Made by a program: the position numbers and the translations under genes. DNA of 31,890 nt from a virus. Every line of letters starts with the position of its first letter. Positions within the stretch are counted from its first letter, which is position 1. Positions 1-31,890 of the stretch are shown here, piece after piece. A model generated the notes under the pieces. That model made no database searches. It worked only from the letters and a program-made list of their open reading frames with translations, and had not been told where the DNA came from. The stretch spans positions 1-31,890 of the IMG/VR virus record IMGVR_UViG_3300048777_000032; one strand, 5' to 3'.

Positions 1-86
1 CTCGGATGGAGTCTCGCGGCCATGTGCTCGTATCCTCCCGTGAGCCTGCATCCATGTTTCTTGCAGATCGGACAATATTGCATCAT
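1..86 (-). CDS. Partial small cysteine-rich protein (runs off left edge)
   Basis: An open frame starts with two consecutive ATG codons (86 or 83) and continues past the window edge, giving 28 visible residues that begin MMQYCPICKKHGC. The CxxC followed by a third Cys looks like the first half of a zinc knuckle, a feature shared with many small genes at the other end of the window. A purine-rich stretch (GGAAAGGGAAAGCG) precedes the start and could act as a ribosome binding site. It lies downstream of the lysis cassette on the same strand. No function can be given, and the end is not visible. Confidence 0.45.
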   Translation of the reverse strand, partial: MMQYCPICKKHGCRLTGGYEHMAARLHP

Positions 87-129
87 CGCTTTCCCTTTCC
101 ACTTCGCTCAAAACTAACTACATCCCTAC

Positions 130-327
130 TCATTGCCATTGACATCCATTATCCAGAGTCTTTGATTGAACAGTCAACATGACAGTGGTTGTTGCCACAA
201 TGCTCCCTGATGAGGTTGCCGTAACTAACACAGGACATACTTCATTCTTGATAGGTGGAGTGACAAGAGTAGTTGAGCCACCACATCCAGCCAGTCCGCA
301 TAGAAGTAGGAGTCCAAGTAATCTCAT
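130..327 (-). CDS. Small lipoprotein of the lysis cassette, candidate outer-membrane spanin
   Basis: This 65-residue protein begins MRLLGLLLLCGLAGCGG: one Arg, a hydrophobic core and the lipobox LAGC, so Cys15 should be lipidated after signal peptidase II cleavage. The start is fixed by GGAGG four bases upstream and by an ATGA overlap with the endolysin stop. A longer in-frame start at 408 is unlikely because it lies deep inside the endolysin gene. A small lipoprotein directly after an endolysin is the usual place for Rz1-like o-spanins or single-component u-spanins, which disrupt the outer membrane in the last step of Gram-negative lysis. The mature part has two Cys but is not proline-rich as Rz1 is, and it has no C-terminal membrane helix as a u-spanin would. 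The spanin role is therefore inferred from position. Confidence 0.65.
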   Translation of the reverse strand: MRLLGLLLLCGLAGCGGSTTLVTPPIKNEVCPVLVTATSSGSIVATTTVMLTVQSKTLDNGCQWQ

Positions 328-767
328 GCCGCCTCCATGAACAGTGCCATTTCCGCCTTGCGCCGCTTGAGTAAGTCCTGCGACACTTTGCCATTCACGT
401 GATCCCAAAGCAGGAACTGCTCTTCTGCGCCATGAATGTCGCCTTGGTTGAGCTTCTTCAGCAGCGTCGATTTCTCAAGTGCGCCTTCTCCGTCATTGTA
501 GTCCCAATCAACCAGCGCATCGTTCTGATTCTGGTTGATCGGCCAAGTCACCCAGCGATTCACATTAGCCTGAAACTCCGTGAGCCTAGCAGACAGCGCG
601 AGGTCGCACTGCGCTTGCGTCCAGACGGTTCCCCGAACAATGTCGGTGCCCGTATCTCCAAAACCAATAGTCCAGACGCCGCCTTCGTCGGGGTAGGCTT
701 TCAAGCGACAACCTTCAAAACTTTTCGTGAGGGCTATTCCTCTCGCGCTGTACTCGAAGTTGTTCAT
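324..767 (-). CDS. Endolysin, GH24 (T4-type) lysozyme
   Basis: The 147-residue protein hydrolyses the MurNAc-GlcNAc bond of peptidoglycan at the end of infection. The catalytic region is clear: Glu18 in SFEG, Asp27 in AYPDEGG and Thr33 in VWTIGFGDTG. Their spacing matches the E11-D20-T26 triad of T4 lysozyme. The usual GYGHT reads GFGDT here, a His-to-Asp change next to the active site. The length is typical of single-domain GH24 endolysins. No signal peptide or signal-anchor is present, so release should depend on a holin. The start is supported by GGAGC at the right spacing. The gene sits between a tail-anchored coiled-coil protein and a small lipoprotein, forming a lysis cassette. Confidence 0.95.
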   Translation of the reverse strand: MNNFEYSARGIALTKSFEGCRLKAYPDEGGVWTIGFGDTGTDIVRGTVWTQAQCDLALSARLTEFQANVNRWVTWPINQNQNDALVDWDYNDGEGALEKSTLLKKLNQGDIHGAEEQFLLWDHVNGKVSQDLLKRRKAEMALFMEAA

Positions 768-776
768 AGATTGCTC

Positions 777-1454
777 CTACTTATGTAACACCATTACTAC
801 AGCCATAACTACAGTGGCTACTAGACCTATGCCTCCAATAATCCAACCTAAAATATCTCTTACTCCAGAGCCACGCCCTTCGATGAGCGTGAGACGATCT
901 TTTAGATCACTAAACTTGTCGTCAGAGTTCTTTACCTGCGCTGTCAGCAAACTGCCAATTTGGTCGATCTGCTTGATCGTGGAAACTTCACTCTTGGAAA
1001 TAGCAAGGGCGGAAGATTTATTCTGTTCGCCCACAGCCTCTTTCGCGGCTTGCAGGGCGGCGTCCACGGCTACCTTTGAGTCTTTGGATGACTGTTCGGT
1101 TCGTGTGTCGCGCTCCTTGAACTGCGTTTGGATGGATTGAAACTTCTCTTCATGCAACCTCTCTAGCGCGTTTATTTTCTCTTCAATAACTTGGGGAGCG
1201 CGGTCGAGAATGGCCTGTTGCAAGGCAGTAGCCTTATCCATCGCATCCAGACGCGTCTCAATGAAACCCCTGAGGTGGTCGATTGCTTTGTCGATTTCAA
1301 CAGGTATCCGTATTTGCGTGTTTTCAACCCGGTCGATGGATCGCCGTTTGTGACCCATCGCTACATCGATTGCCTCCTTCAATATCTCTACTTCACGGTG
1401 AAGCTGTCTCGTTGTAAGTGCCGTAGGATCGGACTTTGGTTCGATACCCGCCAT
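777..1454 (-). CDS. Coiled-coil protein with C-terminal membrane anchor, candidate holin
   Basis: This 225-residue protein has a long charged helical region (roughly residues 15-195, heptad-like with many E/K/Q/A) and one strongly hydrophobic C-terminal segment near residues 200-222 (ILGWIIGGIGLVATVV), ending LHK. It should therefore be tail-anchored with its bulk in the cytoplasm. It lies just upstream of the endolysin, whose ribosome binding site follows its stop codon, so a holin or holin-partner role is the best guess. An i-spanin is less likely because those carry the membrane helix at the N terminus. AAGGAG precedes the start. No family is recognised with confidence. Confidence 0.7.
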   Translation of the reverse strand: MAGIEPKSDPTALTTRQLHREVEILKEAIDVAMGHKRRSIDRVENTQIRIPVEIDKAIDHLRGFIETRLDAMDKATALQQAILDRAPQVIEEKINALERLHEEKFQSIQTQFKERDTRTEQSSKDSKVAVDAALQAAKEAVGEQNKSSALAISKSEVSTIKQIDQIGSLLTAQVKNSDDKFSDLKDRLTLIEGRGSGVRDILGWIIGGIGLVATVVMAVVMVLHK

Positions 1455-1555
1455 TATTTTCTCCTTGGTTCATTTATCTTGTTAACGGCACCCTCTCGGG
1501 CGTTCCTACCACGCTTTCACGTGTGCCTTTCGGCTACTGGACAGCCGCTTACTCT
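1455..1555 (-). other. 101-base gap with several short inverted repeats
   Basis: The space between the fibre gene and the putative holin gene has no open frame. On the minus strand it can form a CGGCT/AGCCG hairpin, a CACG/CGTG hairpin and a CGCCC/GGGTG stem closed by GAGA. It ends with the AAGGAG ribosome binding site of the next gene. None is followed by a run of T, so none is a convincing intrinsic terminator. Confidence 0.35.
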
Positions 1556-3256
1556 TTAATGTGTCAACCACGAATAGCTAGTCCCGTCGTAGCTGCAAAT
1601 TACAGCAGCGGTAATCCCCCCACCACTAGTATATGCACCCATGTAGGTCGGTGCTGTGGCATCGCTTACTACTGAGTTAGCCCCCTGAATTCCCACTGCG
1701 CAGGAAGGTAAAGGTGTTCCAGCCGCACTATACAAGATAGTGGGTGATACGGGTATACCAACGCTGGGGGTGTAGCAAGTCCCACTGCCATCGTCGAGCG
1801 CCGTCTGCCCCGAAGGGCAGCCATAGACGACCAATGACGTGATCGAGGGATCGCCGATGAGGATTTGGTTAGATGCGGTGTTGTTCAAGGGGCCGATTGC
1901 TATGGCATCGGTCATAGTGGTGCCATAGTAGCCGGAAGTCCTATGCCCTATCTGGATCACGTCGGAAGAAGCGGCACCCAATCCGTTAGCTGCTGTTTGG
2001 CCAATCCCGATGATATCGTCCGAGTTAGCTCCGATGGATGTGCCGGAGTTTTCGCCGATCCCGATGATGTCGGATGACGCGGAAGCTATATTGCCGCCAG
2101 AGTTGTAGCCTATCCCTATGATTTGGCTCGTGAGCACAGCCGCACTGACAGGCTGGTCGTATCCGATAGCATCGACGACCTGATCTCCGACTCCTACAAT
2201 ATCCGTCCCGTTCGTTATCGAATTCGCAGCGTTGGTTCCGATCCCCACAATGTTGCAACTATCACCAGCGCAACCCGGCCCAAGAGGAGGCACAGTGGCA
2301 CCATCGATACCACCTCCGGCGTGATCTCCTATAACAATAAGTTCAGTTGTGTTGGCAATCGTCGCCGCCGCATCAGTGCCTAGCGCGATGATTTCGGAAT
2401 TGGTGCAATCCGAGCTGCTTTGAACAGAGCAAAGTCCCGGCGCTGCCCTATCCCCCAAGGCCACGATGTCCTGTGCGTTGGCCATTGACTCGGCTACATC
2501 GCTTCCCAACGCGATGACTTGCTGAACATTGGTGAGATCAGGCGCTGCATTGCTGCCTATCGCGACGACGTTGCCGCTGTTGGTGGTGCCGTATGCTGCA
2601 TCGCTGCCTATCTCGATGAGGTTGCTGCTGTTGACGGCGGCGTTGCCCGCGTAGCTTCCTAAAGCAAGAACGTCCGAGGAACCAGCAATATCCTGACCAG
2701 CGTAGCTTCCTAAAGCAAGAACGTCAGAAGAGTCGGTGATATCTTGACCGGCATAATTTCCCACCCCGGTCAGATTGCTAGTAGCTCCACTCGACCCCGA
2801 GAGCGCATCCAATCCACACGCGGTAGAACTGGAGTCAGTAGCTAGAGGACCGCAACCGCCGCTTCCACCTGCCGAAATCCCCGTAAGCGTCACGGGAGTT
2901 GTATAAGTGTTTGGTGGTAGCCCCCCACTCATCACTACGTCGTATCCCTGTCCGGTGGCAGCATAAAACGTCCATTGTCCCGATAATGTTGCCCGGAATG
3001 GATTCATAAGCACTCCCATAGAGGAGTTTGAATAAATAACCGCTGGGGTAACGGTACCAGTCAAAAAGACGTTAACTAGGCACCCCGCTGGGCCTCCCGG
3101 TACAACACCTTGCAACGTATTGCTGCTGGCAAGCCCTGAAGTTATAGCGTTGGTAGCGCCCTTCACGCAAAACCCATTGAATGCCCCATTTTGCGCATAT
3201 ATCGTCCCACATCCGAGTAGGAGTGTTGCTATCGTGATGAGCTTCAAGCGATTCAT
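1556..3256 (-). CDS. Repeat-rich tail fibre/virion protein with N-terminal secretion signal
   Basis: The ATG at 3256 (566 residues) is preferred over the GTG at 3265 because AGGTAGGTG lies at good distance from it. The N terminus MNRLKLITIATLLLGC is a typical signal sequence. It is followed by LLGC, which can be read as a lipobox, and by IYAQ, which can be read as a signal peptidase I site. Residues about 60-130 carry the pattern NPFRATLSGQWTFYAATG...YDVVMSGG, which I remember from phage tail-fibre proteins. The middle (about 150-470) is made of degenerate 17-residue repeats with core [VI]xALGSxA, resembling beta-roll head repeats of YadA-type adhesins. The C terminus has a Ser/Thr/Gly-rich domain ending SYSWLTH. 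A receptor-binding fibre is likely. The export signal is unusual for a virion protein. Confidence 0.75.
   Translation of the reverse strand: MNRLKLITIATLLLGCGTIYAQNGAFNGFCVKGATNAITSGLASSNTLQGVVPGGPAGCLVNVFLTGTVTPAVIYSNSSMGVLMNPFRATLSGQWTFYAATGQGYDVVMSGGLPPNTYTTPVTLTGISAGGSGGCGPLATDSSSTACGLDALSGSSGATSNLTGVGNYAGQDITDSSDVLALGSYAGQDIAGSSDVLALGSYAGNAAVNSSNLIEIGSDAAYGTTNSGNVVAIGSNAAPDLTNVQQVIALGSDVAESMANAQDIVALGDRAAPGLCSVQSSSDCTNSEIIALGTDAAATIANTTELIVIGDHAGGGIDGATVPPLGPGCAGDSCNIVGIGTNAANSITNGTDIVGVGDQVVDAIGYDQPVSAAVLTSQIIGIGYNSGGNIASASSDIIGIGENSGTSIGANSDDIIGIGQTAANGLGAASSDVIQIGHRTSGYYGTTMTDAIAIGPLNNTASNQILIGDPSITSLVVYGCPSGQTALDDGSGTCYTPSVGIPVSPTILYSAAGTPLPSCAVGIQGANSVVSDATAPTYMGAYTSGGGITAAVICSYDGTSYSWLTH
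2649..2725 (-). repeat. 51-base tandem duplication within fibre repeat region
   Basis: A 26-base identical segment occurs at 2649-2674 and again at 2700-2725, 51 bases (17 codons) apart. It encodes two nearly identical copies of VLALGSYAGQDI. Other 17-residue units between about 1900 and 2770 are more diverged, so this pair is the youngest duplication in the array. The unit is a multiple of three, so copy-number change keeps the frame. Confidence 0.8.
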
Positions 3257-3265
3257 CTTCAACAC

Positions 3266-3652
3266 CTACCTAGTAATCTGTCCTGTTACTGTAACTGCAT
3301 TTGGAAGCGTCTTCATATAAAGAGCAACATACTTTGCCCAGCTATTCAGCACGTCAACTCGACCTACAAATGACGTATTTACTTGGGTGATATTTGTCCA
3401 CTCGATAAAGTAGTTAGGATTGTCCGTATCCGCTACCATCACACCTACCTCAAATGCTCCGGGATCACCTGAAAAGGCTACTTCGACAGAGAATCCCCAA
3501 GGATAATGAACACTCCGCACACGCTCCAACTGCACAGCTAAACTCAGCGACCCTACAGCGGCACTCGCAGGAATAGCATCGTTCTGCCATAGAAATACCT
3601 GCGAATTCTCGCGAATAATTTTTGCTTGGTTTACTCCTGCATATCCCGGCAT
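3266..3652 (-). CDS. Putative virion protein of unknown function
   Basis: This 128-residue protein starts MPGYAGVNQAKI, with AAGGAGAAGATATT directly upstream as a strong ribosome binding site. It is rich in short beta-prone segments (GFSVEVAFSG, FEVGVMVAD, TGQITR), has no Cys, and carries no signal or membrane segment, which suits a small beta-sandwich structural protein. It lies between the split connector-type gene and the fibre gene in one strand run, and its stop precedes the fibre start by only a few bases. It could be a fibre adaptor, head-tail or tail component. I do not recognise a named family. Confidence 0.65.
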   Translation of the reverse strand: MPGYAGVNQAKIIRENSQVFLWQNDAIPASAAVGSLSLAVQLERVRSVHYPWGFSVEVAFSGDPGAFEVGVMVADTDNPNYFIEWTNITQVNTSFVGRVDVLNSWAKYVALYMKTLPNAVTVTGQITR

Positions 3653-3664
3653 AATATCTTCTCC

Positions 3665-4165
3665 TTACGACCCTACGTTTAGCTGGCCTGTAACACTTGC
3701 GAATGGCTGCTGCGATTGCGTGCGGCGCATTCTCGTGAAATACAGATCGACTATGTTCCTATCCATGTTTTTACATAACTTAAGCCTATTGACATACTCT
3801 TTGTTGTAGGCTTGTGCTAAGAATTGCCAATTAGCTCCAGCCCCGCGCTCCATCTCGTCGCCCTTACTACCTTCCTTCCACAATGAAAGCATTTCTAGGG
3901 CACGTAATTTAACCAGTTCCTCGGTAAGTGGAAAAGGAAGAGTGTCATTAGGGCTCACAAGTGCTGGCCAATTACCCTTATACCCAAATGAATACGGCAA
4001 TTCCGTGACAGGCCCTTCCCAAAGCTCAAAAAGTTGCTGCCCATAGGTAGCACTTCCTGCACGAATATCTGGACCGTAATAGACAACATACTCGGGCTGT
4101 GAATAGTCTGTTCTTTGAGGATCTTTCTCGCTCAAGTCGATTTGGTTAAGTGTCCACCAATCCAT
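3665..4165 (-). CDS. C-terminal half of an interrupted phage structural protein
   Basis: This 166-codon frame starts at the first ATG after an in-frame UAA (4195-4193) that ends the upstream frame. Both frames are in the same phase, separated by nine sense codons (IVDCTNNAT). No Shine-Dalgarno-like sequence precedes the ATG at 4165. The protein includes DPQRTDYSQPEYVVYYG, YELW-like LFELW, YPALV-like WPALV and DTLPFPLTEELV. In soil-phage structural proteins that I remember, similar motifs follow the FAAP.FK motif in one polypeptide. I therefore read this as the C-terminal part of one ancestral protein of about 435 residues. It may be made by readthrough or reinitiation, or not at all. Confidence 0.65.
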   Translation of the reverse strand: MDWWTLNQIDLSEKDPQRTDYSQPEYVVYYGPDIRAGSATYGQQLFELWEGPVTELPYSFGYKGNWPALVSPNDTLPFPLTEELVKLRALEMLSLWKEGSKGDEMERGAGANWQFLAQAYNKEYVNRLKLCKNMDRNIVDLYFTRMRRTQSQQPFASVTGQLNVGS

Positions 4166-4192
4166 TGTCGCGTTATTTGTGCAATCGACAAT

Positions 4193-4969
4193 TTAATACC
4201 ATTCCTTAAACCCAGCGGGGGCCGCAAAATACGCGACATACGCCATATAGCCACGATGAAGCTGTCTAGGATTTGTCCACAGTCTATCCAAGGTTAGGAC
4301 GGCTATCTGCGTCACAGTGAACGTAGCAGGAGTTCCACCCTCACTAAATACTACGTATGGATTTATGTATCCACTCCCGGCACTGATAACTTCTGAATAT
4401 TCTCTCGCGGTTCCATCCGCCTCCACGGTTATCGATACACTTCCTCCAGTTCCGGGGCCTCCGTTATCAAGCACGGGAATAGTATAAGTTCCGGGGGTCT
4501 GTCCTGATCCTTGAGTGAAGATCGTCGCATAGGCTATAGTTCCATTGCCTCCAATCGCAATGATGTTGTAGAGATCGTAGTATGGAACTCGAATCTGATA
4601 TACCGTAATGATCGGATTTTTCGCCTTGTACCACGCAGCCGTGGCTATAGCATCTCCGGTCATCTGGTCAGAATAAGGTTCGATTGAAATTGTACCCGGA
4701 CTTAGAAATCCGGGGTCTATTCCAAAATCGAAATCGGGCCTATCGGGATAGAAATTATGTTCATGATGATGTTCGTGACGATGCGAGTCTGGGTATACGT
4801 GGTCTCCTAGAAGCCCCGGAGCCAACCAACCTCCAGTCTTTAACTGGAAGGAGAATAGGTTTTCGTTCTGGATTGCTTCAAATGCTTCGTTAAGCTTTAT
4901 CTTAACGAGGCCGAGGTTAGTTCCAGAAATTGCTCCCAAGCACTCTTGGATCATGTTAGCGTATGCCAT
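4193..4969 (-). CDS. N-terminal half of an interrupted phage structural protein
   Basis: The 258-residue frame starts MAYANMIQECLGAISG with GGGGGTGGA upstream. Residues 1-130 look like the N-terminal domain of a neck/tail-type virion protein. Residues 63-72 form a His-rich loop (HRHEHHHEHN). Residues about 150-220 are a Gly/Thr/Val-rich beta module (GTYTIPVLDNGG ... ISAGSGYINP) of the same type as one in the protein at 7147-8001. The frame ends AYFAAPAGFKEWY at UAA, and similar-looking sequence then resumes in the same phase. A plus-strand homing endonuclease lies immediately upstream. Confidence 0.65.
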   Translation of the reverse strand: MAYANMIQECLGAISGTNLGLVKIKLNEAFEAIQNENLFSFQLKTGGWLAPGLLGDHVYPDSHRHEHHHEHNFYPDRPDFDFGIDPGFLSPGTISIEPYSDQMTGDAIATAAWYKAKNPIITVYQIRVPYYDLYNIIAIGGNGTIAYATIFTQGSGQTPGTYTIPVLDNGGPGTGGSVSITVEADGTAREYSEVISAGSGYINPYVVFSEGGTPATFTVTQIAVLTLDRLWTNPRQLHRGYMAYVAYFAAPAGFKEWY

Positions 4970-4984
4970 GTTCCACCCCCAACA

Positions 4985-4993
4985 TGGTAGAAT
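4985..4993 (+). promoter_or_regulatory. Possible extended -10 promoter for the plus-strand HNH gene
   Basis: TGGTAGAAT matches an extended -10 (TGnTATAAT with one mismatch). It lies about 45 bases before the HNH endonuclease start on the same strand. The -35 region is poor. It would give this oppositely oriented gene its own transcription. Confidence 0.4.
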
Positions 4994-5036
4994 TTAGGGG
5001 TGCGGCGGACAGTCGCACAAGGAATGAGGGTTCCTT

Positions 5037-5579
5037 ATGAAACGCACCGTGAAGAGACACGCTGTTGTCCAGCCGCTTGACCAGTCTATCAAACTCATCC
5101 CACTGACACGCGGATTCAATGCTATAGTTAGTGCTTCTGATTTTTATCTCCTCAACCAATGGCATTGGTTTGCGATCCCATCCAAGAAAACGGAAACGGT
5201 TTATGTTGGAAGAATGGAGAGGAAATCGGATGGAACTAATAGACTCGTTCTGATGCATCGCTTCGTAGTCGGATGCGAAGAGGATGTTGACCATATTGAT
5301 CGCGATGGACTCAATAACACGCGAGATAACCTTCGCCCATGTAGCGAAACTCTCAATGCTGGTAACCAGAGGCTGCACAAATCCAATAAATCTGGATACA
5401 AGGGTGTGTCGTGGCATATTCCGACGCAGAAGTGGATTTGTAAAATTTATTTTCAAAACAAACAATTCCATTTGGGCCTTTTTGAAGACAAGATAGCCTG
5501 CGCACGCCGATACGACCGCAAAGCGCTCGAACTCTTTGGCGAGTTCGCTCGTCTCAATTTCCCGCGCTCTGATTACTAG
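5037..5579 (+). CDS. HNH homing endonuclease with AP2 DNA-binding domain
   Basis: This 180-residue free-standing endonuclease has an HNH motif: LMHRF (His74), DHIDRDGLNN (residues 85-94) and N98-L-R with the downstream CSETLNAGNQ segment. An AP2-type DNA-binding domain follows at about 120-176 (SGYKGVSWH...KWICKIYF...GLFED...A..YD..A...FGEFARLNFP). Such proteins cut alleles lacking the gene and spread by repair. It is on the opposite strand to its neighbours and is inserted between virion genes, typical of a mobile intruder. GAGGG lies seven bases before the start. A long minus-strand frame across the same region is its antisense shadow. Confidence 0.93.
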   Translation: MKRTVKRHAVVQPLDQSIKLIPLTRGFNAIVSASDFYLLNQWHWFAIPSKKTETVYVGRMERKSDGTNRLVLMHRFVVGCEEDVDHIDRDGLNNTRDNLRPCSETLNAGNQRLHKSNKSGYKGVSWHIPTQKWICKIYFQNKQFHLGLFEDKIACARRYDRKALELFGEFARLNFPRSDY

Positions 5580-5593
5580 TGTCATCTATCGCC

Positions 5594-5767
5594 TTACTTC
5601 TTTGTAGTAATCTTCTTCCGCGTCGTCTTGCCTATCTGGGGCGGCTTCTCTACCCATTTGTTCGACTCCGCTCCGCCGATCTTCTTTGACTTTGCCTTGT
5701 CCTTTACCCAGTGGGCACTATCACCATCGTCCATCCACGCGTCTGATTGCTTCTTTTTGGGTGCCAT
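5594..5767 (-). CDS. Small lysine-rich protein, 57 residues
   Basis: The protein begins MAPKKKQSDAWMDDG and ends KTTRKKITTKK, with about a quarter lysine and two Trp-containing patches. The ATG follows the TGA of the 76-residue gene by one base, and GAGGAAATGAT supplies a ribosome binding site. The two genes should therefore be co-translated. It is a strongly basic soluble protein in the virion gene cluster, so a DNA-binding or internal virion protein is possible. No family is recognised. Its stop codon faces the end of the plus-strand HNH gene 14 bases away. Confidence 0.65.
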   Translation of the reverse strand: MAPKKKQSDAWMDDGDSAHWVKDKAKSKKIGGAESNKWVEKPPQIGKTTRKKITTKK

Positions 5768-5768
5768 A

Positions 5769-5999
5769 TCATTTCCTCACAGTCGGTTTGACGTTCACAT
5801 ACTTCTTTGCGCCGCTCTTCTTTGTAATATTTTTCGGGGAAGTGGACGGATCTGCGTTAATTTTCTTCTCCGTTCCCGTTATTCTTTTCTGCGGATAAGT
5901 CACGCTCGACTTGTGGCCCTTTAGACCAATCGTGCGTTTTCCTTTTCCCACCGACTCTAAACTGTTTGCGGTAACCGAGTTGAATTGCGGGTCGCTCAT
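5769..5999 (-). CDS. Small basic protein sharing its N terminus with the major capsid protein
   Basis: This 76-residue protein starts MSDPQFNSVTANSLESVGKG. The major capsid protein (8617-9861) has NDPQFGEITANNLESVRRD at its N terminus: 11 of 15 positions from Asp-Pro-Gln-Phe to Glu-Ser-Val are identical. Nine of those 11 identical residues use different codons in the two genes, so the match is held at protein level and is not a fresh duplication. The rest is Lys/Thr/Ser-rich and ends VNVKPTVRK. AGAGAGGTAATAAG precedes the ATG. It follows a terminator-like hairpin and is coupled to the 57-residue basic protein. A minor virion or capsid-associated role is inferred. Confidence 0.75.
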   Translation of the reverse strand: MSDPQFNSVTANSLESVGKGKRTIGLKGHKSSVTYPQKRITGTEKKINADPSTSPKNITKKSGAKKYVNVKPTVRK

Positions 6000-6017
6000 C
6001 TTATTACCTCTCTCTTA

Positions 6018-6055
6018 CCAAAACGCCTCCTGCAAGTTTCCCTGCAAGAGGCGTT
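6018..6055 (-). terminator. Probable intrinsic terminator after the DUF3494 gene
   Basis: An 8-bp stem AACGCCTC/GAGGCGTT (6022-6029 with 6048-6055) continues inward through TGCA/TGCA after one mismatch, around an 8-base loop. On the minus strand it is followed by GTTTTGG, a short T-tract. It lies between the end of the DUF3494-domain gene and the 76-residue gene. It probably ends or attenuates late transcription there. Confidence 0.65.
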
Positions 6056-6103
6056 GAGGTGGGTCACCCATCCGGGAGAATAAGCGACTTCGTTTAGCGG
6101 CTA

Positions 6104-7087
6104 TTAGAAAGTGCCCCCATAGCCACCGATCTGTACTACCTCAGCAGATAGATTCGTTCCTGCTGCAACTTCTCCGGGAGTGAAAGCTGGAAGACCACCT
6201 ACTACCGTAGTAGCTGTAGCGATAGTGACCGCTCCAGTATTCGCCAAGACTCGGCCATTCTGTGTGCCGCCACCCAGCGTAGCGCTTACTGCTGCCAGAA
6301 CGTTACCATTCATCGTCGAAGGAGCTACTGAGGTAAAGGAGCTACCAGCAACGAATACTACGTTAGAAGCCTGTGCTCCATTGATAAGGGATACTGCTTG
6401 TCCGCTGGCTAGGTTGATGGTTGAGGTAGCCACGAATACAAACTGTGCATTCGGATTACCTTGTGCATCCAGAATAATCCCTGTTGGCATAGACAGTGCT
6501 CCACCGAAATAGTTACCCGGTGTGTACGTCGATGCGGTGCTGCCATTTCCACCAGTGCTAAGGTCAGCCAAACCAGACAATGTTGGAGTGAGACCTTGGT
6601 AGTAAACGATAGCAGCGGCCAGTGCCGTCTGTGCAGCCGAAGCATCCGTATTGTCAATTACCGAAGGCGAAGTCAGAACGCCCGGAGGAAATCCTGTAAT
6701 ACTGGCCGTTGGAGCCGATCCAATATTTCCTTGAGCAATTACCGAACTTCCGGTATTCGTGATTCCTGAAGCACCCAACAAAGCATAGTTTGCTGCGCTA
6801 CCAAGACGTGTCGTAACGGAATTGAGAGAACTACCAGAAGCCGGTACAGTATTCCACTTCAGATTCCATTTTTGACGCACACCAAATCCTAACGGTTGCG
6901 GCGTAACAATATAGTTACCGCTCACCGTATACACAGAACCAAATACTGCGTCAATGTAAGAATTATATGTTGGGAGAACAATCTGATCCCCTCCAGTAAC
7001 ATAGGAAGACGGTCCAGAACCATACCCGGCCCAAGCGAAACGTCTTCCAATGAAATCGGGATAGCCGAATAAAAGATTAAGTTGCAT
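6104..7087 (-). CDS. Virion-type protein with an inserted DUF3494 (ice-binding-like) domain
   Basis: The start at 7087 (327 residues) is chosen because AAGGAG lies at ideal distance; the GTG at 7093 overlaps that spacing. Residues 1-90 (FGYPDFIGRRFAWAGYG... VSGNYIVTP) and the last 20 (LSAEVVQIGGYGGTF) read like a phage structural protein. Residues about 95-300 match the DUF3494 beta-solenoid family: ANYALLGASGITNTG, the hallmark TGFPPG, TYTPGNYFGGAL, LDAQGNPNAQFVFVATSTI, LINGAQASNVVF and a final GRVLANTGAVTIATATT. Known members include secreted bacterial and fungal ice-binding proteins and adhesins. There is no signal peptide here, which fits a virion part. Ice or glycan binding on the particle surface is inference. 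Confidence 0.85.
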   Translation of the reverse strand: MQLNLLFGYPDFIGRRFAWAGYGSGPSSYVTGGDQIVLPTYNSYIDAVFGSVYTVSGNYIVTPQPLGFGVRQKWNLKWNTVPASGSSLNSVTTRLGSAANYALLGASGITNTGSSVIAQGNIGSAPTASITGFPPGVLTSPSVIDNTDASAAQTALAAAIVYYQGLTPTLSGLADLSTGGNGSTASTYTPGNYFGGALSMPTGIILDAQGNPNAQFVFVATSTINLASGQAVSLINGAQASNVVFVAGSSFTSVAPSTMNGNVLAAVSATLGGGTQNGRVLANTGAVTIATATTVVGGLPAFTPGEVAAGTNLSAEVVQIGGYGGTF

Positions 7088-7120
7088 CGCCACTCCTTAG
7101 TGCTGTACTGCTAGAAATGC

Positions 7121-7144
7121 GGGGCGGAATTACCCGCCCCTTTT
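7121..7144 (+). terminator. GC-rich hairpin with T4 tail on the plus strand
   Basis: GGGGCGG (7121-7127) pairs with CCGCCCC (7134-7140) around a 6-base loop. TTTT follows on the plus strand, while on the minus strand the hairpin is preceded by AAAA and followed by GCATTT. It lies between two minus-strand virion genes. It could be a weak minus-strand terminator or an mRNA processing/stability stem, or it could block antisense transcription. Confidence 0.5.
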
Positions 7145-7146
7145 CG

Positions 7147-8001
7147 TTAGTCTTGAACAACCGAGCAGGCGTAACCAAGTTCAATCTTGAACAGATTGCT
7201 AACCAATGGTAGGTCAATTGCCAAACCAATGGTCGTGCTCGTTACGGCTGTCGTGGCGGTAGGAACATCCACAACACCACCAGTTGTCGGCTGGACTACA
7301 ACTCCAGTTGCTGCCGCTCCGGTAAATGGAGTAACCTTTCCGAGTACCGTAGCTGTTCCAAGTTCCTGAATGAATCCGTAGTTGCCCGGAGTGATCGAAT
7401 TCAAGAATACAACCGGACGAACCGCAACTCCTGTTACTCCAACCTGATCGAAGCTAGTAACGATGTTAGGAGACGTATCCAACTGAGCCGCAACCGTTCC
7501 GCCAATCGTTCCCGTAACCGTAAGCGGGAAAGTAGGAACAGAGTTGTATCCGAAGCCGGGATTCAGAACAGAGACTGCGGTGATTGTTCCACCTGAGCCA
7601 ACTACTACCTGAATGACTGCACCTAATCCACCATTGCCCAACGTGGCAGCAATCGGATAGGTTCCAGCTATCGCTCCAGTACCAGCAGCGGTGATAACTA
7701 CCGTCTTGACCATTCCGGAACTTCCACCTGCACGCAGATAGCCAACGGTGCCCGTCTTGACGTTCGCAGCCGTAGCACCAGAGTCAACAAGCACTAGACG
7801 ATAGCGCCCGCTATACAGAATGCCATTGACCCCGAAGGATGCATTTGCAGCTTCCTCATTGGTCGCGTCAAAAAAGTCGCCAAGGTTCAAGCCGCCTGCC
7901 GCGACAGGCTGACCGGAGTCAGGATCGGTGAGTCCGGTAGGCGAAGTGAAGTTCGCGTTGTTCCAAGCGCCCCACGTCGGAAGTGATTGAAGATTTGGCA
8001 T
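7147..8001 (-). CDS. Putative head decoration protein with an inserted beta module
   Basis: This 284-residue protein starts MPNLQSLPTWGAWNNANF after AAGGAG. It follows the capsid gene, apart from the intervening nuclease, the usual place of a head-decoration or stabilising protein. The C-terminal half (TPGNYGFIQELGTATVLGKV ... LGYACSVVQD) resembles small beta-rich decoration proteins of the DUF2190 kind. That assignment is from memory and moderate. Residues about 98-172 are a Gly/Thr/Val-rich module (GTYPIAATLGNGG ... VLNPGFGYNSVPTF) also found in the protein at 4193-4969, and appear inserted into the fold. No signal peptide or Cys cluster is present. Confidence 0.65.
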   Translation of the reverse strand: MPNLQSLPTWGAWNNANFTSPTGLTDPDSGQPVAAGGLNLGDFFDATNEEAANASFGVNGILYSGRYRLVLVDSGATAANVKTGTVGYLRAGGSSGMVKTVVITAAGTGAIAGTYPIAATLGNGGLGAVIQVVVGSGGTITAVSVLNPGFGYNSVPTFPLTVTGTIGGTVAAQLDTSPNIVTSFDQVGVTGVAVRPVVFLNSITPGNYGFIQELGTATVLGKVTPFTGAAATGVVVQPTTGGVVDVPTATTAVTSTTIGLAIDLPLVSNLFKIELGYACSVVQD

Positions 8002-8020
8002 TGCTGTTCTCCTTGTGCTG

Positions 8021-8572
8021 CTAAAACTTTGTTACTTCTAAAACTTGTTCTACAGAACTTTCAATCAACTCGCTGCTCATAGCTTCCACATCGAGCAAGT
8101 CCCAGCGATCTTCCATATCCCGCAAACGCCCTTCAGTCATCTTCTGGGCATACTTCTTATTTTGTGAATTGCTTTCATAGCCACGGTGTGTAAACCAAAC
8201 CGTCTGTCCTGCTCCCTTTGTAGGGAGAATGAAAAACCGATTTTCGTCGATACCCCAAAGAATAAAGAAGTCTGCAACTTCAGAGTATGGACGCAGAGCG
8301 GATTTACGGTATCTCTTAGAGAGGCTATCCCATGCTCCGCGTTGCAAGTTGAAAAGATAACCGGGATACTGGAAAGCCTTCGAGTGAACTCTTAGGTGAG
8401 AGCATTTAACTTGAATGCGTAGCCCGTTTCCAAGCATGACATCGAAGCCGCCATCGACAGCAGGAAACATCACATTATGGCCCAAGAGAGACAGTTTTGA
8501 CGCCACCGCATATTCCGCAGCCTTAGCCTTCAACTGAAACTCGTTTCCGAATTGTGATATCTTCTTTGTCAT
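8021..8572 (-). CDS. PD-(D/E)XK nuclease, intron/homing-endonuclease type
   Basis: The start at 8572 (183 residues, MTKKISQFGN) is supported by AGGAG; the longer frame to 8614 lacks this. The N-terminal half has AAEYAVASKLSLLGHNVMFPAVDGG, then FDVMLGNGLRIQVKCS: Asp44 and Gln54-Val-Lys56 form the D-Xn-(E/Q)-X-K catalytic core, with Glu20 in the first helix. This layout matches PD-(D/E)XK endonucleases associated with group I introns and free-standing homing genes. It sits between the capsid and decoration genes, where such enzymes often insert, on the same strand as its host operon. The cut site is unknown. A housekeeping role in DNA repair or recombination cannot be excluded. Confidence 0.75.
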   Translation of the reverse strand: MTKKISQFGNEFQLKAKAAEYAVASKLSLLGHNVMFPAVDGGFDVMLGNGLRIQVKCSHLRVHSKAFQYPGYLFNLQRGAWDSLSKRYRKSALRPYSEVADFFILWGIDENRFFILPTKGAGQTVWFTHRGYESNSQNKKYAQKMTEGRLRDMEDRWDLLDVEAMSSELIESSVEQVLEVTKF

Positions 8573-8616
8573 TGGTTGATTTCTCCTAGTTACAGTATAA
8601 AGTACTGCAACCAAGA

Positions 8617-9861
8617 TTACGAGCTAAACCCAAAAGAATAAGCATTATGGCGTGGCTGAGCGCAGTAGAGGTTGATTCCCAAGCGCATCATGATGCCGTC
8701 CACCGAAACGTTGTTCTGCTGCGGAACACGGCGCACGCCAAACTTGAACCCAGACTTGTTTGTCGGACGAACCTTGAAGCTCTCAGGCTCAAGGAAGTAC
8801 AACGCTTCTGAAGGCTGAATGGTTGTGTTCGACGGTAGACCAGAGTTGGTTCGCGAGAAGTTGATTGCTCCACCCTGCGCGTTCGTGAACTGAGGCGTCG
8901 TGAATGGAATCGTCGCGGTGCTCGATCCTACGCCGTCCACCAAGCTCGTGTTACCAGCCGCTCCGCCTGCTGCCTGACCCAGAGGAATGTAATACTGGGC
9001 GGTTGCCGATGGCGCGAGAGGATCAGAGTAGATTTCTACGCCGTTGTAGCTGAAGGCTACCCACTCAAGATCGTGCTTCTTCAACTGGATGTCACGGCGC
9101 TGCGCATCGAGCGCAATCGCGATAGCCGCAAAGCCGAAGCCGTTCGTGATGCCCAGCGTAGGCTTGCCACCGCAGGTTGTGATCTGTGTCCAGAGCTTCT
9201 GCAAGGAAGCAACGTCGATCTGTCCTGTTCCGCCCGAGGCTGTTCCGAGATACTGAGGCGTCGAGTTCCATGTGATGCCGACGTTCCCATTCCTCGTCTG
9301 CCCGCCGTAGGTCGTATAGCGGTTGCCGTAGAGCGAAGGATCGATGCCGTTATTCAGCGCCTCATCCAGCCCGTTCGAGCACTTGATGCGGTTGTCGCTG
9401 ATGGTCGCATTGTTTGCCTGCCCGTGACGGAAGGAGTCCATTTCGAGCATGGTGTTGATGTTCATCACCATGTTCTCCATATAGAGACCGTACACGTCTG
9501 CAATCTTCGCAGGGCCGGAGTTAATCACGCCGCCCGTACCTGAGCCGTCGTCCATTTCCCACTCGTCCATCGGGAACCACGAGACATACAGCTTCGGATA
9601 GAACTTTACCTTGGTGTCGATCTGCTGACGAGTCAGCGTAACCGTCTGTCCGGGATTGACAGCCGCGCCCTGAGCACGACCGTACTGGATGACTTCCGTC
9701 ATGCCAGCGCCGCCAAGGAAGTCTTCCCACACGCCCGCCCTGCGCAGCTTTGCTTGGAACGGAGTGTCAACGAATAACTGATTCCACACTACGTCACGTC
9801 TTACGCTTTCGAGGTTGTTGGCTGTTATTTCCCCGAACTGTGGATCATTTGGAAGGCTCAT
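8617..9861 (-). CDS. Major capsid protein
   Basis: This 414-residue protein forms the phage head shell. Features typical of HK97-fold coat proteins of podovirus-like phages are WNQLFVDTPFQAKLRRAGVWEDFLGG near the N terminus and GQTVTLTRQQIDTKVKFYPKLYVSWFPM. A long middle domain and a C-terminal FLEPESFKVRPTNKSGFKFGVRR...DGIMMRLGINLYCAQPR block follow. It lies immediately downstream of an Ala/Glu-rich scaffold gene and has AGGAG upstream. The first 24 residues include DPQFGEITANNLESV, which recurs at the start of the 76-residue basic protein at 5769-5999. I assign it from gene order and overall pattern; no single catalytic motif exists. Confidence 0.88.
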   Translation of the reverse strand: MSLPNDPQFGEITANNLESVRRDVVWNQLFVDTPFQAKLRRAGVWEDFLGGAGMTEVIQYGRAQGAAVNPGQTVTLTRQQIDTKVKFYPKLYVSWFPMDEWEMDDGSGTGGVINSGPAKIADVYGLYMENMVMNINTMLEMDSFRHGQANNATISDNRIKCSNGLDEALNNGIDPSLYGNRYTTYGGQTRNGNVGITWNSTPQYLGTASGGTGQIDVASLQKLWTQITTCGGKPTLGITNGFGFAAIAIALDAQRRDIQLKKHDLEWVAFSYNGVEIYSDPLAPSATAQYYIPLGQAAGGAAGNTSLVDGVGSSTATIPFTTPQFTNAQGGAINFSRTNSGLPSNTTIQPSEALYFLEPESFKVRPTNKSGFKFGVRRVPQQNNVSVDGIMMRLGINLYCAQPRHNAYSFGFSS

Positions 9862-9896
9862 TGTTTCTATCTCCTAATTGCCTAAAACTTTTTATA

Positions 9897-10883
9897 CTAA
9901 GCTGCTGTGCTTGCTTCTTCATTCGCTGCAATACTGGTCTGAATATCCTTACGCATTGCAACCTGCCGCTCTTCGCGAGAACCATAATTCAATGGGTCCT
10001 TACGTGTTCCTTCTGCAACAGCTTTCTTTATATCTGGGTACTCACTGATCGCCGCACGGCGTACATCAGGATTGTTCCCACCACGCTCAGAAATTGTCTT
10101 AGCCTGCTCTTCGAGCTTCTTCTGCCACTCAGCGTCCTTCGCTTTCATCTTCTCCTCGTAAGGAGCGACGGCGGCGGCGGCGATGCTGGCTGTTTTTTCT
10201 GCCTCAGCCTTAGCCTGCAATCCAGCAGCCTTGGTTGGGAAGTCATACTTGCGAGCTACATAATCACGGAAAGGAAGCTTATTGGCTGTTGCTTCCTGAG
10301 CCAAGTTACTGATCGAATCAGGAAGGAACTGACCACCGGACAAGCGCTGATACTCCTGTAGCGCCCAGACTGAGTTATCCAGTCCTTTGCCGAGACGATC
10401 TTCCACATCTTCCATACGAAACGTTGGGCTACCGGGTGTCCCACCACCGCCTGCTACAAATTGTCCTCCGGCATTGCGCACTGGAGGAGTCACAGCGGAA
10501 GGAGTAAATAAGGGAGCGTCAGAGGCGATAAACCCAGACTCTTTCGCAGCCTTATTCTGTTCTTGATAGAAAGCCGCAAGCGCCTTAGAATTGGCAATCT
10601 CAGCTTGCAGAGCCTTCTCTTTGTCTTCCCATCCCGTCAACGACGGCATGATGGTGTCGTTGTAGAATTCTGAGTTGGCTCGCTGCGCTAATTCAGCAGC
10701 GTCCTGTGATGCCTTCGCCGCGATTCTTTCCGCCGCCGCCGTCTTAGCAGACTCTGCTGCGGCTGTGCGCTCCGCTTCGGCGGTCGTCAACACGCCAGTG
10801 AACGCGGCTACAGCCTTCGCATCCAAAGCTGCAATCTGCTCTGTGGTCAAACCGGATTGGAGTAGAATTTCTGCGACTGTCAT
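9897..10883 (-). CDS. Head scaffolding protein
   Basis: The 328-residue protein is rich in Ala, Glu, Lys and Gln with long predicted helices (AEAERTAAAESAKTAAAERI, KAKDAEWQKKLEEQAKTI). It is split by a flexible Gly/Pro segment near 135-155 (GGQFVAGGGGTPGSP), an acidic-helical layout typical of phage scaffolds. Scaffolds guide capsid assembly and then leave the prohead. Location directly before the major capsid gene, with a 35-base gap holding the capsid ribosome binding site, supports the call. CCGGGAG precedes its own start. No protease motif is visible. Confidence 0.8.
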   Translation of the reverse strand: MTVAEILLQSGLTTEQIAALDAKAVAAFTGVLTTAEAERTAAAESAKTAAAERIAAKASQDAAELAQRANSEFYNDTIMPSLTGWEDKEKALQAEIANSKALAAFYQEQNKAAKESGFIASDAPLFTPSAVTPPVRNAGGQFVAGGGGTPGSPTFRMEDVEDRLGKGLDNSVWALQEYQRLSGGQFLPDSISNLAQEATANKLPFRDYVARKYDFPTKAAGLQAKAEAEKTASIAAAAVAPYEEKMKAKDAEWQKKLEEQAKTISERGGNNPDVRRAAISEYPDIKKAVAEGTRKDPLNYGSREERQVAMRKDIQTSIAANEEASTAA

Positions 10884-10919
10884 ATTGGTATATCTCCCGG
10901 AACTCTAATTACTGGTTAC

Positions 10920-11222
10920 TTACTGCGCTGACTGACTTGGAGAACTTGGCTGTGAAGGACTTACCATAGCCGTTTGCATTTCCTGAATACCCTCGCTCAC
11001 CTTACCTGCTCCCGATGCCAAACGCGGGTCTGAAGCTGCCATCTGTTTAGCAGTCTGATACCAACGAGCGAGAAGCATTTGAAGTGGATTTGCAGGGGCT
11101 GAGGAAGGAGAAGGTTGCTGACCACCGTCTCCACCTTGTGGGGCTGAGGCCGCTCCGCCAGCATCCGGTGGAGGAGTGGAGCCTTGCTGTTGCTGTGGGT
11201 CAGGCATTGGAGCTGCGGCCAT
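10920..11222 (-). CDS. Pro/Gln-rich small protein upstream of the scaffold
   Basis: The 100-residue protein starts MAAAPMPDPQQQQGS. It has a disordered Pro/Gly/Gln/Ser-rich first half, a short amphipathic helix (LQMLLARWYQTAKQMAAS) and a Gln/Ser-rich tail. GAGGAACAA before the ATG supports translation. It lies between the 37-residue basic protein and the scaffold in the late operon, so a head-assembly accessory is plausible. No family is recognised. Confidence 0.6.
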   Translation of the reverse strand: MAAAPMPDPQQQQGSTPPPDAGGAASAPQGGDGGQQPSPSSAPANPLQMLLARWYQTAKQMAASDPRLASGAGKVSEGIQEMQTAMVSPSQPSSPSQSAQ

Positions 11223-11249
11223 TTGTTCCTCACAAAAAAATCCATCGTT

Positions 11250-11288
11250 GGCGTAATAACAGCCGCACCCCTTATGAGAGTGCGGCTG
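11250..11288 (-). terminator. Terminator-like hairpin after the 37-residue gene
   Basis: CAGCCGCAC (11260-11268) pairs perfectly with GTGCGGCTG (11280-11288), a 9-bp GC-rich stem with an 11-base loop. On the minus strand it follows the 37-residue gene by only 6 bases and is followed by TTATTA. A further T7 run occurs near 11234-11240. The U-tract is imperfect, so it may attenuate rather than fully stop late transcription. Confidence 0.55.
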
Positions 11289-11294
11289 TCAGGA

Positions 11295-11408
11295 TTACTT
11301 GCGGACTACTGCCTTTTTGCTGTGAAGAACCTTGCGGGCAGACTTGCGGCTCTTCTTGGTGCTCTTCTTTGCGATGTGTTCTGCGGAAATCTTATGACGC
11401 TTGGCCAT
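11295..11408 (-). CDS. 37-residue highly basic peptide
   Basis: The peptide starts MAKRHKISAEHIAKKSTKK and is about 40 percent Lys/Arg, ending SKKAVVRK. The start is firmly indicated by AAGGAG with eight-base spacing; upstream in-frame codons lie in the structured leader and look noncoding. It is the first gene after a possible promoter (11535-11564) and is followed by a strong hairpin. Composition recalls protamine- or histone H1-like DNA-condensing peptides, or a small internal head protein. That is inference only. Confidence 0.65.
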   Translation of the reverse strand: MAKRHKISAEHIAKKSTKKSRKSARKVLHSKKAVVRK

Positions 11409-11411
11409 GAT

Positions 11412-11482
11412 AGGCTCCTTGTGGGTTTTTCCGGAAGAAGCCAATAAAATGGCCCCACACCGGAGTTCCGGTATTGGAGCCT
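11412..11482 (-). promoter_or_regulatory. Leader stem that can sequester a ribosome binding site
   Basis: In the minus-strand transcript AGGCTCC (from 11482-11476) is complementary to GGAGCCT (from 11418-11412), which contains part of the AAGGAG site of the 37-residue gene. Between them lies a compact ACCGGA/TCCGGT hairpin (about 11458-11471). The long leader could switch between open and closed forms. Confidence 0.4.
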
Positions 11483-11534
11483 CAATAGCATCCACGCAAC
11501 GTGGGTATTAAGCATCTCACTAATTTCAATTCCA

Positions 11535-11564
11535 AAGGTAAGGCTAAAAGGTTGTTTGTGTCAA
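11535..11564 (-). promoter_or_regulatory. Candidate sigma70-type promoter for the late head genes
   Basis: A perfect TTGACA (11564-11559) is followed after 18 bases by TACCTT (11540-11535), a 3/6 match to the -10. It would give a leader of about 120 bases before the 37-residue gene. No other gene occupies this stretch. The weak -10 keeps confidence modest. Confidence 0.4.
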
Positions 11565-11598
11565 GCGATATTGTAAATTATTTTTAATAGCGCAGGAA

Positions 11599-11841
11599 TT
11601 ATGCCATTTCCCTAGTTCCCACGCCGATAATTTTTCTAACATCCTCAGATTTTTTCTCTGAAATATGTGTTTTCTGCTCAATATTCACGCCCATTATCCC
11701 CCCTTGATTATAAACGGCGACAATCTTTCCTGTGGCTTTAGAGGAGCGCATGAGGGAATCAAGAGCGTTAAGGTCAGTGGGCAAGGAAATAACCACCTCA
11801 GTAGTAAGGACATCCTTCTGCGACTTAATATTGATTGGCAT
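11599..11841 (-). CDS. Small protein between portal and head-assembly genes
   Basis: The 80-residue protein starts MPINIKSQKDVLTTEVVISL, with AGGAG ten bases upstream. It has a charged, mixed alpha/beta composition with DLNALDSLMRSSKATGKIVAVYNQGG in the middle and no Cys, signal or membrane segment. Its position just after the portal gene suggests a virion morphogenesis accessory. No family is recognised. Confidence 0.55.
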   Translation of the reverse strand: MPINIKSQKDVLTTEVVISLPTDLNALDSLMRSSKATGKIVAVYNQGGIMGVNIEQKTHISEKKSEDVRKIIGVGTREMA

Positions 11842-11900
11842 TTACTGTTATCTCCTGTGGTTCCCAGATGCTATTTACAATTTACGAATCGCGAACTACC

Positions 11901-13994
11901 TTATCCGCTCTGACTAACTACTGACCGTGGTTCCCCGCCCTTGGCTCCTTTTTGCTTCACACGAGGGGCTTTAGTCCCACTAGCGGGCCTTCCACCACCA
12001 TGCGGTTTAGCTCCACCAGCATCTCCACCGCCCTGCAACTCCTGAGGATCAATTCCCAGTTTCTTCATTGTCTGCATGAGGTCAATCTGAGCAAACATCT
12101 TGAGTTTAGCGAGTTTTTCATCTTCTTTAAATGACTGCTCCTGCTCGCCCTCGGCATTATTAATGTCCATCGCCTTCATGATCGTAATCCATGAAATTGG
12201 TGCGCCGCCCTTCTTTAATTGCAGCAGCATCAATTGGTACTGCACCTGAGTTACCTTGAGCAGTGTGCTTGGAACCGAGACTAGCCTGATCTGCTTTACA
12301 AACCACCTAGCCCGTTCGAGTTGCGTATACTTCGATTCCGTTTCCGGGAATCCAGCACCTACCATCTCATCTGGTAAGTGGCTAGGAACGAGGTCGTTTG
12401 GGTTGTAGTCAAACGTCTCCGCAGCCATATTCTCCGGACCTACATATTCCATGATCCTTTGAGTGTCAAACCATTGAAGAATAAGATACTTCATCCTAAG
12501 CCCGACAGATTTATTCGCCTTCTCAACCCTAGCTGCAATGCCTTTTCCTACCGGCCCAATAGTTTCCATCATCTTGTCGGCAGTATCTGAGGCGATCTGG
12601 AGTTTCATGTTCGCGCCGAGACTTCCCAAATCTTCCAGACCGAGTTGCTTACCTTCCTTCTCGTTGAGGTATTTCAGGTAGTTGAAATGCTCACTTCCTA
12701 CGCGAACCTCATCCGGCAGAATCGATTGGAATGTTTCCTTCGGCTTTCCATCTACTCCTAGCCGCACATCCGGCTCGAAGATGTCGAAGTGCTCAATCTT
12801 AGGTCCACCTGTATCCGTATGGTTGTAGCCCATTGGTGGATTCATGGTGGCGGTCAGGACTTGATCCATCAACCGCTCATGCTTCCTGATTGTCGTTTCA
12901 ATGCTGGCTACGTCGCCTACGATAGACCGTCCTAGCGGCTCCCATGCCCAGTCATCCACCGTGTACTGGATAATTGGCATACGAGGGTCCCAGTCGAAAG
13001 CTGGACCGTCGTACATAGGCTTACCCATACCCGTTGAGGTAATGATGAGCCGCAGATTTGGGTATACCCGGCAATGCTCTGGTCCGGCAGGTATATAGTA
13101 TGGTTCCCCATTCCTCATCCCTCCAAAGATTCTTTGGCCAACATACGGGACACGGTAGAACCATGTGGTCCCAACGTCTCCCATTGGGAGTTCGTATCCT
13201 GTGTTGTTGATCCTCAAGTCCCGCACGAAGGTGTAACGGATTTCGGCGTAGAGATTGCCAAATGTCCTGCCCACATCTCCGTAACGGTTCCTCTCCGCAT
13301 AATCGACTCGCTGCGCCTGCATCCGCGTCTGGTAGTTCCGACGCATCCCCACCGTCTGAATATCTCTTTGAAAGAGTGGAAACCGTCCATGCGCCTCCGC
13401 AATAGGCATGTAATCGTAGATTGTGACCGCGTAGGCATCCTGAATATCATTGGTGCGGGAAGGAATCTGGGTAGGAATCACGTCTAATAGTCCTAGCGCG
13501 TCAAATTCCATCCTCCTCTCGCCGTACCCGTACTCCGTCGCTCTAACCTTCGGCCACAGATATCCAATCCCCATAACGGAGGCATATTGCAGGACTTTGA
13601 GGATTTGAAAGGGGAAATCGCTTTCGAGATAAACGCATTTGCTGACTTTCGTCAACATCTCGGACATTTTCTTGTAGCTTGGGTTATCCGACCCATAACC
13701 CGCAATTTCTCTAACCTGCGCCAGTGTCTCGCAGAACTTCCGAATATCGTATTTGAGATTATTTGTTACGAGGCTGGAGCGGCATTTATCGTTGAATACC
13801 GCATTAAACACCCGCAAATTCTTGGGCAAATCCTTATAGCATTTCTGCGCTTCTAGAAAACCTTCACCTTCCTGAATTTGAGATTCTACCCACGCGTAAA
13901 TCTCTTCAGGATGGGAAATGAAGAACGGTGCCTGCCAACTACTAGTTTCGTTTTTATCGCGAAACCAAGACGAGCTTTCTCCCATTATTGGCAA
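11901..13994 (-). CDS. Portal protein
   Basis: The 697-residue protein should form the dodecameric ring through which DNA enters and leaves the head. Supporting features are its size, its position between the terminase and the scaffold/capsid genes, and DVASIETTIRKHERLMDQVL followed by TATMNPPMGY, a region I associate with portals of podovirus-like phages. A basic, Gly/Lys-rich disordered tail follows (about 650-697). The start is uncertain: the TTG at 13994 has GAGTG nearby, while the ATG at 13985 has no clear ribosome binding site. A promoter with a GCGC box lies 75-105 bases upstream. Confidence 0.85.
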   Translation of the reverse strand: MPIMGESSSWFRDKNETSSWQAPFFISHPEEIYAWVESQIQEGEGFLEAQKCYKDLPKNLRVFNAVFNDKCRSSLVTNNLKYDIRKFCETLAQVREIAGYGSDNPSYKKMSEMLTKVSKCVYLESDFPFQILKVLQYASVMGIGYLWPKVRATEYGYGERRMEFDALGLLDVIPTQIPSRTNDIQDAYAVTIYDYMPIAEAHGRFPLFQRDIQTVGMRRNYQTRMQAQRVDYAERNRYGDVGRTFGNLYAEIRYTFVRDLRINNTGYELPMGDVGTTWFYRVPYVGQRIFGGMRNGEPYYIPAGPEHCRVYPNLRLIITSTGMGKPMYDGPAFDWDPRMPIIQYTVDDWAWEPLGRSIVGDVASIETTIRKHERLMDQVLTATMNPPMGYNHTDTGGPKIEHFDIFEPDVRLGVDGKPKETFQSILPDEVRVGSEHFNYLKYLNEKEGKQLGLEDLGSLGANMKLQIASDTADKMMETIGPVGKGIAARVEKANKSVGLRMKYLILQWFDTQRIMEYVGPENMAAETFDYNPNDLVPSHLPDEMVGAGFPETESKYTQLERARWFVKQIRLVSVPSTLLKVTQVQYQLMLLQLKKGGAPISWITIMKAMDINNAEGEQEQSFKEDEKLAKLKMFAQIDLMQTMKKLGIDPQELQGGGDAGGAKPHGGGRPASGTKAPRVKQKGAKGGEPRSVVSQSG

Positions 13995-14069
13995 CTGACA
14001 CTCTAATCTCTCCCGGTCGCTTTGGTTCCCTAAGCCAAAACGAGTTTCTACAAATAGCTACTCCGAGAA

Positions 14070-14098
14070 AGTATAGCGCAGGTTTCTATATTCGTCTA
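14070..14098 (-). promoter_or_regulatory. Candidate promoter for the portal/late operon with GCGC box
   Basis: TAGACG (14098-14093), a 17-base spacer and TATACT (14075-14070) form a good sigma70-like promoter on the minus strand. The spacer ends in CCTGCGC, directly touching the -10. It is the same heptamer seen beside other promoter-like sites in this window. Confidence 0.55.
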
Positions 14099-14155
14099 TA
14101 AAATTATTTAGGCCGCGACAGGAAGGAAGTGCATCTCATCCCTTGAGGTACCTCT

Positions 14156-14368
14156 ATGCCCGGAATCATCGGTTTGCTTATCAGCCTCATCGTCCTTGCT
14201 ATTGTCCTTGCGGTCTTGTGGTGGATCATTACCATGATTCCTGTTCCCCCGCCGCTCGTTTGGATTATCCGCGTTATGTTCGCGTTGATCTGCCTGATCG
14301 CCCTTCTCAGTCTGCTGTTTGGCGGATGGACGTTCCCGTTTGCTGGTCACGGATACATAGGAAGATAG
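14156..14368 (+). CDS. Two-helix membrane protein, Thivi_2564-like, possible holin
   Basis: This 70-residue plus-strand protein starts MPGIIGLLISLIVLAIVLAV. It has two strongly hydrophobic segments (about 3-27 and 34-55) joined by the short loop PVPPPLV. The pattern resembles the Thivi_2564 family of small membrane proteins, and the size suits a class II holin. TTGAGG precedes the ATG. It is encoded against the flow of the surrounding genes and ends one base from the stop of the minus-strand gene at 14369. The minus-strand frame across it is low-complexity and very polar, as expected for an antisense shadow. The role is uncertain because another holin candidate lies beside the endolysin. Confidence 0.65.
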   Translation: MPGIIGLLISLIVLAIVLAVLWWIITMIPVPPPLVWIIRVMFALICLIALLSLLFGGWTFPFAGHGYIGR

Positions 14369-14689
14369 TTAGCTTCGATATTGTCCTATTCGCGCCAGAA
14401 CATTTCTAAGGACGCGTTCTTCCAACTCTCGTTCCTTCATCATGTCGAGAGTAGTTAGAACGCGGAACCTTTTTATGTCTGCAAACGTCACAGCAAACTG
14501 TCTTCCACAAGTAGGGCAGTGGCATCCTGATCCGAAGTACCACTGAAACCACGTCCCACATCCAAAGAATCCTGCGGGCTGACCTTGAAGCCTCAAAGCT
14601 ATCTTCTCAGCCCACTGCTCATCCGTCATGTCATCCTTGCCGCCGTCGCATTGGCGCTGCAAGAGGATCGGGCCGATTACCTTATTCAT
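14369..14689 (-). CDS. Cysteine-rich small protein coupled to the methyltransferase
   Basis: The 106-residue protein begins MNKVIGPILLQRQCDGGK and overlaps the methyltransferase stop by ATGA. Residues about 44-63 contain GCGTW...GSGCHCPTCGRQF, a likely zinc-binding knuckle, followed by a charged helix (LDMMKERELEERVLRNVLA). The coupling suggests it is made with the methyltransferase, but no functional link is known. No family is recognised. Confidence 0.6.
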   Translation of the reverse strand: MNKVIGPILLQRQCDGGKDDMTDEQWAEKIALRLQGQPAGFFGCGTWFQWYFGSGCHCPTCGRQFAVTFADIKRFRVLTTLDMMKERELEERVLRNVLARIGQYRS

Positions 14690-16221
14690 ACTTCTGCCGT
14701 CCGGAAAAGTGGGGAATCATTCTCTAGCACAAACTGTATCCTCGCCTTGGCGATAGCACAATATTCCTCTTCGCCTTCGATACCGATAAACTTGAATCCT
14801 TCATATAGTGCAGCCTTTCCCGTACTCCCACTTCCAGTAAAGGGGTCAAGGACTGTACCGTTAGGAGGAGTAACCAACTTGACTAAATATCTCATCAATG
14901 CTGTAGGTTTTACGGTAGGATGTGAGTTGCTTGAGTTGCTTGAGTTGCTTGAGTTGCGCTGATAAGCGTTGTCGTTTGGAGTTTCCCGTCCGTCGTGGCT
15001 GTATTGTTTTGGCTCTATATGCTCACATCCTTCGTTACGATCTTCCCCAGACGCCTTAGCACAATAGAAGAAACGTGCTGAGGAACCTGAATCGCCGCGT
15101 GGTGGAGTATCAGGTCTAGGGCCAAAGTTACCGTAGCAATTCACAGTATCCCTATCTCCGTGCCGCTCTCCTACAAAACCTTGCTGACCATCGGAGTCAG
15201 GGAATGACGCCAATACTTCGTCTGACCCGTCGTGAATCACATTACTCGGCCATCTCCCGAGAGTATTCATCTCCTGCTCGTAGTCGGGTCGTTTCTCCTG
15301 TCCGAATCCAGACCATTGCTTTAGCTTATTGATAGGTACAGGTTCGCCTTCAATCCGGCATCCGTCGATATTAATTGCTCCCGTACCCCACTTTAATACG
15401 TTGCTGGCTATAGTCTTCTCTGAGATAGGTTTCCTAGCCACCACAACCAATTCCATCGCCGGTTTTAATGCCGTTCCCCATCCGTCCCATTGTTGAGCAT
15501 CTTCGGTCAATGGACGAGACTCTAAAATCCCACCTTTACTCTCGTACCCAAATCCATTGCTCGTACTCGGTGCAGGCTTCCGATTAGCTCCGTCGTACTT
15601 TGACCGACTATCTTTCATAAATTGTCCCGGCCCCGCGCCAAATCCTTGCCCGATAGGATTATCTTCGGAACATCCACCTTTGTAATTTCCGTGGTTCTCA
15701 CTGGTCGGGTCAGGACCACCTTGTGGAACCCCTCGCGCTGCCTTGTCGATGCTTTTTGCCACATCTAGACTTTTTGGGAAACCGCTCCCATATACCCAAG
15801 CAATTGAATCACGAATCTCAAATCCAGCATCCTCAATAGCGCACACAAGACGGTGGTATGTCCTTGTCCCACCCATCGCTAGGAGATATCCTCCCGGCTT
15901 CAGGAGTCGCATAGCCTTAGCCCAAGTCTCAGGCTGAAACGCTACGTCCCCTCCGTCCCAACTCTTCCCCATAAATCCGGTTGCCGCAGCGCGATAAGGA
16001 TTAGTTCCTTGTCCGGGAATTGTCTTAGTAAAGTTTCGCTCAACATCGCCAGCGTTAGAATTCGCAAGCCGCTTTGTCATTGTGAGATGGTACGGAGGAT
16101 CGGTAACAATCGAATCTACTGAGTTTTCTTCCAACTCAGGCATAACTTCGCGACAGTCTCCCTCATACAACTTCGCATCTGCACACTCCCAATATGGCGT
16201 CACGACGTGATCTGCATCCAT
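14686..16221 (-). CDS. DNA methyltransferase, beta class (N6-adenine or N4-cytosine)
   Basis: The 511-residue enzyme transfers a methyl group from S-adenosylmethionine to DNA. The catalytic motif IV DPPY is at 41-44. The SAM-binding motif I (LDPFTGSGSTG) is near the C terminus at about 458-468, preceded by HPTVKP. This IV-before-I order defines the beta class. The long middle region (about 130-420) should hold the target-recognition domain and is larger than in minimal members. A 9-base tandem repeat encodes NSSNSSNSSNS just before HPTVKP. No restriction endonuclease is beside it, so it is probably an orphan protecting phage DNA. GGGAG supports the start, which overlaps the upstream gene by 22 bases. 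Confidence 0.93.
   Translation of the reverse strand: MDADHVVTPYWECADAKLYEGDCREVMPELEENSVDSIVTDPPYHLTMTKRLANSNAGDVERNFTKTIPGQGTNPYRAAATGFMGKSWDGGDVAFQPETWAKAMRLLKPGGYLLAMGGTRTYHRLVCAIEDAGFEIRDSIAWVYGSGFPKSLDVAKSIDKAARGVPQGGPDPTSENHGNYKGGCSEDNPIGQGFGAGPGQFMKDSRSKYDGANRKPAPSTSNGFGYESKGGILESRPLTEDAQQWDGWGTALKPAMELVVVARKPISEKTIASNVLKWGTGAINIDGCRIEGEPVPINKLKQWSGFGQEKRPDYEQEMNTLGRWPSNVIHDGSDEVLASFPDSDGQQGFVGERHGDRDTVNCYGNFGPRPDTPPRGDSGSSARFFYCAKASGEDRNEGCEHIEPKQYSHDGRETPNDNAYQRNSSNSSNSSNSHPTVKPTALMRYLVKLVTPPNGTVLDPFTGSGSTGKAALYEGFKFIGIEGEEEYCAIAKARIQFVLENDSPLFRTAEV
14923..14958 (-). repeat. 9-base tandem repeat in the methyltransferase gene
   Basis: Four units of TGAGTTGC(T/G), three of them identical, lie head to tail and encode Asn-Ser-Ser repeats. 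The unit is a multiple of three, so slippage lengthens or shortens a linker without shifting frame. Confidence 0.85.
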
Positions 16222-16631
16222 CCGTAGCTCCCTTTCGTTATAGTGCCTAGAGCTATTCCGCTAGGCATTTCGTTCCCCGTACACTTCCTCGCTTTTTCAA
16301 AAGAACTCAGAAACACTATATCTCCAGTAGACAGATGTCCCTCTGCGTGGATCATCTTGTATGTTCCTGCCGGGAGCTTAGGAGGTCCAAGTAATCTCTT
16401 GGCGACCTTAGCGGCTCTCTCCCTATCAAACTGAGTCAGCATCCTTTTGACGGATTCACTAGAGAGGTCATATTCCATCAGATAACCTTGTAGTGGCAGG
16501 CGGGTTAAATGCGGCTGATCCTGATTCTCAAAGATGCGCCACAATTCTTTCTTTCCTAGCATGTCGATTGGGCGTCCTGTATTGAGTTGGTAGCCGTCAG
16601 GACAATTAGCTACGATACCCTTGCGCTTCAT
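16200..16631 (-). CDS. Small phage protein, paralogue of 16895-17137
   Basis: The 143-residue protein starts MKRKGIVANCPDGYQLNTG and contains MLGKKELWRIFENQDQPHL within its first 45 residues. The protein at 16895-17137 has the matching ANCPEGY...MLGTSELWRIFEHHAEPHLARIP, so the two are paralogues. This copy adds a helical segment (SSESVKRMLTQFDRERAAKVAKRL) and a C-terminal beta-like part ending GSYGWMQITS. The start overlaps the upstream stop as ATGA. Function unknown. Confidence 0.7.
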   Translation of the reverse strand: MKRKGIVANCPDGYQLNTGRPIDMLGKKELWRIFENQDQPHLTRLPLQGYLMEYDLSSESVKRMLTQFDRERAAKVAKRLLGPPKLPAGTYKMIHAEGHLSTGDIVFLSSFEKARKCTGNEMPSGIALGTITKGSYGWMQITS

Positions 16632-16882
16632 ATTAACCCCAATGGAACAGGAAGATCAGCCAAAGTGATTCTCTGACATTCGAGCGCAACTCGCATTGCA
16701 GTCTTTAGACTGCACGTTCCCGCCTTCTCAAAAATAGCCGCGTCCGCTAGGAGAGAACAAATCTCATTATCCTGCGCCTTGAACCGTAACCCGTCATACT
16801 CGAAAACTGTTCCGCGTTTCAATTTCTGAATACTATGATGCGGACAGGAATCTTGCTTTTTGTGTGGTTCTGCTCCATTCAT
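16628..16882 (-). CDS. Small hypothetical phage protein
   Basis: The 84-residue protein begins MNGAEPHKKQDSCPHHSIQK. The ATG at 16882 follows GGAGGAAAGT, so the longer GTG start at 16894 is rejected. CPHHS may bind metal. The centre (RGTVFEYDGLRFKAQDNEI) looks beta-rich and the end helical. It sits between two paralogous genes and is coupled by ATGA to the second. Function unknown. Confidence 0.65.
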   Translation of the reverse strand: MNGAEPHKKQDSCPHHSIQKLKRGTVFEYDGLRFKAQDNEICSLLADAAIFEKAGTCSLKTAMRVALECQRITLADLPVPLGLI

Positions 16883-16894
16883 ACTTTCCTCCAC

Positions 16895-17137
16895 TCACAC
16901 AACTTTGTAATACAGCACTCTTCCCCACGCCTTCGGAACATGACCCGCGCAAGGAGTACCGTTGCCGTCGTCAATCAAATCCTGCGGAATTCTAGCTAAG
17001 TGAGGCTCTGCGTGATGTTCAAAGATGCGCCACAGTTCTGAGGTGCCTAGCATATTGATAGCCTCCCCTCCGTTTACTGTGTAGCCCTCAGGACAGTTCG
17101 CGTGAACCTCTCGCCAGTTGATCTTTTCCTTGACCAT
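16895..17137 (-). CDS. Small phage protein, paralogue of 16200-16631
   Basis: The 80-residue protein carries ANCPEGYTVNGGEAINMLG and SELWRIFEHHAEPHLARIP, closely matching the N-terminal half of the 143-residue protein downstream. It ends after a short tail (WGRVLYYKVV) that may correspond to the end of its paralogue, so it looks complete rather than cut. Its start overlaps the upstream stop as TAATG. Function unknown. Confidence 0.7.
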   Translation of the reverse strand: MVKEKINWREVHANCPEGYTVNGGEAINMLGTSELWRIFEHHAEPHLARIPQDLIDDGNGTPCAGHVPKAWGRVLYYKVV

Positions 17138-17727
17138 TACGTCCCTACCTTCGGGCCTGTCGTCCCATCCATCTCGTACCAGACAAATTCTTCGTTAGGA
17201 AAATGTGAACCGCAGTGAACACACATCCCTCCCAAATAAAATTCAGGGTCTCTCGCCAAAGTCTCAGCAATTGCACGCCCCATTGTGGTAATCTTGCCAC
17301 ACTTTAGATGTCGATAGGCGTCGCGGTACGGACGAACAAAGCCTTTGCTTCGTTCCTCTTTGGTGAGCACTACATAGTCCTTTTGCTGGCCATCGCCACG
17401 ATCCTCTGTGTGGCTGTAGTCTTCCGGAACAGGCTTTCCGCTCACGAGTTCTCGCGCACTTCTGTCTACCGGAAGAACTTCCTTAGCCGCTTCTATCTTC
17501 TCCTTGAGTCCAAGAAATTGCTTCGTGAGCACTCTAGCCTTTTCCGCTTCCTGTTCAAGAGTCGGTTTCTGCGGCCCTAGTGGAGTAAGAGGCAACGTGA
17601 CGCGCTCGATCTTTGATAGACGACCCTCGATGGCGTTCAGACGATCTAAGACTTGCTGAAACTTAGAGTCGTCACGACCATCGTCTTTAGCATGTAAACT
17701 TACTTGCTGTGGATATACTGGCTTCAT
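17137..17727 (-). CDS. Phage protein with C-terminal zinc-binding region
   Basis: The 196-residue protein has a helical N-terminal region (FQQVLDRLNAIEGRLSKIE, probably coiled coil). The conserved-looking C-terminal region is YRHLKCGKITTMGRAIAETLARDPEFYLGGMCVHCGSHFPNEEFVW, with Cys residues arranged C...CxxC. I remember this C-terminal pattern from many phage proteins of unknown function. GGAGGATTGCCTAT precedes the ATG, which overlaps the upstream stop as ATGA. A nucleic-acid or protein-binding zinc ribbon is likely. Confidence 0.7.
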   Translation of the reverse strand: MKPVYPQQVSLHAKDDGRDDSKFQQVLDRLNAIEGRLSKIERVTLPLTPLGPQKPTLEQEAEKARVLTKQFLGLKEKIEAAKEVLPVDRSARELVSGKPVPEDYSHTEDRGDGQQKDYVVLTKEERSKGFVRPYRDAYRHLKCGKITTMGRAIAETLARDPEFYLGGMCVHCGSHFPNEEFVWYEMDGTTGPKVGT

Positions 17728-17972
17728 ATAGGCAATCCTCCCTCTTTCCGCGCCAAACGTTCACCCTCTTCCATCGACACCATCCGCACAAAGCACTTGT
17801 TGTTGCTAGTATCGAACACGACCGCCTTCTCATTGTCGCCAAGGGCGATAACGTCAGACTCGGTTATCTCAATTTCGGCTACCCCAATCTTCAACATTAG
17901 GATTCCGACAATCTTATGCCAGTGGTCGTGAACCTCTTGAGTTACTGGATGGTTCGGATTTAGTTCGCTCAT
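17724..17972 (-). CDS. Small conserved phage protein
   Basis: The 82-residue protein begins MSELNPNHPVTQEVHDHWH, with IVGILMLKIG and MVSMEEGERLARKEGG further on. I recall similar small phage proteins with a [VE]xxxWHKI motif and a MEEG.RLA.EEGG end, all of unknown function. AGAGGACTTGCA gives the ribosome binding site, an element repeated 81 bases upstream. The gene is coupled to the next by ATGA. Confidence 0.65.
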   Translation of the reverse strand: MSELNPNHPVTQEVHDHWHKIVGILMLKIGVAEIEITESDVIALGDNEKAVVFDTSNNKCFVRMVSMEEGERLARKEGGLPI

Positions 17973-18064
17973 TGCAAGTCCTCTCTAGTGAAAGCACAAA
18001 TATATTGCAAAACCAAATACTATGGCGGCAAAAGGAAGAAATATGTTCTTCATTGCAAGTCCTC
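17970..18064 (-). repeat. Duplicated 14-base translation-start element
   Basis: The 14 bases GAGGACTTGCAATG occur twice on the minus strand, at 17983-17970 and 18064-18051. They contain the ribosome binding sites and start codons of the 82-residue gene and of the 22-residue peptide. The duplication suggests that this short gene start was copied as a unit. Confidence 0.7.
17985..18053 (-). CDS. 22-residue membrane micropeptide
   Basis: The peptide starts MKNIFLPFAAIVFGFAIY and ends LCFH: one positive residue and then a single hydrophobic span, a typical single-pass membrane microprotein. Its start has GGAGGACTTGCA directly upstream and overlaps the previous stop as ATGA, so translation is plausible. 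The same start element precedes the next gene. Small phage membrane peptides can modulate lysis, exclusion or host membrane complexes, but nothing here identifies which. Confidence 0.5.
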   Translation of the reverse strand: MKNIFLPFAAIVFGFAIYLCFH

Positions 18065-18268
18065 CAAAACAGGAATCATCTCGCCTAAGTATCCCTTTAC
18101 CTCGGCGTCGTCAGGCTCACGACCGTCCTTGTACGCCGCTTCAAAGCGCGTCAGGATGTCGTGCATTTGCATTACTCCCTTTGACGCTGGAGCCTTCTCC
18201 ATACGTTTCCTAGCCGCCGCTATGGTCGCCAGCATCTCAGCCTTCGTTGTCTTCCGGAATAGGCTCAT
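18050..18268 (-). CDS. Small helical phage protein
   Basis: The 72-residue protein starts MSLFRKTTKAEMLATIAAA after AGAAGGAAA, so the longer frame to 18295 is not used. It is mostly helical and charged, with no Cys. Its first 32 bases overlap the end of the HicB-domain gene in another frame. It ends PVLEDLQ, with the stop overlapping the 22-residue peptide start. Function unknown. Confidence 0.6.
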   Translation of the reverse strand: MSLFRKTTKAEMLATIAAARKRMEKAPASKGVMQMHDILTRFEAAYKDGREPDDAEVKGYLGEMIPVLEDLQ

Positions 18269-18470
18269 TTTCCTTCTTTCCGCGTTCATATTCATCTACG
18301 CACTCCTCAAAGTTCTTTCTAAGAGATTCCCTTGTCTCACCCCCATAACTATACATAGCGCGAATTCCAAGGATACGACCGTGAAATATATCATCCTCGG
18401 AGTCGTAATTTACAGAACCTTCGAATCCTTTATAAACAAGCGTCTCGGCTATGCCCTTAGTGTCACTCAT
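18237..18470 (-). CDS. Nested HicB-like protein from an internal start
   Basis: In the same frame as the 327-residue protein, an ATG at 18470 is preceded by GGAAGGAAGGTAAAATA, one of the best ribosome binding sites in the window. It would yield a 77-residue protein starting MSDTKGIAETLVYKGFEG that corresponds to a full HicB-type domain, the normal size of a solo HicB. Either the two genes fused by loss of a stop, or both long and short forms are made from one frame. Confidence 0.45.
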   Translation of the reverse strand: MSDTKGIAETLVYKGFEGSVNYDSEDDIFHGRILGIRAMYSYGGETRESLRKNFEECVDEYERGKKENEPIPEDNEG

Positions 18471-19220
18471 TATTTTACCTTCCTTCCCACGGCGATATGC
18501 CTCTAGAATGTTACCGTTAGCCTCCATTTTTGAAGGCTTTTCTGCCGTAGAGCGAAAGAATAGATCGTCAAGTTCTTCTGGAATTCTCGGTTTCTCTCGC
18601 AATTCAGGAGGTACCCAACCATGTCCTGCGCGGAATGCAAAATAAGCCGTATCTCTAAGGTCTTTCAATGCGATTGACTTATTGCTAAACCAATTCTGGT
18701 TATTAGTGCTCGCCCACCATGACTCGAAAGAGGATTTCAACTCCTTTGAAACGTCCTGATCCCACGCGATAGGATAATCCCTTACCGCCGATACTGTAGC
18801 GATAGGCTTCGTGTTCACGCTCTGACAGTAGACGCACCATGTTCCCTTTTCGCGCAACTGCTGCTTCCATGATCTCTTGCAATCGAGGCAATCATAGACG
18901 GTCATCTCTAGGTCATCCTTCGGTTTCGGGGATAGGAATATGCGGCGCACAAATTCACGTTGCCAATAGACTCCAGCTTCAAATGCTACCTTGTGAATTG
19001 GTGTGCATGTTTCGGAACAAGGAAAGGCTTCATGACATCCGTTGAATACTTGCGTAATCGTTGAAGTATCATTCTCTAATATCCAACGCAGTGCCTCTTC
19101 AAGAGTGCTTTCTATTTGGCTTGCCCCAACATCCTCTAAATGAATATCCTCATTAGGATAGCGTCCGAAGGTCATCATCGCCGCTTTCAACATTTCATCT
19201 GGAACTCTAATCTTGCTCAT
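18237..19220 (-). CDS. Zinc-ribbon phage protein fused to a C-terminal HicB-like domain
   Basis: The start at 19220 (327 residues, MSKIRVPDEM) follows GGGAGGATAGTGAG; the frame also extends to 19241. Residues about 108-140 hold a zinc ribbon (YDCLDCKRSW ... TWCVYCQS). The region WWASTNNQNWFSNKSIALKD...YFAFRAGHGW recalls phage proteins of unknown role. From about residue 251 the sequence becomes a HicB-type domain: LVYKGFEGSVNYDSEDDIFHG, RILGIRAMYSYGGET and RESLRKNFEECVDEYERGKK. HicB proteins are antitoxins that neutralise HicA and often bind DNA. No HicA is nearby. A strong internal ribosome binding site suggests the domain can also be made alone. Confidence 0.75.
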   Translation of the reverse strand: MSKIRVPDEMLKAAMMTFGRYPNEDIHLEDVGASQIESTLEEALRWILENDTSTITQVFNGCHEAFPCSETCTPIHKVAFEAGVYWQREFVRRIFLSPKPKDDLEMTVYDCLDCKRSWKQQLREKGTWCVYCQSVNTKPIATVSAVRDYPIAWDQDVSKELKSSFESWWASTNNQNWFSNKSIALKDLRDTAYFAFRAGHGWVPPELREKPRIPEELDDLFFRSTAEKPSKMEANGNILEAYRRGKEGKIMSDTKGIAETLVYKGFEGSVNYDSEDDIFHGRILGIRAMYSYGGETRESLRKNFEECVDEYERGKKENEPIPEDNEG

Positions 19221-19244
19221 CTCACTATCCTCCCGGATCACTGA

Positions 19245-19260
19245 ATTATAACACTGCGCC
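19245..19260 (-). promoter_or_regulatory. Extended -10 promoter with GCGC box upstream of the HicB-fusion gene
   Basis: The minus strand reads GGCGCAGTGTTATAAT: a consensus TATAAT (19250-19245) with TGT just before it, forming an extended -10. GGCGCAG lies three bases further upstream. It is placed about 25 bases before the start at 19220. No good -35 is seen, as is common for extended -10 promoters. Confidence 0.55.
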
Positions 19261-19745
19261 TACTGCTCGAACACTCCGCCCTGTGCAAGTTTCTTCGGCA
19301 ACCGAACCTTAGGAGTCCTGACTTCCTTGTCGTCAGCTTCATACGCTTCAGAATGCAAAAAGCTAGTCCTCTCCATCCCCTTCATCCGCTCATCGAAGTT
19401 ATTCTTGAAGTTCTCATACGCCTGCACCGCGAAGTCCCTGTTCAACTGGTTTGGAGCGTTCGCAATGTTGTTCCTCATCTGGCTTGCAATCTTATCGTAC
19501 TGCTCAGATTCTTGATGGCGTTGGTATGCCTGAGCGATCTTCTCCTTAGTCTCTTCCCATACACGCATCCTAGCGGACCACCGCTCAGCCGCAGCAGTGC
19601 TCGTGCATACCACCTTCTCAAAGCCTGCTGGGGCAGCGTATTGCTCGGGAAGGCCCATAATAATTTCCCCGGTTCCGCCGTAGACAGAAGGGTTAGAGAA
19701 ATAAAATGTGATCGTTTTGCTGAGTTGTGCGTTCCTGTTCGCCAT
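19260..19745 (-). CDS. Phage protein downstream of the large terminase, function unknown
   Basis: The 161-residue protein starts MANRNAQLSKTITFYFSNP. Its N-terminal third (GLPEQYAAPAGFEKVVC, AAAERWSARMRVWEETK) resembles proteins I remember near terminases in soil phages. The rest is helical and ends with a basic linker (KVRLPKKLAQGG). A promoter-like extended -10 lies upstream and another at its stop codon. Function unknown. Confidence 0.65.
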   Translation of the reverse strand: MANRNAQLSKTITFYFSNPSVYGGTGEIIMGLPEQYAAPAGFEKVVCTSTAAAERWSARMRVWEETKEKIAQAYQRHQESEQYDKIASQMRNNIANAPNQLNRDFAVQAYENFKNNFDERMKGMERTSFLHSEAYEADDKEVRTPKVRLPKKLAQGGVFEQ

Positions 19746-19768
19746 TATGCTCCCTACCTATCTGAAAA

Positions 19769-19788
19769 ACTATACCACATCCTGCGCC
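19769..19788 (-). promoter_or_regulatory. Extended -10 promoter-like site with GCGC box
   Basis: On the minus strand GGCGCAG (19788-19782) is followed after 7 bases by TATAGT (19774-19769), preceded by TGG as an extended -10. It lies 24 bases before the 161-residue gene and directly after the terminase stop. Confidence 0.45.
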
Positions 19789-21942
19789 TTACCATCCGTC
19801 GCCCACGTCCATCTGATTTGCGCTTCCCGGACCCTTTGGGCGTTCCTTCTTCTTTGGCGGAGCGCTTCGTTGTTGAGCACGCTCTGTCAGAATGTCCATG
19901 TCGTGGGCCGTGAAATAGCTCTGCGCCGCAGCACGCACTCGGTCGTCATGCTGTCCTGAACGATGTTCCATCTTCGATTTTCCTGCGGACTCATGGCGTT
20001 CAAGAGTTCGTAACTCCTCAATCAGCCACTTCGACTTAGGAATATACCAACCACCGTTGACAGCCTCGCGGAAACGGTCCATTAACATCGGCACAGACCA
20101 CGCGCTTGAATACCAGCCTTCCTTTTTGCCAGCGTCATCCTTGATCTTCTTTGAGTCATAGCGACGAGGCTTATGCATATTATTGAAACCTAACATCTTC
20201 AACTGATGCTGGCAGGTGTCACCGGGGCCTCTAATCTGTTCAATTACATACTTCATCCCCTTGCCGTCAGGACTCTTCTTTCCGTACCACGCACCTACGC
20301 AGGCAGCGAAGGCTACGACTTGCGCCGAGTTCACTTTATTTGTAGTGTACTCAGCGCATTGCTGATCGCTATCTCCTTTGAACCTATTATTCGTTACGGA
20401 AAGTACAGTCCTATCCTCGTCCTCTTTACCTAAACCATCTGCTGTATCAACCCCACAAGCATAATAGTTCCCACGCTCCGGTGGCTCGTAAACGAGCAGA
20501 CGATCCATCGTATTACTCTCAATTGTTTCGTCCTGATCCTTGAGGGGAACCATTGTCCATTCATACTCCTGCCCACGAAACGACTTCCACTCGACTTTGA
20601 TCTTTTCCTTCGTTTGGTCAATAGAGTCCGGGTCAGGATGAAAGATTTCATCTACATCGTGCCCCATGATGGCATAGGCTTGGACAGGAATGCGACGTTC
20701 CTTTATTTCCTTCCCACCTTCCATCCTCACTTCGTAGATGTTGTTCTCTACCTCCGCAATCACTTCGGGATCAAACACGCTGTCGTGAACACCAGTGAGG
20801 GCTTCAAAGTCATCCGCAGGCATCTGCGCGGCCCACGTCTTCTGTGTATGTGTTTTACAAGAGGTGTCATAGTTGAACTGCCAAAACCATTTCTGCTCAA
20901 TCGGCATACGCCAGTCGCGTCCAGCAACCTTAGATAGATAAGGGGTATTGCGCACGAACGATTCACATTTAATGACATGCTTTCTAGTTGTATCGTGGAT
21001 TTGCGATTCAAACCCACCGGGAACAGGAAACTTACGAAGCCAATCCTGTTCTGGATAAATGTCGGGGCACATCGCCCAAGGAATAAACACTGGACATAGC
21101 CGTGACTTTCCTTGCGGATAATCTTCCTTAGCCGCTCTCCAAGTCTCTGCAAGCCACCCAGTGTTTCCACCGCCAGTTCCTTCGAGCACCATAAAAAGAT
21201 TCTTCGATGAGTGAGTAGCTCGGAATAGTCCTTCTTCGATGGTTACTTTAGGGTTAGGGTAATCAGCCAATTCTGATAAATGTATACAAGTTGGTGTCCA
21301 ACCTTGCGCTAGTCCTGTTGCCTGACTACCCGACTGGATAGATAGGATCGATTCATTATCGAACTGGTTTTTCGAGGTGCGCCGAGGTACCAGCCACCAA
21401 GCAGAACGATTGTAAGCAGTGTCCAAAATCCTTCTGATTAGTTCCGAGCGTTCCTTCTGTACGGATGCCATGACCGCTTGGGTGTGTGGGATGAACAATA
21501 AGCGATGGATAAACTTGAGTGCCGTCTTTGTCGTGATACCCAATTGCCGAGCCTTAAGAATCAGCATTTCAATCGACACTTGCTTCTCGTCAAACTCGGC
21601 AATTACTGAGTCAAAAATCTCCTGAGAACGGCGATTCTTGAACTTAAACATCTGGCCCTTCTCATCGCAAACCCAAGCATAACGAGATTCCCAATAACTA
21701 CTATCAAGCCCGCAAAGAACTTGCTCGTTCTGAATCCAATGCCTTATTTCTTTCTGCCTGCTCGCACTGATCTTTTTAGTAAGAAATATCTGACTGGTTT
21801 TCGAGTTAGACTCAACCCTCATTAGAGAGTCTATGTACTTCGTGAAGTCCAGCACCTCATCATACGAGTGGTACCGGGGAAGCCATTTATTGACACTCTC
21901 GAATTCCTCTATATTAGAATTTACAGTCTTTGGAGAATACAC
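19789..21942 (-). CDS. Terminase large subunit (DNA packaging ATPase/nuclease)
   Basis: The 717-residue motor pumps DNA into the prohead and cuts the concatemer. The Walker A-like motif is KARQLGITT (130-138), the Walker B-like motif is CIHLSE (219-224), and the coupling region LEGTGGG is near 254-260. The RNase H-fold nuclease domain starts about 490 with YACGVDTADG (Asp499) and includes HDDRVRAA near 670. A basic C-terminal tail (PPKKKERPKG) follows. The start is GTG, directly after the upstream TAA, with AGAGG nearby; no other start lies in the first 40 codons. It ends TAA. The upstream partner is the putative small terminase. Confidence 0.95.
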   Translation of the reverse strand: MYSPKTVNSNIEEFESVNKWLPRYHSYDEVLDFTKYIDSLMRVESNSKTSQIFLTKKISASRQKEIRHWIQNEQVLCGLDSSYWESRYAWVCDEKGQMFKFKNRRSQEIFDSVIAEFDEKQVSIEMLILKARQLGITTKTALKFIHRLLFIPHTQAVMASVQKERSELIRRILDTAYNRSAWWLVPRRTSKNQFDNESILSIQSGSQATGLAQGWTPTCIHLSELADYPNPKVTIEEGLFRATHSSKNLFMVLEGTGGGNTGWLAETWRAAKEDYPQGKSRLCPVFIPWAMCPDIYPEQDWLRKFPVPGGFESQIHDTTRKHVIKCESFVRNTPYLSKVAGRDWRMPIEQKWFWQFNYDTSCKTHTQKTWAAQMPADDFEALTGVHDSVFDPEVIAEVENNIYEVRMEGGKEIKERRIPVQAYAIMGHDVDEIFHPDPDSIDQTKEKIKVEWKSFRGQEYEWTMVPLKDQDETIESNTMDRLLVYEPPERGNYYACGVDTADGLGKEDEDRTVLSVTNNRFKGDSDQQCAEYTTNKVNSAQVVAFAACVGAWYGKKSPDGKGMKYVIEQIRGPGDTCQHQLKMLGFNNMHKPRRYDSKKIKDDAGKKEGWYSSAWSVPMLMDRFREAVNGGWYIPKSKWLIEELRTLERHESAGKSKMEHRSGQHDDRVRAAAQSYFTAHDMDILTERAQQRSAPPKKKERPKGPGSANQMDVGDGW

Positions 21943-22833
21943 TTAGTCACCATCCTCTAGCATCCGTTGACGAATAGGAATAAGTTTCTGCTGTATATCT
22001 CTAGAATCGGGAAAAAGATAGTCTTGGTCAATCTCATCAGGATTGACGTTAATTATATTCACCTCATCACCATCATCATCGTCATTGCTCTTTCCTGCAC
22101 CCTGCGCGTTCATCGTCTGGTTCCCAGACCCAAAGATAGCCTTGCCAATGAACGTTGGCCCCTTCGGAGAAGGAAGGAATCCCATCGCAGTATCCAAAGC
22201 TGTTCTGTCCTTCTCGCCACTAGGCAAAAGACCATACTTCACTCTGGCCGCTGTGATCTTGGGATGGTTGGTCATGGCGATGATCTTGACTGTGTTCACA
22301 GCCTGAGACTGCAAGGCGAGCATGATGGAGCCAAGGAAGACTCGTAAGTCTACCTCTGCCGCAAGCGCAATCGCTTCCCATGAAACTTTTTCCCTGTCGC
22401 CGATAGGCATCGTATCGTACTTCTCTAGGAAGGCAGCAATCGAAGGGTCTTCTGCCGCAAAACGCATTGCGCCCAAGACAGCTTTTAGGCCACCTTGGGC
22501 GTTCTTTAGGAGAGGTGTTATCTCAGGGGCAGAGCGAAGGAGTTGTAAGTCTACTCCAAGACGATTAAGCGCCTGTAGTGTTCGATCAACCGGCTTTTTT
22601 GGGAGCTTTGGAACGGGTAGCAGGTTTTCCTTGTCGGGCGAGGAATTCTTTTTCTCGTGGCCCGATTTCTTCTTCGGGGTCAAACTCTCCAAGCCAATCG
22701 GCGACAGGTCCATCGGTGTTCCCTGTTTGCGCCTTGAGCTTTTCTTCGGGAGAGGGGAGTGTTGAGACAACGGCGTCTCGTCGTTCTCTGACTTCTGGCC
22801 ACTGTTTGGAGATAGCACTTCTGGCTGCTTCAT
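21943..22833 (-). CDS. Putative terminase small subunit, N terminus uncertain
   Basis: The 296-residue frame lies directly upstream of the large terminase. Its C-terminal two thirds (from about VDRTLQALNRLGVDL) is helical and globular-looking, with MRFAAEDPSIAAFLEKYD and AIALAAEVDLRVFLGSI, then an acidic stretch (DDDDGD), fitting a DNA-recognising small terminase by position. The first 80 or so residues are Pro/Ser/Lys-rich and overlap the 105-residue gene by 248 bases in another frame. This part may not be real protein. AGGTGA precedes the ATG at 22833. The true N terminus may come from the upstream frame by frameshift. Confidence 0.6.
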   Translation of the reverse strand: MKQPEVLSPNSGQKSENDETPLSQHSPLPKKSSRRKQGTPMDLSPIGLESLTPKKKSGHEKKNSSPDKENLLPVPKLPKKPVDRTLQALNRLGVDLQLLRSAPEITPLLKNAQGGLKAVLGAMRFAAEDPSIAAFLEKYDTMPIGDREKVSWEAIALAAEVDLRVFLGSIMLALQSQAVNTVKIIAMTNHPKITAARVKYGLLPSGEKDRTALDTAMGFLPSPKGPTFIGKAIFGSGNQTMNAQGAGKSNDDDDGDEVNIINVNPDEIDQDYLFPDSRDIQQKLIPIRQRMLEDGD

Positions 22834-22903
22834 TAAGGTCACCTAACTTTTGTGCGATGCCCTCCCAAGCAACTACTAGCCGTTCTTCCTGTTCCTTAGT
22901 CAT
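22586..22903 (-). CDS. 105-residue protein overlapping the putative small terminase
   Basis: It starts MTKEQEERLVVAWEGIAQKL behind a perfect GGAGGAATATA, so translation is well supported. It is acidic and helical, includes ADWLGEFDPEEEIGPREKEF and ends with a basic tail RSKAPKKAG. The last codons read through CCCAAAAAAG just before TGA. I remember small phage proteins ending with an IGxREKE-type motif, so it may be complete. Alternatively it is the N-terminal part of the terminase small subunit. Confidence 0.7.
   Translation of the reverse strand: MTKEQEERLVVAWEGIAQKLGDLNEAARSAISKQWPEVRERRDAVVSTLPSPEEKLKAQTGNTDGPVADWLGEFDPEEEIGPREKEFLARQGKPATRSKAPKKAG
22594..22603 (-). other. Slippery tract CCCAAAAAAG at a frame junction
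   Basis: In the 105-residue frame the tract is read CCC AAA AAA GCC GGT TGA; in the small-terminase frame it is CCA AAA AAG CCG GTT GAT. A +1 slip of a proline tRNA from CCC to CCA, or loss of one A from the run of six, joins the two frames. Its position three codons before the stop is suggestive but unproven. Confidence 0.4.
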
Positions 22904-22932
22904 TATATTCCTCCCCAGCTATTCAGTGTCCT

Positions 22933-23136
22933 TTACGAACGATATACTCCAACAGGCTTACAAATCTCACTTGCGTCATCAGCGTGAAGCCATTCGTGTG
23001 CATCTATCGCATCTTTCTCTACGTAATCAACGAGGCGGTGGCAAGTGGCGCACTTCAATTTAGGCGCGACAACGGTATAGGGAACGTTACGATCATCTCC
23101 GAGTAACCAAATTATCCACTTAGGTAGATATCTCAT
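22933..23136 (-). CDS. Small Cys/His-rich phage protein
   Basis: The 67-residue protein starts MRYLPKWIIWLLGDD after AGGAGGATACTC. KCATCHRLVDY plus later His residues (HEWLH) could bind one zinc ion. Its start overlaps the end of the 55-residue zinc protein. Function unknown. Confidence 0.65.
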   Translation of the reverse strand: MRYLPKWIIWLLGDDRNVPYTVVAPKLKCATCHRLVDYVEKDAIDAHEWLHADDASEICKPVGVYRS

Positions 23137-23287
23137 GAGTATCCTCCTGTTCCGCTGCCTGTACCCGCTCAGGATGAGGATTTGCTATCCAATCCATCCC
23201 GTCCCGCTTAGCAGATAAACACCTAGCACCCTTAGCCGCATGACAGAGTGGGCAGACGACAGCGAGTTGTTCGACAGTGTAGCTCAC
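23120..23287 (-). CDS. Small phage zinc-binding protein, GTG start
   Basis: The 55-residue protein starts at GTG, which overlaps the upstream TGA as GTGA, with GAGGAAGG just ahead. It contains CPLCHAAKGARCLSAKRDG followed by PHPERV. This matches the pattern CPxC...G..C...G....PH.ERV of small phage/actinobacterial zinc-finger proteins (Phage_zn_bind_8-like, from memory). Members of this kind may bind DNA, but no role is known. Confidence 0.75.
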   Translation of the reverse strand: MSYTVEQLAVVCPLCHAAKGARCLSAKRDGMDWIANPHPERVQAAEQEDTHEIST

Positions 23288-23571
23288 TTGCCTTCCTCAT
23301 CCGAAACTAGATCGTAAGTAGCCTCAAAAATATCACGCTTACAAGGATACAGTTCTCCCGCTACCCCCTGAATTACCTTGTCGGATGGCTCTGCGCGATG
23401 ATCTCCCTCTAGGGTCTTGATATATATGTGCTCACGACCGAAAACAATGTCACCCTTTTCATAAGCATCTCGAATAGCTTTAGGAAGAGAGTTCCAATCG
23501 CTTGCAGCGTAAATCATCAACTGGTAAGCATCCCACGCGTCGATCACTACTGGCTTCTTACGAAATTTCAT
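23284..23571 (-). CDS. Conserved phage protein of unknown function
   Basis: The 95-residue protein starts MKFRKKPVVIDAWDAYQ and ends with VIQGVAGELYPCKRDIFEATY. This begin-and-end pattern (KxRKKPVVI ... DxVIxGVxGExYPCKxDIFExTY) is widespread in phages and remains without a known function. The segment IYIKTLEGDHRAEPSD fits the middle part of that family. GGGAGTAGGAT supplies the ribosome binding site within an ATCCGGGAG element shared with several other genes here. Confidence 0.8.
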   Translation of the reverse strand: MKFRKKPVVIDAWDAYQLMIYAASDWNSLPKAIRDAYEKGDIVFGREHIYIKTLEGDHRAEPSDKVIQGVAGELYPCKRDIFEATYDLVSDEEGK

Positions 23572-23595
23572 ATCCTACTCCCGGATGCCCTATTC

Positions 23596-24054
23596 TTATT
23601 CGTCCAGCGGCCCTGTCGCCCCACCTTGAGCTACTGGAGTCATGCCTAGAGCCTTCAACCTTCTCGAATACTTACGCTTCTGAGGCTGCACTGGACCCTC
23701 ATCTGTTATCTCAGGTTTCGCCTCGAAATCAGGAGCAACCTGCCGAGAACGCTCGCGAACAAGGCTTAGGTCAGCCTCGACAGGAACTTCCAACTCGGTA
23801 TCGATCACAGTATCCGGTTCTGTTATATCTTGATCCGGCGTAGTGTTGTCCACTTCCAGTTCGTAGTTTACATCCGCCTGATCTAGTCCAAAAGTTTCAA
23901 TATGTATAGAAGGAATACTAGCCTTGTATCCTCCAGAGTAGTTGTCAATCTTCCTTAGATTACAGTCGTTGCGAAGTTTTTCAGCTAGAGCTACACATAG
24001 GTCTTCAATAATTTCTTCGCCGTTCAGGCCGGGGATAAAGGTAAGATCGGACAC
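23596..24054 (-). CDS. Hypothetical phage protein, GTG start
   Basis: The 152-residue protein begins at GTG after AAGGAGAATTAACC. Residues 1-70 look folded (GLNGEEIIEDLCVALAEKL), the middle is acidic and disordered (about 75-100), and the end is basic (QPQKRKYSRRLKALG). This could be a nucleic-acid or partner-binding protein. No family is recognised. Confidence 0.6.
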   Translation of the reverse strand: MSDLTFIPGLNGEEIIEDLCVALAEKLRNDCNLRKIDNYSGGYKASIPSIHIETFGLDQADVNYELEVDNTTPDQDITEPDTVIDTELEVPVEADLSLVRERSRQVAPDFEAKPEITDEGPVQPQKRKYSRRLKALGMTPVAQGGATGPLDE

Positions 24055-24073
24055 GGTTAATTCTCCTTAGGGG

Positions 24074-24277
24074 TTACTGTTCGGCGGGAAAGGCTTCGAT
24101 GCGCTCTGCAAGGATGCCAGAATACTCGTCCATGATGATGAACTGGCGGCTTAGTCTCAACTGCTCGTCAGTCGGCAATGAAGCAAAAGTGGAGGTTCTC
24201 ATGAACGCCCCTAACCTGCTGTGGTTTTCGTCCAACTCCGACTTATCGGCTACAACTCGCTCCTGATGTGGACGCAT
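24074..24277 (-). CDS. crAss001_48-related protein
   Basis: The 67-residue protein starts MRPHQERVVADKSELDENH, with LGAFMRTSTFASL and QFIIMDEYSGILAERIEAF. This matches the small crAss001_48-related family, which is frequent in phages and probably a helical hairpin. Function is not known. GGGAG upstream is part of the repeated ATCCGGGAG element. Confidence 0.8.
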   Translation of the reverse strand: MRPHQERVVADKSELDENHSRLGAFMRTSTFASLPTDEQLRLSRQFIIMDEYSGILAERIEAFPAEQ

Positions 24278-24303
24278 ATCTTATTCTCCCGGATGAAGAT
24301 TTG

Positions 24304-24555
24304 TTAGGCGTTTTCTGTTTCGATGCGGTTTTTTACGATGGCAAAGCGAGTCAAAGTGGCCTTGTGCGGCGAAATCTTTCCACTTTCGATCATTTGAATC
24401 GTTCGGCGGCAGCCTGCACCCTCTTCGCCGGGTTCCGCCATCAGGTCGGCCAAAGCTCGCTGGGTAATTTTGAAATTACGCCTAAACGTCTTCCATTCAC
24501 GTGCTCTTGTCTTGCGTTCTTTCAAATCTTCGGCTGTCGGTTTCGGCCTTGGCAT
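24304..24555 (-). CDS. XRE-type helix-turn-helix regulator
   Basis: The 83-residue protein has a basic N terminus (MPRPKPTAEDLKERKTRA) and a helix-turn-helix with FRRNFKITQRALADLM as helices 1-2 and CRRTIQMIESGKISPHKATLTRF as the recognition helix and following part. The insert LMAEPGEEGAG lengthens the turn between helices. AAGGAGATAAATA precedes the ATG. Upstream lies its own promoter with two GCGC-box inverted repeats, which suggests autoregulation. It is the best candidate for the phage repressor or an early-gene regulator. Confidence 0.8.
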   Translation of the reverse strand: MPRPKPTAEDLKERKTRAREWKTFRRNFKITQRALADLMAEPGEEGAGCRRTIQMIESGKISPHKATLTRFAIVKNRIETENA

Positions 24556-24575
24556 TATTTATCTCCTTACCGAAG

Positions 24576-24588
24576 TGCGCCATGCGCA
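24576..24588. promoter_or_regulatory. Operator-like inverted repeat in the XRE gene leader
   Basis: TGCGC-CAT-GCGCA is a perfect 5-3-5 inverted repeat between the promoter and the XRE start. A related box lies in the promoter spacer at 24616-24623. Confidence 0.6.
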
Positions 24589-24603
24589 GTTTCGACTAAA
24601 ATT

Positions 24604-24631
24604 AGTTTATCCTAATGGCGCAGGTTGTCAA
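24604..24631 (-). promoter_or_regulatory. Promoter of the XRE regulator
   Basis: A perfect TTGACA (24631-24626), a 16-base spacer and TAAACT (24609-24604, 4/6) form a sigma70-type promoter. The spacer starts ACCTGCGCCA, so a CTGCGCC box abuts the -35. ACTAA-TT-TTAGT, another inverted repeat, overlaps the -10. Confidence 0.65.
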
Positions 24632-24639
24632 GAGTAATC

Positions 24640-24840
24640 TCAAGTAACATCAAACGCCTCTGGCCTATCCCACGGAGAAACCTCGTCCATTCCCAAACCT
24701 TCCTGCAGTTTGGAAATCACTGAGATATACACATGCGAGGCCGATTCGCTTCTAGGAAAATACTCTACGCTTGCGTCAAATAGATGACGTAGAGCAAGAA
24801 CTACTTCCTTAGCTTCCTGTTCCGTAAGGTCTACTTTCAT
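24640..24840 (-). CDS. Small helical phage protein
   Basis: The 66-residue protein starts MKVDLTEQEAKEVVLALRHL, reads as two or three helices and includes HVYISVISKLQEGLG. The pattern (LTxxEAxxVxxAL near the start) is common in phage proteins of unknown function. Its ATG overlaps the upstream stop as ATGA, and it ends just before the XRE promoter. Confidence 0.65.
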   Translation of the reverse strand: MKVDLTEQEAKEVVLALRHLFDASVEYFPRSESASHVYISVISKLQEGLGMDEVSPWDRPEAFDVT

Positions 24841-25049
24841 AGTTTATCCGGCATAGTCTCCGCTATGTCCTCCATCGTCAGATACTCCAGTTCGGGATGC
24901 GCCCGTTTCATCCTGAGCGCGTGGGCAGGACCACGATACATAATTCCGCCCGGACTAACCCAAATTGCCAATCCCTTAGCCGTCCACCCGGCCTCACGTA
25001 GCTCTCTCGCCCAGTCATCAGGTTCGCCTTCTAGTATTGATTCCGTCAT
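24837..25049 (-). CDS. Small hypothetical phage protein
   Basis: The 70-residue protein starts MTESILEGEPDDWARELREAG, with AGWTAKGLAIWVSPGGIMYRGP resembling a short beta hairpin. It is coupled by ATGA at both ends. Function unknown. Confidence 0.6.
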   Translation of the reverse strand: MTESILEGEPDDWARELREAGWTAKGLAIWVSPGGIMYRGPAHALRMKRAHPELEYLTMEDIAETMPDKL

Positions 25050-25234
25050 AACTGGAATAGTCCCTCTCCTTTGATATAGTGCTGGATCATCCTAATCGCC
25101 ATATCCGCTCCAGAATTGAAACCTTCGTTGTAAGCGTCCTTTGGAGCTAGAGTCCTGTTCGCGCCGATCTCTGTTACCGCTCCCTCAAACTCTTTGCGGA
25201 TTGCCATTGCAGTCTTACTCTTTGACACGCTCAT
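25046..25234 (-). CDS. Small hypothetical phage protein
   Basis: The 62-residue protein begins MSVSKSKTAMAIRKEFEGA. The ATG at 25234 follows AGGGGAGCCTACG and overlaps the upstream stop as ATGA; the longer frame to 25291 is not supported. AYNEGFNSGADMAIRMIQHYI recalls helical phage proteins with an A.NEG...A...I pattern. Function unknown. Confidence 0.6.
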   Translation of the reverse strand: MSVSKSKTAMAIRKEFEGAVTEIGANRTLAPKDAYNEGFNSGADMAIRMIQHYIKGEGLFQL

Positions 25235-25608
25235 CGTAGGCTCCCCTCTTTCATATCCTTGTACCAGTCGGTCTTTCGTATATCCAACCACTCCCGAAAC
25301 GTGCAGTCGAACGCATCCGAATAGTTACGATACTCCTCAAACCGCTTCGCTCCAGCCGATACCTTTGGCGGCAAAGGACTAGCATTCTTCATTGCTTCCT
25401 TCCCGGCCTCAGTAACCGCAAACATCGTATCCGGTAACCATGAGCGGGCAGGAAGCTCAACCATATAACCCATCTGTACCAGTTCGATACAGTCAAGATC
25501 ATAAGGGTCCGTGCCGTAGTAGTTCCTGTCCGCCCCATACTTCGGCATCGTACCCCACTGGTCGGCTCCTAGCGCGTGCTGGAGGATTTCAAGATGGCGG
25601 AGATTCAT
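25231..25608 (-). CDS. Conserved phage protein of the early operon
   Basis: The 125-residue protein starts MNLRHLEILQHALGADQWG and has FAVTEAGKEA, a winged-helix-like end, followed by AKRFEEYRNYSD...CTFREWLDI. I remember a phage family with the order HxLGL...RN.F......D...C..LV..G.M......VT..G..A...SRSKRRYxxxL and a C-terminal EWL, of unknown function. A DNA-binding winged helix is possible. ATGA overlaps occur at both ends. Confidence 0.7.
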   Translation of the reverse strand: MNLRHLEILQHALGADQWGTMPKYGADRNYYGTDPYDLDCIELVQMGYMVELPARSWLPDTMFAVTEAGKEAMKNASPLPPKVSAGAKRFEEYRNYSDAFDCTFREWLDIRKTDWYKDMKEGSLR

Positions 25609-25820
25609 GGGTTTAGGCTCATCGCACTATTTTCGAGTTGTTGGCGAACAGTTTGCATCCTCTGCACTGTATCCTTGATTTCCTCTATCTTGCCTACATC
25701 GTCTCGCAAAACTCGATCCTCTACATCCTGACAATAGCGAGAAAGTGTCTCTAGCTTCGCCTTGAGAACTACCTGTTGGAGTTCTAGTTGAACATTGCGT
25801 GATAACATCCATTCACTCAT
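25605..25820 (-). CDS. Small coiled-coil phage protein
   Basis: The 71-residue protein starts MSEWMLSRNVQLELQQVVL. It is almost entirely helical with heptad-like spacing of Leu/Val/Ile (LKAKLETLSRYCQDVEDRVL). ATGA overlaps join it to both neighbours. It may form a dimer or bind a helical partner. Function unknown. Confidence 0.6.
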   Translation of the reverse strand: MSEWMLSRNVQLELQQVVLKAKLETLSRYCQDVEDRVLRDDVGKIEEIKDTVQRMQTVRQQLENSAMSLNP

Positions 25821-26401
25821 TCCGTCTCCTCTTCATTTTTCCTCTTCGAGATAAGGATCGCCTTCGAGTAATCAGGATGATACACATGAATCGACTTGTT
25901 AGCTTCATTGAACGCCGTAACCGCATCCTCCAGTTCATCGACGCCATTGAGGTCGTTTACATCAGCCTCTTCCCACATGTTTTCAAGTAGGTTTTCGTAC
26001 AGGCTTTCCGTCGTGGCGAGAGGAACACCTATATTTTTACAAGCCCAAACATACTCAGGCTCCTGCCCCACAAGATATCCATCGATAGCCTCTTCAACCG
26101 AGTCGTAGAACTTATCGCCATCGGATACCATATCGCCGTAATAATCGCTCTCGGCTATCTTCTGTGCCTTCTCAAATCGATCCTGCTCCCTCACGGCTTC
26201 CTCTGCCTTCCATTCCTTCCCCTGACAGGAATCGCACTTGGCTTGATAGCGGCCTGTTATCTTTCCTCCGCAGGAGCATACACGCTCTCCATGACATAAA
26301 ATAGCCGCGTCCTTTGTACCGAACACGGCACGACATTCGGAACAGTAAAATACTCCTGACGGCGATCCATCTTGTTTGAATAGTTCGATTGCTTTGCTCA
26401 T
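25817..26401 (-). CDS. Zinc-ribbon phage protein
   Basis: The 194-residue protein has two Cys pairs early on, YCSECRAVFG and RVCSCGGKI, plus CDSCQGKEW near residue 55, forming one or two zinc ribbons. An acidic helical C-terminal region follows (EEADVNDLNGVDELEDAV) and the protein ends NEEETE. I recall the opening CSECRxVxxxxxxAxxCHG in phage proteins of unknown function. The start directly follows the stop of the interrupted gene upstream. Confidence 0.7.
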   Translation of the reverse strand: MSKAIELFKQDGSPSGVFYCSECRAVFGTKDAAILCHGERVCSCGGKITGRYQAKCDSCQGKEWKAEEAVREQDRFEKAQKIAESDYYGDMVSDGDKFYDSVEEAIDGYLVGQEPEYVWACKNIGVPLATTESLYENLLENMWEEADVNDLNGVDELEDAVTAFNEANKSIHVYHPDYSKAILISKRKNEEETE

Positions 26402-26608
26402 TTATCCCTCGCTATCCTGTGCGTCCATCATCGCCGCAAACTCTCCAGACCCAAACTCTTTCGCTTCCTTGCTCCCTTGCGGGTAAGGACACGATGTTTT
26501 TCATAACTCACTACCGTAGATTCCGCCTTGGCGATACAAGACGTACCCTTGACTGCGAGGGAGTAGTTTATCCCATTGTGCTTTGGTAACAAGTTTCACT
26601 AGAGGCAT
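26402..26608 (-). pseudogene. Small phage gene interrupted by an in-frame UGA
   Basis: An ATG at 26608 (AAGGA upstream) starts MPLVKLVTKAQWDKLLPRSQ and proceeds to GGIYGSEL, then UGA (26503-26501). In the same frame the next 32 codons read KTSCPYPQGSKEAKEFGSG and end MMDAQDSEG at TAA. I remember a phage family of about 68 residues with the order QWDxLPxxxQGYVxYxQ...GSEL...NPYP.GS.E...F..GEF.A...AQD.E, so both halves belong to one gene. The stop may be a mutation, an error or a recoding site. A 30-residue frame starting at 26504 with an ATGA overlap is the only competitor. Confidence 0.6.
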
Positions 26609-26626
26609 AGAAGATTCCTTATCTGC

Positions 26627-26655
26627 ATACTCTGCGCTGAGGCGCAGTTTGTCAA
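26627..26655 (-). promoter_or_regulatory. Promoter with GCGC inverted repeat filling the spacer
   Basis: TTGACA (26655-26650) is followed after 17 bases by GAGTAT (26632-26627, 3/6). The inverted repeat CTGCGC-TGAG-GCGCAG (26632-26647) fills the spacer, so a bound protein would block the polymerase. The first 15 bases, TTGACAAACTGCGCC, match the XRE promoter at 14 positions. Confidence 0.65.
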
Positions 26656-26664
26656 CAACTAAAT

Positions 26665-27087
26665 TTAGATTTGTTCTCCTTGCGCGATACACCCCAACCG
26701 ATCCTTCGCCTGACGCTTAGTTATCTTAGTTTTCCCGTTTCGCCCGAAATTCCGTCCTTCGCCGTGGCAAGCCGCGCATAGGACTGTATCGGGGTTTGGA
26801 ATCTCGCAAGTAGTCCCTTTCCCAACTTCCAGCCGCCACAACATCCCGCATACTGTACGCGCAGTCAGAATCGGATTCTTGAGGCGAAGGAAGTAGTCCC
26901 AGTCGTAGTCGTACCAGCGCATCTCTACGTAATCAATCTTGTGTAGTAGGCTAGACATTCCGATCTTGCCGTGAACATACTTGGGATGCTTCTTCACGTG
27001 CGGCGGATCACGCCAGATTAGATACTCACTCTCTCTAGTGCGCGGGATTCGCTCCCCTTCGTAGATGGAATTCTCTCGTCTCGGCAT
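26665..27087 (-). CDS. Conserved phage protein with zinc-binding C terminus
   Basis: The 140-residue protein starts MPRRENSIYEGERIP after GAAGGATGAGTAAGT. Its second half carries VCGMLWRLEVGKG, EIPNPDTVLCAACHGEGRNFG and KRQAKDRLGC. I recall this CG(M/L)L...C..PNP..V.C..CHGE...F pattern from many soil phages, with unknown function. Cys spacing suggests one zinc site. The last codons are followed by the GCGC-box promoter. Confidence 0.7.
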   Translation of the reverse strand: MPRRENSIYEGERIPRTRESEYLIWRDPPHVKKHPKYVHGKIGMSSLLHKIDYVEMRWYDYDWDYFLRLKNPILTARTVCGMLWRLEVGKGTTCEIPNPDTVLCAACHGEGRNFGRNGKTKITKRQAKDRLGCIAQGEQI

Positions 27088-27093
27088 ACTTAC

Positions 27094-27372
27094 TCATCCT
27101 TCGACATAAAGCCTGTATTCGTAGGCCCGTGATCCTTCTCTTATCCTCTTTTCAACAAGGTAGCCGCCATATTTTGCGCTGCGTAATTCGCGGATTCTGG
27201 CAGTGCAAGATGAGTCGCTGATCCTAACCTTATGGTCGCGCAGGATGATATCGCAAATTTCCCAAGGCATTCTCCATTTCCCATCCGCCATAATCTCTAG
27301 GACAGTGGCGTTCAACGTGCCCAACGTCGGAGCAGCGCGTTCGTCGAACAGAGATGGTTGGCTATTCGTCAC
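27094..27372 (-). CDS. Winged-helix DNA-binding protein, GTG start
   Basis: The 92-residue protein starts at GTG (VTNSQPSLFDE) after AGGGGGAAGC and overlaps the upstream gene by 11 bases. From residue about 20 it reads LNATVLEIMADGKWRMPWEI, then SDSSCTARIRELRSAKYGG as recognition helix and wing, and VEKRIREGSRAYEYRL as the last strands. This is a typical phage winged helix as in small replication or regulatory proteins. No partner is visible. Confidence 0.7.
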   Translation of the reverse strand: MTNSQPSLFDERAAPTLGTLNATVLEIMADGKWRMPWEICDIILRDHKVRISDSSCTARIRELRSAKYGGYLVEKRIREGSRAYEYRLYVEG

Positions 27373-27592
27373 GCTTCCCCCTCTGACCACCCGACTTCTT
27401 TTCCCGATCCCCTTTAGGTAGCTCGGGATCGAATATCGAACTCCGGACCAGTTTAGGTGGAGGAATAGGGCGTTTGTAGCTGGTGGCAACTCTCTGTGCG
27501 TGGATATCGCACATAGGTGTGCTCTCCACTAAAATTGTAGCGTCGGTGAGTTTCCCATGATCCCTACAATTCTCGCAATAATAAACAGCCAT
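27362..27592 (-). CDS. Small zinc-knuckle phage protein
   Basis: The 76-residue protein starts MAVYYCENCRDHGKLTDATI and later has MCDIHAQRV, so CxxC plus CxxH gives a four-ligand zinc site in the first 35 residues. The C-terminal half is disordered and basic (EKKSGGQRGKRDE). The start overlaps the previous stop as TAATG. Function unknown. Confidence 0.7.
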   Translation of the reverse strand: MAVYYCENCRDHGKLTDATILVESTPMCDIHAQRVATSYKRPIPPPKLVRSSIFDPELPKGDREKKSGGQRGKRDE

Positions 27593-27918
27593 TACACTTC
27601 CTCAACCATCACAAATGGTTTGCTGACAGTTCTATAGCGATGACCGGGATTAGGTGGGTTTAATAAAAGTTTAGGCTTCCTGAGAGTGTCTTCGCGTACC
27701 GCATTGACCATCAATATCCGAGCATCGTCGCTCATGAGAGGGTTATCTAGTCCCGCGCAGCAAATCTGGCGCAAGCAAAACTCCGCCAGCAAAGTCTCGC
27801 GCAGTTTGGCAGTCAGGACTACAGTTTCCTTCCTTGTCCAGCCACGTTTCTCGCACATCTCTGGCCGGGTCACATAGAAGTGCGCCGTAGAGTATTGGTA
27901 TCCACTTCTAGGACTCAT
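27592..27918 (-). CDS. Hypothetical phage protein
   Basis: The 108-residue protein starts MSPRSGYQYSTAHFYVTRP. Its middle is helical (ETVVLTAKLRETLLAEFCLRQ) with two adjacent Cys (CC) and the end is basic and Pro-rich. ATGA overlap couples it to the zinc protein upstream. Function unknown. Confidence 0.6.
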   Translation of the reverse strand: MSPRSGYQYSTAHFYVTRPEMCEKRGWTRKETVVLTAKLRETLLAEFCLRQICCAGLDNPLMSDDARILMVNAVREDTLRKPKLLLNPPNPGHRYRTVSKPFVMVEEV

Positions 27919-28130
27919 TTGGAAAAGTTCCTTTTTCTTATGATATTTCTAACAATCCAATCATTCTGGCTATCGCTAATTAGGGTCTCCATTGCCTGTA
28001 TCCGTTCGTAGTGCGATCTTGTCATCATCCCGTAGGCGTGGTCTCGACATTGAAAGGATGCGAGAGAGCCGCATCGTGGACAGTCGATGTTGAGACATTG
28101 AATTGCAACTGGCTTTACATTAATGCTCAC
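27915..28130 (-). CDS. Small phage zinc-binding protein, GTG start
   Basis: The 71-residue protein starts at GTG overlapping the upstream TGA (GTGA), with GGAGACCAA upstream. It has CLNIDCPRCGSLASFQC followed by RSHYERIQAMETLI. The arrangement CPxCG...C...H.ERI is like the 55-residue zinc protein at 23120. This makes it a second member of that type in the same operon. Function unknown. Confidence 0.7.
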   Translation of the reverse strand: MSINVKPVAIQCLNIDCPRCGSLASFQCRDHAYGMMTRSHYERIQAMETLISDSQNDWIVRNIIRKRNFSK

Positions 28131-28816
28131 TTGGTCTCCGCCTTTAGTTTGTCGTACTGCTGGATGCTCCATGCGAGAGAATAGCAGCACCACATGAAGT
28201 GATAAGTGTACTCCTCGCAATCCCATTCCCAAGTGTCGTTAAACTCATAGTGATCGCCGTCAATATCGCAACCAAACTCTCCTATAACCCTACGCGCCTC
28301 AAACTCTCCGTCATTGAAGTAACGGTAAACATCTTCCTTGATAATCTCGCGTATCTCGGCCTCAAACTTACTCCTAGCCGCTACTTCTTCTTCCTCGGTG
28401 GATTCGAAGGGAATATTACATTCCTCGACCCACGTCTTGATCTGTTCTTCGACGTGTTCTTTGAGTATTTCGGACGAAAAAATTCTGAATCCTAGCTCTC
28501 GACCTGACCGATCCACAGCCTCCAGCTTCTCGCCCCAATAACTGAGATTGATATGCAGCTTTTCCTTGTCGCGGTCAGGATGTGTCCGAAAGAACTTAAA
28601 CATATCCTCCAGCCGCGCGAAGATATAGGTTCCCATGTCGCCTGTATATGCCAAGCGTCCCGGCCAAGTCACAATATCGAACCACTGATTACATGAGTGC
28701 TCTCCTGTGGATGCGAAGTGTAAGTGACGGTATATGCCGTTGTCCAGCAGCACCGTCATCTTGTGCTTCTCTACGTCCTTCAAAAAGGACTCCTCTGTTG
28801 GTTGTCTGTTGCTCAT
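28127..28816 (-). CDS. Conserved phage protein of unknown function
   Basis: The 229-residue protein begins MSNRQPTEESFLKDVEKHKM. The ATG at 28816 has GGAGGAAGT directly upstream. The pattern KHKMTVLLDNGIYRHLHFAS...WFDIVTWPGRLAYTGDMGTYIFARLEDMFKFFR is highly characteristic of a phage family that I recognise by sequence but whose function is not established. The C-terminal part ends with an aromatic-rich EEYTYHFMWCCYSLAWSIQQYDKL. It is one of the larger genes of this operon. Confidence 0.8.
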   Translation of the reverse strand: MSNRQPTEESFLKDVEKHKMTVLLDNGIYRHLHFASTGEHSCNQWFDIVTWPGRLAYTGDMGTYIFARLEDMFKFFRTHPDRDKEKLHINLSYWGEKLEAVDRSGRELGFRIFSSEILKEHVEEQIKTWVEECNIPFESTEEEEVAARSKFEAEIREIIKEDVYRYFNDGEFEARRVIGEFGCDIDGDHYEFNDTWEWDCEEYTYHFMWCCYSLAWSIQQYDKLKAETK

Positions 28817-28835
28817 ACTTCCTCCCGGATTACCC

Positions 28836-29129
28836 TTAAAAGTCTTCATCCATCCCCCACATCTTGAGAACCTCAGTGGGGACGTAGTATGTGCGTGCGT
28901 GCTTGACAATGAAATCGAGTACCTTGGGATTATTCTCGAAGTCCTTGGCTTCGATACCTTCAGTGATCAGGAATAGCTCCCAATGGCAGGGTTCGTCAGG
29001 AATATCTGGATAACCTTGGAGTGACCACGCTGGAGACGTATGACCCTTACGATGCGCCAATGTATTTCCCTTCCTACTGATGAATAAATAATATTCGAAA
29101 CTCTGCGCCATGTAAAGGCGTATTTTCAT
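28836..29129 (-). CDS. Small phage protein, function unknown
   Basis: The 97-residue protein starts MKIRLYMAQSFEYYLFISRK at an ATGA overlap with the gene upstream; MAQSF at 29111 is an alternative start. The centre (GNTLAHRKGHTSPAW) and C terminus (VPTEVLKMWGMDEDF) show no known motif. It may be a small alpha/beta protein. Confidence 0.6.
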   Translation of the reverse strand: MKIRLYMAQSFEYYLFISRKGNTLAHRKGHTSPAWSLQGYPDIPDEPCHWELFLITEGIEAKDFENNPKVLDFIVKHARTYYVPTEVLKMWGMDEDF

Positions 29130-29479
29130 ACCGCTAAAGCAACGCCAAAATCTAGACCAGCGCAATCATGGAAGCCAATTCCTTGCTCGTAATACTTTTT
29201 CCAACAACCATTCCAAACACATACATACTTATCCTGCATAGGCCAGTACGATTCCATTTCTAATATGTCCTGTCCGCAATCAGGACAAGTACCCCACACC
29301 GTCCTTTCCTGTTTCGGAGCAGGCTTCCATCCTTCGGCCTTCTTGCTATCGCTGGTGAAGAACTTACCGTTTACCCATACCCTATTTTTTGAAGTGCGTA
29401 TCTCCGCAACCTCTTCGGGAAACACGCGCTCTGCAATACTCTTTATCGGCTCCAAGTCGTCGGTTATTTTATCTTCCAT
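29126..29479 (-). CDS. Zinc-ribbon phage protein
   Basis: The 117-residue protein starts MEDKITDDLEPIKSIAERVF. CPDCGQDI and CVWNGCWKK (about 65-92) form a CxxC...C...C zinc ribbon. The start lies inside the end of the upstream 54-residue gene, with GGAGTG ahead. Function unknown. Confidence 0.65.
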   Translation of the reverse strand: MEDKITDDLEPIKSIAERVFPEEVAEIRTSKNRVWVNGKFFTSDSKKAEGWKPAPKQERTVWGTCPDCGQDILEMESYWPMQDKYVCVWNGCWKKYYEQGIGFHDCAGLDFGVALAV

Positions 29480-29628
29480 GTGACCAGCACTCCATCATAT
29501 CCTCTACCCTTTGCTGGACGATACAGAGTCGATGTAATCGTATAGCGTCGATATTCCAACTCGCATGGAGCCGACTCGATAGCCGCCATAATATGCTTGC
29601 GTGCGATCTTTACTGTTGTCTTTGCCAT
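29464..29628 (-). CDS. 54-residue hypothetical phage protein
   Basis: The protein begins MAKTTVKIARKHIMAAIES and has YRRYTITSTLYRPAKGRGYD in its centre, a basic helix followed by a beta hairpin. GAGGTGAAATAAT lies before the ATG. It overlaps the start of the next gene by 16 bases. Function unknown. Confidence 0.6.
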   Translation of the reverse strand: MAKTTVKIARKHIMAAIESAPCELEYRRYTITSTLYRPAKGRGYDGVLVTWKIK

Positions 29629-29629
29629 A

Positions 29630-30091
29630 TTATTTCACCTCGTCTAGAGCGGCCAGAATCTCAACTATCATTGCATCCGCGTCAATGCGCCCATTGTCTA
29701 TCTGAGAGCGATGGGTAGCGAGGATATTGCCTACGATAATTACGCGCGGATCAACGGGCTTCTCCAGCTTAGCTCGGCGCTTGGCTAACAGGTCATTCGT
29801 TGTCTTCCACCCGTAAGCTATCTCCGCATCGGTCGTCGGACCCAGCAGCGCATCCGCAGCCACACGAAGAGCGGCGGTCATAGCAATGTTGCCGGTGGAA
29901 TTTTCGTTGTAGTAGACTTTCACCATCTTCTCCACTAACACTCCATCCAGCGGTGCGGGTTCGTACTGAAGGAGTGCGGCGAGGGAATCAATAAGTTCTC
30001 GGCCTTCTTTATGGGATGAGGGGTCGTACCCGTACCTATTTTTCCACGCATCGCCCGCCGTTTGAATCTGCTTATCTGTCAGTCTGCTCAT
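29630..30091 (-). CDS. Hypothetical phage protein
   Basis: The 153-residue protein starts MSRLTDKQIQTAGDAWKNRY. The ATG at 30091 has GAGGCGAAGTG ahead and shares one base with the previous stop (TGATG). The longer frame to 30166 overlaps the upstream gene and is not supported. It is helical with no Cys and ends with VGNILATHRSQIDNGRIDAD. Function unknown. Confidence 0.6.
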   Translation of the reverse strand: MSRLTDKQIQTAGDAWKNRYGYDPSSHKEGRELIDSLAALLQYEPAPLDGVLVEKMVKVYYNENSTGNIAMTAALRVAADALLGPTTDAEIAYGWKTTNDLLAKRRAKLEKPVDPRVIIVGNILATHRSQIDNGRIDADAMIVEILAALDEVK

Positions 30092-30237
30092 CACTTCGCC
30101 TCTTTCATTTTTCTCAGACATTCCTTGCAAGTAACACGTTCGTCGATGCTGATGAGAGAAATCCACAACTCAGTACCGCACAGCGGCGCGGGTTCCTCAT
30201 CGCCCTCCTTGACCCTCTTGTGATTCACAAAACTCAT
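30091..30237 (-). CDS. 48-residue zinc-binding phage protein
   Basis: The protein begins MSFVNHKRVKEGDEEPAPLC, with CGTELWISLISIDERVTCKEC at the end. His6, Cys20, Cys37 and Cys40 are possible zinc ligands. Many phages carry small proteins of this H...C...VTCxxC form with unknown function. The start overlaps the XRE stop as ATGA. Confidence 0.65.
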   Translation of the reverse strand: MSFVNHKRVKEGDEEPAPLCGTELWISLISIDERVTCKECLRKMKEAK

Positions 30238-30629
30238 CGCTTCTCCTCTTCCTTTACACGTGGTACTAAAAGTAAATAAGCCGGAATCTCGAAGGCATCT
30301 GCAAAATTCTGGATTGAGCGCAACTCAGGAGCGCAGTGCCCATTCTCAGTTTTACTGATCCACGAGCGCGTCGTCTTCATCTTCTTGGCAAGCTGGCTTT
30401 GAAACCAGCCCCGTTTGCGCCTCTCCGCTAGGATGTTCGCTCTAAAGATAGCGGCCAAGTCAGTAGTCCTGCTGGACTCATGGTGAATAAATGACTTGAC
30501 TTCGACAGGCTTCTCGACGATCACACCAGACTCCCATAACGACTTATTGCAGCGGCGGCAAAGACCCGAGATAGTCCAGAATTGGTTGAGAGTACAGGAT
30601 GGACAGATGATTGTCTTGCGTTTCTTCAA
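30234..30629 (-). CDS. XRE regulator with N-terminal zinc ribbon
   Basis: The 131-residue protein has CPSCTLNQFW...GLCRRCNKSL (about 9-30), a zinc ribbon. A helix-turn-helix of the XRE/HTH_3 type follows: FRANILAERRKRGWFQSQLA, KKMKTTRSWISKTENGHCAP and RSIQNFADAFEIPAYLLL. The start is best at the TTG at 30629 because GGAGG lies five bases upstream and the TTG overlaps the upstream stop (TTGA). An ATG at 30641 would sit on that site. Likely a transcription regulator; the combination with a zinc ribbon is uncommon. Confidence 0.75.
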   Translation of the reverse strand: MKKRKTIICPSCTLNQFWTISGLCRRCNKSLWESGVIVEKPVEVKSFIHHESSRTTDLAAIFRANILAERRKRGWFQSQLAKKMKTTRSWISKTENGHCAPELRSIQNFADAFEIPAYLLLVPRVKEEEKR

Positions 30630-30775
30630 CGCATCCTCCATAGCCAGCACAGCCAATGCCAAGCATAGGCGAAGAGTTCGCAGACAATCCAGAGCATGAA
30701 GACGATTGCTGCCAAGACGACGGCAACGGTAACGAGATTAATGGTCCAGTCAATTATGAATTGGATTACTTGCAT
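30626..30775 (-). CDS. 49-residue membrane protein
   Basis: The protein starts MQVIQFIIDWTINLVTVAVV and has one long or two short hydrophobic segments (about 3-35), followed by a Trp-rich tail (WHWLCWLWRMR). The ribosome binding site is weak and distant. It ends in a TTGA overlap with the XRE gene, which supports translation. Function unknown. Confidence 0.5.
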   Translation of the reverse strand: MQVIQFIIDWTINLVTVAVVLAAIVFMLWIVCELFAYAWHWLCWLWRMR

Positions 30776-30783
30776 AGTAATAT

Positions 30784-30966
30784 TTATGGCTTCCTTTTAG
30801 AGAGTGCGAGCGCAACCGCCCGTATGTCGCCTGTGATGCTGGATAGAACCTCCCACTGCGCCTTCCATAGCGCAAGGAGCTTGTCGTAATCCTTGGCGAG
30901 CACGAACTCATCGCCAGTCCCGTCATTGATCCCCCGCTTTACCTTATCTGGATTGAAATCGCTCAT
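30784..30966 (-). CDS. Small hypothetical phage protein
   Basis: The 60-residue protein starts MSDFNPDKVKRGINDGTGDE. AAGGAGAAGTG lies before the ATG at 30966, which overlaps the upstream stop as TGATG. It is mainly helical (KLLALWKAQWEVLSS) and has no Cys. Function unknown. Confidence 0.6.
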   Translation of the reverse strand: MSDFNPDKVKRGINDGTGDEFVLAKDYDKLLALWKAQWEVLSSITGDIRAVALALSKRKP

Positions 30967-31142
30967 CACTTCTCCTTCTCTTTATTCGCGCAGTTCGCGC
31001 AAGGAATATCATAATCTAGGGTTGTTGTAGAACTAACAGGGAAACCCATTGCAGACGCTATACTTCGTAGCTGTGCAGCATGTTTATCACAGGCGGGAGT
31101 GTCCTTACCCGGCCAGTGAACGATCTGTGTCGCTAATGTCAT
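30966..31142 (-). CDS. 58-residue zinc-binding phage protein
   Basis: The protein starts MTLATQIVHWPGKDTPACD. The ATG at 31142 follows AAGGAGAAGAT. Residues HWPG, ACDKHAAQLRSIASAMGF and CANCANKE match a phage family I remember with xHWPGxxxxxCxxH...LxxIAxAMGF...CxxCxN. The Cys/His set (CxxH...CxxC) should bind one zinc. Function unknown. Confidence 0.7.
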   Translation of the reverse strand: MTLATQIVHWPGKDTPACDKHAAQLRSIASAMGFPVSSTTTLDYDIPCANCANKEKEK

Positions 31143-31321
31143 ATCTTCTCCTTCTCGTGAATCAACCTTGCAACCTTCCACAGTAAATCATTTTCGCCGA
31201 CAGGAACATCAAGAGACTCTGCAATCTTCACCACATCCTCGTACTCTAGATTGAAGTTTCCAATGCTACTCATGTCGCTAACCCACGCTCCCTTTAGCCA
31301 TGCCTCGGGATCGTCGGACAT
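31139..31321 (-). CDS. Small hypothetical phage protein
   Basis: The 60-residue protein starts MSDDPEAWLKGAWVSDMSS inside the end of the truncated methyltransferase gene (28-base overlap in another frame). It ends at an ATGA overlap with the next gene. No motif is recognised. It might have replaced the missing C terminus of the methyltransferase by deletion. Confidence 0.5.
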   Translation of the reverse strand: MSDDPEAWLKGAWVSDMSSIGNFNLEYEDVVKIAESLDVPVGENDLLWKVARLIHEKEKI

Positions 31322-31749
31322 AACGAAGACGATGCAGCATGATCCTTACCAGCCTTATCTTTGTAAGGCGTGCCCTGTGTCATCTGTGGGTTATAAATTG
31401 TCTGTCCACTACAGAATATTAGGATGTCTTCCTTGTCACGCATGGGCATCTTCTTCGCGTTCAGATGACCTGTTCCCTTCGGTTTTCGCCACGTCCAGTC
31501 ATACTTGAACTCTTTCAGGTTGGAACAGACCAACACTGATGTGAACGGTTGCGCAGCAGTGAGAACAATAGCCCCCTTGCAGATGCGCTTGTACTGCTTC
31601 CACAACTCCACTAAGTCAATCACAGTGTCCCACTTGTTCTGGGTAGTGCCATAAGGCAGATCACACATCACCATGTCCACAGACTGGTCTTCCAACTTAG
31701 CCATCTCGGCCAAGCACTCACCCTGAATCAACTTAATCTTTTCTGCCAT
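31294..31749 (-). CDS. C-terminally truncated DNA methyltransferase (beta class)
   Basis: The 151-residue protein has the methyltransferase start IKLIQGECLAEMAKLEDQSVD, then catalytic motif IV DLPYGTTQNKWDT (about 30-42) and the following FKYDWTWRKPKGTGHLNAKK region. Complete relatives run on for about 80-100 residues through an HPTQKP-like motif and the SAM-binding DPFMGSGTTG. Both are absent here, because the frame stops after LCPTIPRHG. It is probably inactive alone. GGAGCTTAGAGTAAC precedes the ATG. A complete methyltransferase lies at 14686-16221. Confidence 0.8.
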   Translation of the reverse strand: MAEKIKLIQGECLAEMAKLEDQSVDMVMCDLPYGTTQNKWDTVIDLVELWKQYKRICKGAIVLTAAQPFTSVLVCSNLKEFKYDWTWRKPKGTGHLNAKKMPMRDKEDILIFCSGQTIYNPQMTQGTPYKDKAGKDHAASSSLCPTIPRHG

Positions 31750-31750
31750 G

Positions 31751-31890
31751 TTACTCTAAGCTCCTATCAATGTGTCTTCGTGCTGCTGCCATCACAAACC
31801 GTTCACCACCGGGGAAGTACCGCCGCCTTTGTCCTTGAATCAGAACTGAGATAGCCCTGCTCAGGTTGCTGCGCACGATATCAACTCCCC
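31751..31890 (-). CDS. Partial hypothetical protein (runs off right edge)
   Basis: The last 45 codons of a gene that begins outside the window. The visible end includes SNLSRAISVLIQGQRRRYF and MAAARRHIDRSLE, helical and basic. It stops one base upstream of the methyltransferase start. Nothing further can be said. Confidence 0.5.
   Translation of the reverse strand, partial: GVDIVRSNLSRAISVLIQGQRRRYFPGGERFVMAAARRHIDRSLE

Follow-up and report, generated by a model that had tools for sequence, protein, structure and literature searches.

A DUF3494 ice-binding-like domain inserted into a head-region phage protein, a candidate swappable virion module

The carrier gene and its surroundings

The window analyzed here is a stretch of viral DNA of 31,890 nucleotides in which one minus-strand gene (6104..7087, stop codon at 6104-6106) encodes a 327-aa protein, the carrier, in which a DUF3494 domain interrupts a small scaffold predicted to be a beta-sandwich. 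Residues 1-82 (6842..7087, minus strand), the N-terminal portion of this scaffold, bear the conserved series GYPDxIGRR...GPxSYV...YIDAxFG...RxxWxLxW, recognized in alignments and by hmmsearch. The DUF3494 (PF11999) ice-binding-like beta-solenoid occupies residues 93-296 (6200..6811, minus strand) and was delimited by profile, PDB sequence matches, AlphaFold2, Foldseek, and VIA-align. The C-terminal part (residues 305-327, GEVAAGTNLSAEVVQIGGYGGTF; 6107..6175, minus strand) rejoins the same beta-sandwich, as judged from alignments, model, and tree. The ATG at 7087 is the preferred start because a ribosome-binding site, AAGGAG (7093..7098, minus strand; direct reading), lies 5 nt upstream and homologues share that first residue; an alternative GTG at 7093 overlaps the same AAGGAG (7098-7093). 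The motifs quoted in an earlier note on this DNA all occur in the ORF, and its statement that a signal peptide is missing agrees with a crude hydropathy test, which found no hydrophobic leader at the N-terminus of the window protein or of its scaffold homologues. Chimeric assembly is ruled out, since independently assembled contigs of separate samples share this fusion gene.

The genes around the carrier, all on the minus strand, belong to a block of head genes. Upstream lie a decoration-like protein (284 aa, 7147..8001) with a GxGYxxxP module, a conserved neighbor by synteny with a weak match to the head closure family phrog_460, and a major head protein (MCP; 414 aa, 8617..9861; phrog_9953, E 6.8e-6; 25% identity over 99% to gp8 of phage Tunturi_1), whose position upstream of the carrier is conserved. 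Farther upstream are the portal protein (11901..13994; 27% to Tunturi_1 gp3, annotated as portal) and the terminase large subunit (19789..21942; phrog_5989; 28.6% over 87% to Tunturi_1 gp1). Two conserved downstream neighbors of 258 and 166 aa (3665..4969) complete the block, and the second resembles Tunturi_1 gp11, a “tail protein.” In all scaffold loci with enough sequence, the order portal - g9897 - MCP - decoration-like gene - carrier - g4193 - g3665 is constant, whatever the slot of the scaffold contains. The earlier description of the two ends as a phage structural protein fits this setting, a conserved head-block gene that follows those for the major head protein and the decoration-like protein; presence in the particle itself is still something we infer.

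Several smaller features accompany the block. A nuclease-like ORF of 197 aa (8021-8614, minus strand) separates the major head protein from the decoration-like gene; it looks mobile, as L017 has it in this position too (56% identity) and it is missing from L006, L010, and L018. Directly downstream of the DUF3494 gene, on the opposite strand, lies an HNH homing-type endonuclease (5037-5579, plus strand; phrog_99, E 3e-34). A 76-aa ORF (5769-5999, minus strand) starts with MSDPQFNSVTANSLESV, resembling the N-terminus of the major head protein (DPQFGEITANNLESV), and diverges thereafter; it is possibly an N-terminal fragment of a head protein or a shared motif. The GxGYxxxP module is present in the products of both 7147-8001 and 4193-4969 (minus strand), and because their lengths differ among relatives, both neighbors may be plug-in slots themselves.

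Among cultured phages, Tunturi_1 and Tunturi_2 are nearest (major head protein 25%, terminase 28.6%); both are podoviruses of Tunturiibacter (Acidobacteriota) from soil of the Finnish Arctic tundra (PMC11924767). The head-gene block of Tunturi_1 has a corresponding place for the scaffold gene. This place, after the MCP and gp9 and thus two genes past the head protein, is occupied by gp10 (XJP11499.1, 108 aa, hypothetical), which resembles the empty scaffold (profile E 2.6e-12 among 8 proteins) but differs from the window protein in its missing insert and distant sequence. The main text of the Tunturi paper reports no virion proteomics. Searches of cultured phages gave no match to the window protein at E 0.01, none to the domain of L008 at E 10, and, with the ice-binding protein 6eio as query, nothing above chance level. 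As its nearest cultured relatives infect Acidobacteriota, the host of the window’s phage is probably an acidobacterium; this assignment is drawn from Tunturi_1, since the prophage route yielded one weak, partial MCP match in 396 Acidobacteriota genomes.

The inserted domain and the scaffold fold

By profile and by predicted fold, the window ORF holds a complete DUF3494 domain. PF11999 matches the protein with an E value of 4.6e-32 and 111.8 bits against a cut-off of 28.7, over residues 106-295 of the 329-aa reading and profile positions 2-206 of 208. A phmmer search of PDB sequences returned 23 matches, nearly all named as ice-binding or antifreeze proteins (best 6eio, E 8e-20). The AlphaFold2 model of the full protein, built from a 37-row alignment, has a pLDDT of 91.4 and falls below 50 only at the linker (residues 83-87). 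In this model, both protein ends form one beta-rich domain, and between them lies the three-sided irregular beta-solenoid with a long helix (residues 149-164) alongside that DUF3494 requires. Foldseek matches the model to 6eio (E 2.7e-12) and 7bwy (target-normalized TM 0.87), and VIA-align superposes it on 7bwx with Z 31.1 and an rmsd of 1.3 Å over 196 residues. The family assignment made earlier from sequence motifs is thus upheld on both counts that could have overturned it: the profile match is strong, and the predicted fold is that of the family.

The domain shares its whole-domain profile match, beta-solenoid, and flanking helix with solved ice-binding proteins (AnpIBP 7bwx, 6eio, and SfIBP_1 6bg8), and is 33-34% identical to the best of these structures over about 200 residues. 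Known DUF3494 proteins are secreted or cell-surface proteins. In contrast, the window domain is nested in a head-region phage protein that lacks a signal peptide, and it is unusually charge-poor.

The scaffold is less easily placed. Foldseek found no significant PDB match for it (best E 0.35, to a protein other than 4mtm). The top VIA-align match is 4mtm, a phage tail-fiber knob, with residues 4 to 325 aligned (Z 6.3), and the empty scaffold modeled alone gives the same best match (Z 5.4); both values lie under 8, in the range of common arrangements, and a gp53-like knob fold would be a tentative reading. An alignment joining residue 4 to residue 325 fits two ends that form one domain, even if such a Z can reflect a common arrangement.

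Empty and filled slots

Both the domain and the scaffold served as queries against viral contigs, and slot state was then scored by script over the loci. The scaffold-only scan gave no matches with the single window sequence as query and succeeded with alignment A2. Four slot states are found: empty (proteins of 110-126 aa), filled with a GxGYxxxP module of about 70 aa (184-185 aa), filled otherwise (L035, 404 aa), and filled with DUF3494. The empty gene is present in L051, L054, L055, L058, L059, and L060, and fillings other than DUF3494 occur in L001, L042-L047, and L035. Two slot states can also stand side by side in one phage. In L006, L010, L017, and L018, adjacent copies include one with DUF3494 and one empty; their flanks are 72-78% identical in DNA on the N side and 65-73% on the C side, and the flanks enclose 12 aa in the empty copies versus 227-229 aa in the filled ones. 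In L001-L005, the filled copy is followed by a GxGY copy.

DUF3494 in this protein is an insertion into a loop of the scaffold. The earlier note had called the domain inserted, and the same flanks were indeed recovered without it, both empty and otherwise filled, including in adjacent copies within one phage. Because the slot of relatives is empty or differently filled, the fold appears to be used by phages as a swappable surface attachment.

Exchange of the domain between carriers

Exchange of DUF3494 between carriers is clear from comparison of the sequences. Two DUF3494 copies share a single contig (L004/L007), one in the scaffold and one near the end of a 1290-aa protein; their DNA is 79% identical over the domain only, and outside it the proteins are unrelated. 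The domain of the window is 82% identical to the copy in the 1290-aa protein versus 77% to those that L001 and L006 carry in the scaffold. In L027, a homologue of the 1290-aa protein matches it until the domain begins and differs from there on.

In the scaffold tree, from which the insert was left out, a single clade of DUF3494-bearing copies is rejected (p-AU 1e-75), and four such copies are placed among empty ones; in the underlying alignment, the C-flank of the Tunturi row is offset by one column, which affects that outgroup alone. The filled state requires at least three changes on the head-protein tree. In the domain trees, however, one clade for the DUF3494 copies of this scaffold is compatible with the data (p-AU 0.09 and 0.12); the number of separate entries is therefore uncertain, and it is the scaffold tree, together with the shared-domain evidence, that speaks for repeated entry. 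When 46 bacterial domains are included, a single long-stemmed clade (100/99) takes in 20 of the 21 phage domains. A quick-method tree with 60 phage domains likewise keeps most together and places a few, including the tail sheath copy described below, among bacterial ones. Bacterial domains were sampled by pattern (41 loci were obtained with A4), so a closer donor among bacteria may have been overlooked.

Such mobility could belong to a selfish or neutral domain that inserts well in loops and is tolerated there with no ligand to bind. That the domain has entered unrelated carriers repeatedly, and that near relatives have lost it or lack it, would suit this account; against it, the DUF3494 copies listed by a PF11999 search of 25 records have an open frame with no internal stops, and copies retain 55-80% identity. 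A selfish or neutral domain of this kind is rated unlikely.

Other viral carriers and display on the particle

Viral contigs encode about 60 distinct DUF3494 proteins. L015 and L016 carry the domain, and the L015 gene lies two genes past a major head protein; its product, alone among the carriers, also has a weak Big_2 match outside the DUF3494 domain. A second empty-slot case comes from an unrelated phage (L022), in which a DUF3494 gene just after the MCP is followed by two domain-free paralogues. The large DUF3494 carriers are proteins of 1290-1776 aa. Two DUF3494 domains are found within a single phage protein at L162:2253-6410 and at L134:3291-5813.

The domain is also inserted in a contractile tail sheath protein (L168:4191-8015 and L169:494-4318). 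The L168 protein matches phrog_10581 (E 7e-213), PF17482 (Phage_sheath_1C), and PF11999 (E 8e-34), with DUF3494 at residues 266-448. The sheath of phage Paride aligns to its residues 1-212 and 532-1269, so that about 20 Paride residues stand against 319 in L168. The insertion in L168 and L169 falls inside the motif INGTTVxI...TLxxLV, which is contiguous in Agrobacterium phage Atu_ph07. A tail sheath protein is part of the virion, and DUF3494 can therefore be built into a virion component. The suggestion that the window domain is a virion surface module gains from these sheath proteins and from the other head-region and fiber-like carriers.

Gene position, the empty homologues, and the tail sheath case together point to the window protein being in the particle. 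The carrier is probably a small virion protein, either a head-region decoration or a short-fiber subunit, that presents DUF3494 from its slot as an outward binding surface. Our preferred reading is a swappable display module on the virion, by analogy with phage Ig-like/Hoc domains. In this relative of Tunturi_1, a podovirus of Acidobacteriota, the two protein ends would fold into one beta-sandwich that attaches to the head or tail of the particle; a loop of the sandwich would serve as the slot into which phages plug differing domains, and here the DUF3494 beta-solenoid would fill it, facing outward. Exposed in this manner, the domain may provide weak, multivalent adhesion to a surface of the habitat, whether the host envelope and its polysaccharide or ice.

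Phage Ig-like/Hoc decoration proteins (PMC10385173) likewise pair a particle-binding scaffold with a variable, exchangeable display domain, as the carrier probably does. They differ in that the display domain of the carrier is a DUF3494 beta-solenoid rather than an Ig fold, and sits inside a loop, not at one end of the chain. Exchangeable virion display domains are already known; DUF3494 in that role is, as far as was found, new, and a search of a literature collection with few subscription journals found nothing joining DUF3494 and phage. With two clear empty-slot cases and the tail sheath, the solenoid would be a further fold, beside Ig-like domains, in the set that phages shuffle on their particles.

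Viral PF11999 genes have been given another meaning. In PMC11515562, “ice-binding-like” auxiliary metabolic genes of Arctic marine viruses are read as host cryoprotection, and PMC8407431 mentions one antifreeze gene in that sense; the viral PF11999 genes share the Pfam family of the window domain and differ in this reading. Applied to the window, it would make the carrier a secreted auxiliary protein that shields the infected host from ice. Besides this precedent, a clear signal peptide in 2 of the 61 viral ORFs examined (crude test) lends it something; but the window protein has no such peptide, its domain is joined to the product of a head-region gene that is conserved, and an empty homologue persists minus the domain; secretion is very improbable here. 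Most virome PF11999 matches in this survey look like particle proteins, not host ice-protection genes, which alters the way such matches are to be interpreted. Synechococcus phage S-SKS1 is named in PMC11515562 as having ice-binding-like homologues; a PF11999 search of its whole record (NC_020851) was empty at E 1.

Candidate ligands

To judge from Hoc and further Ig-like domains (PMC10385173, PMC13370021), the displayed domain most likely serves adhesion in general. Its ligand may be host or matrix material or may be ice; both are sub-cases of the display module, and their likelihoods are not to be added to that of the display reading itself. If DUF3494 serves just as a stable solenoid whose surface binds host envelope glycans, an S-layer, or exopolysaccharide, it would raise adsorption. 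Phage carriers of DUF3494 are diverse and include tail sheath and fiber-like proteins, where adhesive Ig-like domains are usually located (PMC10385173, PMC13370021), and special conservation of the ice-binding B-face is absent; on the other side, the DUF3494 members of solved structure are ice binders. Host or matrix binding is tentatively entertained, at somewhat below even chances.

The B-face of AnpIBP allows the ice alternative to be examined. Mutation of its S153 and T156 lowered thermal hysteresis to 17% (PMC7277481). In the phage copies, AnpIBP B-face positions are mostly Ser, Thr, Ala, Gly, or Val; the S153 equivalent is Ser in 18 of 20 copies, and the T156 equivalent is Thr in 19 of 20. 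Conservation is no higher on this face than elsewhere in the domain (entropy 0.83 vs. 0.78, permutation P 0.66). The ice-binding face that the earlier note proposed to check for has fitting small and hydroxyl residue types and no extra conservation. Charged residues make up 1-6% of the domain in phage copies versus a mean of 7% in bacterial copies, and an uncharged B-face says little when the whole phage domain is charge-poor. As the residue types of the face are kept, yet without special conservation and in a charge-poor domain, ice binding is a putative function of the window domain.

An exposed DUF3494 that binds ice would hold particles at ice or protect them through freeze-thaw. The nearest solved relatives are ice-binding proteins, the B-face retains the S153 and T156 equivalents noted above, and the host of the nearest cultured phage comes from Arctic tundra; set against these, the face lacks extra conservation, charge is low throughout, and the fold does not prove the ligand. 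Ice adhesion by the virion is therefore a doubtful sub-case. The broader proposal that cold-soil phages carry ice-adhesive particles, on which multivalent DUF3494 on the head (and, in other phages, on the tail sheath) binds ice, is a speculative one and a shade less probable still. If true, an ice-binding virion trait would control survival or dispersal in freezing habitats. Whether a virus particle binds ice is open to direct test, for which the natural empty and filled versions of the scaffold are ready controls.
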